The notes under the pieces were generated by a model, which did not search any database, had not been told where the DNA came from, and saw only the letters and a program-made list of their open reading frames with translations. This document shows positions 1 through 64,000 of a stretch of 64,000 nucleotides of DNA, piece by piece (within the stretch, counting starts at the first letter, position 1; every line of letters starts with the position of its first letter). This DNA is from Ignavibacteriota bacterium (GTDB lineage Bacteria > Bacteroidota > Ignavibacteria > SZUA-365). The stretch covers positions 248,001 through 312,000 of the forward strand of contig JACRFB010000001.1 of assembly GCA_016218045.1 (NCBI GenBank). The letters run 5' to 3'. The position numbers and the translations under genes were made by a program.

Positions 1-95
1 TGATTGATGGGGAATAACTGTTGCTCAGTTGTGGTTTTTCGATCGCAAGGACGGTGTGATTGCACCACGAAGGATCCCGCGCCCGGCCTCGCTCT

Positions 96-809
96 TCACG
101 CCCGTGTTTCACGCTCAAGGAGACGCTCATACTCGAGCGGATGTTCGTGCCGTATCTCGTCTTCTGAAATCTGCCCGTGCCACCAAATCCAACTGGCGGG
201 AAATTTGTCGGGATTGTAGTGCACGTTGTAGAAATGCCACACCACAATCGCTGATATCGCCAGGATGGCTTCATCACTATGGGCGATATAGGCCATTCCG
301 ATTGCGATGTCCGGTAGCATGTTTCCGAAATACACGGGAAACCATAGGACCAATCCGGAGAACATCATTACGGGCAGACCCCAAAACACGGCGAAGTAAT
401 CGAACTTCTCTCGAAAGTTGAACCTGTCGTATCGAGGGAGTTCCTTTTGAAGGCCGAAATAGTACAACGACGTCTCCCACCAATCTCGAGCATCCTTCAT
501 TGTGGGAATCATCGGCCAGGCTTGTCGGATCCGACCCTTGTTCTGTATTAACAACTGAATGAGATAGACGATATGAGCGAGCCCGTCCAATATCATTGCC
601 ACGGCCGCGATACGATGGATCAGGCGCGCTACCGGCAAACCGCCCATTGCGGTATAGACCACATCGAGCCACCCGACTTCCGGAAAACGCATTGGGATGC
701 CGGTGATCGTCAGTAACGAAAAACTGCCGAGCAAAACCCAATGCTGGATTCGTTGCCCGAGAGTGAGACGAGTGAAATAGCGCTTAGAGGGATCGAGTCG
801 TGGTGACAT
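96..809 (-). CDS. Cytochrome b/b6-type membrane subunit
   Basis: This 237-residue polytopic inner-membrane protein resembles the haem-b subunits of formate dehydrogenase, thiosulfate reductase and Cbc-type complexes, which pass electrons between the quinone pool and a periplasmic partner. Histidines lie in hydrophobic contexts where b-haem ligands are expected: RIQHWVLLG near the N-terminus, RLIHRIAAV and GLAHIVYL in the middle, and VVWHFYNVHYN near the C-terminus. Four or five membrane helices are apparent. It follows the multihaem cytochrome c gene by about 70 bases on the same strand, so the two probably form one quinone:cytochrome c oxidoreductase. The direction of electron flow cannot be read from the sequence. 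The rest of any operon would lie left of the window; bases 1-95 hold no recognisable gene. Confidence 0.8.
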   Translation of the reverse strand: MSPRLDPSKRYFTRLTLGQRIQHWVLLGSFSLLTITGIPMRFPEVGWLDVVYTAMGGLPVARLIHRIAAVAMILDGLAHIVYLIQLLIQNKGRIRQAWPMIPTMKDARDWWETSLYYFGLQKELPRYDRFNFREKFDYFAVFWGLPVMMFSGLVLWFPVYFGNMLPDIAIGMAYIAHSDEAILAISAIVVWHFYNVHYNPDKFPASWIWWHGQISEDEIRHEHPLEYERLLERETRA

Positions 810-878
810 GTTCGTTGGTTGTTTGGAACCGGCCAGGTGGTGCGTCCAGCGGAATTCCTCTGGACGATGATAAGTCTG

Positions 879-1922
879 TCAGTCGATTAGGATTCGTTTC
901 GCCCAACGCAATCCGGGGCGAAGAGCACTGGCGAGCACACGGACGGAAGGTGCAAGAGCATTCAGCCAGGAAAGTATAAGACTTAGCCATCCGAATTTTT
1001 TCTGAATGTCGAGAATAATGCCAATCACCAGCATCAACATTGATCCCGCGGTCAGGGCATAGAAAAACAATTCTTCTAACCGCAGAATGGCGTCTTTTTC
1101 AATGCGAAGACCAAGGTGATTTGCGCCTGACATGGCGAAGTTCATCTGTGCTCCCGGATGGCATTCTCCCTGACCACACGTGCGGGAGATATTCCCCGGA
1201 GCGATGGTTGATCGAGCGCTATCACGAGGAAGCACAGAGTGCACGGAGTGGCAGTCCTGGCACACCGCTGTATTTTCTTCCCCGAATCGTATGGCCTTGT
1301 AGTGGAAGCTCCTCTTATACGACGCAACAGCTTCCGTGGTAACCTTGTTTCGGGCCATTAACGCGTGATCATCGTGACACGCGATGCACAGGTCCATTTT
1401 TTCACGGACTCCTATTGCTTTCACTGCCTTTGTTACGGCGTGCGCATCACCCTTGCCGTGGCAATGGAGGCATGCGGGAGCGCCAGGGTTCTTTCCCGTT
1501 AATCCGGCGCCATGCACGCTGACTCCATAGTCATGAAAAATGCTGGCATGTGAATATGGCTTCCCATTCTTCACAACATGACAGTCGCTTCCACATGTTG
1601 CACGCTGGCCGGGCTCTAACTCCGCATGAGGGTATTGCGTGATTGCCGGGTGGCAGTCGGTGCAATGAATTGTAGCATGAACTGAACCGGCATATGCGCT
1701 CGCATTGACCGACAGGTTTCGCGGTGCTGCAGTCGCGGACTCCCGGTATGAAAAATTCGCCAAACCGTGGCAACGCAAACAGGCCTGCGAATCGCCCGCT
1801 TTCAAGGAATGCGGCACCTCAAAAGCCTCACGCACAGCCGGACGCGGCTGCGCGGGAACAGAATACATCGCAAGGAACAGATGAAGTGGAAGTGTGACGG
1901 AGAGAAAGGTGCTGAACTTCAT
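879..1922 (-). CDS. Multihaem cytochrome c with C-terminal membrane anchor
   Basis: A 347-residue periplasmic multihaem cytochrome. I chose the ATG at 1922 because it gives a signal peptide (MKFSTFLSVTLPLHLFLAMY); an open frame continues upstream to 2003. There are five canonical CxxCH haem sites (CLRCH, CTDCH, CLHCH, CIACH, CQDCH) and two expanded ones, CGSDCH (CxxxCH) and CGQGECH (CxxxxCH), so up to seven haems. A hydrophobic helix near residues 285-310 (LFFYALTAGSMLMLVIGII) probably anchors it to the inner membrane. Many extra histidines could be distal ligands. The cytochrome b gene lies directly downstream, suggesting a membrane-bound quinol-cytochrome c complex for anaerobic or extracellular electron transfer. 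The specific partner is unknown. Confidence 0.82.
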   Translation of the reverse strand: MKFSTFLSVTLPLHLFLAMYSVPAQPRPAVREAFEVPHSLKAGDSQACLRCHGLANFSYRESATAAPRNLSVNASAYAGSVHATIHCTDCHPAITQYPHAELEPGQRATCGSDCHVVKNGKPYSHASIFHDYGVSVHGAGLTGKNPGAPACLHCHGKGDAHAVTKAVKAIGVREKMDLCIACHDDHALMARNKVTTEAVASYKRSFHYKAIRFGEENTAVCQDCHSVHSVLPRDSARSTIAPGNISRTCGQGECHPGAQMNFAMSGANHLGLRIEKDAILRLEELFFYALTAGSMLMLVIGIILDIQKKFGWLSLILSWLNALAPSVRVLASALRPGLRWAKRILID

Positions 1923-2215
1923 GACAATCCGTTGGCGGATTAACGGGTGCGTATTAAGTGGGGTGGCCTGAGTACTCAAATTCCTCGATGGCAAGGTGTT
2001 CAATTGATCAGATGCACGAATCCGTTATTGGATTCAGAACAAAAATAATATTTGCGATAAACAAATAACATCAATAGCATAAATGTATAGAGGAACTTAT
2101 TGTCGTGCAACGAAATCCGAAGGATGTCTCCTCCGTTCTATTGATTTCTCCCCGATTTCTGAAAAAATTGCTATTATGGTGGAATAATTCTGTGATAACG
2201 AATCAGGGATACGTC
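1923..2215. promoter_or_regulatory. AT-rich divergent promoter region
   Basis: About 290 bases between the divergent cytochrome c and hydrolase genes, with no credible gene. Positions 2035-2100 are clearly AT-rich against a GC-rich background. On the minus strand, bases 2040-2047 read TATTTTTG, which fits the Bacteroidota -7 consensus TAnnTTTG, about 120 bases before the cytochrome start. I could not find a well-spaced -33 element. A short inverted repeat, ATTTG-N7-CAAAT (2050-2066), overlaps this area and could be an operator. The hydrolase start at 2216 has AGGGA upstream. Confidence 0.35.
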
Positions 2216-4030
2216 ATGCGTCTGCGCTTGTACAGTCTCTTCATTTTGGTTTTTCTCGTGTGTATTACGGGCCATTCTCAGACCGCACGCGACACTCTGG
2301 TCTTGATGAATGACGGTGTAACGCTTGATGCCCTGTATGTGCTTCCCACAACTCCTGCGCCCACCGGCGGATTTCCCGCGCTCGTGTGGGTGCACGGATT
2401 CGCAGGATCCAAGGAGGAAAATCGCAGCTACGCACAAGCGTACGCCGCTCGGGGATATATTTGCGTCGCGTACAGCGTGCGCGGACAAGGGGCGTCCGGC
2501 GGTGAATTTGATTTCTTCACATCACCACGCGTCACCGCTGATCTCAAAGCATTTATCGATATGGCGGCTGCACTACCAGGTGCCAATCCGGAACGAGTCG
2601 GCGTGATAGGCGCATCACAGGGCGGGATACATGCTTGGTCGGCTGCGGCACACAATCTCGGTGCACGCGCGGTCGTGTCGATCATTGCAAACGGACGATT
2701 TGACGAGAACTGGCTTGAGAATAACGCCCTCAATTGGACATTCGCGTCAGCGATTGTTGCCGCAACGATCCGTTTTTCACCCGGTGCGAAGGATTCAGTG
2801 AATCGCGCAATAAGCACTGGGAATTACGCGTATTTGCGTTCGATGCTGGGCGGTTACACAACAACAGGACTCGAGTCCGCAACGTCGACGCCCACGCTTA
2901 TCCTGGTAAGTTATTTTGACGGATTCTTTAACCAGTCATCGGCACTGAAACAATTCGCGCGCATCGCGGGACCGAAACGTATTGTCACATATCCCGGAGG
3001 ACATGCTCTGCCATCGCACCCCATACAGCGCTCGTTTGTTACACAACTTCAGGATCGGTGGCTCGAATACTGGTTGAAAGACCAGATCGGACTCGGAAGT
3101 GTCGCCGGTTCGGACAGTGCTGTGATCATGTACGACGCGATAACAAATCTGCCCCATGTGTATTCACTTCGAGATTCGGCCATTTGGCTCGGTACATCGG
3201 CGCCATTGCCCGGCAATATCTCTCCGCGGACATTTTACCCCTCCAACGGAGTACTCGAGTTATCAGCTCCGACAGCCTCCGAAACACGAACCATCTCGTA
3301 CTCGCGCGTGACGGGCTCAACACCACTCGTATACCGTTCCGAACCGCTTGCGCAGGACATGGTCCTGGGAGGTCGGCCATGCGAGGTCCAGATCATGGCC
3401 AACGGGTCCGGTGCGTCGTATCAGGTGGTCGCAAACCTGTACGATTTTGATCCGGCAACCGGCAAAAGCGCTCAACTCGCGCGCGGGCATTATCAGGTTG
3501 CGTCAAACACCTCCGGAGACGAAAGACTACGGTTTGCCCTGACTTCCGTTGCGGCAACGATCCGTGCGGGACATAGGCTAGAGCTTCGTATTCACGGCGG
3601 CATGGCCCTGTTTCCCGGCGCAAACGATTTCGGGAACTACGTGCTCGGACCTGTGGACCCGTCCACAAACACGGTGTATCTCGGCGGTACCGATCCCAGC
3701 AATCTGACAGTCTACACCATTACCGGGCCCACAGGCATTGATGCATCGGCGCAGCTTCCAAACACGCCGCAATTGGGCGTTCATCCCAACCCCGTTGGAT
3801 TAACGGCGTCCCCTTGGGTAACCGTTACGCTGCCATTTGCACAATCCGACATCTTCCAGCTCGAATTGTACGATGCACTCGGGAGACGCATGACGCACTC
3901 GATACAATCAGATTCTCGATTGCCATCAACAATCCAAATCAACACCACCTCCCTCTCGAATGGAATCTATACGGTGTTAGTCCGGACTCGAGACACATGG
4001 ACATCAGGTCGAATCATTATCGCACGCTGA
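2216..4030 (+). CDS. Secreted X-Pro-peptidase-like alpha/beta hydrolase with T9SS tail
   Basis: The ATG at 2216 gives a 604-residue protein with signal peptide (MRLRLYSLFILVFLVCITG) and AGGGA eight bases upstream; an open frame extends further upstream without support. The catalytic domain is an S15/CocE-like alpha/beta hydrolase: oxyanion region VWVHGFAGSK, nucleophile elbow GASQGG, acid in SYFDGF and histidine in GGHALP. A PepX_C-like beta domain follows (from about PRTFYPSNG, through PCEVQIMANGSG). The last 80 or so residues are a type IX secretion sorting tail (HPNPVG ... LYDALGRRM ... NGIYTVLVRT). It is therefore probably exported through T9SS and surface-bound or released. The substrate, whether a dipeptidyl-proline peptide, an ester or another acyl compound, cannot be told. 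Confidence 0.82.
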   Translation: MRLRLYSLFILVFLVCITGHSQTARDTLVLMNDGVTLDALYVLPTTPAPTGGFPALVWVHGFAGSKEENRSYAQAYAARGYICVAYSVRGQGASGGEFDFFTSPRVTADLKAFIDMAAALPGANPERVGVIGASQGGIHAWSAAAHNLGARAVVSIIANGRFDENWLENNALNWTFASAIVAATIRFSPGAKDSVNRAISTGNYAYLRSMLGGYTTTGLESATSTPTLILVSYFDGFFNQSSALKQFARIAGPKRIVTYPGGHALPSHPIQRSFVTQLQDRWLEYWLKDQIGLGSVAGSDSAVIMYDAITNLPHVYSLRDSAIWLGTSAPLPGNISPRTFYPSNGVLELSAPTASETRTISYSRVTGSTPLVYRSEPLAQDMVLGGRPCEVQIMANGSGASYQVVANLYDFDPATGKSAQLARGHYQVASNTSGDERLRFALTSVAATIRAGHRLELRIHGGMALFPGANDFGNYVLGPVDPSTNTVYLGGTDPSNLTVYTITGPTGIDASAQLPNTPQLGVHPNPVGLTASPWVTVTLPFAQSDIFQLELYDALGRRMTHSIQSDSRLPSTIQINTTSLSNGIYTVLVRTRDTWTSGRIIIAR

Positions 4031-4061
4031 TGATCAGCCGATACGTTTCGACGTTTCTAAA

Positions 4062-4949
4062 CTACCACCGTACGTAAAGAGCGAGTCCCGTTCCGCGCGC
4101 CGTAAGCACCGGCGCGAATGTCATGTTTACGCCGGTCGTCTGCTCGGGTTCTCTCTGCTGGCTGATCTTCACAACAGCGGTCCCGATTCCATACCCAACT
4201 GCCGCACCCAGGAACACATCCGACGCCCAGTGTTTTGAGGCCACCATGCGTTGCGCGGCCGTTAGGCTGGCCAGCGAGTACAGCACTATGGTCGCAACAG
4301 GATGATCGATTCGCGATGAAAGCACGGATGATACAGCGAAGGCAACGGTTGAATGCCCCGAGGGAAACGACGTATGCTCTGTATCGAATTGAAGTGGACG
4401 AAACATCCTCGGGCCTTCACCGACGTAAGGACGGCTTCGACCGCTGAGTGATTTTACCGCTGTGGTGATCAGCCCGGCGTACAATACAGCACTCAGGGTT
4501 AGCCGGCCCAACTCTCGGAGAGACCTATCTCCTGTTACGATACCACACATCCATATTCCACCGCCCAAGGCCCCTGCAATACGAACATCACCGTAAAGCT
4601 GCCCAACGGCGAACACGCCGCCAGCACCGTTCCACCCCTGAGCTGTAATCCGCTCCTGTATCGCCTCGTCCTGTGCGAAGAGAACCGCCACACCCCCGGC
4701 CACGGCACCGACAGAGAGAGCGTCACTCGCGCTGAGATTCATTACGCCTTGGAGAAGTGATGAACCGTCGTTGATAGTTGCTCGCAAGTCTGCGGCTACT
4801 ATTCCGAATCCGGATTCATCCATGGCTTTTGAATCGATCCACGCCTTTGTTAAACGTCCGGGTACAACTGACTGTGGTTGGCCCACCGCGACAAGAGCAA
4901 CGTGAAATACACATGCTGCCACTATTCGATACAGTCGACCTGAGATCAT
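4062..4949 (-). CDS. PAP2-family phosphatase
   Basis: A 295-residue protein with a probable signal or first membrane helix (RIVAACVFHVALVAVG). The three PAP2 phosphatase motifs are present: KSLSGRSRP (KxxxxxxRP), PSGHS, and RMVASKHWASD (RxxxxxHxxxD). Several hydrophobic helices surround them, as in undecaprenyl-diphosphate or phosphatidylglycerophosphate phosphatases and secreted acid phosphatases. Activity on a lipid phosphate at the periplasmic face is the usual role; the substrate is unassigned. The gene is convergent with the preceding hydrolase (31-base gap) and stands alone on its strand. Confidence 0.82.
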   Translation of the reverse strand: MISGRLYRIVAACVFHVALVAVGQPQSVVPGRLTKAWIDSKAMDESGFGIVAADLRATINDGSSLLQGVMNLSASDALSVGAVAGGVAVLFAQDEAIQERITAQGWNGAGGVFAVGQLYGDVRIAGALGGGIWMCGIVTGDRSLRELGRLTLSAVLYAGLITTAVKSLSGRSRPYVGEGPRMFRPLQFDTEHTSFPSGHSTVAFAVSSVLSSRIDHPVATIVLYSLASLTAAQRMVASKHWASDVFLGAAVGYGIGTAVVKISQQREPEQTTGVNMTFAPVLTARGTGLALYVRW

Positions 4950-5033
4950 AGAATCAAGCTAAGAAATATCCTGTCTTTATCCTTCTGCCACCGATGCGCA
5001 AATTTCTGAGCCACAGCGCACAGCGGTCCATGG

Positions 5034-5067
5034 GAAAAAGGCAGAGGCCCGCCGCTTGGCGGGCCTC
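5034..5067 (-). terminator. Intrinsic terminator of the small heat-shock gene
   Basis: A perfect 10-bp GC-rich stem (GAGGCCCGCC, 5044-5053, pairing with 5058-5067) with a GCTT loop lies just beyond the stop at 5097. Read leftwards it is followed by TGCCTTTTTC, the T-rich tract expected for factor-independent termination. Confidence 0.8.
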
Positions 5068-5096
5068 CGTGTGAGGCGGGTTTATAGAGGGAATCC

Positions 5097-5537
5097 TTAG
5101 TTGATCGAGATTTGCCGCGGCTTCACTTCTTCGGCTTTCGGCACAGCGACGGTGAGCACACCGTCCGAATATGTCGCGGAAATCTTCTCAGCGTTCACTG
5201 CTGTTGGGAATGTGAATGAACGGTAGAACTTTCCGGTAAGACGTTCGATGCGATGCACCGTCACGTCCTTCTTCTCCTCCAACATTTTGCGCTCGCCACT
5301 CACGCTGAGCGTATTGTCGGCGAAACTCATTTTGACCTGGTTACGATCGATGCCGGGGATGTCGAAGAACAAGGTGTAACTGTCGGCATCTTCCGTGATA
5401 TCAACAACTGGTGACCAGACCGCCGACTCATAGTCTTCGTCGCGGCGTGCACGCGGTGCGACCGTATTAAAGAGACGGTTCACTTCGCGCTGCAGATTCA
5501 TAAAATCGTTCATCGGGGTCCAACGTGTGAGTGTCAT
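5097..5537 (-). CDS. Small heat-shock protein, Hsp20/alpha-crystallin family
   Basis: An ATP-independent holdase chaperone that binds unfolding proteins and hands them to the DnaK/ClpB machinery. The ATG at 5537 gives 146 residues and has AGGAG eight bases upstream; the open frame runs to 5570 but has no comparable site there. The alpha-crystallin domain spans about residues 40-140 (from SPVVDITEDADSYTLFFDI), with the conserved DGVLTVAVPK strand and a C-terminal I-x-I motif (QISIN) used in oligomer assembly. The gene is divergent from the J-protein-clpB pair, so the intergenic space probably carries heat-responsive promoters for both sides. Its start overlaps the stop of a 19-codon leader frame. 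Confidence 0.93.
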   Translation of the reverse strand: MTLTRWTPMNDFMNLQREVNRLFNTVAPRARRDEDYESAVWSPVVDITEDADSYTLFFDIPGIDRNQVKMSFADNTLSVSGERKMLEEKKDVTVHRIERLTGKFYRSFTFPTAVNAEKISATYSDGVLTVAVPKAEEVKPRQISIN

Positions 5538-5593
5538 GGCGTGATCTCCTGTACTGTGTAGTTCGAACACTTGTGTTTCGTGTGGTCGTTCAT
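5534..5593 (-). CDS. Putative 19-residue leader peptide coupled to hsp20
   Basis: A short frame encoding MNDHTKHKCSNYTVQEITP starts at ATG 5591-5593 with its own AGGAG about ten bases upstream. It ends in TGA overlapping the hsp20 ATG (ATGA, 5534-5537). The arrangement of two ribosome sites and a stop/start overlap is typical of translational coupling. The peptide resembles nothing I know, and the open frame continues upstream, so this may be chance. It is reported because both signals are visible. Confidence 0.35.
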   Translation of the reverse strand: MNDHTKHKCSNYTVQEITP

Positions 5594-5829
5594 GATGTTA
5601 TCATCTCCTGTGCCAATCAAAATTTTCGGCAAATACACCGTGCGGAAATCGGATATCTGATATTCTGTCATTCCCGGCTGACGCACCGTGTGCCGAAATA
5701 TCCGAGGCTCTGCCAGAAATTCGGACACCACATTGCCAAATTTGTCGAAAGACCACGACTTGGGCTTGCGGTACGGGCTTTGCTGAGAAAATTGTTCGGC
5801 ACACGCAGCCGACCGAAGGAGCATCAACA
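5594..5829. promoter_or_regulatory. Divergent hsp20 / dnaJ-clpB promoter region
   Basis: 236 bases between the hsp20 leader and the J-protein gene. I found no CIRCE element (TTAGCACTC-N9-GAGTGCTAA) and no clear sigma-32 or TAnnTTTG promoter. The region must hold the promoters of both chaperone transcripts, but the elements cannot be assigned by eye. The J-protein start at 5830 has a good AGGAG at -12. Confidence 0.35.
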
Positions 5830-6600
5830 ATGAAACAGAAGGATTACTACAAAACACTTGGAGTGAACGAGACGGCAGGGCCTGACGAAATAAAGAAGGC
5901 ATACCGTCAACTGGCCAAAGAATGCCACCCCGATCACAACCCCGGCGATACGGCTGCTGAAGAACGGTTTAAAGAGGTGAATGAGGCCTATGAGGTGATC
6001 GGGGATCCTGAAAAGCGAAAACGATATGACGAATTACGACAGTACAGTGAACACGGCAGCAGCGACACACGGCAGATGTCGTACGAGGAGTTCATCAGGC
6101 GCTTTGGTGGGCAGCAAGCACGAGGAGGAAATGATGCCGACGAGTTCACGTGGGGATTCGGCAGTTCCTCACTCGACGACATTTTCGTGAATCTTTTCGG
6201 ATCGACACCGTATAGTCGCCGGCAACGATCAACCAGAACAACTAAGAATGTGCACAGCACCACGAGTACCGACAATGATGGTCCCGTACCGACGGCTGAT
6301 TCCTTTTTCAAGAAAAAAGGGAACGATGCTTACGTGGATGTTGATGTAAACATTGCACAGTCACTTCTCGGTTCTAAGATTCGCGTCCGAACACCATCCG
6401 GGAAAAGTGTGCATGTTCGCATTCCTCCTGGTACGCAGCCGGGAGCAGTCCTTCGCGTGCGAGGTATGGGCTACCCCTCCGGGTATGGCGGTACAGGCGA
6501 TCTGTACATTCGCACCCAGCTCATTGTGCCCGCTCACTTGACAGAGGAACAACAGAGTCTGGTCAAGGAATTTGCGGCAGCGCTCGGTCTGAAATATTAA
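5830..6600 (+). CDS. CbpA-like J-domain co-chaperone
   Basis: A 256-residue DnaJ-class protein that would stimulate DnaK ATPase and deliver clients. The J domain covers residues 5-70, with the HPD motif at about residues 33-35 (ECHPDHN). A low-complexity linker rich in Ser, Thr and Arg follows (residues 75-160). The C-terminal substrate-binding part is about residues 165-250 ([17 protein letters not shown], then [12 protein letters not shown]). There is no CxxCxGxG zinc-finger repeat, so it belongs with CbpA-type rather than canonical DnaJ proteins. At 256 residues it is also shorter than CbpA (about 305), suggesting a reduced C-terminal region. It starts downstream of AGGAG, and clpB begins 24 bases after its stop, so the two are probably co-transcribed. 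Confidence 0.9.
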
Positions 6601-6624
6601 GAAATCAAGTCGAGATGAATAGTT

Positions 6625-9243
6625 ATGACAATGGATAAGTTCACAGTAAAAGCGCAGGAAGCCATTGTATCCGCACAGAACCTGGCGGCCTCGCGCAGTC
6701 ATCAGCAGATAGAACCCCTTCACTTGCTCCACGCATTGCTCGAGGACAGTGATGGTGTCCCTGCCGCAGTGCTTCAGAAAGCTGGTGGGAATATTCCAGC
6801 GACACGCTCGCGTATCGATCAAGAACTACTCACGATACCGGCAGTGTACGGCGCGGAACGGGGGCGAGTGGTTCTGAGTCCGCCGACTGAGCAGACACTC
6901 CGGAATGCAGAGCAGGAAATGCGACTCTTCCACGACGAATACATCAGCACCGAACATTTACTGCTCGGAATCGCCGGACTCACTGGTTCCCAGGCCGGCC
7001 GCCTTCTCGCTGAACAAGGTCTCTCACACGACGCAACGCTCAAGGCGCTGCAATCGATACGCGGCACACAGCGAGTCACGGATCAGAGTCCGGAGGAGAA
7101 ATACCGGGCCTTGCAGCGTTTCGGTCGTGATCTCACTGAAGCGGCCCGGCGCGGAAAACTCGATCCCGTAATTGGTCGAGACGAAGAGATCCGGCGATCG
7201 ATACAGGTATTATCTCGACGCACGAAGAACAATCCCGTGCTCGTCGGTGATCCTGGAGTTGGCAAGACAGCGCTTGTCGAGGGTATCGCCCTGAGAATTG
7301 CCGCAGGCGACGTCCCCGAAGGTCTTCGCGAGAAAACGGTTTTCCAACTCGATCTCGGGGCGTTGATCGCCGGAGCAAAATTTCGCGGAGAGTTTGAAGA
7401 ACGCCTCAAAGCCGTTTTGAAAGAAATCACCGAGTCTGAGGGGCGCATTATTCTGTTCGTTGATGAACTGCATACCATAGTCGGTGCAGGTGCGGCCGAA
7501 GGTGCAATGGATGCAGGCAACATGCTGAAGCCTCTGCTCGCAAGGGGTGAATTGCGGATGATCGGAGCGACTACTTTGGACGAATACCGCAAACACATCG
7601 AAAAAGATAAGGCGCTCGAACGGCGCTTCCAGCCCGTGCTCGTCGGCGAGCCCTCCGTCGAAGACACGGTATCGATATTGCGCGGACTGAAGGAACGATA
7701 CGAGCTGCACCATGGCGTCCGCATCGCGGATGCAGCTCTTGTTGCGGCTGCTACACTTTCGCAGCGTTATATCATAGAACGCTTCCTGCCTGACAAAGCA
7801 ATCGATCTGATTGACGAGGCAGCCGCGAAGCTTCGTACAGAAATAGACTCAGTTCCGGAGGAAATGGACGAGATCGGACGCCGCGTTCAGCAACTGGAAA
7901 TTGAATCTGTCGCCTTGCGAAAGGAGAGTGACAGCGCATCGCAAGAAAGGCTGGCACGAATAGCGGCCGAACTTGCCGACCTCAAGGAGCAGCATGCGGC
8001 TCTAAAAGGCCGTTGGGAGCTCGAGAAAAGTGAAATCCAGAATATCCGCGGACTGAAGGAGGCCGTGGAGGTCTTGCGATTCGAATCCGAAAAGGCGGAG
8101 CGCGCAGGAGATTACAACCGCGCTGCGGAACTGAAATACGGTCGGCTCCCTGAATTGGAGAAGCAACTTGCAGCTTCAAACTCCAAGCTTGCTGCCCTCC
8201 ATGCAGGAGGCTCGTTGTTAAAGGAGGAGGTGGAAGAACGGGATATCGCCGATGTCGTGGCGCGGTGGACCGGCATCCCAGTGGCGCGAATGATGGAAAG
8301 TGAGCGCGAGAAGATCATCCGCATGCCGGAGCGCCTGCGTGAACGAGTCATCGGCCAGGAGGATGCTGTTGCAGCCGTGTCCGAAGCTGTCTTGCGTGCA
8401 CGCGCAGGAATGAGCGACGAACGACGCCCGATTGGGAGCTTCATCTTTCTGGGACCGACAGGGGTTGGTAAAACAGAACTCGCGCGCGCACTCGCTGAAT
8501 TTCTCTTCGACGACGAGAATGCAGTCGTGAGAATTGACATGTCGGAATACATGGAACAGTTTAACGTATCGCGTCTGATTGGTGCTCCACCGGGATACGT
8601 GGGGTACGATGAGGGTGGACAGCTCACGGAAGCTGTACGGCGCAGGCCCTATTCCGTGATACTTCTTGACGAAATTGAGAAGGCGCATCCCGACATTTTT
8701 AACGTCCTGTTACAGGTACTCGACGATGGCCGCCTCACTGATGGAAAGGGTCACATTGTCGATTTCAAGAATACGATCGTGATTATGACCTCGAATCTGG
8801 GAGCCGAGCTCTTGGTGGAACGCTACCGGAATGCCATGGAGACTCAACGTGGTATCGTGGAGGAGGAGACACGACGCGATATTCTTGCGCTGCTACAAAA
8901 ATCAATGCGACCCGAATTTCTGAACCGCATCGATGATGTCCTCGTCTTCCATCCGCTCTCGAAAGGTGATCTGCACCGCATCGTTGATGTGCAATTCGAA
9001 CGTCTGGTCCGCGCAGCGCTTCAGCGCCAATCACTCGACGCCGAATTATCGCCCCGCGCAAAGGATTACCTTGCGAGCAAGGGTTTTGATCCGGTTTTCG
9101 GTGCTCGCCCGCTGAAACGACTTATTATGCGAGAAGTTGTCAACGCAATTTCCACACTCATCATGCGCGGATCGTTGATTGCGGGGATGAAGGTAAACGT
9201 TGACGTGGGAACGGATGGTCTGACATTCGAAAGCGGAATGTAG
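6625..9243 (+). CDS. clpB: ATP-dependent disaggregase ClpB
   Basis: The Hsp104-class AAA+ disaggregase that extracts proteins from aggregates with DnaK. The 872-residue length is usual. The N-terminal Clp-N repeat domain ([13 protein letters not shown]) leads to AAA module 1, with Walker A GDPGVGKT at about residues 208-215 and Walker [11 protein letters not shown]. The ClpB-specific coiled-coil M domain occupies about residues 400-530. AAA module 2 has Walker A GPTGVGKT at about 610-617 and Walker [12 protein letters not shown], then the D2-small domain. The M domain separates it from ClpA and ClpC. An ATG at 6631 is an alternative start. It is the second gene of a J-protein-clpB unit opposite hsp20, a compact stress-response island. 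Confidence 0.96.
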
Positions 9244-9348
9244 CCGGATCGCTGCGCATTTCATCCCTGTGAGATTCCTCGGGATCGTTCCTGTTTTCCC
9301 TTCTCGAAACGCGTGTACATTGAGATTATCAACAACGATGGGCTGACA

Positions 9349-11118
9349 ATGAGACGTGTAGTTGGAGGGATCCTTTGTGCACTTGCGCTCACCGCCGTTG
9401 CGATGGCGCAAAACTGCAGTCCGCCGGAAGATCCCGGCCGTTTTTCCGCCGGGTGGCGTACTGCGACCGTAACACGGGGAACTCGCACCATGAGCTGTCG
9501 CGTGTATTACCCTGCAATTTCAGCATCACAGAATGCCACTGCCGACTCCACCGGCGCTCCCTACGCGATGATCGCCTTCGGGCACGGATTTCTTGCTCAA
9601 AACACGTATTACACTTCCTATTACGAACACCTCGCGAGCCGTGGATATATCGTCATCGCACCTCAGTTCGTGGACACACAGCATGGACAGCTGGCGCTCG
9701 ACTTGCTCGCTTGTTTGCAATGGCTGCGCGGAGAGCACACGGCTTCCAACGGATTCCTCCGAGGTCTCATCGACACTTCCGCTGCTGGGATTTCAGGCCA
9801 CTCAATGGGTGGGGGAGCGTCTCTACTTGCCGCGTCATATGACAGTCGTATCCGGATCGCGGCGCCGATAACGCCTGCCGAGACATCTCCCTCCGCTGTA
9901 TCAGCCATGCCGAACATTTTCGGAGCTGTATGTCTTATTTCAGGGGCATCAGACGGGATCACTCAGCCTGCGCAGAACCAGCAGCCCATGTACAACGCGG
10001 CCTCCGCCTTCAAAAGCCTTCCACTCTTGGCCGGGGCGAACCATACCCGCTTCATGGATAATCCGATAGGGGACTGGACGGATCCGAATGGATCCATGAC
10101 GCGACCGGTACAGCAACTTCTTGCACGCAGATACATGACCGCTGCGTTCGACCTCTTCTTGAAGAGTGACACATGCGGTTGGCATTATTCGTACGGCACT
10201 CTTGCTCTGGATTCGCGTGTTTCGTTGTCAGTGGCAACAAAGTATCTACCACCCAAACCGTTCATGCTTCTGAGTCCTATTTTTCTAGAGGACTCGATAC
10301 CACCCTCGTCACTGGTTTTCACGTGGAATCGCGCACGAACTCTCAACCCACACGACAGTGTTGAGTACACCCTTCAGCTTTCAGCAGGGAGCCGCTTCAT
10401 TCCTGTATATCGAGAACACAGGACTTTCGACACAACGATGACTATCCCGCGGGTCCAATACCAGGACACAAGCTACTGGCGTGTAGTTGCACGCAATTCG
10501 CCGAGCACCGCTACCATCAGTTCTAACATTGGGTTTTTCCGCTTCCTCAATGTGCCGGTTGAACTCATTTCGTTCAATGCGCGCGTACGAGACAACGGAG
10601 TTGAATTGATGTGGATCACTGCCCGTGAAACCAACAATGCAGGCTATGAGGTTGAGCGCTCAGCCAATCGCACCGATTTTGTACGCATCGGTTTTGTTCC
10701 TGGGTCTGGTTCGTCAGCCAGAAACACCATTTACTCGTACTTGGATCCGCACATCACGGAAGCGTGGTACAGGTTGAAACAAGTTGATTATGACGGGACG
10801 TACGACTATTCACCGGTCATACATACGTCCAGTCGATCGGTGTCAGATTTCGATATCAGAGCCCTCTATCCTCAACCTTACCGCGTGAATGATCGACAGC
10901 CACTCATAGTCGCCGTGGCCTCACCTTGTGAAGACGTTGCGTCACTCCGTCTCTTTAACAGCTTTGGCCGTATGGTGCTATCATATCACTGCACCCTCCA
11001 TGCTGGAGTGCAATCCGTTTCCCTCCCGTTCCGGGATCTTGCGCCCGGATTATATGTGGTATCACTTACGACAAAAGGCGGCAACATCGCAAATGCGAAG
11101 GTCCTTGTCACAATGTGA
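9349..11118 (+). CDS. Secreted alpha/beta hydrolase with T9SS tail
   Basis: The ATG at 9349 gives 589 residues and a signal peptide (MRRVVGGILCALALTAVAMA); the upstream frame to 9313 is not needed. Residues 20-300 form an alpha/beta hydrolase of the dienelactone hydrolase/chlorophyllase/PAF-acetylhydrolase type: IAFGHGFLA at the oxyanion region, nucleophile GHSMGGG, acid near SGASDG and histidine in GANHTRF. A Fn3/Ig-like stretch follows, with the phrase NNAGYEVERS that is frequent in secreted proteins of this phylum. The last 85 or so residues form a T9SS sorting tail (LRLFNSFGRMV ... LAPGLYVVSLTTKGG). It is a probable exported esterase, lipase or cutinase-like enzyme; the substrate is unknown. 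It converges with the SUI1 gene across 15 bases. Confidence 0.8.
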   Translation: MRRVVGGILCALALTAVAMAQNCSPPEDPGRFSAGWRTATVTRGTRTMSCRVYYPAISASQNATADSTGAPYAMIAFGHGFLAQNTYYTSYYEHLASRGYIVIAPQFVDTQHGQLALDLLACLQWLRGEHTASNGFLRGLIDTSAAGISGHSMGGGASLLAASYDSRIRIAAPITPAETSPSAVSAMPNIFGAVCLISGASDGITQPAQNQQPMYNAASAFKSLPLLAGANHTRFMDNPIGDWTDPNGSMTRPVQQLLARRYMTAAFDLFLKSDTCGWHYSYGTLALDSRVSLSVATKYLPPKPFMLLSPIFLEDSIPPSSLVFTWNRARTLNPHDSVEYTLQLSAGSRFIPVYREHRTFDTTMTIPRVQYQDTSYWRVVARNSPSTATISSNIGFFRFLNVPVELISFNARVRDNGVELMWITARETNNAGYEVERSANRTDFVRIGFVPGSGSSARNTIYSYLDPHITEAWYRLKQVDYDGTYDYSPVIHTSSRSVSDFDIRALYPQPYRVNDRQPLIVAVASPCEDVASLRLFNSFGRMVLSYHCTLHAGVQSVSLPFRDLAPGLYVVSLTTKGGNIANAKVLVTM

Positions 11119-11133
11119 CACGTACTTCCTCTG

Positions 11134-11478
11134 TCATCGACGGACCTTCACTTTATAGCCCTGCCGCTCGAGCTCTGTCGCTACCTTGCTGCGGTGATCA
11201 CCCTGAATCTCGATCGTCTCATCCTTCACCGTCCCGCCCGCGCCGCAGAGCGCCTTGAGACGTCGCGCCAGGTCGAGGAGATCCTCCTTGGTGTGATGGA
11301 AACCTTGGATGGTTGTCACACCACTCCCTCGGCGGCCGCTCTTCTCAAAACCCACTAAAAGTGTCACCAACGATTGGATTGGAGTTTTCCCTGCCATGTC
11401 TTCAGGGATAGGCGCGATTCCGCCTGGAACAATGGAATACAGATCGGAGAGACTGCGTATACTGCGTGATTTTTCCAT
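11134..11478 (-). CDS. SUI1/eIF1-like translation factor (YciH family)
   Basis: A 114-residue protein with the complete SUI1 fold in its C-terminal two-thirds: GRRGSGVTTIQGF, then LKALCGAGGTVKDETIEIQG and GDHRSKVATELERQG. Bacterial YciH proteins resemble eIF1 and can influence initiation fidelity in vitro, but their cellular role is not settled. The N-terminal 45 residues are variable (LYSIVPGGIAPIP). It is a single gene, divergent from the flippase-like gene across 233 bases in which I see no other gene. Confidence 0.9.
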   Translation of the reverse strand: MEKSRSIRSLSDLYSIVPGGIAPIPEDMAGKTPIQSLVTLLVGFEKSGRRGSGVTTIQGFHHTKEDLLDLARRLKALCGAGGTVKDETIEIQGDHRSKVATELERQGYKVKVRR

Positions 11479-11711
11479 GCGGGGAATATACCAAAAATCC
11501 CAAATGCCGATTATTCAGCACTCGTGTTTGAGCTCGTGTTGCCAGCTTCTCGCGGGCTTTCGTTCCACTCGGCACGCCTCATCTGCTCTGCACAGCTTAG
11601 CCGATACATCACACCAACACCTCGTTTTTTGAGTGCGCACTGGTCTTGCGGATCAGTCCTTATTCCAGTAGCTTCCCGAAGACCGTGTTGTACCTGCACA
11701 TTCCGCAATAG

Positions 11712-12761
11712 ATGCCATTGACCCGCCCGCAGCTCCTTTCCATGGCCAAAACGACAGTGACGATTCTCATTGTCGGATTCTCGCTGTATTTCTCCATCTG
11801 GAAGGTAGATTTTTCAGAGCTTGGGGAGAGCTTCAAGACTGCAAATTATCTGATTGCTCTGTCGATCATTCCGATCATCGTTCTGTCGCATCTCGTACGC
11901 GCGCATAGATGGAAGGTCATGCTCGCTTCGATACATCCTGAAATTCGGATCTCAACGCTTTTCGTGGGAGTGATTGTCGGGTATTTCATGAACAACATCA
12001 TTCCCAGGAGTGGCGAGCTCGCGCGGCCATACGTAACCGCGGAACAATCGAAAGAGAGCGGAGCAACCTTCAGCGGCCTTCTGGGCACTATCATTGTCGA
12101 ACGATTCATCGACACCGTAGCGCTTCTCTTGGTGATCGCCGCGGTGCTGCTCATCGACACCTCTCTATTTGCGGGGCTTGCATCCTTCGAAACAGCGGTG
12201 AAGAATCTTGTATACCCGACCATAATACTCGGAGTGATGTTTCTTATCATCGCACCGAGCGCTGTCGGATTGAAAATCGCAGGATTCATTTCGAGGCCGT
12301 TCCCTGAGCGCATTCGTACGAAGCTGCTTGAGGTCTTCGTGAAGCTTCAGAAGGGCTTTGGGGCACTACGCAACGCTCGTCAGATCGTCCTGGTGGTAGG
12401 GGAGACGGTTTTGATGTATGCATTATACATGGCCCCGCTATTCATCATGTTTTTCGCGGTTGACAGCGGCCGTGCGGCTTCCCCCAGCATTCTCGATGCC
12501 GTGAAGGTATTCGCCATCACGGCGCTTGCGTACGCGGTGGCTCCCACGCCCGGAGCTTTCGGTGTATTTCATGTGACCGCTCGTGTTGCCACGATGCAAT
12601 TGCTCCAGTTCAGCTACGCCGATGCCGTTGCATACGCCACCATCATGCATTTCATCAATTATTCGACTGTCATGGTGATTGGCGCCTATTACCTGCTGAC
12701 ACAGAATCTTTCCCTTAAGGCGATGCTTCGACCTGGCGCCTCGAACGCATCGGCGGTATAG
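11712..12761 (+). CDS. Flippase-like membrane protein (LPG synthase TM family, UPF0104)
   Basis: A 349-residue polytopic protein with about eight membrane helices matching the lysylphosphatidylglycerol synthase transmembrane family (PF03706). The signature region FMNNIIPRSGELARPY is present, followed by VERFIDTVALLLVI. Family members include the flippase half of MprF, AglD-like proteins and hopanoid- or glycolipid-related transporters; no catalytic domain is attached here. It may move a lipid or lipid-linked intermediate. A 31-base gap to the next gene allows co-transcription, although the two functions show no obvious link. Confidence 0.82.
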   Translation: MPLTRPQLLSMAKTTVTILIVGFSLYFSIWKVDFSELGESFKTANYLIALSIIPIIVLSHLVRAHRWKVMLASIHPEIRISTLFVGVIVGYFMNNIIPRSGELARPYVTAEQSKESGATFSGLLGTIIVERFIDTVALLLVIAAVLLIDTSLFAGLASFETAVKNLVYPTIILGVMFLIIAPSAVGLKIAGFISRPFPERIRTKLLEVFVKLQKGFGALRNARQIVLVVGETVLMYALYMAPLFIMFFAVDSGRAASPSILDAVKVFAITALAYAVAPTPGAFGVFHVTARVATMQLLQFSYADAVAYATIMHFINYSTVMVIGAYYLLTQNLSLKAMLRPGASNASAV

Positions 12762-12792
12762 GCGTTTCTGCGCACTGTTTCGCAAGCACTGC

Positions 12793-13914
12793 ATGAACGA
12801 TCGTTTCGCCCCATTGTTTGACACGTTCGAATTCCGGTCAGGAGTGCGAGCAGCGAACCGAATCGCCGTCGCGCCCATGACCACGTGGTCCTCATATCCA
12901 GATGGAACAATCCATCCCGATGAACTTCGTTACATCGCACGACGCGCTCATGGTCCTGGGCTGTTTGTGACTGCCGCCTGCTATGTGAACCCCGCGGGAC
13001 ATGCGTTCCCAGGACAATGGGGATGTCATGACGATGACATGCTCCCATCACTTCGATCCGGAGCTGCTGCGATTACATCGCAGGGCGCCCTCGCCATTCT
13101 TCAGATCCATCACGGTGGCCGCATGTGCCCGGCAACGTTACTAGGACACGCTCCTCTGTGCGCAAGCGCCGTTGCCGCCGCCAGACCTGGCGCGGACACT
13201 CCGCGCGAAATGTCGGATGAAGAAATCCGAAACACTATTCAGGATTTTGCGCGCGCAACCTCCCGCGCTGTAGAAGCCGGATACGATGGTGTGGAAATTC
13301 ACGGGGCGAACACATATTTACAACAGCAGTTCTTCTCCCCGCATTCGAACCGTCGGCACGACTTCTGGGGAGGTTCGTTGGAGGCCCGGATGCGCTTCCC
13401 GCTGGCGACTCTGGACGCGGTACTCGAAGCAGCCTCCGCTGCCTCGCGGCCCTTTGCGGTAGGATATCGATTGTCGCCGGAGGAAATCGAAGAACCGGGA
13501 ATAACGCTGGAAGATACGCTTGCCTTGGTGGATGCGATTTGCGAACGTCCGTTGGATTATCTCCATGTCTCGACGCGCGAATACTCGAAAGGATCCTTGC
13601 GTGACCGCAGCGATGCCCGCACGCCAACCTCGCGTATCATCTCTCGAGTCGTGGGGCGCGCTCCTGTGATTGGAGTCGGGAAACTTATTCAGCCTGATGA
13701 TGTATTGCATGCCCTGGGAGAAGGATGCTCCTTTGCTGCGTTGGGCAGGGCAATGCTGTATGAACCGGAGTGGGTTGAGAAAGTACTCGCGGGTAGGGAG
13801 GGTGCCCTTTGTACCGCGCTGCCGGTGGAAGATGCTGAGAACCTGCTCACGATACCGGCCCCTCTGTGTGCAATGTTATTGAGTGTCAAAGGCTGGATCC
13901 CCGTCTCGCATTGA
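12793..13914 (+). CDS. Old Yellow Enzyme-family NADH:flavin oxidoreductase
   Basis: A 373-residue FMN-dependent TIM-barrel enzyme. Visible family features are the N-terminal FMN and active-site strand (RIAVAPMTTWSS), the QxHHGGRM segment, the core motif GYDGVEIHGANTYLQQQF followed by FFSPHSNRR and WGGSLEARMRFPL, and the C-terminal phosphate-binding strand (VIGVGKL ... FAALGRAMLYEPEW). OYE homologues reduce activated C=C bonds with NAD(P)H. The natural substrate cannot be inferred. It has no fused Fe-S/FAD domain of the 2,4-dienoyl-CoA reductase type. It is the second gene after the flippase-like gene, and a hairpin lies directly after its stop. Confidence 0.9.
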   Translation: MNDRFAPLFDTFEFRSGVRAANRIAVAPMTTWSSYPDGTIHPDELRYIARRAHGPGLFVTAACYVNPAGHAFPGQWGCHDDDMLPSLRSGAAAITSQGALAILQIHHGGRMCPATLLGHAPLCASAVAAARPGADTPREMSDEEIRNTIQDFARATSRAVEAGYDGVEIHGANTYLQQQFFSPHSNRRHDFWGGSLEARMRFPLATLDAVLEAASAASRPFAVGYRLSPEEIEEPGITLEDTLALVDAICERPLDYLHVSTREYSKGSLRDRSDARTPTSRIISRVVGRAPVIGVGKLIQPDDVLHALGEGCSFAALGRAMLYEPEWVEKVLAGREGALCTALPVEDAENLLTIPAPLCAMLLSVKGWIPVSH

Positions 13915-13916
13915 CA

Positions 13917-13941
13917 ACGTTTGGTGAGCAGGACCAAACGT
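13917..13941 (+). terminator. Hairpin after the flavin oxidoreductase gene
   Basis: A perfect 9-bp inverted repeat, ACGTTTGGT (13917-13925) with ACCAAACGT (13933-13941), and a 7-base loop, starting three bases after the stop. The position suits a 3' end, but no T-tract follows, so it may be a stability hairpin or a Rho-dependent site rather than a true intrinsic terminator. Confidence 0.4.
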
Positions 13942-14080
13942 GTCTTGCGGCCCTCATTGACGATCTTTGTCTCGGCGAATAGCGACTTATTATTGATGAG
14001 ACGGGCTGGTTGATGATTCAACCCCTTCTGCCTATTTTATTTGATGCGGTAAACTCAATCTGCTTGCAAGGAACACGGAT

Positions 14081-17000
14081 ATGTCCGGACGTTGGAACCA
14101 GGGATCATTCACATTCATCATTGCAATGTTTCTGGCGAGCGCCGTGCACGCCCAGCAATGGGTCGCACAGCCGATCAATCCATCGAATGTTCCCGGTTTG
14201 TGGAGCATTGCCATGTTTGATACCGGGCGAGGGATAGCGGTCGGGGGAGCCGCCGTTCCGACGAACCTATCCGGCATCGTACGAAAAACCACAGGGGGTG
14301 TGACATGGCAGAAAGTGGATACCGCAAATTTCAGCCCCGCACTCAGTAGCTCATTCCCGTTCTGGTCCGGTGCTTGCGCGAGAAAGAACACCGGCACGGC
14401 GTGGGTGTGCGGCTCAAATGCGAAGATCTACAAAACTGTGGATTACGGGGCAAACTGGATCGCAAAAACCAGTGGAATTAGCGGGTCACAATCGTTTTTC
14501 GATATTTATTTCAAGAGTGCAACCGAAGGCATGGTCGTGGGTCAAAGCGGAGTGGCCTATTACACTACGAATGGCGGGGACACCTGGACCGTGCAGAGCA
14601 CTGGTACAGGGAATCCACTGTACGCCGTCCATTGTGCGGGAACAATCTGGTACATCAGTGGCGGCAACAACACCATGTTGAAATTCAGTCCGCCGTCGAC
14701 ATGGACTGACATCTCCTCGAACCTTCCCGGAGGAAGCTCTTTTGCGCTGATTGAGGGACTTCAATTCCTTGACGATCAAGTGGGGACTCTTTCAGGGTAC
14801 AATTCTGCTGGACCAACAAACGTGTATCGGACAACAAATGGCGGGAGCTCCTGGTCGCCCTTCCCTGCAGAACCGCCATTGAACGGTAGTGCCAATTTTT
14901 ACAGCAGCGTGTTCTTTCTCAATCAGACCGTTGGTTGGGTTGCAAACGCGTTCGATCCGCTTGGGTACACGCAGAATGCGGGGGCAAGCTGGCAGACGTT
15001 TACGCCTCAAGGCGGTGGCGCGGGTGCAATCACCCGACTCGATTTCAACAACTTCCAAAACGGCTGGGCATCGGGTGGAGCGCTGGGCGGAGGACCGATT
15101 CCTCTCGGGTTTATCTTGAAGTACACCGGACCACCTCCATCGCCCGATATCTCTTTAAGCGCTGTATCGGTTGATTTCGGGACGCTCACGTGCGCCACAT
15201 CGAAAGACACGACATACACGATCTCGAATCGCGGAATAGCCGATCTCATTATACCGGTCAACGGAATAAAATTCTCCCGGCCAGATTTCTCCTACGTTGG
15301 ACCCGCTCTTCCGTTGACGCTTCAGCCCGGACAGATACAGCCCGTCACCATTCGCTGGACACCCGCACCATCGTCGTTTGGTCCGTTGACCAATGATACA
15401 ATGACCATTCAAAGCAACGATCCTGCATACCCTCAATGGAAAGTAGGACTCAACGGAACAAAGAACTACAGCAGCGGAACGGCGACACCCAGCGGTTTGA
15501 CATTTCCTCCAGTGTGCGGAACCGTGTATTCAGAGCTCGAGCTCACCATTTCCCCTTTCGGGAACACCAATCCCACGTTCACAGGATTCAATCATGAAAC
15601 CGGAGATTCGGTAGTCACGGTAGTCTCCCCGCCGATCGGGACCATACTCACAGGACCAACTGTTTTCAAGTTCCGATATTCCCCACGCAAACTGGGGAAT
15701 GCAAGCGGCATGTATCGTCTCATGCTCGGAAACCCAAGCTGTCCTGAAGGGGTGCTCATTCCGTTCACGGCGACCTGGAGAAAGAACCATCTTGTTGCCA
15801 ATCCTACCACCATCGATTTTGGAGATGTTTGCTCGGGAAGCACACGCGACAAAACTTTTCTTCTCACCAGCATAAACAGCAACACCATTGCAAGTGTCGA
15901 TGCACGTGAGCTTGTAACCGGCACGGATCTCTTCCCCAACGTGTATTCAGGACCATTTGGTCCGATTCGTCCGGACAGCAGCATGTCGTACACAGTGCGC
16001 TTCGCTCCTTCGGTGAACGACACCGGCGTGATATCCGCCACCTACAGGCTGTTGGTCGGCCCCTGTCCCGACACTGTCGAATACACCGTCCGTGGCCGTG
16101 CCGTCAAACCGGCCCTCGTCACCGTCCCAGCTGCACTCATCCGGCTCGGGCCTATTACTGTCGGACAAACGGCGCAGCAGATTGTGACATTCAGCAACTC
16201 AAGCACCACCGTGATGCGCATCAAATCGATAGCTGTCGTGCCTTCGACCGCATCCTTGAGCCTCGTGTCCGGACCCACACTCCCAACTTCACTTGCACCG
16301 GGCCAAGGCTCCAGTGTGACCGTCCGGTACACTCCGTCACGGATTGAATCGATCGCTGCAAGTGTGTGTATCGTGTGGGATGATCCATGTGTGGACAGTA
16401 CGTGCATTCCACTCAGCGCCCAAGGGACCGAATCACCTCAAATAACAACTCGAACTTCGATGGACCTTGGCACCCAAGCGTGCCGGCCACCAAGAATCGA
16501 CAGCGTGGCTGTGAAAAACACAGGACGTGGCACGCTTGCCCTACTCGGCTTCACAATAGACGGGCCACAAAAGGAGCATTTCCGCGTGCTGCGGCCCGGA
16601 CCAGCGACCCTGGTCAATCCCGGTGATTCCGTGTACGTCGTCATCGAGTATTCATCACCTCTGGAACAGACGAGTGATGCCACACTGACAATTGAACACA
16701 ATGACGCGACCGCGGGAAACAAATCTGTGATAGCACTAACAGGTCGCCGAACCGTGACGGAAATCGGAATTGAAGGTGATACTTCAACCGTTTTCACCGC
16801 ATGCATTCGTAACAGCGTGAAGCGTGTTATCACCTTGAGGAATCCGGGCACGCGGACTCTCACTGTCACGGCACTTTCGTTGAGCGGAGCAGGCGTCGTG
16901 TACTCGATCACATCTCCGACACTTCCAGCCACTCTTCAACCCGCCGGCAGCATCAGCGTCACCATAGATTACCATCCAGTTGCGGCGGGCTTCTCGGCAA

Positions 17001-20000
17001 TGCAACTTTTAATCGTTGCAACGCCGTGTTCTGACACGATTCGCGTACCATTTACCGGCGTTGCAACCAATAGTCCGTTGTCGTTTACTCCCGCGCCGGT
17101 GAATTTCGGTACGATCAATATCGGCGCTTCGCCCACGCGCAACGTGCAGATAACAAATGCGGGCGCGTTGGACATAGAAATCACGGAACTATTCTTTGAT
17201 GCGCCGCACCCTGCTGTATCTCTTGTATCGCCTCCGGCACTTCCGCATCTTTTGAAACCTGGCCAATCGTTGCAAGTCACGGTGAAGTACAATCCACTCA
17301 CGGCCGGTTCACTATTCACATCGCTATGTGCCGGCACATCCCTGCCGTGCAAAGACACACTGCGCGCCGCAATACTTGGCCTCGCACGCGCTGACGGGAT
17401 AGGCTTTGATGCCGACAGTCTCGTGTACAAGCTCGATCCCTGCGCAAAAACGGGTCTGTGTGACACAGTAATACTTCTGAACAATTCCGCACGCCAAGTC
17501 ACGGTGTCGGCAATCTCGGTTGATCCGACTTCAGCTTTCACACTGGGTACCGCCGTCGGGCTTCCACTTACGCTGAATACGGGGCAGTCCCAACCGCTGA
17601 TCTTCTGTACCGACGCGGGCTTCACAGGTAGGAAAACAGGAACGGTGCACGTGATCAGTAATGATCCGAACGCACCGGACCTCACACTCCCACTTATCGC
17701 TATGCGCGATTCAGTTGCGATCACTGCGCGCATGCCATTAATCGACTACGGGGTTGTACCTCGTTGCGCCTCAAGTGTCACACGCACGATCGAGTACGAC
17801 AACACGGGCACAGTGGACGATACGCTGGATATCATCGAGCAACTCTCAGCGCCATTTTCCGTAGCGACAACGCAGCCGCTGACAATTTCCGCAGGCTCCA
17901 TGCAATCGATCGATGTTGCCTGTGAGCCCACACAGGCCGGTCAGTATCTCGACACACTCCGTGTGCGAAGCCGTCGTTGCGGCACCGAGCTTCTCGTTGT
18001 ACTGAGAGCTCGTTATGAACTGGAAAATCTGCGTGTCACTCCGACGCCGCTTAATTTCACGAACGTCGTTGTCGGCGGCAGTGTAACGGCTTCCCTTACC
18101 GTCCGCAATATCAATTTGGCCTCCGCAAGAGTTGCGGCGATTAGAATATCCCCCTCGGGGGTTTTTTCCGCATCACCAACGCTTCCGCACGTTTTAACCA
18201 CGGGCGACTCGCTGGAGATACCGGTGCGATTCGCTCCGAGTGCGGCAGGCACCGCAATCGCGACCGCGTGCATCCTCTTTGATGCGCCATGCGCCGACAC
18301 GTTGTGCGTACAACTCAGTGGGAGTACCGGAGACGGCCTGCTTTTCACACAGAATCCGCTGCTCTTCGGCAGTCAGGCCCAATGTGAGGAACAGATATTG
18401 AGCGACACGCTAGTCAACACAACCAGCGCGGGATTCACTCTCAGCAGTGCTTCTATAACGGGGACCGGATCAGGCGCGTACTCTCTGTTGAATCCCATTG
18501 TGCCCGGTGAAACCGTTGGTCAGGGAGCACCTCGAGTATTTACGATCCGATTCGCGCCTGTCTCCGTACCTGACGGCAACACACAGGCGGTATTGACCGT
18601 GACCACAACGGATGCGACCATCCCTCGCGTAGACCTGCCACTGGCGGGCACACGTGTCACTCAATCTTTGCCCACGCCACGCTCGGTGCCTTTTGGAACC
18701 ATCCCAACTGGAACGCCCACGCAACGCTCCATATGGATCCCCAACCGGGGTTCCTCCCCGTTCACGATCTCCGGAACAAATCTCCCCGCCGGCGTTACCA
18801 TGACACCGCCGCCGCCTGTCACGATTCGCCCGGGGGATTCGATTCAGTTCACCATCACATTTACACCCCAGACCACCGGTTCGCAGGCATTCTCCGCATG
18901 GATGCGGATAAACACGCCGTGCGATGACTCGCTTCGTCTAGATATCACGGCCATGGCTGGCGGCAGCATCACCGCAGCCGCTCGCGAGCTGGGTGCGGTG
19001 CCCAATTGCATCGACACTGTCGTCCGCATCGTCATCCGAAACTCATTCGCACAGGATGGAATGCTTGAGACGGTATCAATTACCGGCATAGATGCGGCAC
19101 GATTCAACAGAATCACTCCCGCCGCGCTGCCGCGCTCGGTATCTGCGGGCGATTCGATACTGGTTGAGCTGCGATTTTCTCCGGATGCCGCAGGCGACCG
19201 TGTGTATACCGCCACCTGCGAGCTGAGTGTGGCTGGCCTCCCTGCGCCAAGCTCACTGCAAGCCCTCGTGTCAGTCGATGCCCGCGAACCGGTTCCAACA
19301 CTCATCTCTTCTGTCGATTTCGGAACAATCTCCATTAACACGAGTTCGCCTGCTCGTCGGGCTGTATTGAAAAATCAGCTTCCGTTCCCCATCCGCCTGG
19401 CGGCAATCCGGTCTGCAAATAGCGCGTACTCACTCGGATCGCCCTCCTCGATGCTGCCATCAACAATGCAGCCTGGAGACACCGTCTCCATCCCAGTGAC
19501 ATTCACTCCGCCATCGGCGCAGGTCTTTGATGGTCTTTTCCTCCTCTTCGACACCGACAGCCCATGTTCGGGTAACGGAAGCGCCATACTCACCGGGAGG
19601 GGACTTGACGATGTTATAGCCGCAACATTGTCAATCCCTGTCGTTGAAGGTACTGTCGATCAACGTGTTCTAGTACCAATCATGCTGAACACCGACGTTG
19701 GATCAGCCAACGTCACTTCGTGGCAAGGCGCCATTCGGTACAATTCCTCAATGCTGTATCCTGAACGTGTCGTTCTGCAGGGGACAAAATCACCCGGCGC
19801 AACCGTCACCGGCGACATCACCGCGCAAGGTACATTTCTTATTACCGCGAGCGGCCCTGCTCTCACGAATGGCGCAGGCGTGCTCGTGTACGTAGAGTTT
19901 CTTGTGCTCATCGGTGACGATGTGGCGAGTACTCTCTCACTGTCTCCGTCATTTGATTTCACTTCAGGACGGGCGCGCGTACAGTCCAGGCAGGATGGAA

Positions 20001-20320
20001 TATTCCGACTGCTCGGATATTGTGATGCAGATCGGAGCAGGATGATTACCGACAATTGGAACCTCACTCTTCATCAGAACGCACCAAATCCATTCAATCC
20101 ATCGACGCTCATCAGGTATTCTCTCGTTCAGGATGCGTTTGTCGAACTTACCGTGACAGATGCGATGGGGCGCCAAGTACAGCGACTTGTTTCGGAGCAT
20201 CAGAAAGCCGGAAGTTATCAGCTCCGATTTGATGCGGCTGATAAGCCATCAGGTCTGTATATTGCAACTCTTCGGAGTGGTTCATCAGCCACGAGTATCA
20301 AAATGGTGCTGACGCGATAA
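14081..20320 (+). CDS. Giant modular surface protein: propeller, Ig-like repeats, cohesin-like domain, T9SS tail
   Basis: A 2079-residue secreted protein. It opens with a signal peptide (FTFIIAMFLASAVHAQQ); AAGGAA precedes the ATG. Residues 30-350 are a Ycf48/BNR-like beta-propeller with repeated TTNGGDTW-type blades. Residues 355-1840 hold about 14 tandem Ig-like modules of the HYDIN/choice-of-anchor-D kind, many opening like VDFGT and closing near a PCxD phrase. Residues 1845-1985 resemble a cohesin domain (VPIMLNTDVGSANVTSWQ, then AIRYNSSMLYPERV). The T9SS sorting tail starts near NAPNPFNPSTLIRYSL. It is probably an adhesin or scaffold on the cell surface. No catalytic motif is visible. 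Partners and ligands are unknown. Confidence 0.85.
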   Translation: MSGRWNQGSFTFIIAMFLASAVHAQQWVAQPINPSNVPGLWSIAMFDTGRGIAVGGAAVPTNLSGIVRKTTGGVTWQKVDTANFSPALSSSFPFWSGACARKNTGTAWVCGSNAKIYKTVDYGANWIAKTSGISGSQSFFDIYFKSATEGMVVGQSGVAYYTTNGGDTWTVQSTGTGNPLYAVHCAGTIWYISGGNNTMLKFSPPSTWTDISSNLPGGSSFALIEGLQFLDDQVGTLSGYNSAGPTNVYRTTNGGSSWSPFPAEPPLNGSANFYSSVFFLNQTVGWVANAFDPLGYTQNAGASWQTFTPQGGGAGAITRLDFNNFQNGWASGGALGGGPIPLGFILKYTGPPPSPDISLSAVSVDFGTLTCATSKDTTYTISNRGIADLIIPVNGIKFSRPDFSYVGPALPLTLQPGQIQPVTIRWTPAPSSFGPLTNDTMTIQSNDPAYPQWKVGLNGTKNYSSGTATPSGLTFPPVCGTVYSELELTISPFGNTNPTFTGFNHETGDSVVTVVSPPIGTILTGPTVFKFRYSPRKLGNASGMYRLMLGNPSCPEGVLIPFTATWRKNHLVANPTTIDFGDVCSGSTRDKTFLLTSINSNTIASVDARELVTGTDLFPNVYSGPFGPIRPDSSMSYTVRFAPSVNDTGVISATYRLLVGPCPDTVEYTVRGRAVKPALVTVPAALIRLGPITVGQTAQQIVTFSNSSTTVMRIKSIAVVPSTASLSLVSGPTLPTSLAPGQGSSVTVRYTPSRIESIAASVCIVWDDPCVDSTCIPLSAQGTESPQITTRTSMDLGTQACRPPRIDSVAVKNTGRGTLALLGFTIDGPQKEHFRVLRPGPATLVNPGDSVYVVIEYSSPLEQTSDATLTIEHNDATAGNKSVIALTGRRTVTEIGIEGDTSTVFTACIRNSVKRVITLRNPGTRTLTVTALSLSGAGVVYSITSPTLPATLQPAGSISVTIDYHPVAAGFSAMQLLIVATPCSDTIRVPFTGVATNSPLSFTPAPVNFGTINIGASPTRNVQITNAGALDIEITELFFDAPHPAVSLVSPPALPHLLKPGQSLQVTVKYNPLTAGSLFTSLCAGTSLPCKDTLRAAILGLARADGIGFDADSLVYKLDPCAKTGLCDTVILLNNSARQVTVSAISVDPTSAFTLGTAVGLPLTLNTGQSQPLIFCTDAGFTGRKTGTVHVISNDPNAPDLTLPLIAMRDSVAITARMPLIDYGVVPRCASSVTRTIEYDNTGTVDDTLDIIEQLSAPFSVATTQPLTISAGSMQSIDVACEPTQAGQYLDTLRVRSRRCGTELLVVLRARYELENLRVTPTPLNFTNVVVGGSVTASLTVRNINLASARVAAIRISPSGVFSASPTLPHVLTTGDSLEIPVRFAPSAAGTAIATACILFDAPCADTLCVQLSGSTGDGLLFTQNPLLFGSQAQCEEQILSDTLVNTTSAGFTLSSASITGTGSGAYSLLNPIVPGETVGQGAPRVFTIRFAPVSVPDGNTQAVLTVTTTDATIPRVDLPLAGTRVTQSLPTPRSVPFGTIPTGTPTQRSIWIPNRGSSPFTISGTNLPAGVTMTPPPPVTIRPGDSIQFTITFTPQTTGSQAFSAWMRINTPCDDSLRLDITAMAGGSITAAARELGAVPNCIDTVVRIVIRNSFAQDGMLETVSITGIDAARFNRITPAALPRSVSAGDSILVELRFSPDAAGDRVYTATCELSVAGLPAPSSLQALVSVDAREPVPTLISSVDFGTISINTSSPARRAVLKNQLPFPIRLAAIRSANSAYSLGSPSSMLPSTMQPGDTVSIPVTFTPPSAQVFDGLFLLFDTDSPCSGNGSAILTGRGLDDVIAATLSIPVVEGTVDQRVLVPIMLNTDVGSANVTSWQGAIRYNSSMLYPERVVLQGTKSPGATVTGDITAQGTFLITASGPALTNGAGVLVYVEFLVLIGDDVASTLSLSPSFDFTSGRARVQSRQDGIFRLLGYCDADRSRMITDNWNLTLHQNAPNPFNPSTLIRYSLVQDAFVELTVTDAMGRQVQRLVSEHQKAGSYQLRFDAADKPSGLYIATLRSGSSATSIKMVLTR
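15148..19610 (+). repeat. About 14 tandem Ig-like (choice-of-anchor D) modules inside the giant protein
   Basis: Protein-level repeats of about 100-110 residues. Module openings read, for example, VSVDFGTLTC, TTIDFGDVCSG, APVNFGTINIG, VPFGTIPTG and SSVDFGTISIN. Each has a mid-module LxPG(Q/D)S phrase with a following (V/I)(R/K)(F/Y)xP, and many end with PCxD plus a short hydrophobic strand. The DNA repeats are diverged, so this is an old expansion rather than recent slippage. Confidence 0.7.
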
Positions 20321-20429
20321 TGCGCATCGCGACTCTCCAGACTCACGGCTTCGGCACACCCTCTCTCGCAACGGTCCCGCCGCGTCGAACTCACGGATCC
20401 TCGAGCTTCACACCTCAGCACACTCCACT

Positions 20430-22439
20430 ATGAAACGTCTCCCCCTGCTACTCCTCGCGGCTCTGGCGCTCGTCATCGCGCCGCTCTGCGCCCAGGAAAC
20501 TCCCGCCGATTACCGAAGCGTCATGCGCATCGGGATATTTGGCGCCCCACAATTGAATCTCCATTCTGGAAACTACGATGTTATCGAGGGTAGCGTCGTA
20601 TGTGCGACCTGCACGTTCGAGAATGGCAACATGTTCTCGTACCGCCTGGGTGCACTCGTAGAGATCCCCATGTCGACGAGCTTGCTGCTCTCTGCTCGAC
20701 TTGGCCTTCAGGACTATTCCGGTGTGTTTGAACGCGACGTGCGTCTGGGCTCCGTCGCACAGCCGACTGGGCCACCAGCAGATCTGCTTGTTCATCAGAC
20801 CTTCGACAATTCCGTCTCTTACCTGCTCGTCTCACCGGGAATCTTGTTTTTCCCCATTGAGGAGTCGCCCCTTCATCTTCAAGCAGGACTCGGTTTCGGT
20901 TTTCCTGTTTCGAAGGACTATTCGCTGACAGAAAAAATTCTATCGCCGGCGAACAAACAATTCAGCGACGGCAGCACGGAGCACACACCGTTCAGTGGTG
21001 AAATCCAAGATGTCAACGGAATTCGGCTGGCGCTCGATTTGGGTGCAGGGTACGACTTCCCGTTGTCACGGACGATGCTGCTGACTCCGGAAATTGGCTT
21101 CAGCTTTCCGTTGACGAAAGTGAACAGCGCCGCTGATTGGCGTGCTAGCGGCCTCGCCCTCGGATTGGCATTGAAGTATGCGTTTCTTGAACCGATCGCG
21201 CCTCCTCCCCCGCCCCCACCACCACCGCCCCCACCGCCACCGCAAATCGCGCCCTTGGCAGTCGATTTCGATATGGAGGGAAAATCCGCAGAGGGCGCTC
21301 CCACACGCCTATCGCCAATTACTGTGGATGAAATCCGCATTGGCGAGCGCTACCCGTTGCTGACCTACGTATTCTTCAACGAGGGTGATGCGATGCAGCC
21401 CCTGCGTCAGAATCTGCTGACCGCGGATCAGGCACTCGCGTTCCGTGTGGAGGATGCAACGGGCGATGAACTCGGGCTCTATAAAAACATGCTCAACATC
21501 GTCGGCCGCAGGATGAAAGATAATCCGCGCACGCGGATCACCATCACCGGCAACAACGCGGATGCGGGTCTCGAGCGCGGTGCCGCGGCTCTATCCAGGC
21601 AGCGAGCTGAAAATGTTCGCGCGTATTTCACTGACGTCTGGGGTATCGATTCCAGACGCATCACGATCAGGTCGCGCAACCTGCCCGCGGATCCATCAGC
21701 ACGAGAGAGCGCGGAAGGCCAGGAAGAAAACCGCCGGGTGGAGATCACTTCAGACGATCCGATGGTGACGGCACCGATCCGCCGCGATGAAATCGTGTAC
21801 AAGTCTTCGCTCGCAGCGGCGGAATTCATCCCGAAGCTCGATGCTCCGAATGGTCTCGAGCGCTGGTCCCTCACTGCAAAACAGGACAACCGCATCCTGT
21901 ATTCACAGGACGGCGGATCCACTATTCCCGCGTCGTTCACGTGGTCTTTCACTGGCGAGACCTTCAAACGCAACAGTGCACCAGTGCAGGTGTCTCTCTT
22001 CGCCCGCGACAAGAAGGCACAGGAAAAGAGCGCCACAAGAAGCATCACCGTCGACACGAGGACTCTCGAGCGCAAGCGTGAAGAGCGCATCGGCGGAATC
22101 CGCGTCACGCGAAGCAAGCTCATCCTGTATGATTTCAACAGCTCGACGGTTTCCCCGCGCAACAGGGCGATCATTCGCGAGGATACAAGCAGCATCACCC
22201 CCACATCGAAGGTGACAATCGTCGGGTACACTGACCGTCTCGGAGATCCCGATTACAACGTGCGCCTGTCACAGCAACGCGCCGACAATGCCCGCATCGA
22301 AATCCAGGCGCTCCGGAGGAGTGCACAGATCGAGACCAAGGGTGTTGGCAGCACGCAACTGTTATTCTCGAACGACACTCCCGAGGGGCGTTTCTACTGC
22401 CGCATGGTGACCGTCACAATCGAGACTCCCGAAGAGTAA
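20430..22439 (+). CDS. OmpA-family outer-membrane protein with two OmpA modules
   Basis: A 669-residue protein with signal peptide MKRLPLLLLAALALVIAP. Residues 25-255 look like an outer-membrane beta-barrel with alternating hydrophobic strands. A run of 14 prolines (about residues 259-272) follows. The first OmpA-like peptidoglycan-binding module (about 310-445) contains LSRQRAENVRAYF and ends in ENRRVEIT. A linker or Ig-like domain spans about 450-560. The second module (about 570-665) has GYTDRLGDPDYNVRLSQQRA, but where OmpA normally has the final NRRV the chain reads CRMVTV. It probably links the outer membrane to the cell wall. A strong terminator follows. The 109-base gap upstream shows no clear ribosome site. 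Confidence 0.87.
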   Translation: MKRLPLLLLAALALVIAPLCAQETPADYRSVMRIGIFGAPQLNLHSGNYDVIEGSVVCATCTFENGNMFSYRLGALVEIPMSTSLLLSARLGLQDYSGVFERDVRLGSVAQPTGPPADLLVHQTFDNSVSYLLVSPGILFFPIEESPLHLQAGLGFGFPVSKDYSLTEKILSPANKQFSDGSTEHTPFSGEIQDVNGIRLALDLGAGYDFPLSRTMLLTPEIGFSFPLTKVNSAADWRASGLALGLALKYAFLEPIAPPPPPPPPPPPPPPQIAPLAVDFDMEGKSAEGAPTRLSPITVDEIRIGERYPLLTYVFFNEGDAMQPLRQNLLTADQALAFRVEDATGDELGLYKNMLNIVGRRMKDNPRTRITITGNNADAGLERGAAALSRQRAENVRAYFTDVWGIDSRRITIRSRNLPADPSARESAEGQEENRRVEITSDDPMVTAPIRRDEIVYKSSLAAAEFIPKLDAPNGLERWSLTAKQDNRILYSQDGGSTIPASFTWSFTGETFKRNSAPVQVSLFARDKKAQEKSATRSITVDTRTLERKREERIGGIRVTRSKLILYDFNSSTVSPRNRAIIREDTSSITPTSKVTIVGYTDRLGDPDYNVRLSQQRADNARIEIQALRRSAQIETKGVGSTQLLFSNDTPEGRFYCRMVTVTIETPEE

Positions 22440-22468
22440 GCAACCATCCCATTACGGCCCTATCCACG

Positions 22469-22502
22469 AAAGGCACCCTCACCAAGGGTGCCTTTTTTTT
22501 TA
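22469..22502 (+). terminator. Intrinsic terminator after the OmpA-family gene
   Basis: AGGCACCCT (22471-22479) pairs perfectly with AGGGTGCCT (22485-22493) around the loop CACCA, followed by eight T. Flanking A and T residues extend the stem. The converging rsmI-like transcript also reaches this hairpin and would meet a shorter T run. Confidence 0.92.
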
Positions 22503-22534
22503 GCCGGTCGGTCGGGTAAGACCTGATCGACTAG

Positions 22535-22560
22535 CGCATCATGCGCATGCACATGATGCG
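22535..22560. repeat. Inverted repeat between convergent genes
   Basis: A perfect 9-bp palindromic arm pair, CGCATCATG (22535-22543) and CATGATGCG (22552-22560), with 8 bases between. No T-tract follows on either side. It could be an extragenic hairpin, a protein site or a 3'-end stabiliser for the leftward transcript. Confidence 0.5.
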
Positions 22561-22635
22561 TGAATCACGCCTTAGTACCGCGTACCATTCACTTCTTGCG
22601 AGAGCCAGAGCGTCGTGCGAAACAGGTCCAACAGG

Positions 22636-23382
22636 TTATTGAGGGCCACGCTTATTATAGCCCTCAACCATGACAACAAATTCCCGTTTACCCGGGTGAT
22701 GAAGAAAAAACGAATGAAGGGAGGCGAGTGTACCACGTCTGACCAATTCCGTTTCGAGTGTCAAGTCGCAGGCGACGCATGCACGTCGACGAGAGCCAAA
22801 CGCCTCCACCGCATCGGCCAACAATTGTGTCAGCCGATACGGCGCATCCAGGAACACCAGGACAGAGGGATGCGATTTCAACGCGCGTAATTCCACACGG
22901 CGTTCAGGACGCTTTGGAGAGGGGAAACCGTGAAAATAAAACCGCGTGACGTCCATGCCGCTCACCGCCAATGCGGTTGTGAGAGAGGTAGGTCCCGGGA
23001 CAGCACGTACATCAAGTCCTGCATCAAGTGCCTGTCGAACGACGCGACCGCCAGGGTCAGCGAACACGGGCATGCCACAATCCGAGATCAAGGCGACAAT
23101 TGCGCCTCTTCGCAGTGCCGCAATGACGTCTTCCGCAGCATCTCTTTCAGTGTGCTCATTTATCTCGAACAGCTCACTCGAGATTCCATGGCGACGTAGC
23201 AGTCGCTGCGCCTCCTTCCGTTCCTCACACGCGATGAGATCGGCACGGCGCAGTGTCTCGATTGCACGAATCGAAAGATCGTCTGGGTGCCCAATCGGCG
23301 TCCCAACAAGGTATAACGTACCGGGGAATGCCGGGTGCTGCCGGTCCGAGTTGATGTTCAGAAGCCGCTCGTCGGCTGTCAC
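22636..23382 (-). CDS. RsmI-like SAM-dependent methyltransferase
   Basis: A 248-residue tetrapyrrole-methylase-fold protein related to RsmI, which 2'-O-methylates C1402 of 16S rRNA. The opening GTLYLVGTPIGHPDDLSIRA, the VPGPTSLTTAL loop and FHGFPSPK match the family. However, the usual AEDTR is CEERK here, and SDAGTP reads SDCGMP. It is therefore a divergent subgroup and the rRNA target is an inference. It overlaps ispD by four bases (23379-23382), so the two are translationally coupled. It is the last gene before a convergent intergenic region. Confidence 0.78.
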   Translation of the reverse strand: MTADERLLNINSDRQHPAFPGTLYLVGTPIGHPDDLSIRAIETLRRADLIACEERKEAQRLLRRHGISSELFEINEHTERDAAEDVIAALRRGAIVALISDCGMPVFADPGGRVVRQALDAGLDVRAVPGPTSLTTALAVSGMDVTRFYFHGFPSPKRPERRVELRALKSHPSVLVFLDAPYRLTQLLADAVEAFGSRRRACVACDLTLETELVRRGTLASLHSFFLHHPGKREFVVMVEGYNKRGPQ

Positions 23383-24086
23383 TCGTTGATTCCTGAAATG
23401 GCCAGTAAGGCAGCGGCAATTTCAAAGTCACCGGCCGTTGTAAGCTTAATGTTTCGCGTGGATCCTTCAACAGGATACACGCTCAATCCCAGTCGCTCCA
23501 GCAGCTCCGCATCATCGGTGCCGGAATAGGCCTCCTTCAGCGCCGCGTCAAGGGCGCGACGCATCACGTTTATACGAGTCCCCTGCGGCGTCTGAGCGAG
23601 CCAGATCGACTTGCGGTCGAGAGTGCGTGTGATGGCTCCTCCCAGTTGCTCCACATATTTGATTGTATCACGCGCCGGGAGTGCCAGAAGAGCTGCTCCG
23701 TACTGCGTTATGGCCGCAACAACCGCGCGAATCTGTCCAGATGTTATAAGGGGCCGGGCAGCGTCGTGAATCAGGACTATCCCATCCGATTCTCCGAGCG
23801 TTTCAACCGCGCGGCTCACGGAATCCTGCCGCCGTTCTCCACCAGCAACAACTCGCACTCGGTCTCCGAATCCGTACTGCCGCATGACATCATTGCAGCG
23901 CTCCACATCATCGGCCGCAATGACGATATCGAGACATTCTTCCATACCGACAAAGACGTCGACGGTTCGAACAAGAACAGGCTTTCCGCCGAGAGGCAAA
24001 TACTGCTTCGGGATGCCGGCACCAACACGTGTTCCCGTGCCTCCCGAGGGGATGCATACGCTGAATGGGGACGGCTGCGCGTGCAT
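23379..24086 (-). CDS. ispD: 2-C-methyl-D-erythritol 4-phosphate cytidylyltransferase IspD
   Basis: Joins CTP and MEP to CDP-methylerythritol in the non-mevalonate isoprenoid pathway. The 235-residue length is typical. Visible features are the glycine-rich CTP loop SGGTGTRVGAGIPKQYLPLG, the family signature VLIHDAARPLIT, and C-terminal TDDAELLERLG with GSTRNIKLTT. It is encoded upstream of, and overlapping with, the RsmI-like gene. A strong hairpin separates it from queA, so ispD probably has its own promoter near 24090-24120 or depends on read-through. Confidence 0.95.
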   Translation of the reverse strand: MHAQPSPFSVCIPSGGTGTRVGAGIPKQYLPLGGKPVLVRTVDVFVGMEECLDIVIAADDVERCNDVMRQYGFGDRVRVVAGGERRQDSVSRAVETLGESDGIVLIHDAARPLITSGQIRAVVAAITQYGAALLALPARDTIKYVEQLGGAITRTLDRKSIWLAQTPQGTRINVMRRALDAALKEAYSGTDDAELLERLGLSVYPVEGSTRNIKLTTAGDFEIAAALLAISGINE

Positions 24087-24110
24087 GAGTGCTGGATTTA
24101 TCCGGTGGTT

Positions 24111-24148
24111 CTGAAATACGACGGGCGAAGCGCACGCTTCGCCCGTCG
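24111..24148 (-). terminator. Long perfect hairpin after queA
   Basis: CGACGGGCGAAGCG (24119-24132) and its exact complement (24135-24148) are separated by only two bases, giving a 14-bp GC-rich hairpin just past the queA stop. Leftwards it runs into TATTTCAG, a weak T-rich tract. Termination of queA is the likeliest role. Confidence 0.65.
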
Positions 24149-24172
24149 CTCTCCGTTTTGCTCGGCGGGTGC

Positions 24173-25207
24173 TTACAAAATCAGCATCGCGTCGCCATAG
24201 CTGTACATCCGATATTTTTCCTTGATCGCCTTCTTGTAGGCCTTCATAGTCAGATCGTACCCTGCAAACGATGCGACAAGCATGAGCAGGGTAGATTTCG
24301 GCATGTGAAAGTTTGTGATCAGTTTGTCCGTAATTTTGAAGTCGTACGGCGGATAGATGAATTTGTCAGTCCAGCTGCGAGCCGGGGTAAGCTGCCGCAT
24401 AGTGGTCACGCTCGACTCAAGCGCACGGACGGCGCTGGTACCACAAACAAAAATGCTGCGCTTCGCTTCTTTTGCACGATTGACAGCAATGCATGCCGTA
24501 GGAGGGATCTCAAAATATTCCGAATCCATCTTGTGTTTGGTCAAATCCTCGACCTCGACAGGACGGAATGTTCCTTGGCCGATGTGAAGAAGGACGTTTG
24601 TGACGTTTACTCCCTTCTTTTTCATCTTACCGAGCAACTGCTTGGTGAAATGCAGACCTGCGGTCGGAGCGGCCACAGCACCGACGGTACGCGCATACAC
24701 AGTCTGGTACCAGTCCTTGTCCGAATCTTCTGGCTCCCGTTTGATATAAGGAGGCAAGGGCGTCTGCCCAACTGCATCGATGAGTTTGAAGAAATCGCCG
24801 TCGTAATTAAAACGCACCGTGCGACCCCGTGAAGTGGTGTTATCGATCACTTCGCACATCAATTCGTCCGAGAAATAGATCTTGTTGCCGATACGGACCT
24901 TGCGGGCGGGGTCGACGATCACATCCCACAGGTGCTCGTCTTTCGAGAGCTCACGGAGAAGGAAGACCTCGATCTTTGCGTTTGTTTTTTCCTTTCTGCC
25001 GATCAGCCGCGCGGGGAAAACACGCGTCTCGTTCAACACCAGGCAGTCGCCCTTCCGAAAGTACTCGTGCACGTCAGAAAACGCCCGATGTTCGATTTCC
25101 CCGGTGCTCCTGTGCACGACCATGAGCCTGGCACTGTCGCGTGGCTGCGCGGGATATTTCGCGATGAGAGTTTTTACAACCGGATAATCAAAATCGGATA
25201 GTTTCAT
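24173..25207 (-). CDS. queA: tRNA preQ1(34) S-adenosylmethionine ribosyltransferase-isomerase QueA
   Basis: Transfers and isomerises the ribose of SAM onto preQ1 at tRNA position 34, giving epoxyqueuosine. The 344-residue length is standard. Conserved family segments are MKLSDFDYPVVKTLIAKYP, DCLVLNETRVFPARLIG, AVAAPTAGLHFT and TDKFIYPPYDFKI followed by LITNFHMPKSTLLMLVAS. Another queuosine gene, queD, lies at 56115-56552, well separated. A pair of 13-base direct repeats lies immediately upstream, between queA and the divergent buk promoter. Confidence 0.96.
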   Translation of the reverse strand: MKLSDFDYPVVKTLIAKYPAQPRDSARLMVVHRSTGEIEHRAFSDVHEYFRKGDCLVLNETRVFPARLIGRKEKTNAKIEVFLLRELSKDEHLWDVIVDPARKVRIGNKIYFSDELMCEVIDNTTSRGRTVRFNYDGDFFKLIDAVGQTPLPPYIKREPEDSDKDWYQTVYARTVGAVAAPTAGLHFTKQLLGKMKKKGVNVTNVLLHIGQGTFRPVEVEDLTKHKMDSEYFEIPPTACIAVNRAKEAKRSIFVCGTSAVRALESSVTTMRQLTPARSWTDKFIYPPYDFKITDKLITNFHMPKSTLLMLVASFAGYDLTMKAYKKAIKEKYRMYSYGDAMLIL

Positions 25208-25222
25208 AGAATAGCGCCTAGA

Positions 25223-25254
25223 TTACGAAAATCGCATAAATTTACAAAAATCGC
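25223..25254. repeat. Tandem 13-base direct repeat upstream of queA
   Basis: TTACGAAAATCGC (25223-25235) and TTACAAAAATCGC (25242-25254) differ at one base and are 19 bases apart start to start, about two helical turns. They sit 16-47 bases before the queA ATG, a natural place for an operator. They do not resemble a preQ1 riboswitch. Confidence 0.45.
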
Positions 25255-25315
25255 GACGGGGAGTCAATAAATTCGGTGGGAAAATGTAGTAATTGTCGAA
25301 ATTGGCCGAAAAACG

Positions 25316-25346
25316 TTGTTGTTCGTCCCGCATCTTCGTAGGTTTG
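25316..25346 (+). promoter_or_regulatory. Candidate Bacteroidota-type promoter for buk
   Basis: TTG (25316-25318), a 20-base spacer and TAGGTTTG (25339-25346) fit the TTTG / TAnnTTTG promoter class of Bacteroidota. This would give a leader of about 65-70 bases before the buk ATG at 25418. It is a pattern match only. Confidence 0.4.
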
Positions 25347-25417
25347 TCGATATTTTCCCGGTGCAACAGCCACCAGGTTCCCCAGATACACAGCACCTCC
25401 CCTCTCCTGGAGTCCTC

Positions 25418-26473
25418 ATGCCTGCTCCGAGTCACGTTCTTGTCATCAATCCGGGTTCCACATCTACTAAAATCGCCGTCTACCGGAACGAAAAACTGGC
25501 CGCGCAGGCCGATGTGAAACATGCGCCACCCCCGGGTGGAATCTGGGATGAATTTCCCACGCGTCTCGGGCAGATCCGAGCGGAGTTAAGCAAGCTCGGA
25601 GTTCGCGGAAACATCGATGCGGTGGCCGGTCGCGGTGGATTGTTGAAACCGGTTCAGGGCGGTACATACGCAGTAAACGACGCGATGCTGGCTGACGCGC
25701 ATGCGAATCTGCAGGGTGAGCACGCTTCGAATATGGGATGCGCCTTCGCGCACGCCCTCGCCTCGGAATGGTCCGTCCCCGCGTTTATCGTCGATCCCAT
25801 CTGTACAGATGAATTTGAACCTATTGCACGCTATTCGGGGCACCCTCTCATCCGGCGAAATGCACTCGCACATACACTGAACATGCATGCGGTTGCACGT
25901 GCAGCGGCCGGCAAGTTGGGGGTTCCATACGCCAAGAGCAACATCATCGTCGCACATTTGGGGGGAGGAATCTCGATAGGCCCCCTGAAGGGCGGCCGCA
26001 TCATCGATGTCAACGATGCGTCCAGCAACGGACCGTTCAGCCCTGATCGCACGGGAACACTGCCCCTGCAACAGTTCATCAAGCTTTGCTATTCCGGGAA
26101 GTACACTGAAACGGAAATGAAGAAGATGGTTATGGGCAAAGGCGGCCTCATTGCATACCTCGGCACGAATGATCTTCGACTCATCGAGGAACGTATTGCC
26201 GGAGGAGATCAGGAAGCTGCCGCTGTTGTCGATGCGATGTGTTATCAGATCGCGAAAGAAATTGGGTCCATGGCCGCTGTGCTCTCCGGTAAAGTGGACG
26301 CAATCGCCATGACTGGCGGATTGTCATATTCCAAGCGTGTTTTCACTTCGGTGAAACGACGCGTTTCGTGGATAGCACCGGTACTGAATTATGCCGGTGA
26401 GCACGAAATGCTCGCCCTCGCACTCGGTGCACTCCGTGTGCTCCGCGGTGAGGAAAAGGCGAAAGACTATTGA
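25418..26473 (+). CDS. buk: Butyrate kinase
   Basis: Converts acyl-phosphate (butyryl, isobutyryl, isovaleryl or similar) plus ADP to the free acid plus ATP. The ATG at 25418 gives 351 residues with CTGGAG upstream; the longer frame to 25316 is unlikely. The acetokinase-family signature VLVINPGSTSTK is at the N-terminus, and the second signature, VAHLGGGISIGPLKGGRIID, lies near residue 180. The length and the lack of acetate-kinase-specific segments favour butyrate kinase. It is the first of three genes with an IorA-like protein and an IorB-phosphotransacylase fusion, which points to substrate-level phosphorylation from a 2-oxoacid-derived acyl-CoA. Confidence 0.93.
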   Translation: MPAPSHVLVINPGSTSTKIAVYRNEKLAAQADVKHAPPPGGIWDEFPTRLGQIRAELSKLGVRGNIDAVAGRGGLLKPVQGGTYAVNDAMLADAHANLQGEHASNMGCAFAHALASEWSVPAFIVDPICTDEFEPIARYSGHPLIRRNALAHTLNMHAVARAAAGKLGVPYAKSNIIVAHLGGGISIGPLKGGRIIDVNDASSNGPFSPDRTGTLPLQQFIKLCYSGKYTETEMKKMVMGKGGLIAYLGTNDLRLIEERIAGGDQEAAAVVDAMCYQIAKEIGSMAAVLSGKVDAIAMTGGLSYSKRVFTSVKRRVSWIAPVLNYAGEHEMLALALGALRVLRGEEKAKDY

Positions 26474-26549
26474 ACAACGTATCTTGCTTTGGTCGATGGA
26501 CCACAGCAACCCGGCCTCGATTCAGACATTTTTTTCCGTAGGATTACAC

Positions 26550-28052
26550 ATGAGAACACACGCGCTTCTCACTGGAAGCCAGGCCGTGGCACGCGGCGCA
26601 TATGAAGCAGGCGCAGCATATGCCATTGGGTTTCCCGGCTCCCCTATCAGTGATATCCTCCAGGCGGCTGACGACTTGGCGCCTCTTCGCGTACAACGCG
26701 CGCCCAACGAAAAAGTCGGGCTCGAAGTTGCTTTGGGAATAGCACAAGGTGGGAGCCGTGCACTTGCAGTCCTGAAGCACATCGGACTGAACATCGCCGC
26801 CGATCCCATCATTTCCTCCGCCTATAGCGGTGTGAATGCCGGCATGGTCATCGCAGCAGTGGATGATCCCGGGATGCTGTCCTCGATCAACGAACAGGAT
26901 ACGCGGCATTTCGCCCGTGCAGCCAAAATCCCGATGCTCGCACCATCGGAAGCGCAGGAGATTTCAGAATTTATTACGCTGGCATTTTCTCTCAGTGAAA
27001 AACACGACCTTCCCGTACTCGTGCGACTCACGACACGCCTCAGCAATACGCGTGGTATCTGCTCGCTGCAAGAGGCGCTCGGCGGCAGCGCGAAACAACG
27101 CGGTTTGAAGGCGCCACGAAGCGCGCGTGAGGGTATGAACAGACATGAGCATATCGAGAAGCAGCTCTCTGTCATCGAATCGTGGGCGAATCAGGCTTTT
27201 GATTTGAACTCAATTGACGTCGGTTCACCGGATGTGGGTATCATCACAAGCGGAATCTCGTATGTGTACGCGAAAGAAGTGCTGCCCGATGCATCCTTTC
27301 TCAAGCTGGGAATGATTCATCCGCTTCCACACAAGCTCATTTCTTACTTCGCCAGTCTCGTGAAGCGGCTCTATGTGATCGAAGAATTGGATCCCTTTCT
27401 CGAGGAGCAGATACGCGCAATGGGCATCGGCGTAATCGGGAAAGAGGTGTTTCCCCGGACGGGCGAACTGACCCCGGATGTCGTAGCCCGTGGACTTTCA
27501 GCGGAAGGTGCTGTCGCTCACGGGCTCACATCCGAACCTGTGCAGCTCCCTACACGTCAATCGACCTTGTGCCTCGGCTGCGCCCATCGCGGTCTTATGA
27601 ACGTATTCCAGCGGATGAAGCTTGAAGTTGTGGGAGACATCGGGTGTTTTAATCCTGGAGAGTTGCCTCCCGCCGATCCACAGGAGATGGACGCATGTTT
27701 TTGCATCGGCGCCAGCATGAGCGTCGCCTTCGGAATGTCATTAGCGCAAGGGGTATCCATTGCACAACGTACTGTCGCGGTCGTTTCTGGATCCACCTTC
27801 ATGCACTCAGGCCTACCCGCCTTAGCGAATATCGTGCAGAACCGGGGGACGGCGACGGTGTGTATCCTCGCAACACCAAGCAATGAAGCGGCAGCTTCCG
27901 TCGCTCCGGAGGTGGATTACCGCAAACTCTGCGAAGGAGTCGGTGTAAAGCGGATCCGGACTGTTCTTCCCGACGACGAACCGTCAATCGAGCAGGCCCT
28001 CCGCGAGGAGCTGACAGCCGAGGGCGTCTCGGTTATCATAAGCCAGATCTAA
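26550..28052 (+). CDS. Divergent IorA-like 2-oxoacid:ferredoxin oxidoreductase alpha subunit
   Basis: The ATG at 26550 (AGGA upstream) gives 500 residues. The N-terminal pyrimidine-binding domain matches IorA: LLTGSQAVARGAYEAG, GFPGSPISD, APNEKVGLEVALGIAQGG and DDPGMLSSINEQDTRHFARA. The C-terminal half has CLGCAHRG (about residue 340) and GDIGCFNPGEL. The thiamine diphosphate region is abnormal: the expected GDSTFFH reads SGSTFMH (Gly at about 414 replaces the metal-binding Asp), and the usual LDN after the next strand is LAT (about 440-442). The two [4Fe-4S] ferredoxin motifs at the normal IorA C-terminus are absent; the chain ends at GVSVIISQI. The reaction and cofactor are therefore uncertain. 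Confidence 0.8.
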   Translation: MRTHALLTGSQAVARGAYEAGAAYAIGFPGSPISDILQAADDLAPLRVQRAPNEKVGLEVALGIAQGGSRALAVLKHIGLNIAADPIISSAYSGVNAGMVIAAVDDPGMLSSINEQDTRHFARAAKIPMLAPSEAQEISEFITLAFSLSEKHDLPVLVRLTTRLSNTRGICSLQEALGGSAKQRGLKAPRSAREGMNRHEHIEKQLSVIESWANQAFDLNSIDVGSPDVGIITSGISYVYAKEVLPDASFLKLGMIHPLPHKLISYFASLVKRLYVIEELDPFLEEQIRAMGIGVIGKEVFPRTGELTPDVVARGLSAEGAVAHGLTSEPVQLPTRQSTLCLGCAHRGLMNVFQRMKLEVVGDIGCFNPGELPPADPQEMDACFCIGASMSVAFGMSLAQGVSIAQRTVAVVSGSTFMHSGLPALANIVQNRGTATVCILATPSNEAAASVAPEVDYRKLCEGVGVKRIRTVLPDDEPSIEQALREELTAEGVSVIISQI

Positions 28053-28097
28053 AATAACGCGCCTACACAGTTCCCAACATTCATCGCACAACCGACA

Positions 28098-29663
28098 ATG
28101 AATACAGTCAACGTAATCCTCTGCGGTGTCGGAGGACAGGGCGTCCTCGACGCCGGCGAATTGTTGAGTCTCGCCGCAATGCATGCTGGGTACGATGTAA
28201 AAATGAGCACGCTGCAATACTCAGAAAACCATGGAGAAAGCGTCTCGTGTCATATTCGGTGGGGTGAGAAAATTTACTCTCCAACCATCCGACAGGGTGA
28301 AGCAGATTTTATTCTGTCACTCGAACGCATGGAAACGCTTCGGCATCTTCCGATGGGGAAGAGCGGCGTGGCAGTCATTGTCAATGATGAGAAAATCGGA
28401 ATGCCTGCAGGCATCACCGAATCGGTCCCGTACCCCGAAAACATCGAAGACTTGGTTGCCAGTGTCCACGGCTCATTCCATATGCTGCCTGTTCGAGACA
28501 TCGCGGGTGAAGGAAAGGGTCTTGACGCGACGGTACTGCTAGGCGCATTTGCCGCATTCAATCAATGTACTCCCGAAGCCTGGATGCGCGCCATCGATGA
28601 ATGGGGGGGAACCGATGCGCCGCTGCACCACGAGGCATTTGGTCGTGGCCAATCGTTCGCGGCTGAACCTCTGCGTATCGAAGTGCACGAACGGTTCGAA
28701 TTGCCCGAGGGCCCCACAACCAAGGGCATCAGGAGTTTTGACGAGATGCTCGACCGTGTGCGCACACTTCCGAAGCGCCGCGTTTCGATAGCCGGGGCAG
28801 AGAATAAAGCAGCGTTCCATGCAGGGATCGAATGTGTGGATCTCGGATTGGGCACACCCGTATTTGTCGGTAATCCCGACATCATTCGCAAGACCGCTGC
28901 GGATAATTATCCCGAATTTCCGATCCAGAATTACGAAATAGTCGAAGCGGTCGACGAGACCGCCACCGCGGAACGTGCAGTCGCGATCGTAAGGAACGGC
29001 GAGGCCGACATTCTCCTCAAGGGCGGAGTAAATACACCAACGCTGATGCGCGCTGTGCTGAACGGAAAGACCGGACTTCGCGCGGGAAGTCTGCTCAGTG
29101 ATACTTTCGTGTTCGAATATCCGGACGAGGACGGAATTCGTCTGGTCATGATCACCGATGGTGGGGTGACATTACAGCCGACCATACAGCAAAAGGTCGA
29201 GATCCTCCGTAACGCCGTCGTTGTTGCACATGCTCTAGGGAATGAGATGCCCCGCGTGGCGATTCTTGCAGCATCCGAGACCATCAATCCCAATGTCGCC
29301 GCGACGATGGATGCAGCCGTCATTCAAAAAATGAATCGGACAGGACAGATCCCAGGCTGCATTGTGGAAGGACCCATCGCACTCGATGTTGCAGTGAGCC
29401 GCAAAGCCGCCGCGATTAAAGGAACCGATTCACCTGTCGCTGGCCAGGCCGACATTCTCGTTGCCGCAAACATCGATACGGCAAACGCTCTCGCGAAAAG
29501 CACAACCTATTTTGCCGGTTATCGCCTGTCGCACGTGATTGTCGGTGGAACGGCTCCGATTCTTATTGCTTCGCGATCCGATACATCCGATGCAAAACTC
29601 CTGTCCGTGGCGCTCGGGAGTCTGATGGCAAAGTACTTCGAGGAACAACGCGGGAGCCGTTAA
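28098..29663 (+). CDS. Fusion of IorB-like oxidoreductase subunit with phosphate butyryltransferase
   Basis: One uninterrupted 521-codon frame holding two enzymes. Residues 1-195 are the gamma-type domain of 2-oxoacid oxidoreductases (IorB): ILCGVGGQGVLDAGELLSLA, YDVKMSTLQYSENHGES and KIYSPTIRQGEADFILSLE. The usual GMAQRGG is YSENHGES. After a short linker, residues 211-521 form a complete phosphotransacylase of the phosphate butyryltransferase type: AGAENKAAFHAGIECVDLG, ILLKGGVNTPTLMRAVLNG, MITDGGVTLQPT and GPIALDVAVSRKAA, ending with PILIASRSDT. The fusion would place acyl-CoA formation beside its conversion to acyl-phosphate, feeding the butyrate kinase encoded two genes upstream. The reading frame is clean, with no sign of frameshift or assembly break. 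Confidence 0.88.
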   Translation: MNTVNVILCGVGGQGVLDAGELLSLAAMHAGYDVKMSTLQYSENHGESVSCHIRWGEKIYSPTIRQGEADFILSLERMETLRHLPMGKSGVAVIVNDEKIGMPAGITESVPYPENIEDLVASVHGSFHMLPVRDIAGEGKGLDATVLLGAFAAFNQCTPEAWMRAIDEWGGTDAPLHHEAFGRGQSFAAEPLRIEVHERFELPEGPTTKGIRSFDEMLDRVRTLPKRRVSIAGAENKAAFHAGIECVDLGLGTPVFVGNPDIIRKTAADNYPEFPIQNYEIVEAVDETATAERAVAIVRNGEADILLKGGVNTPTLMRAVLNGKTGLRAGSLLSDTFVFEYPDEDGIRLVMITDGGVTLQPTIQQKVEILRNAVVVAHALGNEMPRVAILAASETINPNVAATMDAAVIQKMNRTGQIPGCIVEGPIALDVAVSRKAAAIKGTDSPVAGQADILVAANIDTANALAKSTTYFAGYRLSHVIVGGTAPILIASRSDTSDAKLLSVALGSLMAKYFEEQRGSR

Positions 29664-29693
29664 ACGACTCCATCTGGAACCGTAACTGATACC

Positions 29694-30401
29694 GTGCACC
29701 GGGACCCCACCACCCTCACGACCCTGCTCTCACAGCGCTTCCCTCTTCGCCAGTTCGAGCTTCACCTGGCGGGGCACACCTTAAGCCTGACCACGGCGCA
29801 GAGCATGGACGAACTTATCGACCGTATCACCGAAGACGAATTTCGTAGAGATGAAAGACTCCCTTACTGGGCGGAACTCTGGCACTCTTCGATAGCTCTC
29901 GCCGAGTACATCGCAGAACATCCCGAGCTGACTGCGCAACGTAACGTTTTGGAAATCGGCTGTGGTCTAGGCCTGCCAGGCATTATCGCATCCCGGACCG
30001 GAGCTACCGTGACATTTTCCGATTACGACAACGATGCACTTCTGGCTTCGGAATTGAATCATGCCTGCAACGCGTCAGGAAGTGAGGCGGATTTTATCCT
30101 TCTGGATTACCGCTCGGCGCCGTCGCGGCGCTGGGAAGTTGTGCTTGCATCGGACATTGTGTACGAAAGACGCATGATCGAACCGGCATTGAATTTCCTT
30201 CGTGCGGCGGTATCAGAACAGGGATGTTTTATTATTGCCGAACCAAATCGACGAATCGCAGAACCCTTCATTGAGGGGCTTCGAGCTGTTGGATTCCATG
30301 TGGAGCACTCGCAACGACGGGCCGTTTTCTACGATCGTCCGGTGGATGTGGGCCTTTACGTTGGCCGTACGCTCAAGCAGGATTCCGTCACGAATCCATG
30401 A
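29694..30401 (+). CDS. Class I SAM-dependent methyltransferase (NNMT/METTL-like)
   Basis: A 235-residue Rossmann-fold methyltransferase similar to the lysine/nicotinamide N-methyltransferase group (PF10294). The N-terminal PYWAELWHSSIALAEYI precedes motif I VLEIGCGLGLPG. The acidic end of strand beta2 is FSDYDNDAL, and ASDIVYERRMIEPAL corresponds to the active-site region of that group (DxxY-like). The start is a GTG at 29694 without a clear ribosome site; an ATG at about 29805 is an alternative. It lies 30 bases after the IorB-Ptb fusion and may be co-transcribed, but no functional link is apparent. The substrate could be a protein or a small molecule. Confidence 0.78.
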   Translation: MHRDPTTLTTLLSQRFPLRQFELHLAGHTLSLTTAQSMDELIDRITEDEFRRDERLPYWAELWHSSIALAEYIAEHPELTAQRNVLEIGCGLGLPGIIASRTGATVTFSDYDNDALLASELNHACNASGSEADFILLDYRSAPSRRWEVVLASDIVYERRMIEPALNFLRAAVSEQGCFIIAEPNRRIAEPFIEGLRAVGFHVEHSQRRAVFYDRPVDVGLYVGRTLKQDSVTNP

Positions 30402-30634
30402 TTGATTGCAGCCGGGTTACTGGAAAGGTGAGTCGTGCCGGGATTCGCCGTAAGTCGCTGTTGAGCATGAGAAACGAATGTCTCTTGAAACACTGAGAGA
30501 CGTAATAACTGCACAAGCCGTCGAGGGCACGACGAAGTGATGGTTAAAAAGATGCAAACCTGCGGATTGTGTAGGTCATACAAGTGCGTTGACACAGGGG
30601 GATACTGATGGAACGCCCGAGTGGTTGAAAAAGT

Positions 30635-32803
30635 TCAGCGTGCGGTCGAGGTGCTTAACTGTGTGAGCAAGTCAACGATTTGCGTCCGGAGCTGGTCTGA
30701 AGGCGACAATCGGAGCGCCTCTTCGAGGAGTGTTTTTCCGCGTGGATCACGAAGCACGAGATACCCATATCCCATTAAGAACCGCAGTTCCGAGTCCTTG
30801 GGGTACTCTGTACATGCATGCCTGTATTCCGACTCCGCCTCTGACACACGACCGAGCATCAACAGTGCATTGCAGCGCAGAGCGGCGAGCTTCCCTGTGC
30901 CAAATCCCGAACGGGCAGCGATTCCTATTTCCCTCTCCGCACGATCGTAATCCTCCGCTGAAAATGCATCCATTCCTCGGACGATGCTCGCAGCCGCCCG
31001 CAAGTTATAACGGTGCTCAATGCGTGACACTACGTCCATCAGTGCAGGGTGAGCCTGCTGAAAATACGACTGGTAGACTACCGCAGCGGCCAACGAATCG
31101 ATACCCTGCATCGTGATAGCATAATCGCGGCTGATTCCACGCCGTCGCAACCTCTCAGCGTCCGAGGACAGGTGTTGAAGCATCCATCGTGCGTGCGGAG
31201 TGAACACCAACGGATTTTTCGATGTCTCAACCATCACAGTCGAGAGAAACAGTCGGTAGTGTTCAGCGTATCCAAGCCGCTCTATCATGCGCTTCTCGAT
31301 TCGCAATTCGTTCTGATAATCTCCGATGTGCAGATAGTGTTTTCGTAGAGTTTCAAACCCGCTCAGTGCGTAATCGGCATACATGCTCTCGGAATCCAAT
31401 TCCACAATGTCCTCGAATCGCCGGGTTGATGATTCCGTCGACACGTTTCCCACAATCCAAGGAAAGACAGCTATCATGGAAAGGAGGGCCAGGGCGTTGA
31501 CCGGACCACGCCTGTCAGGGTAGTCATGTACTACAAGGTGAAAGGCAAGGAACGAAAGGAACACGCCAAGAGGCGCTGCCAAATCCCAATCCCTTGCCCA
31601 TCCAAACCCTGCATTTGCGAATACAAGAAACATGCTGTAAAAAAAGAATGCCAGTCCCAGGAATTGTACCGCGGGAGAGCCCTCCCCCTCCGTTTTCCGC
31701 AACCAGATACGTCGAAGCAGGAGATAGAACAAGGACGCAGGTGCCATCAAAAGTGGAAGTTGGAAAAGATCCGACAAATGGGCAAGAGACAACAGCGTGT
31801 AGCTCTGGTCACCCGCACCAGATGTCATTGTTATCGCCGGGATCACAATCCGTCCATCCTGCTTCCACAGTCCCGAAATCCAGTACACGGAAATTCCGAG
31901 CACTAGAATTGCCGCACAACCCAATATCAGAGTTTTGGACAAAATCCGTCTGGGAGGCCCGCTACGCGACGAATGGAGGAGGAGATACAGCAACGAGGGC
32001 AGAAGGGCGATCGTCGAATAGTGAGCCCCGCAGGCGGCAATACATGCCAAGACGGCCGGCCACACTGATCCGCCATCCAACGCGCGGAGAGCAAGGAGGA
32101 GATAGATGAGCGTGCAGACATACACCGGTGTGTAAAATTCGACATACCCGAAAAAAAATAAGGTGCCCGCATTCCCAAGTACGATCATCAGGAGCGGCAA
32201 CCGGCGCTCCTTTGACGGAATCCACCACAGAGCCAATATAGCAGCTATCGCCAGCACGACAGACAGGATATGGAAGGGAAAGGTGCTGGTTTCCGGCATC
32301 GACAAGCCTACTGTGTGCAGGATCCAGGGTGTAGACCGCGCGATGAACACGATGGCAGTCCCTGCAATTGGAGCTGATCGGATATTGTTCAGAATCTCGC
32401 TTGTATATGATTCCTGCTGGCCGAGCTTGTACACCTCGGGAACTATGTTATTCCCATCGCCGTAGAAGAAGGTCTTCATAGGAAACAGCACTATACCAAG
32501 AAGCAAAACTCCTGCTATGATCCAAAAAACGGTGCTTTCGCTGCGGCCACGACCATCTATCGTGCCGTGCAACCGTTTGTACACTGCTGGATGGAAAAGG
32601 AGCAGCATTGGAGCGGTGAGAAACAGCGCGCTAAACCAATCCATCGCAGCCAGGATGTTAATGCCCCAAAGACGAGTCTGTGCGAGAAGCAGCCCGGCGA
32701 TACGCGTCGACATCACGAGTAGTATGAGAATCACGATGACGATCGGGATGGCGGGTCGTTCGACTGAAAACGGAGGTGCTTGTCTTTTCATGTGATGTCT
32801 CAT
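30635..32803 (-). CDS. Polytopic membrane protein with C-terminal TPR-like region
   Basis: About 722 residues from the ATG at 32803; starts at 32791 or 32866 are possible and none has a convincing ribosome site. Residues 20-480 contain roughly twelve hydrophobic helices. The first large loop carries FYGDGNN, an acidic motif in the position used by GT-C glycosyltransferases. The soluble C-terminal 240 residues are helical, with TPR-like units (AALRCNALLMLGRVSEAES, then FLMGYGYLVLRDPRG). It could be a lipid-linked-sugar glycosyltransferase or another envelope protein; I do not recognise a named family. It is divergent from the DUF5686 gene, and about 230 bases without a gene lie beyond its 3' end. 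Confidence 0.65.
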   Translation of the reverse strand: MRHHMKRQAPPFSVERPAIPIVIVILILLVMSTRIAGLLLAQTRLWGINILAAMDWFSALFLTAPMLLLFHPAVYKRLHGTIDGRGRSESTVFWIIAGVLLLGIVLFPMKTFFYGDGNNIVPEVYKLGQQESYTSEILNNIRSAPIAGTAIVFIARSTPWILHTVGLSMPETSTFPFHILSVVLAIAAILALWWIPSKERRLPLLMIVLGNAGTLFFFGYVEFYTPVYVCTLIYLLLALRALDGGSVWPAVLACIAACGAHYSTIALLPSLLYLLLHSSRSGPPRRILSKTLILGCAAILVLGISVYWISGLWKQDGRIVIPAITMTSGAGDQSYTLLSLAHLSDLFQLPLLMAPASLFYLLLRRIWLRKTEGEGSPAVQFLGLAFFFYSMFLVFANAGFGWARDWDLAAPLGVFLSFLAFHLVVHDYPDRRGPVNALALLSMIAVFPWIVGNVSTESSTRRFEDIVELDSESMYADYALSGFETLRKHYLHIGDYQNELRIEKRMIERLGYAEHYRLFLSTVMVETSKNPLVFTPHARWMLQHLSSDAERLRRRGISRDYAITMQGIDSLAAAVVYQSYFQQAHPALMDVVSRIEHRYNLRAAASIVRGMDAFSAEDYDRAEREIGIAARSGFGTGKLAALRCNALLMLGRVSEAESEYRHACTEYPKDSELRFLMGYGYLVLRDPRGKTLLEEALRLSPSDQLRTQIVDLLTQLSTSTAR

Positions 32804-32979
32804 CGATGATCGAGGAAAACTCCCCGCAATTTGGAAAAAAAACCAGTAGGCAAATAATTTCAGCAAGAGTACAATGCCTTCGACGGATTTTGTATCATTA
32901 CGAAACCGCCCGTATGGTTATTCGTAGACGTCGTTCTTTCTCGAATGAGTTGAACCACCTTCACCTACAGTTATATCTG

Positions 32980-35397
32980 ATGCGCCTTCTCGCCTTCGTG
33001 TTACTCTTCTCCTCTGCAGCCCTTGCGCAAACCACTGTGACTGGCGTCGTGCTCGAAAGGGGAAGCGGTCAGCCCCTGCAATTCGCCTCAGTACGTGTCG
33101 AAGGCGAGGCCACGGGAAGTACTACTGACCGCAAGGGACGGTTTACCCTCCATCTCGATAAGGGCAGACACGTCATTATCGCGAGCTATATCGGGTACAC
33201 GAGTGAAAGGAAAGTGGTCGAGAGTCTTGGATCGCCATTGGAACTGACATTTCATCTCCTCGAGAGTCGGATCGAGATGCCCGAATTTGTCGTCACCCCA
33301 GGCGACAATCCCGCGCTCGCAATTATCAAACAAGCCATTGAAAGCAAGGAACGTCGCAAGGAGCGCCTGCTAAATTATCGTCTCACATCCCACTCAAAAC
33401 TTGTTGTCATGATAGATAAACTCGACGGCGGAATTGTGGATGTGGGTGCGGGCAACGCTCGCATGGCTCAATTCTCCGACAGTGGAGCGACAGCTATTCT
33501 AGAAACTCAAACTGATGCGTTCTGGGCCCGCCCAGACCGCTACAAAGAAATCATCAAGGCACGCAAGCAGACGGCAACCATTCCATCCCGTTCGAATATT
33601 CTGATAAGCTCGTTCTTCATCATTGATTTTTCAAGCGATCTGCTGCAACTCAGCGACAGAGCCAAGGTTGTCGGACCGATATCCAACGCAGGGCTTCGCA
33701 ACTATGATTATACACTCACAGGCACGACACTTCTGGACGGTGCACGCCTGCATGTGATCACCATAAAACCTCTGAACGAGAACGATCCGCTACTTGAAGG
33801 AACACTGTATATCGCAGATGGTAGCTTTGCTCTCGCCATGGTTGATGTGCGATTGAACCAGGCGGCAAAACCCACCTTCTTCAAAGATTTGCGTTTCCGC
33901 CAGAATTTCCGCCTGTTTGAAAACTCGTTCTGGATGCCGACCGATGTCGTGGTGGATGCATCCGTGGAAATTTCGATGATTGTCAACCTGAAGATGAGAA
34001 TCGACGGATTTTCTGTATTGCAGGATTACGTGATCAACGACGACAGCACAGAGACCGTTTTCGACCGAACTCGAATCAAGGTCCTGAAAGAAGCGGATGA
34101 ACGGGATTCTCTGTATTGGTCCATGAATCAAAAGCTCATCAATTCGGACCAAGAGTTGGATGCCTACAGGCGCGCGGATAGCATGAAAGCTATATTCGAC
34201 GAGACGCGGAACGATTTCGCGCTCACGGATGCCATCTTTGGGAAGTCACTCGTATATGACAGAACCCGCGTGACTCTGCCTGGACTTCTCGGTCTCTATC
34301 ACTTCAATCGAGTCGAGGGTCATGCTCTTGCATTCAGCACGTCCGTCGTTCGTCCCATCACGACACTCGAGCGAATTCGGGCTGGCTTCGGATACGGCTT
34401 CCAAGATTCGAAACTAAAGTGGGATGCAGAATTTGCTGTCGAGCCTGCCGACCGTCTCACTCTCCGGGTTGGAGGATTCGACCGTCTTGCGCCAATAGAC
34501 GAGGGCACGAGCATGCTCTCAGAGTTTAATACCACTGTTTCGAATCTCTTTACGAAATACGATGACAAGGATTATTTCCGAACGATGGGTGTGAGCGGCT
34601 CAATCAGCACCGATCCGCTCCTGCTTCTCCCTCTTACCGTGACTGTTATCCATCAGAAGTACTTTAGTGTCCCGAAGAGTACTGAATGGAGTATCGCGCG
34701 CAGATCCTGGAACTACCGGCCCAATCCACCAGTGAACGACGGAACCATCACTTCGTTCGGCGCGGCCATCAGTTTCGACGACAGGCTTCTCTTCGACAAT
34801 GCCGGTGAGATTCGCCGCTTTGGAATGCGTCGGCATGTGCCCACGCTGAGATACGAATACAGCGTAATGGATCTCAGCGGCACGGCGTCTTCATTTTGGT
34901 TTCTGTCCTTTTCGTTAAACGGTTCATTCGACCTCGACCGTTTTGGTGCACTAAGCTATCGGCTTTCGGCCGCCACAAGCTCTGGTGGCGTCCCAACCCA
35001 GAGGATTCTGTCACTCACAGGCAGCGTGCCCTATTTGGCTGATTCGTGGAGATTCCGAACACTGCAGCCACGTGAATTCGGCGGGGATAGGCGCCTGACA
35101 TTATTTCTCGAGAACGATTTCGGTGATCAGATCTTCCGTTGGCTGCACATCCCACTTCTAGAGAGCAGCGGTTTTGGTTTGCGTGTTTTCGCCTCCGCGG
35201 GCTGGACGGACTTGCGTTCGGAGTCGCGGATGTATCAAACAGTGCCTGTTTTACAAAGCACCGTCCCAATGTACGAGGCAGGATTCTCTGTCGACCGAAT
35301 CCTACTTGTGTTCCGGGTTGATTTTGGGTGGCGACTCTCCCATTTCCATCAAGGACGCAATTTTTTCGTCGGTATCTCGACACCCCTGTCATTTTGA
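32980..35397 (+). CDS. Outer-membrane protein: carboxypeptidase-regulatory domain plus DUF5686
   Basis: The ATG at 32980 yields 805 residues with a signal peptide (MRLLAFVLLFSSAALAQ). The upstream open frame to 32776 overlaps the divergent gene and is discarded. Residues 18-105 are a CarboxypepD_reg-like beta domain (TGVVLERGSGQPLQFASV ... DRKGRFTLHL ... ASYIGYTSE). The rest matches the DUF5686 family of Bacteroidota, with periplasmic strands followed by a beta-barrel ending in GRNFFVGISTPLSF with a C-terminal phenylalanine. No TonB plug domain is seen. The role is unknown; family members sit in the outer membrane. Confidence 0.82.
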   Translation: MRLLAFVLLFSSAALAQTTVTGVVLERGSGQPLQFASVRVEGEATGSTTDRKGRFTLHLDKGRHVIIASYIGYTSERKVVESLGSPLELTFHLLESRIEMPEFVVTPGDNPALAIIKQAIESKERRKERLLNYRLTSHSKLVVMIDKLDGGIVDVGAGNARMAQFSDSGATAILETQTDAFWARPDRYKEIIKARKQTATIPSRSNILISSFFIIDFSSDLLQLSDRAKVVGPISNAGLRNYDYTLTGTTLLDGARLHVITIKPLNENDPLLEGTLYIADGSFALAMVDVRLNQAAKPTFFKDLRFRQNFRLFENSFWMPTDVVVDASVEISMIVNLKMRIDGFSVLQDYVINDDSTETVFDRTRIKVLKEADERDSLYWSMNQKLINSDQELDAYRRADSMKAIFDETRNDFALTDAIFGKSLVYDRTRVTLPGLLGLYHFNRVEGHALAFSTSVVRPITTLERIRAGFGYGFQDSKLKWDAEFAVEPADRLTLRVGGFDRLAPIDEGTSMLSEFNTTVSNLFTKYDDKDYFRTMGVSGSISTDPLLLLPLTVTVIHQKYFSVPKSTEWSIARRSWNYRPNPPVNDGTITSFGAAISFDDRLLFDNAGEIRRFGMRRHVPTLRYEYSVMDLSGTASSFWFLSFSLNGSFDLDRFGALSYRLSAATSSGGVPTQRILSLTGSVPYLADSWRFRTLQPREFGGDRRLTLFLENDFGDQIFRWLHIPLLESSGFGLRVFASAGWTDLRSESRMYQTVPVLQSTVPMYEAGFSVDRILLVFRVDFGWRLSHFHQGRNFFVGISTPLSF

Positions 35398-35558
35398 CAC
35401 CTTCATTGCGTCAAACTGTCGACAGTATGCGCGCATCGGGAAGTGAAGACGCGTGTTTTTGTTAGGAAGCTCCTTTGGATATTTCGGAAGAAGAGCCGCT
35501 GAACTGATCGCCTCGGAGAATCATACGACGGTCCGAAGGCGTGACAGACATAGCGCCA

Positions 35559-36491
35559 TCAATCTCCAGATCGGAAGGCGAGAGCGTGTCGCGGAAGTGT
35601 CTGCCGCATGTGCATGTCCGCGAATCTCCAGGAATGAACGGCGTTTCTTGCGAGTACCACCGTGGGAAATGAATTCGATATTCCGATTTTCTTAAGAACG
35701 TCGACAAAGTGTTCAGCCCGATCGATGTTCCCCTTCTGGCCATCAAAGGCAGCCGATTGTACATGGAAACTCATGGATTTCAGATATCGCAAGGATTCCC
35801 CGCGTGCCGTGGCGATGATATCTGTTGGATTCCATTTTTTCATGAACTCAACATCCCTTGGACGTCCGAACACAGGGTCGAAAAATTCGGGTGTCATCCA
35901 CGCGGCATCTATGCCCTTTGTTTCAGGGCGTGGATCGACAAGAGCACGCCACATGTGGGTTCCATCGTAGCATCCTGCAGATACGAAAAGATGCGGGTTG
36001 CGTGCAACGCAAAGCATTGCCGTCCATCCTCCCAGTGAAAACCCATCAACGGCTCTTTGTGACCTCCGAGGAACTGCACGAAATCGCCGTTCGACGTGCG
36101 GGATTAGATCGTTGATAAAGTAGGACGCGAAGCGTCCTGTACCGATGCCCTTTTTATAACGTGCCAGTTCAGGTGCCCGCATATCCACGCCGAGCCCTGG
36201 AATCGAATTGTCCTGAGATGAAAGACCGGGCATCACGACGAGCATAGGCGTGATTGCTCTGGACGCAATCAGCTCATCGAGGGTATCGACGATGGAACGT
36301 CCGCCCCGAGTCGTGTCTTCATAGGGATTCGTCCATTCTCTCTCATGTCCTCGGAACAGGTAAAGAACCGGATATGACATACGCGAGGTTGCATAGGCGT
36401 GAGGCAAGTAGATTCGATACTGTTTCAGAATCCCCAATGCCTTGCTGCGGATCCCGACAGTCTCAACAATGCCACCAGTATTTTTTTTCAT
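35559..36491 (-). CDS. Putative esterase (enterochelin esterase/Fes-like, PF00756)
   Basis: A 310-residue alpha/beta hydrolase without an obvious signal peptide. Typical features are YRIYLPHAY, SYPVLYLFRGHEREW, a nucleophile elbow DGFSLGGW and a C-terminal histidine in VHSWRFADMHM. Members of this group cleave siderophore, feruloyl or acyl esters, or S-formylglutathione, and the substrate here is not evident. The gene begins with ATG followed by a run of A, without a ribosome site. It is the last of a minus-strand series (glycosyltransferase 66 bases upstream) and converges with the DUF5686 gene across 160 bases that contain no gene. Confidence 0.8.
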   Translation of the reverse strand: MKKNTGGIVETVGIRSKALGILKQYRIYLPHAYATSRMSYPVLYLFRGHEREWTNPYEDTTRGGRSIVDTLDELIASRAITPMLVVMPGLSSQDNSIPGLGVDMRAPELARYKKGIGTGRFASYFINDLIPHVERRFRAVPRRSQRAVDGFSLGGWTAMLCVARNPHLFVSAGCYDGTHMWRALVDPRPETKGIDAAWMTPEFFDPVFGRPRDVEFMKKWNPTDIIATARGESLRYLKSMSFHVQSAAFDGQKGNIDRAEHFVDVLKKIGISNSFPTVVLARNAVHSWRFADMHMRQTLPRHALAFRSGD

Positions 36492-36557
36492 TTATTCGAA
36501 TGCACTGTTCGCATCCGGAACCAGAATGAAGCTGCTACTCCTTGAAGCAGCGAGGAA

Positions 36558-37292
36558 TCAGCGCTTCCGAAGCGGGCGGTATTTTCCCTGCCAGAAGTTT
36601 ATTCTCACCCGCAAGAGACCCTTGATGTCATCCACGGCAGTACGGACAATCTTCACGCGTGTGTCGAGATCCTCAATCCACTTCACAGGTACATCAAATA
36701 TTTTATAGCCGCATTTCTCGCCGATGATGAGTAGTTCGGAATCAAAAAACCAGACGTTGTCTTCGATTGCAGGGAGTAAAGTATCAATCACCCGCCGCGT
36801 GACAGCCTTGAATCCGCACTGTGCGTCAGAAAATCGCGTGAAGAACACCGCCTTCACCATCACATTATATGTCCGAGAAATGAACTCACGCTTGAAGCTT
36901 CGAACGGTGTTGGCACCTTTCATCAAGCGTGACCCTGTCCCGATGTCGTAGCCTCCATGTGCCAGCGCACGTACCATGGGTGGAAAAGATTCCAGATTTG
37001 TTGACAGATCTACATCCATGTAACTGCAGATGTCTGCATCCGAACCGATCCAGGATTGTTTCAAGGCCCTGCCTCGGCCCTTTTGTTCAAGGCGGCGATA
37101 CTGGACCCGATTGAATCCCGATACTAGTTCGCGGGATACTTCAGGGGTCCTGTCGATCGACGCGTTGTCCGCGATTTCGATATGCCAATCAAAATCGGAG
37201 AGCTGCGCTCCAAGAAAGGCGTGAAGAGCCGGGATGCTGACCGGGAGAGCTTTTTCTTCGTTGTAGACAGGTATTGTAACGAGGAGTTTCAT
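36558..37292 (-). CDS. Family 2 glycosyltransferase (dolichyl-phosphate-sugar synthase-like)
   Basis: A 244-residue GT-A glycosyltransferase: VTIPVYNEEKALPVSIPAL, then IADNASIDRT, KGRGRALKQSW and the metal-binding DVDLSTN. DAQCGFKAVTRRV and ELLIIGEKCGYKIFDVPVKW are typical of polyprenyl-phosphate glucose or mannose synthases. No C-terminal membrane helices are present, so it is a soluble or peripheral enzyme. It probably transfers a nucleotide sugar onto a polyprenyl phosphate for envelope glycans. It follows the LD-carboxypeptidase gene by 76 bases. Confidence 0.85.
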   Translation of the reverse strand: MKLLVTIPVYNEEKALPVSIPALHAFLGAQLSDFDWHIEIADNASIDRTPEVSRELVSGFNRVQYRRLEQKGRGRALKQSWIGSDADICSYMDVDLSTNLESFPPMVRALAHGGYDIGTGSRLMKGANTVRSFKREFISRTYNVMVKAVFFTRFSDAQCGFKAVTRRVIDTLLPAIEDNVWFFDSELLIIGEKCGYKIFDVPVKWIEDLDTRVKIVRTAVDDIKGLLRVRINFWQGKYRPLRKR

Positions 37293-37368
37293 GTGCCCGT
37301 AGCGGAATAGTGAAACGTGCAGACAAAAGTAGGTCGACGGCTTCGCTTTTCCAATGCTCGGCGTCGTG

Positions 37369-38313
37369 TCATGCCACGACAGGATGGACTGCGTGCAGCA
37401 GACATTTATGTGCGTTCAAACGAACGCGCGCACCCATGGGAAGGGTGATTTTTGGATTATCATGTCCCACAGGAAGTCCACAGACTGTAGGGATGCCCAA
37501 GGGCGAAGAAAATTCACGCAGAACCTCCTCGAGCTCGCGCGACGTCCCGTCTTCAGGAATGTTTGTGAAACGCCCGAATATTAGAGCCCCGATGCGCTTC
37601 AGAATGCCTGCATTGGACAGATGAGATAACATTCGGTCAATTTTATACACATTTTCACCAACATCCTCTAACACGAGTATCGAATGTTCCCACTTGGGCT
37701 CGTATGGGGTTCCGATTACTGTCATCAATACCGCGAGATTCCCTCCGAGCAAGGTGCCCTCACAGATCCCAGGAACCAGACAGCATGCTCCAGGCGTCAA
37801 TGCCGGATGATACAAACGGTAGCGGGAAAATGGCTTTGTGAGCAGTGGCCAGAAGGCATGCTCGGTAACTTCGTCCATCCCTTTCCAAAAATCAGCCGCG
37901 ACCATCGGGCCGGCAAAGGTGAGCAACCTGCATTTCGTCCATAAGGCGGCATGAAGTGCGGTGATGTCGCTGTATCCGACAAAGATTTTTGGATTCCGTC
38001 GAATTGTTGCATAATCGAGCAACCGCAGTATCCGCCCACTCCCATAACCGCCCCTGAGGCAGATAATCGCATCCACGGCGGGATCAGCGAACATGGCATT
38101 TATATCAGCAGCGCGCTGTTCGTCCGTGCCGGCGAGATATCCTTCCGAACTATCGATACTTGCACCTCGTGCCACCCTGAAACCCAGGAGCAGAAGATAC
38201 TCGATCCCCTTTTCAATTTTATCACGATGCAACGGAGGACTGGCTGGTGCTACTATTCCGATGCAAGCCCCAGGTGTAAGCCGATGAGGGATACGAACTG
38301 CTGGATGAGACAT
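37369..38313 (-). CDS. LD-carboxypeptidase (muramoyltetrapeptide carboxypeptidase, S66)
   Basis: A 314-residue cytoplasmic peptidase of the LdcA family that removes the terminal D-Ala from murein tetrapeptides during cell-wall recycling. Visible features are LTPGACIGIVAPASPP, AIICLRGGYGSGRIL, the nucleophile segment VGYSDITALHAALW, and C-terminal GRFTNI plus LGIPTVCGLPVGHDNPKITLP with the catalytic His. Only three bases separate it from dapA, so it belongs to the diaminopimelate operon. This is a sensible pairing because both act on the DAP-containing stem peptide. Immunity proteins of the MccF type share this fold; the context favours recycling. Confidence 0.88.
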   Translation of the reverse strand: MSHPAVRIPHRLTPGACIGIVAPASPPLHRDKIEKGIEYLLLLGFRVARGASIDSSEGYLAGTDEQRAADINAMFADPAVDAIICLRGGYGSGRILRLLDYATIRRNPKIFVGYSDITALHAALWTKCRLLTFAGPMVAADFWKGMDEVTEHAFWPLLTKPFSRYRLYHPALTPGACCLVPGICEGTLLGGNLAVLMTVIGTPYEPKWEHSILVLEDVGENVYKIDRMLSHLSNAGILKRIGALIFGRFTNIPEDGTSRELEEVLREFSSPLGIPTVCGLPVGHDNPKITLPMGARVRLNAHKCLLHAVHPVVA

Positions 38314-38316
38314 TTT

Positions 38317-39207
38317 CTATGAAAGAAGTCCCAGTTCAGTTAAAACGATCCGAAGTGTATTTCGGGTCGAATCCTGTGGGAAAGACATAGGTAGGCGATA
38401 CGATTCCTCGAGCAAGCCCATGAGTGCCATCGCGGATTTTACCGGAATTGGATTCGATTCAATAAAATTCGCATCCATCAACTCAAGTAGCTTGTAATGC
38501 ATCTCCCTCGCTGCATCAAAGCGGCCGGCTAAGGCATCGTGTACGAGTCGCGCATACTCTCCCGGTACTTCGTTTGAAACAGTGGAGATCACTCCATCGG
38601 CACCAGCAGCGATTAATAGGAGTGCAAGATTATCGTCGCCCGATAACACGTGGAATCCTTCCGGGCGTCTCCGCATGAGGTTCATTATCTGGGCCGGATT
38701 TCCAGACGCTTCCTTTGTTGCAACGACATTCGGTAGCTGCGCAATCCGTAGCTGCGTGTCAGCAGTCATATTGCACCCAGTGCGACCTGGCACATTGTAG
38801 ATAATCACCGGAATGGTTACCTCTTTGCACAGCGCTTCATAATGTTGGAACACTCCCTCCTGACTCGGCTTGTTGTAATACGGTGTCACAACAAGCACGG
38901 CATCAGCCCCGAGCGATGCAGCAAGAGATGCAGTTTCGATCGTTTTTCTGGTCGAATTCGAACCTGCGCCTGCTACGACCGGGATTCGTCCAGCGGCCGT
39001 TTTCACAACTGTATCAACAACGACGCGGTATTCTTCCGTTGACAAAGTGACAGCTTCGCCGGTTGTTCCACACGGAACCAGCATATCTACACCGCCGTCA
39101 ATTTGTCGCTCTGCTAACTTTGCGATTCTGTCCACATCAAGATCACCACTTCGCGTGAATGGAGTCACAAGAGCAGTACCAAGTCCTTTAAATGGATTCG
39201 ATGTCAT
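38317..39207 (-). CDS. dapA: 4-hydroxy-tetrahydrodipicolinate synthase DapA
   Basis: Condenses pyruvate with aspartate semialdehyde, the first committed step to diaminopimelate and lysine. The ATG at 39207 has GAGGAAA upstream and gives 296 residues, the usual length; the open frame runs to 39282. Visible motifs are GLGTALVTPFT, VPCGTTGEAVTLS, TPYYNKPSQEG, YNVPGRTGCNM and the Schiff-base lysine in VATKEASG. The start lies 20 bases inside the dapB 3' end, so translation is probably coupled. The operon order is M20 deacylase, dapB, dapA, LD-carboxypeptidase. Confidence 0.96.
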   Translation of the reverse strand: MTSNPFKGLGTALVTPFTRSGDLDVDRIAKLAERQIDGGVDMLVPCGTTGEAVTLSTEEYRVVVDTVVKTAAGRIPVVAGAGSNSTRKTIETASLAASLGADAVLVVTPYYNKPSQEGVFQHYEALCKEVTIPVIIYNVPGRTGCNMTADTQLRIAQLPNVVATKEASGNPAQIMNLMRRRPEGFHVLSGDDNLALLLIAAGADGVISTVSNEVPGEYARLVHDALAGRFDAAREMHYKLLELMDANFIESNPIPVKSAMALMGLLEESYRLPMSFPQDSTRNTLRIVLTELGLLS

Positions 39208-39949
39208 CAAACATTTCCTCGATTGAAAATATTCCTTGTTTTCCATGTATCCACGACGCTGCCAAAAGCGCCCCTTCGGCAAATCCCTGTCGTCCTCGAG
39301 CGGTATGCTTTAGGGCAATTGTGTCCGCTTGTGAATCCAATACAACCACATGTTCCCCTGGTGTAAAACCAACACGGCTCGATGATATTAGCAATTCGTT
39401 CTTGTTTGGTGCTCTATCTGGACGCTCCGTTGAAAGCATGGTTTTTCGCGGAAGAGTCCTCATAATCAGTTGAGCGAGCCACAACGCTGTTCCACTGGGG
39501 GCATCCTTTTTTGCAACATGATGTGTCTCCTGAATTGCCACATCATATTGCTCGTACGCTCTTAGAAGAGAGGATGCATATTCGACGAGTTTCGTGAAAA
39601 TTCGCACACCGACCGAATAGTTGGCTGCGTGGATTAAACCAATGCCATGTTCCTCAATGATCCGGGATACTTCACCATAACTATCTTCCCATCCCGTGGT
39701 TCCGACAACAATGTTTTTCCCTGCTTGAGCACATAGAGCAGTATTCGCTACGACAGCATCCGGCGAGGAGAAATCAATGCACACATCAACGGAAGATAAA
39801 TCTGCTTGTGATACATCGCCTGCGTCTGCATCGTGCAGCTGGTCGATGATAACTGCAATCTTAAAGCCTGCCGTCCTAGCTGCAGCTTCTATTTCCTTTC
39901 CCATCCTTCCATAACCTATGAGCGCCAAGATGGGCATTTCTTCATTCAC
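39188..39949 (-). CDS. dapB: 4-hydroxy-tetrahydrodipicolinate reductase DapB
   Basis: Reduces the DapA product with NAD(P)H. The 253-residue length is typical. Features are LALIGYGRMGKEIEAAA for nucleotide binding, VGTTGWEDS, ANYSVGVRIF, the active-site signature ETHHVAKKDAPSGTAL, and C-terminal TPGEHVVVLDSQADTI with HTARGRQGFAEGAL. The catalytic histidine pair and lysine are intact. It overlaps the upstream M20 gene by four bases and the downstream dapA by 20, so three genes form a tightly coupled unit. Confidence 0.96.
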   Translation of the reverse strand: MNEEMPILALIGYGRMGKEIEAAARTAGFKIAVIIDQLHDADAGDVSQADLSSVDVCIDFSSPDAVVANTALCAQAGKNIVVGTTGWEDSYGEVSRIIEEHGIGLIHAANYSVGVRIFTKLVEYASSLLRAYEQYDVAIQETHHVAKKDAPSGTALWLAQLIMRTLPRKTMLSTERPDRAPNKNELLISSSRVGFTPGEHVVVLDSQADTIALKHTARGRQGFAEGALLAASWIHGKQGIFSIEEMFDDIESI

Positions 39950-40950
39950 AAGTCACCGTCCGTTTCAAGAATGTGATAAAGTTCCGTATAGAGCATGATC
40001 GCCGTATCAATGTCAGAAAGTCGAATTTTTTCTGAATTTGTGTGCGCGTCATGTATGGAACCTGGTCCTAAGAGGATAGGCGTACCAATAGTACGGAGGT
40101 ACGGAACATCTGTTCCGAAAGAGACGCCTTTGCTTTGGTAACCGGTTGGGACATACATATGCTGTGGTTCATTTTGTGCACCTATGTTGACCTCAGCCCT
40201 TCCTGCAACGATATCCATGACTTGTTTTTTACGTCGCTCCAGAGAATCTACAAGTCTATGAACGATTCGGGCAGTTGCACGAGGTGCAAGGACATTTGGT
40301 GCAATTCCCCCCTGTAAAACACCCACATTTATTGTGGAATCTCCCAGTACAAAGTCATGTCCCCAAGATGCAGTACGAAGATCCTGTATCACATCCAGTA
40401 ACTCATGTAAAGCCGAGTGCCCAAACTCGGGATATGCAGAATGAGCCGAGATCCCTTCAACAGTGAGCTCATATGAGAATACACCCTTATGTGCGGAGAC
40501 AAATGTATTGTCCGTTGGTTCTCCAACGATAATATATCCGGCGCTACGCCCGGATGCAGCCGCGTGTTTAGCGCCAACACTATCTGTTTCTTCTCCAACA
40601 ACGAACAGATACGAGCATCGTTTTCCCTCTGCGATGAGGTGATCTCCCGCACCAAGCATAGCCACAATAATTCCTTTGGTATCGCATGCTCCTCGACCAA
40701 AGAGGTAGCCATTTTCACTACGCGCTGGAAAATGGGGCGGGACTGTGTCCAAGTGGGTGCAAAAAGCCGCGTGGGGATTATCCTGCCAATTGACCCAAAG
40801 ATTCCACCTAGAATCGCTCACATACTGACGAATTACATCATCACCACGTGCTCTGCAGTAGTTTTCGAGCAGCACTGATACCGCAGCTTCCTCGCCTGTG
40901 ATGGAGGGTGTATTGACAAGTTGCGTAAGGAGGTCGAGAGAATGATCCAT
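39946..40950 (-). CDS. M20-family metallodeacylase, probable DapE/ArgE-type
   Basis: A 334-residue dizinc hydrolase: CTHLDTVPPHF and GRGACDTKGI supply the first metal ligands, VVGEETDSVGAKHA the catalytic and bridging acids, and IIVGEPTDN another ligand. AHKGVFSYELTVEGISAHS marks the dimerisation domain, and the C-terminal histidine is in GPGSIHDAHTNSEK. The fold covers succinyl- or acetyl-diaminopimelate deacylases, acetylornithine deacetylase and LysK. Overlap with dapB makes deacylation of an acyl-DAP intermediate the most likely role. The length is nearer to ArgE/LysK than to DapE (about 375), so the precise acyl group is open. Only 33 bases separate its ATG from the upstream terminator stem. 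Confidence 0.83.
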   Translation of the reverse strand: MDHSLDLLTQLVNTPSITGEEAAVSVLLENYCRARGDDVIRQYVSDSRWNLWVNWQDNPHAAFCTHLDTVPPHFPARSENGYLFGRGACDTKGIIVAMLGAGDHLIAEGKRCSYLFVVGEETDSVGAKHAAASGRSAGYIIVGEPTDNTFVSAHKGVFSYELTVEGISAHSAYPEFGHSALHELLDVIQDLRTASWGHDFVLGDSTINVGVLQGGIAPNVLAPRATARIVHRLVDSLERRKKQVMDIVAGRAEVNIGAQNEPQHMYVPTGYQSKGVSFGTDVPYLRTIGTPILLGPGSIHDAHTNSEKIRLSDIDTAIMLYTELYHILETDGDL

Positions 40951-40972
40951 ATTTCGAATCTACTGTTGACCC

Positions 40973-41010
40973 GGTAATAAAGAAAGCGCCCCGCCGAGGC
41001 GGGGCGCTTT
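40973..41010 (-). terminator. Strong intrinsic terminator of the giant surface-protein gene
   Basis: AAAGCGCCCCGCC (40983-40995) pairs perfectly with GGCGGGGCGCTTT (40998-41010) with only two unpaired bases between; the leftward transcript then reads CTTTATTACC. The 13-bp stem is among the strongest hairpins in the window and lies 36 bases after the stop at 41046. Confidence 0.9.
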
Positions 41011-41045
41011 CCCTTTGAAGACGAATCTTCTCAGGTCGAAGTGGA

Positions 41046-44000
41046 TTACTTCAGCAGGGTCATCTTGCGAGTCTGCGTGAAGTCGCCAGCCACCATCTTG
41101 ATGATATAGTTGCCAGAAGGCATCTGCTGACCAAGATCGTTTGTGGCATCCCATGTGGCCTTGAACGAACCAGCGTCCTTGGTCTCATTGACGAGCGTCT
41201 TCACCGGGGTGCCGAGGAGGTCATAGACCACGATGGACACCGGAGCGGACTTCGGCAGCGAGTAGGAAATGGTTGTTGTCGGGTTGAACGGGTTCGGGTA
41301 GTTCTGACCAAGAGCGAATTCCTTCGGTGTCGCGACAGTCTCGTTGCCGAGGATCTTGTCGATGACGATGGTCAGGAGGTAACCCGGGCGGTTGTCCGCG
41401 TTCGGCGGCGTGCTCTTCGTCGTATAGAGGTCGTCGTACGCTTCAACGAACCAGTACATGGAGTACTGACGCGTATTGTTCGTGCCCGACATCTTGTAGA
41501 CGAGGCTCTGCAGCTGACCGTGGTTGGATGTGAACTTCGCGTCCATACCAAGACCATCAGACTCGAACCTTTCGGCGCGGGTGAGGCTTGTGCTGTCAAC
41601 GAAGACCACGTTGTAGCGGACGACATCCGTGAACTTCTCGTTCGGCTTGAGGGCCGACACGACGATATCGGTGTACGGATCCTGCGGCACTGCCTTGGTC
41701 CAAGTAAAGGTCTCGGTCTGGAGGGCCGTGATCAGCTTGAGCACAGTCGCATCAGCCGGAGCTGTAAGCGGGAATGTGTTCGGAGCGTGATCGAGGACTT
41801 CGTACGAATCAGTCTGGCCGTTGATGGCCGGGTTGGTTTCATTGTACGCGCGGATCCACTGGAGTTCCTGTGCACCCTTAACACGCGCGATACGCGATGC
41901 CACGAAGTAATTGGTCGGACCGGTGATGAAGACCGAGCCACTGAAGATGTCGGACAGGCCAGGGATAGTGTTATCGAACTCGCCGGGGAAGCGGGCCGTA
42001 AACTTCGTCTGGATCTGCGCGTTCGACACGTTCAAGAAGCGGTCACGCGGCGACACAATGATTTCGTAGAGACGCATCTTGTAAACCTTGCTCGGAACCG
42101 GATTCTGCGCGGAGGTGAGTTCGACGAGGTAGTTTGTGATACCACCGACGTTGAAGTTCATCTTTGCAGAGGTCTGGTTGAGACCCGCGAGGATCGGGCT
42201 GACATCGATCTGGATGCCGCGCTCGGCCTTCGTATGGGTGACCTTGATCTTCGCAACGCCGTCAACAAAGGCAGACGGATCGATCACGAAGTCATTCGGA
42301 CCGGCCTGAGTGAGGTTGGTTCCGTTATTGGTGATGACAGCCCAGGTGTAGCCGAGCTGATCAGCATTCCAGCTGCGGGAGCTGCTATCGGTGTTGGCAG
42401 TTGAGCCCTTCAGCGTGAGCGTCACGGGCACACCCTTGATGTTCCAGTCGCGGATGATGTTGCCATTCGCGTCCTTCGCAGTCAGGGTGAATTCAACTTC
42501 TTCACCGACCATCTTGTCGATGTCAGGATCAGCTGCGGTCGCGCTGATTTCCACTCCGCCCTTGTCGAGCTTGGTGAGATTCAGGTTGAACCAACGGCTG
42601 GCGAGCTCGTGCGGACGGCAGCCGAAGCGGCTCCACAGAGCTGTATCCGGACGGATGGTGCCATTCGGATCATAACGGAAGGTGACATCTTCCATCGGGA
42701 GGTTATCCGTCTGGTTGAAGTCTTTCACATACACCATCCAACGGATGATGACGGAGTCTGCACTTGTGCTGCTCGGATTCGTATCGAAACCGGCGAACAG
42801 GACATCAAGATCACTTGCGGTGAGCTGGGTGCCCGGCGTCGAACCGGCGTCTTTCACGATGATGGTACCAACAGGGGCACCCTTACCCGCCGGGAAGGTA
42901 CGAACGACTTCGCCAACCCACATGTAGGTAAGCGTATCGACAGTACGACCTGACGGATCGTCGATCCACGTCTGGGATCCACCGTTGTAGACCTTGAAGC
43001 CACCGATAAGGATGCCCTTATTGATGTTGCGGTCGGAGGCGGCGGTCCAGATCACCGGAACGGGCTGCGATGTCGGGCCAAGCGCACTAATCGTGGCGTT
43101 GTCGACGGGCTGCACCGCTGTCGGCGGATTTTCCGGAGCACGGTTGATGGAGACGATAAGAGCAGGGGTCGGAGGCGGATTGTTCCGGATCGTCGCACCC
43201 GCGGTATCGGAATACGTTTCGAGACCGGCCTTGTTGAAGGCACGGACGAACCACTTCACGCGCATGACAAGACTATCGTTGTTCGGCTGCGGCTGTACGT
43301 TCGGGCGGAACAGGAGAGCACGGAGCTGGTCGCCGGGCACAGTCAGGGTCGGGCTGACTCCGAGATTGTCGGAGAGCATGCTGACGACGAGCTGACCAGT
43401 ACCACCGGTACCAACACTGTCAATGATTCCGTACCATTCGTACTTCACAGTGTCATTCGGATTGTTCTTGCCGGGCACGTTGTTCCAGCGCGACGGGGTC
43501 CACTGCAGACGAAGGATATCGTCGGCAAGGCTGTTCGGCGGCTGGCAACCGGCTGTGCGGTCGAGACGGAAGAGAGTACGGTTCTGGGCCGTTGTTGTGC
43601 TAAGCACAAACGGTGCGGGCGCGAAGGCCTGCTTCACCCAGACCGGACGGCTGGAGACGACATTGGCCGGAAGGAGACCATGCGGAATCTTCAGGAGACC
43701 AGGATCGCCAACAGCAAGCGTCAGACGCTTGTCATCCGGCTTGATACCGACGTATTCGTTACGCAGGTTGGCCTGCGGGAACGGATTGAAGATGCGGAGT
43801 GTATCCTGACGGAAGTTCGTATTGTCAAGACCATCCGGGACATTGATCGGTTTGGCACCGAACCAGTTGCCGCCACCGCGGATCATGAGCGTACCACTCG
43901 GCTCAAGATTCGTGAAGCTCCAATCTGTGAAACGGGCACCAATCTGCACGAACATGGTGTCTCGTGCGTTCATATTACCGTAACGATCGTACGGGGTGAC

Positions 44001-47000
44001 ATTGTACACGTAGCGGAAGTCGCGGAAGATGGTATCCGGACGCGCATACGGAGTGTTGGCGCTATTCGGAATCGCGTCGGTGGCACCGTGACGGATCTGA
44101 CCATAGAGACGTGTGAACATCTCCCAGTCGCTACCATCATGCATACCATCGGGATAGATACCGAGGTTTACGCGCGGAAGGGTATCGATGTCGGCCTGAA
44201 CCGGGAGGATACCCAGCGGCAGGCGGGTGTTGTCAAACATACCCTGGGCAGGATCAAAGCTGCTCGGGAAGATCGACAGATAGGCGATACGATAAGGAAC
44301 AACCACAAAGGTGTGGAGCAGTTTGCGGGAGGCAGTCGTACCGAAGAAGGAACGCGTCGCCGCGGCTTCCGGTGCGGTGTTTCCGAACTGCGAAGGAACA
44401 CCCTTGTTAGCATACGGAAGTTCAGAAACCGACTGAGCTGTGACGTTCGGACCGAGGATACCATCCTCAATACCGTCGCCGCCTCTCCAGTAGGTGTCAT
44501 CCAAATGCCAGAAGTTGTTCGCAATACGCTGGGCCTTGCGAACGACTGTCCACTTGCCCTGATCGTAGCTACACGTATCGTCAACCATCTGACCGGCTTT
44601 GTCAGTCAGGGTCGGATCGACAACGCGAAGGTCAACGACCTGCTCGGCCGTCGAGTCAATCAGACGAACGAATGCGCCAGGGGCAATCGGCAGCTGTGTA
44701 CCGCTGCTGATACCAAAGGCACCGGCGATCGTCAGAACGCGGCGGTTGAAGTCGCCATTGAAAAGGTTGCCATTGGCATCCTGGCCACCCCACACACCGA
44801 TGGCGGTCCGCGTACGGGCCATGCCATTCAGACCGGCGATGGTATAGTCGTCTGCACCCCAGCTGCTGACGCCGAGACGGGTGACGCGATCGAAGTCACC
44901 GCCGTTGGTCTGGGGAGCGTAGCTACCCGGACGGCCGCGATCCGTAAACGTACCCATGAGCTCGCCGCGCACGGAGTTGTTCTTTGCACCACCAAACGAG
45001 GGACTGGTATAGGTATACACCGAGTCAGCATACAGGCGGCTGCCGTAGACGCGGGTCTGGCCCGGCTGCGTATTGACACCCGTGAACTTGCTCAGATCAT
45101 ACGCTGCACCACCGGTCGGGGGATTGTTTTCCCAGATCGGAGTCACGCGAAGGAGGGTAGGACGCTGGTTCTGCGCACGGCCGCCGGCGATGTGCCAACC
45201 GATACCCTGATAGTTCAGAGTGCCGTATGCAGTGGTAAGCGGATTGAGATCATAGATGTTTCCGCCACCAGCCATGGTGATATCGAAGAAGAAGGTCGGG
45301 TTATCCGAGCGGACGCCAGGAATGGTGTACCCGAGCTTCACGATCATGTTGTCGTTGATGACGTTGAACGCATTGTTCGGTGCGGTCAACGGGCTGAGGT
45401 TGTTATACACATCGAGCTTCTGGAACACGGGGAGACCCGAGGCAGGATGACGCTCGAAGTTCGGGTTGATCGACGTGGCATCTTTGTCAAGATACAGCGG
45501 ATCACCATCGCGGTCGACCGGCACGTTGTCGGGATTGACAACGAGGTACTTACCGACCATCGAGTTGCTCACGTTGCGCTTGTATGCCTGGCTGATCATG
45601 ATGTTGTCGACACCAACTGCCGAGAAATCGTGCTGGATCGGATCCGCACCGGCCGGGAGACCGATCTGCGCAGCACCGATGGAACGATTCTCAGGCTCAC
45701 CGACTCCAATCCAACGACCGGCCTGCGACTGCAGATATTCCTGGCCCGCGCGGAGAATGTCGAAGCGGGTCGGCTGCTTGGTCACGGACACGACGCGGCA
45801 GGTGTCGCGAATGATGTCTGTTGCGCCCGGACGGGAAAGATCGGGCCATGCGTCAGCCCATGCTTCAAAGTACATCGTGGTTCCCGCCGTCTTCGGCGTC
45901 GGGAATTCGAGTGCTGTGAAGTAGGACGTCTGGTTGATGTGCACACCCGAGACCAGATTGCTGATCTGCGTGTGGCGATAACGCGCTTTGCGCATCGGAC
46001 CGAACTCATCACGAGTCCAGGAACCGGCGGGCATGATTGTTCCACCCGGTGCATTGTACGGTGCCGGCAGGGTACCGAAGTTCGGGCCCCACGCGCGGAA
46101 CTTGATGCGGGCGGTGTCAATGACGTTACCAACATTGTTGCGATCGTACGGCGGCTTCAGCTGGAGTTCGACCAGGTTGCCAAAACGATCATACTCGCGG
46201 GCAAGAAGTGCCACGGTACGGCCGGCGGTAACCGAGTTTACGCTCTGCGGATCGGCATCCGTAAGATTCAGGGTGTCAACAATGTACGGACGGATATTCG
46301 AGTTCGCCATGCGGCCAAGGTGGGTCGCACGCTGCTCAACAAAGAACGGGTTGGCCGAATAGCCGTGGAAATACGGCGCATAGCCAGCACCACGCGAATC
46401 AGGATAGATGCTCACGTGCTCGAGCGACTGCATGCTGATAAGATCCGTCGGAAGCGGAACCGGGGAGGTCGCCGCTGCGGTGTACGGATAAATCTGCACG
46501 CGCACTGTCGGACCGGAGGTCAGATAGAGCGGCACGATAACACGCGGGGCATAGCCGCGGCGGCTTTCACCGACCGCGGTGCCTTCACCAAGGTTACGAC
46601 CATTCGGGGAAAGGTCGAAAGCCAGGGTGTCGGGAGTAAGGGCAATACGAACGAGCTGGTGTGCAACGCGGCCGGAGACATAGTATGCAGTCACCCAACC
46701 AGCGGTGGCGGTATCACCAATCGTGGAACGCTTGAGAGTATCGTCGGAAACGAAAGTACGACCGAACTCACCAAAGCCACCACGCTGCGCGTTGTTCTGC
46801 AGCTGGGTCTTCGGAAGGGTGATCGGAAGCGTTTCGCTTTCAATGTAGAACTTCACCAGACGACCACCGACCGGGTTGTTATACTGGTCGAGGAGACGCG
46901 CGATGATACGCATCTGCTGGTTGTGCTCGGAAACCATGACGGTGTCCATCGGGATCGGAGCGGTGCAATCGCCATCGAGGCTCACATCGCTGGCAAGGAA

Positions 47001-50000
47001 GCCACCGATACCGCGGTTAACCGGCTCGAGAGGAGTCGGGAACGCGATGCCCGTTGTCGGAGGAACAGCACCGATTGCGCGGAAGAAATATCCGCGATAG
47101 AACTCGGAACCTTCAGCGGCGTCACGCGGCGTACCGGTGGAATACCAAGCGGCCAACGCATCGTTCGCTGTGATCGGGCTCCAGCCTTCCATCGGCGTCT
47201 GCGTTCCGGCCGGCTTGCCCCACGACTTGAAGATTTCAACGTTCTGAACAACGTCAGGAATGATGCTGACTTCTGCGAAACCACTGGTAAGGCTGAAGTC
47301 GCCAACATTCGGAATGTTCGTGTTGATGTTGAGATGCGCGCGGAGACGGATCACGTCTGTTCCGGCGAGGCTCAGCTTCGTCACGTTTTTCGGAGCGCGG
47401 AGGTAGAAACGCACCGCGTTGTAGTCCTGAAGCGCAGGGATGTCACCCTGAATGCCGGGAAGACCCTGGCCGGCTTTCACCAGCACGAGTTCGGCATTGA
47501 GGATCTGACCCGCGTTCGGGAGACCAACCGGAATCGCCGGATCGAAACCAGCGGGGTTGGACGGATTGTCGTAAGGAACCGGCGAACCGGCGCCACGCCA
47601 TGCGACGTTCGGCGACACGCTACCGAAGAACACCTTCGTCGTCAGACCAGCGTTGAACGCGTCGACGAGCGGGGGATTGTCCGGAAGCTCGACCCACACC
47701 TTGTTCTGCTGGCGGTCGGTCGCATTGAAGTACGGAGCGATGTCTTTCGCATCGCCATGGCTGTTCGTCAAACGAACATACAGCTTGTCATAGATCTGCT
47801 TCGGCGCACCCGGACGGGTGAACGGACCGACGCTACCGACGACGAGCGCATCGCCCGTGCCGGTTACAACTTCAACGCGCGGATTGACCGGGAAGAAGAA
47901 GTAGTCATCGCCATTCCAGTACACGTCGGTGGAATCCATCGCCGTTGTCTGGAGGGTCGGGCGGCCAAGCTTGGCGTTGTAGCCAGTACCCGGACCAAAC
48001 CACACACCCCAATTGTTGTTGGGCGAACCGTCCTTGATGAGGTACGTGTGCGCAAATCCGGGACCCGGATTCGGATCGTACTTCAGAGGATCGCGAAGAT
48101 CGCTGTAACGATCATTGAAGGTGTAGCTGGCGCGGACGCGGATACGATATGCACCTGCGTTGTTGCTTCCAGTTGCAGCCTGGAATACGCGCGTGGCCAT
48201 ACCCATCGCACCGCGATTCGGATCGGCATACGCAGCAACGCGACCGGAGTCAGCACCCGGGTTACCGGACACGACCACGTTCGGAACGTACGTAACGAGC
48301 GAATCGAAGGTACCGTTCAGACGGTACGCAACTGTGCTGGGCGGATTCGTGAAGGTCAGATGACCAAACGGGCTGAGCTCGAACTTGAACGGCTCGTTGT
48401 CATCAACCGTGTTGCCGTAACCGTCATAGACCTTGATGTCCATACGGAGGAAACGGCGATCGGCTGTGTTCTTCCAAGCATCACGCGATTCGATGTCGAT
48501 GACACGCGGAATGTTCGGACGAACGGTGATCTTCAATCCCGTCGGCGGAAGGTGATTGAGGCCTGCCGGATCGACAGGATCACGGTTCGGATCCACCTGC
48601 CACTGCACGCTTGTGCGTGTGGAGTTGTCAAGAAGAGCTTCCGTTGCACGAATGCTGTAGGAGTAGTTCTTCGGGAAACCACCGGAGGTATCCGGGAGAG
48701 CATTGAGGCCCTGGAGTGTGCCACCCTGGCCATCAAAGTATACTGTTGCTTCGGCAACGATGCGGACGGAGTCCTCAACGCCACCGGGGTTGCTTCCAAC
48801 GTCAGCATGCGTGAACGCAAGACGACGGAACACGACCTGACCATACTGACGAAGAGTATCGTCGGCGGCCTGGTATCCCTTCAGGTAGATGGTTGCATCT
48901 TCGCCCTGCGGGGTGTTTTTCGTGTAAAGAAGCGCTTTCAGTTTCGGCTGAGTCATGCGATCCCATGTGCGGTTGCCCCAACCATCGAAGAAGCGAAGGG
49001 TATCAACAGCAGAGGACACAAGGCCCGGCTGATACGGATTGTGCGTCACAGCGTATTCACCAACACGATACGGCGGAATCTGGCCGAACTCGGGGTTCGG
49101 ATTGCTTCCTGCATCGCCCGGGAAAGCCGGGTACACATTCGGGAAATTCTCGTTGTACCAGTACGGCGCGAGGGCCTGATACAGATTTGTAAACTTGATC
49201 GGGTTGCGCTCGGGCGGGAAGCCGTCGACCATCATTCCATAGTCAGGATTGACAATGGTGGTGAGGCCGAACGTGCGGGTTGTGCCCGGACGAAGCTGAA
49301 GAGTCTGGCTCTGCGCGACGGGAAGCCCATCGTCGCCGAGGAAATAACGACCGCGGGAATAATCACCGAAGGAGCCGATGTACTCACCAGCGTCGACGGC
49401 CTGCGCGGAGTCATTCACCCACGCGATAACCTGCGTGGTTCCGGGAAGGAGACGGAAGATACCGAGATCGGTCTGGCTCACGACGTCGCCAGCGTTGGCG
49501 AGGTTCGCGACGTTACCAATCACATGATACGCGCGAAGGGTGTCCTTCGTCGTGTCAGGCGGTACGGCAAGACCGGTCAGGTTGTTGATGTTCGGTTTGA
49601 AGTAGACGTTGCGAAGCTGAATACCGTCGCCGGCGCCCGTCGGCTGAAGAACCTGGAACGTGAGCACCTGACGAATGACATTCGGGTCTTTCGGGAAGAA
49701 GGGGGACGAGGTCGCGATGTTGCCGACGCGGCGATACACCGGACGCAGGCCGATGGATCGACCGGTTACTGCGTTGTCGGTGCCGTAGACGGCTGTTGCA
49801 CCCACTGCTGTCACGACGTTGTTATACGCCTGACGGCCAAGGGTCATGCCCGGACTCGACGTGCTGATGCGCACGTTTGCGTAGTCAAACAGGTTACTCG
49901 TCAACATGTTGTTGACGATCTTGAACCTGTTCTGCACGAACATGATGACAACGGAGTCGCGATCGATGAAATTCTGAACACCACCGCCCATGTCGTACAC

Positions 50001-50159
50001 CGAAACGGTATCCGTAACGAACGTTACGGAGTCACGTGTCTGCTCGACATTCCGGGTGATGTTGAAAAAGTCGCCCTTCCCCGTCCTGAGCTGCGCCTGT
50101 GCCGTCAGGCCGACGAGCACGAGAGCCAGGAAGGAGAGCAAGGTGAGGCTTTTTTTCAT
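41046..50159 (-). CDS. Giant (3037-residue) T9SS-exported surface protein, candidate surface-layer protein
   Basis: The ATG at 50159 has AGGAG nine bases upstream and a signal peptide (MKKSLTLLSFLALVLVGLTA), giving 3037 residues; an in-frame extension to 50273 is less likely. The bulk is beta-rich, with many aromatic, Asn and Pro residues and Ig/Fn3-like stretches in the C-terminal third, and no enzyme motif I recognise. It ends in a textbook T9SS tail (FALGQNYPNPFNPTTTISY ... VYDLLGTPVKTLV ... MPSGNYIIKMVAG). TTA, CTA and TCA codons are entirely absent over at least 2187 consecutive codons, a mark of strong codon selection and high expression. A long leader, a good ribosome site and a strong terminator agree. 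I infer an abundant surface or S-layer-like protein; no homologue is recognised. Confidence 0.85.
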   Translation of the reverse strand: MKKSLTLLSFLALVLVGLTAQAQLRTGKGDFFNITRNVEQTRDSVTFVTDTVSVYDMGGGVQNFIDRDSVVIMFVQNRFKIVNNMLTSNLFDYANVRISTSSPGMTLGRQAYNNVVTAVGATAVYGTDNAVTGRSIGLRPVYRRVGNIATSSPFFPKDPNVIRQVLTFQVLQPTGAGDGIQLRNVYFKPNINNLTGLAVPPDTTKDTLRAYHVIGNVANLANAGDVVSQTDLGIFRLLPGTTQVIAWVNDSAQAVDAGEYIGSFGDYSRGRYFLGDDGLPVAQSQTLQLRPGTTRTFGLTTIVNPDYGMMVDGFPPERNPIKFTNLYQALAPYWYNENFPNVYPAFPGDAGSNPNPEFGQIPPYRVGEYAVTHNPYQPGLVSSAVDTLRFFDGWGNRTWDRMTQPKLKALLYTKNTPQGEDATIYLKGYQAADDTLRQYGQVVFRRLAFTHADVGSNPGGVEDSVRIVAEATVYFDGQGGTLQGLNALPDTSGGFPKNYSYSIRATEALLDNSTRTSVQWQVDPNRDPVDPAGLNHLPPTGLKITVRPNIPRVIDIESRDAWKNTADRRFLRMDIKVYDGYGNTVDDNEPFKFELSPFGHLTFTNPPSTVAYRLNGTFDSLVTYVPNVVVSGNPGADSGRVAAYADPNRGAMGMATRVFQAATGSNNAGAYRIRVRASYTFNDRYSDLRDPLKYDPNPGPGFAHTYLIKDGSPNNNWGVWFGPGTGYNAKLGRPTLQTTAMDSTDVYWNGDDYFFFPVNPRVEVVTGTGDALVVGSVGPFTRPGAPKQIYDKLYVRLTNSHGDAKDIAPYFNATDRQQNKVWVELPDNPPLVDAFNAGLTTKVFFGSVSPNVAWRGAGSPVPYDNPSNPAGFDPAIPVGLPNAGQILNAELVLVKAGQGLPGIQGDIPALQDYNAVRFYLRAPKNVTKLSLAGTDVIRLRAHLNINTNIPNVGDFSLTSGFAEVSIIPDVVQNVEIFKSWGKPAGTQTPMEGWSPITANDALAAWYSTGTPRDAAEGSEFYRGYFFRAIGAVPPTTGIAFPTPLEPVNRGIGGFLASDVSLDGDCTAPIPMDTVMVSEHNQQMRIIARLLDQYNNPVGGRLVKFYIESETLPITLPKTQLQNNAQRGGFGEFGRTFVSDDTLKRSTIGDTATAGWVTAYYVSGRVAHQLVRIALTPDTLAFDLSPNGRNLGEGTAVGESRRGYAPRVIVPLYLTSGPTVRVQIYPYTAAATSPVPLPTDLISMQSLEHVSIYPDSRGAGYAPYFHGYSANPFFVEQRATHLGRMANSNIRPYIVDTLNLTDADPQSVNSVTAGRTVALLAREYDRFGNLVELQLKPPYDRNNVGNVIDTARIKFRAWGPNFGTLPAPYNAPGGTIMPAGSWTRDEFGPMRKARYRHTQISNLVSGVHINQTSYFTALEFPTPKTAGTTMYFEAWADAWPDLSRPGATDIIRDTCRVVSVTKQPTRFDILRAGQEYLQSQAGRWIGVGEPENRSIGAAQIGLPAGADPIQHDFSAVGVDNIMISQAYKRNVSNSMVGKYLVVNPDNVPVDRDGDPLYLDKDATSINPNFERHPASGLPVFQKLDVYNNLSPLTAPNNAFNVINDNMIVKLGYTIPGVRSDNPTFFFDITMAGGGNIYDLNPLTTAYGTLNYQGIGWHIAGGRAQNQRPTLLRVTPIWENNPPTGGAAYDLSKFTGVNTQPGQTRVYGSRLYADSVYTYTSPSFGGAKNNSVRGELMGTFTDRGRPGSYAPQTNGGDFDRVTRLGVSSWGADDYTIAGLNGMARTRTAIGVWGGQDANGNLFNGDFNRRVLTIAGAFGISSGTQLPIAPGAFVRLIDSTAEQVVDLRVVDPTLTDKAGQMVDDTCSYDQGKWTVVRKAQRIANNFWHLDDTYWRGGDGIEDGILGPNVTAQSVSELPYANKGVPSQFGNTAPEAAATRSFFGTTASRKLLHTFVVVPYRIAYLSIFPSSFDPAQGMFDNTRLPLGILPVQADIDTLPRVNLGIYPDGMHDGSDWEMFTRLYGQIRHGATDAIPNSANTPYARPDTIFRDFRYVYNVTPYDRYGNMNARDTMFVQIGARFTDWSFTNLEPSGTLMIRGGGNWFGAKPINVPDGLDNTNFRQDTLRIFNPFPQANLRNEYVGIKPDDKRLTLAVGDPGLLKIPHGLLPANVVSSRPVWVKQAFAPAPFVLSTTTAQNRTLFRLDRTAGCQPPNSLADDILRLQWTPSRWNNVPGKNNPNDTVKYEWYGIIDSVGTGGTGQLVVSMLSDNLGVSPTLTVPGDQLRALLFRPNVQPQPNNDSLVMRVKWFVRAFNKAGLETYSDTAGATIRNNPPPTPALIVSINRAPENPPTAVQPVDNATISALGPTSQPVPVIWTAASDRNINKGILIGGFKVYNGGSQTWIDDPSGRTVDTLTYMWVGEVVRTFPAGKGAPVGTIIVKDAGSTPGTQLTASDLDVLFAGFDTNPSSTSADSVIIRWMVYVKDFNQTDNLPMEDVTFRYDPNGTIRPDTALWSRFGCRPHELASRWFNLNLTKLDKGGVEISATAADPDIDKMVGEEVEFTLTAKDANGNIIRDWNIKGVPVTLTLKGSTANTDSSSRSWNADQLGYTWAVITNNGTNLTQAGPNDFVIDPSAFVDGVAKIKVTHTKAERGIQIDVSPILAGLNQTSAKMNFNVGGITNYLVELTSAQNPVPSKVYKMRLYEIIVSPRDRFLNVSNAQIQTKFTARFPGEFDNTIPGLSDIFSGSVFITGPTNYFVASRIARVKGAQELQWIRAYNETNPAINGQTDSYEVLDHAPNTFPLTAPADATVLKLITALQTETFTWTKAVPQDPYTDIVVSALKPNEKFTDVVRYNVVFVDSTSLTRAERFESDGLGMDAKFTSNHGQLQSLVYKMSGTNNTRQYSMYWFVEAYDDLYTTKSTPPNADNRPGYLLTIVIDKILGNETVATPKEFALGQNYPNPFNPTTTISYSLPKSAPVSIVVYDLLGTPVKTLVNETKDAGSFKATWDATNDLGQQMPSGNYIIKMVAGDFTQTRKMTLLK

Positions 50160-50444
50160 CCGAAAAATCTCCTGATTGTGAAATGGATTAGAAGGGATAG
50201 ACTGGTTGATGCATGCTGTGAAGATGTGTGTGCTTCCTAGCCGCTGCTCATTCAGTTCCTCCTGTGAATACATGAGACATTAGTTCCTTAGAAAATCCAG
50301 TTGAATTGTTTTGCGTCGTTGATAAGAAAATGAAGCCTTGTAATATAGAGCACGGGTACTTTCCAAACAACCGTATCACTCGTTTACCGCGCTCACCCGC
50401 GTCTGGACACGATCGGGGCAGAAATGATACTGCAACATCCTTGC

Positions 50445-50452
50445 CAAAGATA
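50445..50452 (-). promoter_or_regulatory. Candidate -7 box for the giant gene
   Basis: On the minus strand these bases read TATCTTTG, matching the Bacteroidota -7 consensus TAnnTTTG. No well-spaced -33 TTTG is obvious. If real, the leader would be about 280 bases. Confidence 0.3.
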
Positions 50453-50493
50453 TATACGGCCAAAACGACAAGAAAATGGTTGTTTTGCTCTCC

Positions 50494-50541
50494 GCGTCAA
50501 AATTCTGACGCCTACGAATCTCTCGTTTTCAAATTTTGACG
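50494..50541. repeat. Overlapping inverted repeats upstream of the giant gene
   Basis: GCGTCA (50494-50499) pairs with TGACGC (50506-50511). CGTCAAAATT (50495-50504) is also exactly complementary to AATTTTGACG (50532-50541). The left arm can therefore form either of two hairpins or be part of two operator half-sites. It sits about 40 bases upstream of the candidate -7 box. It is not followed by a T-tract. Confidence 0.5.
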
Positions 50542-50639
50542 GACCAGGGCTGGAAACTAGTTTTCACGTGTCGGGATGTCGACTTCCTCCATTGCGGGTG
50601 ACAGGGATGGCGGTTATATGTGACTGTTGCTGATTTTCC

Positions 50640-51332
50640 TTATCGCAGATCGATGATGTCCGTGCCTGAGGGCGCCTTGAACTCGAACCGAGTATCAGGG
50701 ATGCCTTTGTCTATCGCGACATCCTTGATCGTGTACGTCGTGACCGTACCGCCCGATTCGGTTGCTTCAATTTTTCGGATAATCCAGTTTTTATTTACCC
50801 ATATTTTCATTGTTCGCGCAGCGGGATTCCCCTCCTTGGGGGTGAGCTTCAGTACATAGCACGATTCGCCGAGCGACTTTTCTTCCCCGACCAAGGCCGA
50901 GAAATAATCCCGTGGATATTGGAGCAGCATGTTCTCGGGCGACAGCGAACGCGCGTCTTCCTTGTAAGTATTAACAACGAGCTGCTTGTTCTGCGGCGAG
51001 TACGACCACGACGTCTTGCCGTCGGTTACCAACACGCGTTGTTCGGTTTCGATCCGATACTTGTTTTTCTTCTTGAAATACAGTGTGCCCGAAGTCTGTT
51101 GTTCGAGCCGAGATACTTTGAAACGTACACTCTGGGTGAAGACGACGACTGCATCCTCCATGTCGTCGTATTTCTCCTGAACGTTTTCGATGATCTCTTT
51201 CGCGGTGATCCCGGCATATGCAACGACGTAGGCGGTGCCGAGCAGCATCAGCGCCGTGAGGATCTGCCATTGTGCCATTCTTCGCACATCAGTGGTCCGC
51301 GTGGCCACTGGATTTGCCTTTGTTCGCGTCAT
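50640..51332 (-). CDS. lolA: Outer-membrane lipoprotein carrier protein LolA-like
   Basis: A 230-residue periplasmic protein of the LolA family, which ferries lipoproteins from the inner to the outer membrane. After a signal segment (MAQWQILTALMLLGTAYVV, starting at residue 19) come ENVQEKYDDMEDAVVVFTQ, the SGTLYFKKKNKYRIET strand pair, DGKTSWSYSPQNKQLVVN and a C-terminal KIWVNKNWIIRKIEAT. The first ATG overlaps the ftsK stop (ATGA, 51329-51332), so translation is probably coupled; the ATG at 51278 would give a cleaner signal peptide. Pairing with ftsK is common in this phylum. Confidence 0.9.
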   Translation of the reverse strand: MTRTKANPVATRTTDVRRMAQWQILTALMLLGTAYVVAYAGITAKEIIENVQEKYDDMEDAVVVFTQSVRFKVSRLEQQTSGTLYFKKKNKYRIETEQRVLVTDGKTSWSYSPQNKQLVVNTYKEDARSLSPENMLLQYPRDYFSALVGEEKSLGESCYVLKLTPKEGNPAARTMKIWVNKNWIIRKIEATESGGTVTTYTIKDVAIDKGIPDTRFEFKAPSGTDIIDLR

Positions 51333-54103
51333 CGGTAATCCATCAACAGGGTGTCAATCTCATCTTCATTCTCTACCAGAACTTCGCGGGACTTGCTTCC
51401 GTCCGCAGGGCCCACCACACCCGCAATCTCCAACTGGTCAACAATGCGAGCAGCACGCGAGTACCCGATTTTCAATCGCCGTTGGAGCAGCGACACTGAA
51501 CCCTGCTGATGGCGCACGATCAAATGAGCGGCCTCGAGTATGAGCTCATCGTTCTCAAGCGAATCTTCGCGGGACTGCCCCTTGCGTGAAGTTTTAAGGG
51601 AGGGCAACTGATACGGCCGCAAATAACCGCGTTGGTCGGCGATAAATTCCACCACCCGCTCGACCTCGGCCGTGCTGAGAAAGGCGTTTTGCACGCGCAC
51701 CGGTTTTGGCTGGCCGCTTGGCTGATACAGCATGTCGCCATTTCCGAGAAGCTGATCCGCACCCGTCCCATCGAGAATGGTCCGCGAGTCGATACGACTT
51801 GCAACCTGGTATGCAATTCTCGCGGAGAAATTGGCCTTGATGACTCCTGTCAGAACGTCCACGGAAGGCCTCTGTGTCGCGACAATGAGATGAATGCCGA
51901 CGGCGCGTGCCAGCTGTGCGAGACGTGCGATCGGCTCCTCCACTTCGCGCGCCGCGGTGATCATCAGGTCGGCAAGTTCATCGATGATGACGACTATGTA
52001 CGGCAGACGGTAGTGCGTAAGCGTGTCGCTCTCTTTGAGCGCTCCGGACTTTACCTTCACGTTGTAATCAGTCACATGACGCACACCCGCTTTTGCGAGC
52101 TTGGTGTAGCGCATGTCCATCTCCATTTCCAGGCTCTTCAAAACAATGACCGCATTCGCAGGATCAGTAATGATTTCTTCGTCGATATCGGGACACGTTG
52201 CGAGGAAGTGGCGGCTGAGCCCGCGGTACTGCTGCAGTTCGATCTTCTTCGGATCGATCATGACAAACTTCACATCGGAAGGATGCGCTTTATACAGGAT
52301 ACTCGCGATCATCACATTGATCCCGACGCTCTTTCCCGATCCAGTCGCACCTGCAATAAGCAGGTGAGGCATCTTCGCGAGGTCGTCGATGAACACATCT
52401 CCCGTTATGGATTTTCCGAGTCCGAGCGGGAGGGAGTGACGGGCTTTCTGAAACACTGCCGATGATACCACGCTTTTAAAATTCACCATTTCAGGGGAAT
52501 TATTCGGAATTTCCACCCCGACGGCACTTTTACCCGGTATCGGCGCGATGATGCGAATACCGCGAGCTGCGAGTGCCAAGGCAAGATCGTCAGAGAGAGA
52601 AACGATCTTGCTGATTTTAACACTGGAGTCTGGAACAAGCTCGAATTGTGTGACAACGGGACCAGGAATCACACGGATATCCCGGATTCCGATTCCAAAA
52701 ACGGACAACTTCTCAATAACCTGATCGGCTTTTAGCTTGAGTTCCTGATCGGAGATGACATGCGCTCGCTGGGCATCGTCGAGCAAGCTTTCGTTCGGGT
52801 ATTGATATCCCGAAAGCTTTTCGAGCGACAGCTCCTTGTTTGTCTCCTCACTGTTGACATCCGACTCTGCAAAGGCCATCTTCTTTGCCACGGCCTGCTG
52901 CACCGCCTTTTTTTCGTGCTCGTTGATGAGCGGTTCTCCGGCATCGATCGGGGCCACGGTTTCATTCTGGACTGCCAGTGCCTCGACTGGTGTTCGTTTT
53001 GCCACATCCTCTTTATCGCGTGACAAAGACGGCGCCTTCTGCGATGCGTCCGGTTTTAAATTCGGCTGCTCGGCAGACTTCCCATTCCGATCGTCACCGT
53101 ATAATCCGCGCAACTCCTCAACGTTCTCCTTGGAAATTACTCCATTCGAGCGCGGCGATGAGTCTGAAGACAACGCGGGAGCCATGTTGCCGTTCAGCGG
53201 TGCGTCGGTGCGGGCGATAGAGACAGGCACATGACGCGGGGTGTCGATCGCCTGCACGGGCGCTGATGAAGGTACGGGGCGAGGCGGAACGGATTCAACC
53301 CGTTTTTTCGCAGGGAGAATAACATCCGGAACGGGATCCGGCACCGGCGGTAGATCCGCCTCAGCCAGTGACGCGGCTTCACGTTCGCGCCGCAATTCAC
53401 GTATCGCGTCACCATGCATACTTGAGATGAGGGCACCTGCAAGGCGGCGCACCCGATCCAGCGTACGATGTATGTCGTAATCGACTGCGATGATCGCGAG
53501 AATTACGCCGGTTGCAATGACACCAATTATGCCGCCCGTTGTTCCAATCAATCGCGACAGGAGACCCGCCGCAAAATCACCGACGTTTCCAGCCCAGGCG
53601 GGCGAAATATCAGGCATCCAGGGAACAAGGCGTAGCAGTCCGAAAAATGTTGCGAGGAGGAGAACGAAGAGAACGGAATAATTCGTGTAATAACTCAGGA
53701 CGCGCAGATCTTTTTTTCGGAGAATGAACCATCCCCAAATCGCCAGCCCTATCGGGAGTGCGATAGAGAAGAATCCCACCGTCGCGTTTATGAGAAATCC
53801 GGCGAGCAATGCGCCGAACAGGCCCAACCAGTTCCGGGTTAAGTCGGCGCGTGCCTGGATGTCGGGATCGCCACCAAACAGACGGAGCAGATCACCAGCG
53901 CCGAGATCGGCACTTGACTGATCCGCCGACGAGTAGGAGACAATAGCGAGGAACAACAGCATGGCGCATACGATCATCAGTATTCCGATGATATCGAGCT
54001 TGCGCCCAGGGTCGAGGCTGCGCTTCGTCTTCTGTTCGCGTGACGCGTCGGTATTAGTGCTTTTGCGTCTCACCGTCCTCTGAATGACAAAGTGGAACCG
54101 CAC
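51329..54103 (-). CDS. ftsK: DNA translocase FtsK
   Basis: A septal DNA pump that clears the chromosome dimer-resolution region during division. It has 924 residues. Four N-terminal membrane helices lie within about residues 35-210, then a Pro/Ala/Ser-rich linker of about 200 residues. The motor follows, with Walker A GATGSGKS near residues 583-590 and Walker B VVIIDELADLM, plus VGIHLIVATQRPSVDV. The C-terminal winged-helix gamma domain (SLLQRRLKIGYSRAARIVDQL, residues about 850-915) would recognise KOPS-like sequences. The start is a GTG at 54103 without a good ribosome site; another GTG at 54073 is possible. It lies 30 bases after gcvT. Confidence 0.95.
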   Translation of the reverse strand: MRFHFVIQRTVRRKSTNTDASREQKTKRSLDPGRKLDIIGILMIVCAMLLFLAIVSYSSADQSSADLGAGDLLRLFGGDPDIQARADLTRNWLGLFGALLAGFLINATVGFFSIALPIGLAIWGWFILRKKDLRVLSYYTNYSVLFVLLLATFFGLLRLVPWMPDISPAWAGNVGDFAAGLLSRLIGTTGGIIGVIATGVILAIIAVDYDIHRTLDRVRRLAGALISSMHGDAIRELRREREAASLAEADLPPVPDPVPDVILPAKKRVESVPPRPVPSSAPVQAIDTPRHVPVSIARTDAPLNGNMAPALSSDSSPRSNGVISKENVEELRGLYGDDRNGKSAEQPNLKPDASQKAPSLSRDKEDVAKRTPVEALAVQNETVAPIDAGEPLINEHEKKAVQQAVAKKMAFAESDVNSEETNKELSLEKLSGYQYPNESLLDDAQRAHVISDQELKLKADQVIEKLSVFGIGIRDIRVIPGPVVTQFELVPDSSVKISKIVSLSDDLALALAARGIRIIAPIPGKSAVGVEIPNNSPEMVNFKSVVSSAVFQKARHSLPLGLGKSITGDVFIDDLAKMPHLLIAGATGSGKSVGINVMIASILYKAHPSDVKFVMIDPKKIELQQYRGLSRHFLATCPDIDEEIITDPANAVIVLKSLEMEMDMRYTKLAKAGVRHVTDYNVKVKSGALKESDTLTHYRLPYIVVIIDELADLMITAAREVEEPIARLAQLARAVGIHLIVATQRPSVDVLTGVIKANFSARIAYQVASRIDSRTILDGTGADQLLGNGDMLYQPSGQPKPVRVQNAFLSTAEVERVVEFIADQRGYLRPYQLPSLKTSRKGQSREDSLENDELILEAAHLIVRHQQGSVSLLQRRLKIGYSRAARIVDQLEIAGVVGPADGSKSREVLVENEDEIDTLLMDYR

Positions 54104-54133
54104 TGCGTCTCCGGCCTCGGGGCCGGGACCACG

Positions 54134-55222
54134 TCAGGAGTTCTTCTGAATGAAAGGAATTTTAACAACCTTGGCTGGGACGTCCTGATTACGGATACGT
54201 ACATGCACCGTGCTTCCGGGTTCTGCGCAGGTGCTCGGGACGTATCCCATGGCGATGCCTTTTTCAAGCATCGGCGACATTGTGCCGCTCGTGATTACAC
54301 CCGCGGGTGTGCCGTCAACGATAACGTCATACCCGTGACGCGGAACGCTCCGGCCCTCGACGAGCAGTCCGACGAGTTTACGGGGCATTCCGGCTTCTTT
54401 GGCTTTCAGAAGCACGTCGCGGCCAATAAAATCGCCCTTCGCGAGCTTCGTAATCCAGCCGAGTCCCGCCTCAAGAGGATGCGTTGTCTGGTCGATATCG
54501 TTGCCGTAGAGGCAAAATCCCACTTCAAGACGCAACGTGTCGCGGGCTCCGAGTCCAATAGCGGCGATGTCATATGGTTTGCCTGCCTCAAAGATTGCAT
54601 CCCACATTTTAGATGCGAGCACCGGATCGTTCTTGAAATACACCTCAAAACCAAGCTCACCGGTATAGCCGGTGCGGGAGATGAGACACTCGATCCCTGC
54701 CACGGTTCCACGCAGGAAGGAGTAATACGGCATGGATGCGAGATCAAGATCCGTCAATACCCGCATGGTGTCGAGCGATTTCGGGCCCTGAATTGCAAGC
54801 AGCGCAGTGTCATCACTCTTGTCGATAAGCTGCACGTCGCCCGAAACATGTTCGGACAGCCATGCAAAGTCCTTCTCCATGTTCGAGGCGTTTACAACAA
54901 GCTGCACATAATCGCCGCAGTGGTACACAAGCAAATCATCCACGATGCCGGCGTTGTCGTAACACAGGGCGGAGTACTGGACTTTTCCTTCCTCGAGACG
55001 CGAGACATCGTTGGTAGTCATGCGCTGCACGAATGCAAAGGCGTCCTTGCCGCGCACTTCGAATTCGCCCATGTGGGTTACGTCGAAGACTCCGACGGTC
55101 GTACGCACGCGTTTGTGTTCTGCGATGATACCCTCATACTGAATGGGCATGTGGAAGCCGGCAAACTCGACCATCTTTGCGCCGAGGCCAATGTGTTTTT
55201 CGTGAAACGGAGTGAGTTTCAT
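54134..55222 (-). CDS. gcvT: Glycine cleavage system T protein (aminomethyltransferase)
   Basis: Transfers the methylene group from aminomethyl-lipoyl-H protein to tetrahydrofolate and releases ammonia. The ATG at 55222 gives 362 residues, the family norm; the frame extends to 55270 with no support. Features are [51 protein letters not shown] and the folate-site stretch [17 protein letters not shown], then [14 protein letters not shown] and [19 protein letters not shown]. The P and H proteins are not in the window. It lies between transaldolase and ftsK on one strand. Confidence 0.95.
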
Positions 55223-55262
55223 GGGACCATGTGCTTGTGTATGAATGTCGGTCTGATAGGAA

Positions 55263-55916
55263 TCAGACAAGTTTCGCTTCGTTCTTCTTCCAGTCGGCGA
55301 GGAAGCGTTCGAGACCCGCGTCAGTCAACGGATGGTGGAAAAGCTGCTCAATAATCTTGTAGGGAATCGTCGCAACGTCGGCACCAGCGAGCGCGCTCTG
55401 GAGCGCATGAATGGGGTGCCTGATGCTCGCGGCCAGCACCTGAGTGGAAAAGGTGTAGTTCTGGTAGATTTGCACAATCTGGCGGATGAGATCCATTCCG
55501 TCTATCGAAATATCGTCGAGGCGGCCGACAAAAGGCGAGACATACGTCGCTCCGGCCTTCGCCGCAAGGAGAGCCTGCATCGGGGAAAAACACAACGTGA
55601 CGTTGGTATGAATCTGTTCCGACGACAACACCCGCACCGCCTTCAAACCCTCCCGCACGAGAGGCACCTTCACAACGATATTCGGATGGATTGCTGCAAG
55701 TTCACGCCCTTCGCGGATAATACCCTCGGCGTCGATCGACACGACTTCGGCGCTTATTGGCCCATCAACAACGGACAGTATTTCATCGAGCAACTGCCTG
55801 AAGTTCTTACCTTCCTTTGCAACGAGAGAAGGATTTGTCGTGACTCCGTCGATCACACCCATGCTGGCGGCTTCACGGATTTCCCTGATGTCGGCACTAT
55901 CGATGAATATCTTCAT
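55263..55916 (-). CDS. Transaldolase / fructose-6-phosphate aldolase (short FSA/TalC type)
   Basis: A 217-residue TIM-barrel Schiff-base aldolase. The sequence begins [20 protein letters not shown], with [14 protein letters not shown]. The Schiff-base lysine lies in [15 protein letters not shown], followed by [19 protein letters not shown] and SPFVGRLDD. This is the short class that contains both transaldolases of the pentose phosphate pathway and fructose-6-phosphate aldolases, and which activity applies cannot be decided by eye. No other transaldolase is in the window. It heads a minus-strand series with gcvT, ftsK and lolA (gaps of 40, 30 and -4 bases). The roughly 200 bases upstream hold no gene and presumably its promoter. 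Confidence 0.92.
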
Positions 55917-56114
55917 GGTCGGCCTGAAAAAGAACTTTAAATGGATGGCTGCAACTCAAAGCGTGAAAATACAAAAGCGGAATTTTCCACGCAATAATAG
56001 GGAAGGATTTCGAGCGGTTTTTTTCGAGGGCCGGCAAAGGATCGAAGCAGGCCTGGCGCGCAGAAGGGAAACTGTGGCCCGAGCCTTCGAGGGAAATATC
56101 AAGAGGGTTGCGGC

Positions 56115-56552
56115 CTAGACAGACCGGCTCATTTTTGCTTCCGCGTAGGAATTCTCGGTCTCATGAATTCGGACCGTTAGCTCCGTAATCCGAGGCTGTT
56201 TGGCAATGACTTCCCAAATCTTATCGAGGAAATAGCGCGTAATGTTTTCAGCCGTCGATTGAAAAGGGACGAGAGCACATTTGAATCCCTGGAATGCGAG
56301 AAAATCCCGCATGACAGAATCCCCTGTATAACAGAGGAAGGCATGATCAAGCGGCTCAACCAGAGGTTGCACCGCAAGTTTGAGATCACCGTAATCGATG
56401 AGCATCCCATTCTCATCGCACTGCCCCGCCACTTCAACCCACATGCGATACGAGTGGCCGTGAATATTCGCGCAGCCACCCTCGTGGAACGGGAGCCGGT
56501 GCCCCATTTCCCAGTGGAACAGGCGTGCGATGCGTACTGTGTCCATGTCCAT
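56115..56552 (-). CDS. queD: 6-carboxytetrahydropterin synthase QueD / PTPS family
   Basis: A 145-residue zinc enzyme that converts dihydroneopterin triphosphate to 6-carboxytetrahydropterin on the way to queuosine. The zinc ligands are visible as MGHRL and IHGHSY, with the catalytic cysteine in GGCANIHGH. YGDLKLAVQPLVEPLDHAFL carries the Asp and His of the active site, and PTAENITR-like text reads QSTAENITRYF; the C-terminal glutamate is in HETENSYAEA. Length and motifs favour QueD over folate-type PTPS. queA is present 31 kb away, consistent with a complete queuosine pathway. It follows the LptF/LptG permease by 86 bases. Confidence 0.92.
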   Translation of the reverse strand: MDMDTVRIARLFHWEMGHRLPFHEGGCANIHGHSYRMWVEVAGQCDENGMLIDYGDLKLAVQPLVEPLDHAFLCYTGDSVMRDFLAFQGFKCALVPFQSTAENITRYFLDKIWEVIAKQPRITELTVRIHETENSYAEAKMSRSV

Positions 56553-56638
56553 GCATTAGATCCAGTTTGTGTGCGTTGGCGCCCTCGTCGGGCATCGAAC
56601 GGAAAATTACACCCGACTCGAAGTGTGATCCAAGGCCC

Positions 56639-57745
56639 TTATTTCTGCACACGAGTGATGACAATCCCGGCAGCCACAAGAAAGAGCATATTCGGAAGCC
56701 AGGCGGCGAGGATTGCGGGTATCGAACCGTTGTACCCGAATATCTGGCTAAGCTTCTGTCCAACCAGATACACAAAACAGAGAAAGATGCTGATTCCGAA
56801 CTGAACCGAAAGCCCGCTGCGCCGTTTTACAGATGCAAAAGGGACTGCAAAAAAAACGACAATCAGGGATGCGAACGGAAAGGCGATTTTCCCGTGGTAA
56901 TCCACCAATAACCGGTCGATGTCGCTTCCCGCGCGCCTCTGGCGGTCTATGTAATCGCGCAATTCATCGAGTTCCATCTCTTCAGGCTTCTGTTGCATCC
57001 GCGCTATTACTTCCGGCGTCAGCGCGAGTACCGGCGCATCGAGCGAATCATCTCGCTCCACGGTCTCGCGACGAGCAGCTTTGAGAGACGAGTCGTGAAG
57101 GAAGGTCCGCGAGGTCGCGTTCTGAAGTTTCCATCGTCGACGGGGTAGATCCCAGCGCATCGACGCCGCATCAATACGTTTTTGCATGACCGTCGGGTCG
57201 GTAGTCCGGAATTGCTGAATCGAGACGCGCCGAGCAGTCAAGACCGACTCATCAAAGTACTCCACCGATACGATTCTGTTGTCGGTGTCTTGAAAATACA
57301 TGTTGTACCTGCCGCCGACACGCAAGTTCTTTTTAAGGTACTCGCGTTCGATTGAGAGTCGCGCCGCATTGATCCGTGGTACCAGATAGCCATCGAACCC
57401 CAACATCCCAAGACTGACCAGCAGCGCCAGCGCAAGGAACGGCCGCATATACCGGCTTAAACTCACACCGCTGCATTTAATGATGGTGAGTTCGTTTGTT
57501 GCGCTCATCTTTCCGACAACAAAGAGGCCGGACAGCAGCAGTGCAACTGGAACCATCAAGCTGAGGATACGCGGAAGAAAGTACACGTAATAGGCGGCGA
57601 TCATATGTGTCGGCACATTCTCGTCGATGAAATCATCCAGATTTTCGATCATGTCGACCATGATGAAGATCACGCTGAAGGCGATGATCGCAAACAGCGA
57701 TACCTTGAGAAACTGCATGGCCAGATGGCGATCGAGGCGCGTCAT
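56639..57745 (-). CDS. LptF/LptG-family permease (second of pair)
   Basis: A 368-residue inner-membrane subunit of the LPS export ABC transporter (LptB2FG), which extracts LPS and passes it to the LptC/A bridge. Three N-terminal helices (LKVSLFAIIAFSVIFIMVDM, FLPRILSLMVPVALLLSGLF, FLALALLVSLGMLGFDGY) precede a periplasmic jellyroll domain (residues about 120-260) and three C-terminal helices. SATNELTIIKCSGVSLSRYM is the coupling-helix region typical of the family. It starts directly after the stop of the preceding permease (TGA then ATG), so the two are co-translated. Which is F and which is G is not assigned. Confidence 0.92.
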   Translation of the reverse strand: MTRLDRHLAMQFLKVSLFAIIAFSVIFIMVDMIENLDDFIDENVPTHMIAAYYVYFLPRILSLMVPVALLLSGLFVVGKMSATNELTIIKCSGVSLSRYMRPFLALALLVSLGMLGFDGYLVPRINAARLSIEREYLKKNLRVGGRYNMYFQDTDNRIVSVEYFDESVLTARRVSIQQFRTTDPTVMQKRIDAASMRWDLPRRRWKLQNATSRTFLHDSSLKAARRETVERDDSLDAPVLALTPEVIARMQQKPEEMELDELRDYIDRQRRAGSDIDRLLVDYHGKIAFPFASLIVVFFAVPFASVKRRSGLSVQFGISIFLCFVYLVGQKLSQIFGYNGSIPAILAAWLPNMLFLVAAGIVITRVQK

Positions 57746-59224
57746 TCAGGACTCGTGCGGATTGTGTACCGTCGATTGATGCTCCACGCGCCATGCACGC
57801 GGGATCAAACGTGTAAACACGGACCAGTCAATGACCCAGGTTTCTCGCGCGGTTTTAATCGCCAGAAGCACCCCGATGGTACCGAGCACCATGTTCGCAG
57901 CCCACATGCCAACAAATGGCGTGAGAATGTTCCTGTCTGCAAGCTTCTCTCCGCCTATCAGAAAGGCCCAATAAAAGAGGAAAAATCCCAAGCTGATTCC
58001 TGCTCCAACACCGAATCCTCCGCGCCGCGCCATCATGCCTAGCGGAGCACCGATGAGAACAAAGACAAGACACGCAGCGGGGATCGAGTACTTCTTGTAT
58101 ACTTCGACCAGGTATTTATTGACCTGCGTCTCGTCGTAGTCGATGGAGCTCTGTTCGGCGGCAATCATCGCCTGTGATTGCCGGAGGTTTCCCACAACAC
58201 GCATGATGGCGTCGAGCGTGTCACGCCTAGTGGACACACCATGCACCGGGGACAGAATCGTATCCGGATCCACATCTGTCAGCATGGGTTCGAATGCATC
58301 TGCCGCGAAGGGGTCGGCGGGATCGCGTTCGTGTCGCATTAAGGTCCATGGAGAAATATCACGAATAATTCTCTGATGAAGAGCTTGCTGCTTTTTACCC
58401 TGCAAGGCGCTGATGGAGTCCACTATTCCCTCCATCATCTGCGCGCTCATGGTCCGGTCGTCTCGTTGTGCGGATGAAGCATCGCTTCGCTGAAAGCCGA
58501 AGCCGGAGGCCGGGATGCTGACGCGATGCCGCGAAAAACGGAGCGTGCGGTAGGAACGCGACTTGTCGGAATCGATTTCATGGATTTCACCATTTCGAAG
58601 ATCCATGATCACTTTCGAATAGTCTGGTGAAAACGCCACACTGCCATGAGCCGCGGTCACAACCACCGATTTTTCCGGCCGGGACAGATCATAGATAGTC
58701 ACGCCTTCCAGATCATTCGTTTTTTCAAACGTCTTCCTGACGAGGATGCGGTAATTCGGCAACTGATCGTCGGTGGTGAACACTCCGGCCTGGAGCGACA
58801 GCGTGGGCTTGATCCGCAGAATATCGGTCATGAGTGTGCGGAGGCGGATATTCGCTTCGGGCAGCACGCGGTTATTAAACAGGATTAGGCCCCAGGTGAC
58901 CAACCCTGTCATGAAAAAAACCGGCAGCAACATGCGGTAGAGGCTCATGCCGCTTGCCCGCATGATGACGACCTCGTTGGTGGACGAGAGATTTCCGAAG
59001 GCCATCAAGGTTGCAACCAACACCGACATCGGCACGGAAAGAACCAGAATCCAAGCGAGATTCAAGGAAATCAGTTCAAGCACCACCCAAATGCTCAGTC
59101 CTTTCCCGACGATGTCACCCGCGGATTTCATAAGGAACTGAAGTAGAAAGAGAAACACGATGACTGCGTTCGAGAAGAGGAACGGGCCGACGTGTGCCCT
59201 CAGGATGTGCCTTCCGAGAATCAT
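57746..59224 (-). CDS. LptF/LptG-family permease (first of pair)
   Basis: A 492-residue partner permease of the LPS exporter. N-terminal helices (FSNAVIVFLFLLQFLMKSAG and following) lead to the coupling region SSTNEVVIMRASGMSLYRML. A periplasmic domain larger than usual spans about residues 130-385, with a charged insertion around the DPADPFAADAFEP stretch that accounts for the extra 120 residues. Three C-terminal helices end the fold (AACLVFVLIGAPLGMMARRG, then GISLGFFLFYWAFLIGG). Long versions like this are usual in Bacteroidota-related genomes. Its ATG has AGGCGG a few bases upstream. It is divergent from sprA. Confidence 0.92.
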   Translation of the reverse strand: MILGRHILRAHVGPFLFSNAVIVFLFLLQFLMKSAGDIVGKGLSIWVVLELISLNLAWILVLSVPMSVLVATLMAFGNLSSTNEVVIMRASGMSLYRMLLPVFFMTGLVTWGLILFNNRVLPEANIRLRTLMTDILRIKPTLSLQAGVFTTDDQLPNYRILVRKTFEKTNDLEGVTIYDLSRPEKSVVVTAAHGSVAFSPDYSKVIMDLRNGEIHEIDSDKSRSYRTLRFSRHRVSIPASGFGFQRSDASSAQRDDRTMSAQMMEGIVDSISALQGKKQQALHQRIIRDISPWTLMRHERDPADPFAADAFEPMLTDVDPDTILSPVHGVSTRRDTLDAIMRVVGNLRQSQAMIAAEQSSIDYDETQVNKYLVEVYKKYSIPAACLVFVLIGAPLGMMARRGGFGVGAGISLGFFLFYWAFLIGGEKLADRNILTPFVGMWAANMVLGTIGVLLAIKTARETWVIDWSVFTRLIPRAWRVEHQSTVHNPHES

Positions 59225-59645
59225 ACGACCGCCTGCAATGCACCATCACACCGCATGGTCACAGTGTCTCCGTCGTCATAGGCGCGATCCGATATCCGAC
59301 CGGGTGCGTCCGCTTCCTTGACTCCCCGCGGCACGCAATATTTCTGCATTGAATCAGTCGCATGAAAAAATATACCTTTGATCGGCGTGAACTCCAATGA
59401 CGAACCGTGTCTCTCATGAGCAATCACGTATTTCTGCCCCTTCATTTTGTTGCACGTATTGCACGATTGTTCGTAGTTTTGAAGCTTGACAGAATCAGAT
59501 AACGACGGAACCGAATATTTTGAGACCTCTCCAACACGAGTTTCCCACCAAACACAGGCGTCTATCGACACCTCCGCTACAGCGTTCATAAGTTGATTTT
59601 ATCCACGACTGTACTTTCAGGAGTGTCATTCTGAACCCCTTACGT
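59225..59645. promoter_or_regulatory. Divergent region between lptF/G-family genes and sprA
   Basis: About 420 bases. A TTGACA hexamer occurs at 59486-59491 on the plus strand but lacks a well-spaced -10 box. AGGAG at 59619-59623 is the only good ribosome site near sprA. A 122-codon minus-strand frame (59221-59589) overlaps the permease ATG by four bases, but its sequence resembles nothing and I do not call it. Promoters for both sides should be here. Confidence 0.4.
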
Positions 59646-62600
59646 GTGATACCCCCACGAGTCGCGCGCGCGTCTATGACGTTCGCGCACATCGTCGCGG
59701 TGGTGGGACTTTCTGCAGCAGCCTTCGGCATCGTCGTCGGCCTGGCACCACGCCCGGCCTCAGGGAACGCCATATCCATGCATGGCGCGCGGCAGTGGAA
59801 CGCGCTGTACAGCGATTCGCATCTACCCCGGACTGACAGCGGGAAAATTCTCGACGCGGGTCTTCGCCCCGAATCCGGGGAGCGGTCCGAAGCACAGGAG
59901 GTTGTGGCAGAAGCCGGAGAGTCGCGCGGGCTCACGACTTTCGATTTGAATGAGTCATTGAGCGTATATGATTCTTCACGTGTCCCAGACAACACGGCGG
60001 CTACCGCGTATCAGCCGGGTACCGAAGGCGACGACAGTCTCACAATTGTTTCCGATTCCACAAACAGAATCCGCTTCCTCCCGGATCGTCGGCGCCAGGG
60101 CGCTGTTGCGCGTCCATTCCCGGAGCGCATGTCTCCCGCATATCTGCAACCGAGCGAGGGGTACGGAATTCAGCGTGTTGTGAAAGTGGACTCGACACGC
60201 AACGTGGTGATCATCCGCGAACAAGTCAACGGCCGTGATGTGCGGATACCGTATGAGATGCCGCTCGAGGAGTACATTCAGCAGCGTTACGACTACGAAA
60301 GGAATCGGCGCACCGCGGAATTCATTGCGAAGCGCAACGACAGCCAGGCAGGCAAGCTCGAAGGGCTGTTGAAGAATATTTCCGAATTCGACATCCCTGT
60401 TCCGCCAAATCCATTGATGAGCATATTCGGAGATCGGAACCGTATCAGTCTGCGCATCAGCGGTTCGATAGACATCAACGCCGGATTCCGCATCGAGAAG
60501 TCGGACCAGCAGTCGGTGTTCATGCGGCAGACCCAGTTCTCGCCGAACTTCCGTCAACAGGTCAACGTGAACGTCAACGGCCTGATCGGCGACAAGTTGA
60601 GCATCCGCGCCGATTGGAGTACGGAGCGCACGTTCGATTATGAAAACCAGTTGAAGATCAAATACACCGGATACGACGACGAGATCGTAAAGAGCATCGA
60701 GGCGGGAAACGTGTCGTTGCAGACCCCTTCGCAGCTTGTGGGCGGGAGCGGCGCGCTCTTCGGTATCAAGGCGGAATTTCAATTCGGCCCGCTGCATCTA
60801 TCAACCGTTGCGAGTCAGAAAAAGGGTGAGTCCAACAAACTCTCGGTGGCGGGAGGTGCAACAGAACAGAAGTTCGAAAGGCATGCGTACGATTACGCCG
60901 AGAATCACTATTTCGTCAGTCTCGACTACCGCGAGCCGGATCCGAACAAGGGCGGGGCGAACGTCTACGAGTCGTATTACAATTACCGCGCGGATGGAGG
61001 CACCGCCCCGCTCATCCTGCGGCCCGACCTGCAGATCCGCGATATGGAAGTCTGGATCACACGTCCGGCTTCGGTGGGTAGCGTGTCCGATCCCGAAGAG
61101 CGTCCGGGCGTCGCGTTCATCGACATGCCGAACTTCCTGTATTTCCAGTCCTCGCCCACGCTGAGCGACAGTGTGTTGAAGTATGCGGACGGAAATCTCA
61201 AGGTCGAATCACAATCAGGGATCGTTGAGGTCGGTAATTTCAAAAAGCTGAAAAAGGACGCGGACTACACCTACAATCCCACGACGGGCATTCTGACGAT
61301 GACGCAGAGCGTCCAGGAGGATCAGGTCATCGCTGTTGCGTACAGAGTCGTGGGTGCGGATCAGGCCGGGCTCGGGGATTATTACTACGGCACATTTGTG
61401 AGTGATCAACGATTCGTCTCTTCCTCCGCCACGCCGCGTTTGGTGCTCAAGCTGGTCAAGCCCAAGAATCTGAGTCCGGCGTTCACGAAAGCGTGGAAAC
61501 ACCGTGTGCGCAGCATCTATTCGCTCAACATGCGCAACATCAAGAAGGAAGATCTTGCCAATTTCCGCATCGTTTACCGGCAGGGCGGAACCCCCGACGA
61601 CGAGAACATGCCGGGCACATTTTTCAAATGGCTGCGTCTGTTCGGCATCGACTATTCGGACGACAACGCGACGGGACAGCCCGACGGAAAAATAGACTTC
61701 ATCCCGGGGCTGACCATCGACTACATCCGCGGTGAAATCATTTTCCCAACTCTGGAACCGTGGAACGAGGGACTCAAGGCGCTCTATGCGCGACTTCCGG
61801 GTACAAACGTGGCTGACGTGCAGCAGTACCTCTATCCTGAAGTTTACACGTCGACGAAAACGATCGCGCGACAGAGTCAGAACGATAAAATCATGATTGT
61901 CGGCACGACGAAAGGTTCGAGTTCATCGACATACTATCTCGGATTCAACGTCGTTCCGGGCAGCGTGCGTGTACGTCTCAATGGCCAGCCGCTCGCCGCG
62001 GGGAGCGATTTCACTGTCGACGAGCAAGCCGGACAAGTCCGCCTCATCAAGGAAGAAGCGCTCGTACCCGGTGCGAAGGTCGAAATCGAATACGAGAAGC
62101 AGGATCTGTTTTCATTTGCATCGAAGACACTGCTCGGTGCGCGCGGCGAAGTGGACTTCGGGAAGGAGTCGTTCCTGGGATTCACTCTGCTGAGTCTGAA
62201 TCAGAAGACGCTCAGCGACAAAGTGCGCATCGGTGAGGAACCGATCAGCAACACCATGTTCGGCGTCGACGCACGCACGCGGATCGACCTCCCCTTCATT
62301 ACCGATGCGCTCAACACGCTCCCCTTCATCCAGACGAAGGACAAATCGTCACTAAGTATGCAGGGCGAGGCGGCTGTGATACTCCCCGATCCGAACACAA
62401 AGATCAGTCCCATTCCCTCGGATCAGGGCAAGGGCATCGCGTACATCGACGACTTCGAAGGAGCGAGAGTGTACATTCCTCTGCAGACTGCGTACTCCGC
62501 CTGGAAGATCGCATCCGTTCCGAAATCCGTGCCGGGCATCGACGCAGCAAGTGATTCGATCATGAATGGCCGCCGCGCGAAGTTGAACTGGTACAACGTG

Positions 62601-64000
62601 CCGATCTCTTCGTCTTCCAACCGTTCCGTAGTTGTCACCGACATCTGGCCGAACAAACTTGCGGCACGCGAAGATCAACGTGTGACGGTGCTCGACCTCG
62701 ATTTCAAGCCCGATCAGCGCGGCGCATTCAACTACTCGCCTGATCTTGCAGCTCCATCGCAGACGTGGAACGGCATCATGCGCACGCTGCCAGTCAACGC
62801 AACCAATCTCGTCGACGGCAACTACAACTACATCGAGCTGTGGATGCGCGTCGAATCGCTCAATCAGGGTTCGAAGCTGCTGATCGATCTTGGCAAGGTG
62901 ACCGAAGACGTGATTCCGAACGGCGTTCTGAACTCCGAGGATCTTGTCAATCCGGCGTCAATCCGCAACGGCATATTAAATCCCGGCGAAGACATCGGAC
63001 TCGACATGCTGACCGATGCGGAGGAACGCGCGCTCTACCCGTCGCTCGGCGATGATCCATCACTCGACAATTACTCATACAACATCAACAACTGGGATGC
63101 TTTCAACGGAACGCAGACGAATATCGACGATGCCGCGGGCCAGTTTCCCGATACGGAAGATTTGAACAACAACGGCATCCTCGATCTGACAAACGATTAT
63201 TTCCAGTACGAGATAGATCTCGACACCACCAAGTTTTCGCTGTCTCTTCCGCCATCGCAACGGAATCCGTGGGTGGTCGGAGGTGGGACAAACGGCTGGT
63301 ATCAATTCCGCATACCTTTGACCAATGCGCGTGTTGTCGGCACGCCCGCCCTCGACAATGTGGAATACGTCCGCGTGCTGATGACGGGCATGGAGCGCGC
63401 GGGCATCGTGCGCATTGCCGAGTTTAATTTCGTGGGCAACCAGTGGTACGAGCGTGAGCGCAGCGATCCTTCGTTCACCGTATCAGTGGTGAACGTCGAA
63501 GACAATCCCGAGTACACGAGCCCGCCGGGCGTTGTGCGAGAGCGCGACCGTCGTCGACCCGATCAGGTGGTGTATATGAACGAGCAGTCTCTTGCGCTCG
63601 CCTTCCATAATCTGCCTGACACAACATACCGCGAGGCGTATCGTCTTTTCCCTGCCACCGGTGTCGACATGTTCAACTACGAAAGTTTGAAGATGTACGT
63701 GCACGGCGAGCAGAGTCTTGGACCGGACGACTACGAAGTCGTCATGCGTTTCGGCATCGACACTGCCAACTATTACGAATACCGGGCGCCGGCGCATCCC
63801 GGTTGGGACAGCAAGAACGAAATCGCGATTCGATTTGCAAACCTGACCGCGATAAAAACTCTGCGTGACACATGCAGCAAAGTCGCGGAAGTTGACGCCG
63901 AAAACCTCGGAGGTGCACCGGGTTCCAAGTACCGCGTCGTGGGTTGTCCGGACGTGGTGAGCGTGCGGTTCATTTCCGTGGGCGTGCGCAATCTTCATGT
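59646..64000 (+). CDS. sprA: T9SS outer-membrane translocon SprA (5' part, runs off the window)
   Basis: The first 1451 or so residues of SprA/Sov, the very large beta-barrel through which type IX cargo crosses the outer membrane. Family stretches are clear: IRISGSIDINAGFR-like text near residue 270 (RISLRISGSIDINAGFRIEK), VNVNVNGLIGDKLSIRADW, SIEAGNVSLQTPSQLVGGSG, KGIAYIDDFEGARVYIPLQT, FPDTEDLNNNGILDLTNDYF and GWYQFRIPLTNARVV. Full proteins are usually about 2400 residues, so roughly 60 percent is present and the frame is open to the end. The start is ambiguous: GTG 59646 adds basic residues before the hydrophobic signal; ATG 59676 and a CTG at 59631 behind AGGAG are alternatives. The four T9SS-tailed proteins in this window are its likely clients. 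Confidence 0.92.
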   Translation, partial: MIPPRVARASMTFAHIVAVVGLSAAAFGIVVGLAPRPASGNAISMHGARQWNALYSDSHLPRTDSGKILDAGLRPESGERSEAQEVVAEAGESRGLTTFDLNESLSVYDSSRVPDNTAATAYQPGTEGDDSLTIVSDSTNRIRFLPDRRRQGAVARPFPERMSPAYLQPSEGYGIQRVVKVDSTRNVVIIREQVNGRDVRIPYEMPLEEYIQQRYDYERNRRTAEFIAKRNDSQAGKLEGLLKNISEFDIPVPPNPLMSIFGDRNRISLRISGSIDINAGFRIEKSDQQSVFMRQTQFSPNFRQQVNVNVNGLIGDKLSIRADWSTERTFDYENQLKIKYTGYDDEIVKSIEAGNVSLQTPSQLVGGSGALFGIKAEFQFGPLHLSTVASQKKGESNKLSVAGGATEQKFERHAYDYAENHYFVSLDYREPDPNKGGANVYESYYNYRADGGTAPLILRPDLQIRDMEVWITRPASVGSVSDPEERPGVAFIDMPNFLYFQSSPTLSDSVLKYADGNLKVESQSGIVEVGNFKKLKKDADYTYNPTTGILTMTQSVQEDQVIAVAYRVVGADQAGLGDYYYGTFVSDQRFVSSSATPRLVLKLVKPKNLSPAFTKAWKHRVRSIYSLNMRNIKKEDLANFRIVYRQGGTPDDENMPGTFFKWLRLFGIDYSDDNATGQPDGKIDFIPGLTIDYIRGEIIFPTLEPWNEGLKALYARLPGTNVADVQQYLYPEVYTSTKTIARQSQNDKIMIVGTTKGSSSSTYYLGFNVVPGSVRVRLNGQPLAAGSDFTVDEQAGQVRLIKEEALVPGAKVEIEYEKQDLFSFASKTLLGARGEVDFGKESFLGFTLLSLNQKTLSDKVRIGEEPISNTMFGVDARTRIDLPFITDALNTLPFIQTKDKSSLSMQGEAAVILPDPNTKISPIPSDQGKGIAYIDDFEGARVYIPLQTAYSAWKIASVPKSVPGIDAASDSIMNGRRAKLNWYNVPISSSSNRSVVVTDIWPNKLAAREDQRVTVLDLDFKPDQRGAFNYSPDLAAPSQTWNGIMRTLPVNATNLVDGNYNYIELWMRVESLNQGSKLLIDLGKVTEDVIPNGVLNSEDLVNPASIRNGILNPGEDIGLDMLTDAEERALYPSLGDDPSLDNYSYNINNWDAFNGTQTNIDDAAGQFPDTEDLNNNGILDLTNDYFQYEIDLDTTKFSLSLPPSQRNPWVVGGGTNGWYQFRIPLTNARVVGTPALDNVEYVRVLMTGMERAGIVRIAEFNFVGNQWYERERSDPSFTVSVVNVEDNPEYTSPPGVVRERDRRRPDQVVYMNEQSLALAFHNLPDTTYREAYRLFPATGVDMFNYESLKMYVHGEQSLGPDDYEVVMRFGIDTANYYEYRAPAHPGWDSKNEIAIRFANLTAIKTLRDTCSKVAEVDAENLGGAPGSKYRVVGCPDVVSVRFISVGVRNLH

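Follow-up and report, generated by a model that had tools for sequence, protein, structure and literature searches.

Fusion of an IorB-type oxidoreductase subunit to phosphate butyryltransferase in Ignavibacteria, with a probably non-catalytic oxidoreductase in one lineage

The fusion gene and its operon compared with described systems

In Clostridium scatologenes, a 2-oxoacid:ferredoxin oxidoreductase, a phosphotransacylase and a kinase are encoded together as HpdDEFG-HpdJ-HpdK, and each step of this chemistry is thermodynamically reversible according to its authors (PMC13285125). Phosphotransacylase-type domains are also carried at the C-terminus of other enzymes, as in the MaoC-type enoyl-CoA hydratase/phosphate acetyltransferase fusions (NF006045) and in NADP malic enzymes, so that this kind of architecture is already known. 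The locus described here lies in a window of 64,000 nucleotides (the whole stretch of DNA analysed) from an Ignavibacteriota bacterium. It resembles the Hpd system in that genes for the same three activities, judged by homology, stand together, with Ptb-type and Buk-type enzymes accompanying an oxidoreductase. However, the Hpd proteins are separate and all active, and their four-subunit oxidoreductase belongs to a VOR-like cluster, whereas in the present case Ptb is joined to a gamma domain of the IOR type, and in the window the oxidoreductase site has been eroded. The three genes of an Hpd-like trio are thus found side by side, but the motif losses described below suggest that a catalytically competent oxidoreductase is not among their products. 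The IorB domain also differs from the N-terminal partners of the NF006045 fusions and of the NADP malic enzymes. The enzyme trio was known in unfused form, and phosphotransacylase fusions were known with other partners; what appears to be new is the IorB::Ptb fusion, of which we found no description in the literature searched, in agreement with the earlier note, whose author knew of none.

The fusion gene occupies positions 28098-29663 of the + strand, starts with ATG and is open over 521 codons with no internal stop. It encodes an IorB-type (POR gamma) domain (residues 1-190; 28098-28667, +), a linker of low conservation (residues 191-210; 28668-28727, +) and a strongly conserved Ptb domain (residues 211-521; 28728-29660, +). 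Pfam recognizes POR (PF01558) at residues 12-172 (E 6.4e-22) and PTA_PTB (PF01515) at residues 290-506 (E 1.4e-36). In NCBIfam, IorB models match residues 2-171, and positions 1-293 of the 294 of the Ptb model TIGR02706 are aligned to residues 214-510. The earlier note had read one frame joining the two domains, and this is borne out. Among solved structures, the closest match is 7vg9, a phosphate butyryltransferase (E 1.8e-62, residues 209-511). Five other genomes, designated G003, G012, G013, G014 and G022, also contain the fusion, at 48-64% overall identity; residues 181-210, around the linker, share 14-21% identity with G012 and G013 and 50% with G003. No stop or frameshift was found between the domains, and since the fusion is likewise uninterrupted in the five other genomes, with no stop inside any of the six genes, a frameshift or an assembly artefact is ruled out.

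Where the Ptb domain begins (28728-28748), an AGGAG sequence precedes ATG codon 217, which is in frame, by 10 bases; this codon is a possible internal start, with no consistent counterpart among the relatives. In the G022 fusion, codons 166-260 contain no in-frame ATG, GTG or TTG, so that Ptb is unlikely to be translated on its own from a usual start codon in that genome. The window protein also matches NF006045 (bifunctional enoyl-CoA hydratase/phosphate acetyltransferase) from residue 190 on, with 282.9 bits for a cut-off of 282. As this model is narrowly passed by a protein whose N-terminal half is a POR domain, automatic annotation may misname the fusion.

The fusion gene is the last of an operon-like row of three genes on the same strand. 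The row opens with butyrate kinase (buk; 25418-26473, +; 351 amino acids from the ATG at 25418), which scores 445 bits with TIGR02707 (cut-off 289) and hence belongs to the butyrate kinase family; the longest open reading frame begins at TTG 25316, and the start at 25418 was picked by alignment with relatives. Between buk and the fusion lies a gene for an IorA-like subunit with POR_N and TPP_enzyme_C domains (26550-28052, +; 500 amino acids from the ATG at 26550), whose start was chosen by alignment with G012 and G003, the longest frame, from 26391, overlapping buk. Upstream of buk are found queA on the opposite strand, then ispD, then an rsmI-like gene, labelled from its sequence, and the gene downstream of the fusion matches Methyltransf_16. 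The window proteins resemble IorAB, since IorA matches TIGR03336 over 495 residues and IorB matches TIGR03334 over about 150. They differ from it in having lost cofactor residues and the ferredoxin domain, and their scores fall below the curated cut-offs (420 bits vs 651 for IorA, 92 vs 206 for IorB). Free buk-ptb pairs of the class (for example in G018, G031, G035 and G040) are adjacent and about 48-60% identical to the window's genes, but are unfused, and the flanks fetched contain neither iorA nor iorB.

Distribution and origin of the fusion

The fusion was found in 6 of the 391 genomes sampled from the class. The window genome (G000) and G003 belong to one family, G012, G013 and G014 to the same order, and G022 to another order of the class. 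All six have the gene order buk, iorA, iorB::ptb, and in G022 a gene for DUF1573/HYDIN-like Ig domains (L040:7657-8382) sits between iorA and iorB::ptb. The ispD-queA neighbourhood is common to the window, G003 and G014. Of the remaining Ptb genes inspected in the class, nearly all adjoin buk, and their flanks lack iorA and iorB. Whole-genome sampling covered this phylum, and the phylum sample contained no fusion other than the window's own; a widespread and already known architecture, which the earlier note had allowed for, was therefore not seen. None of 72,556 plasmid records covered 80% of the fusion query in one place, and the viral contigs scanned yielded no relatives, a weak negative. 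A single-protein scan of genome contigs returned IorB-like matches only, in a Sedimentisphaerales MAG and a Verrucomicrobia MAG, and is also a weak negative because it relied on exact peptide patterns. The window genome itself (4.77 Mb in 72 contigs) encodes at least 150 type IX sorting domains, fitting a Bacteroidota-like organism.

The fused Ptbs group together in a single clade (SH-aLRT 99), as do the IorAs of the operon (100/99), within which the window, G012 and G003 form a subclade (100/100). A single origin is the simplest reading of these two monophyletic groups, which suggests that the fusion operon arose once. In the Buk tree, the G022 copy is placed outside the other five fusion-locus copies, and the G022 kinase may therefore have a different history.

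The Ptb and Buk sequences are intact. The Ptb domain is full-length, as judged against TIGR02706 and 7vg9, with its conserved residues present, and a set of 26 free Ptbs together with 7vg9 defines near-invariant columns, at which the residue is either retained in the fused Ptbs or replaced, mostly in a conservative way. Changes in Buk at conserved columns are also mostly conservative, and degradation of either enzyme was rejected on these grounds. The window Ptb is 79-80% identical to those of G012 and G003, within a range of 54-80% for the five other fusion loci. Its score with TIGR02706 (288.9 bits) does not reach the butyryl-specific cut-off of 410.5 bits.

Cofactor motifs and constraint in the oxidoreductase subunits

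In G013, G014 and G022, IorA keeps GYPGTP, NEKVALE, CPGC, GDIGC, GDSTF, DN.TAMTG and the ferredoxin cysteines, and IorB keeps GVGGQG and HGM(A/S)QRGG. In the window, the TPP-binding domain of the IorA-like subunit (27600-27899, +) is degenerate. GDS has become SGS (G414, codon 27789-27791), so that GDSTF reads SGSTF; DN has become AT (T442, codon 27873-27875), so that DN.TTAMTG reads ATPSNEAA and the TTAMTGHQ loop is gone. Structures of the Sulfolobus OFOR show a Mg2+ ion at the pyrophosphate of TPP, bound by the GDG motif and by Asn118 (PMC5020499). The Asp of GDS/GDG and the Asn are absent from the window IorA and intact in G013, G014, G022 and the canonical paralogs. Three of the four conserved cysteines, assigned as proximal [4Fe-4S] ligands from their alignment position, are kept, and the protein stops before the fourth (in ..PC..). 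In the IorB domain, HGMxQRGG, present in every intact and canonical IorB compared, is replaced by QYSENHGE at residues 40-47. The window IorA-like subunit also has no ferredoxin domain, and no ferredoxin gene that could substitute for it was found among the operon neighbours (Methyltransf_16 downstream, queA upstream). This last loss was rejected as proof of inactivity, since canonical IorAs of the family lack the domain and OFORs without it can be active (PMC5020499).

With the Mg-TPP Asp and Asn, the TTAMTG loop, the fourth cysteine and HGMxQRGG lost, an active 2-oxoacid oxidoreductase is unlikely in the window. The TPP-activating Glu (in NEKV), assigned by analogy to Glu294 of the Sulfolobus OFOR (PMC5020499), is kept in the window and in G012 and lost in G003; with this residue and three of the four cysteines remaining, the window IorA may have residual or altered cofactor binding. 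The losses in G012 resemble those of the window, and three conserved cysteines are retained there too. In G003, all the cysteines and the entire TPP-domain motif are lost. At 100 reference-invariant IorA positions we counted 23 changes in the window, 28 in G012 and 63 in G003, for 2-3 in the intact operon copies; as distant reference copies reach 14 and 27 in leave-one-out, the count alone is no proof and the identity of the lost residues decides. The Pfam scores follow the same division: POR gives 146 bits for G013 and 142 for G022 vs 79, 61 and 40 for the degenerate copies, and TPP_enzyme_C gives 86 and 84 bits vs 30, 36 and no match. The window's own matches (POR_N 31.7, TPP_enzyme_C 29.7 and POR 79 bits) are all above the Pfam cut-offs, though far under those of intact relatives. 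A single-sequence structure prediction (pLDDT 34) was set aside.

Divergence is unevenly spread over the degenerate operons. Window and G012 are 56% identical in IorA, 40% in IorB, 79% in Ptb and 68% in Buk, whereas in the intact pair G013 and G022 the four parts diverge alike (54-61%). Nevertheless, the three degenerate genomes, which represent three genera, all have an iorA frame uninterrupted for 477-509 codons, and the other same-strand frames contain 5-22 stops. Mismatches at the three codon positions amount to 0.36/0.24/0.66 between window and G012 and to 0.49/0.39/0.66 between window and G003, so that iorA still looks to be under coding constraint. The best-conserved part in this clade is the middle domain (residues 201-300; 27150-27449, +), which is 79% identical to G012 and 62% to G003, vs 63% and 11%, respectively, for residues 351-450 of the TPP domain. 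Between window and G003 the middle domain is better conserved than the TPP domain (Fisher p 5e-13). The intact and canonical pairs show the reverse, with 74/96 identities in the TPP domain vs 55/100 in the middle domain for the former and 83/99 vs 68/107 for the latter (Fisher p 0.0015 each). Per block of 50 residues, the middle domain is 76-82% identical between window and G012, vs 46-64% in the intact pair. As far as these alignments indicate, iorA is not simply decaying, and the TPP domain has given way to the middle domain as the more constrained part; read most simply, the middle domain would support a structural or regulatory role.

Proposed role of the operon

We propose that a functional 2-oxoacid:ferredoxin oxidoreductase of the arylpyruvate type (IOR) supplied the gamma-type subunit that was fused, once, to a phosphate butyryltransferase. 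In the form preserved in G013, G014 and G022, IorA and IorB would convert a 2-oxoacid, the presumed substrate, and CoA into acyl-CoA, CO2 and reduced ferredoxin; the attached Ptb would turn acyl-CoA and phosphate into acyl-phosphate, from which Buk, with ADP, would form the free acid and ATP. The direction of this chain is presumed as well, and it may also operate in reverse. The earlier note had proposed that the fusion physically couples acyl-CoA formation to phosphotransacylation. This can soundly be inferred for these three genomes, whose motifs are intact, and is not supported for the window, whose motifs are lost. In the lineage that comprises the window, G012 and G003, the active site of the oxidoreductase would have been lost, and IorA and the IorB domain would act as a non-catalytic partner of Ptb-Buk, as an assembly, docking or acyl-CoA-binding subunit, leaving only the Ptb and Buk steps, which would use acyl-CoA made elsewhere. 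Taken together, the fusion, the gene order, the residue losses, the intact Ptb and Buk and the shift of constraint make it probable that the fusion occurred once and that the window oxidoreductase is now a non-catalytic partner of an active Ptb-Buk. More tentatively, and with somewhat less than even confidence, the oxidoreductase may have been domesticated to a pseudoenzyme that assembles or regulates Ptb-Buk via IorB::Ptb, the middle domain being its newly constrained contact surface.

The window oxidoreductase might instead still be active, the fusion channelling acyl-CoA straight to Ptb. The gene order is that of the known oxidoreductase-Ptb-Buk trio (PMC13285125), intact fused relatives exist, three cysteines and the TPP-activating Glu are retained, and a missing ferredoxin domain, shared with the canonical IorA of the family, is compatible with function (PMC5020499). 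Against this, both Mg-TPP ligands are missing, together with the loop, the fourth cysteine and the IorB motif, and in G003 nearly the whole cofactor site is gone and the constraint on the TPP domain has collapsed, so that continued activity appears quite improbable to us. Catalysis of a new kind, such as CoA-thioester chemistry at the remaining Fe-S site, could be imagined from the three cysteines kept in the window and G012 and from the fold halves that are still recognised. We give it hardly any credence, since G003 has lost all the cysteines, so that an Fe-S role does not extend to the whole clade, and no new conserved catalytic-looking motif was identified.

Plain decay, with an oxidoreductase dying without a role and IorB kept only as the N-terminus of Ptb, deserves slightly more weight, although we consider it unlikely. 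Losses rise from the window to G012 to G003, the protein divergence of IorA and IorB is elevated, and a separate canonical IorAB with its TPP motif is encoded at G000:C43:31096-33131, rendering the activity redundant. However, decay does not account well for a separate iorA kept open in three genera despite the stops in its other frames, for its coding-like codon-position pattern, or for a middle domain more conserved between window and G012 than in the intact pair. For the preferred reading of a non-catalytic partner, the difficulty is that G003 could be further along plain decay, and that only three degenerate genomes are known. Between window and G012, the canonical paralogs are 75% (IorA) and 64% (IorB) identical. 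A C-terminal two-cluster ferredoxin domain is absent from the canonical IorAs of G012 and of the window's family (L098, L085-L094) and present in those of G013-G015.

In a few related genomes, three steps in the energy metabolism of amino acids (or branched acids) are thus joined physically, and the same operon offers a natural series from an intact fused enzyme to a cofactor-less one. Comparison of the G013 and window versions provides a way to ask whether the fusion channels substrate and why an oxidoreductase scaffold would persist without catalysis. It also follows that domain matches alone are unsafe ground for calling such operons active indolepyruvate oxidoreductases. Elsewhere in the window, an open reading frame of 3075 amino acids on the - strand (41046-50273) is overlapped in antisense by an open frame of 2186 amino acids on the + strand (43680-50240), an overlap of unusual length that probably follows mechanically from a large, repetitive gene.
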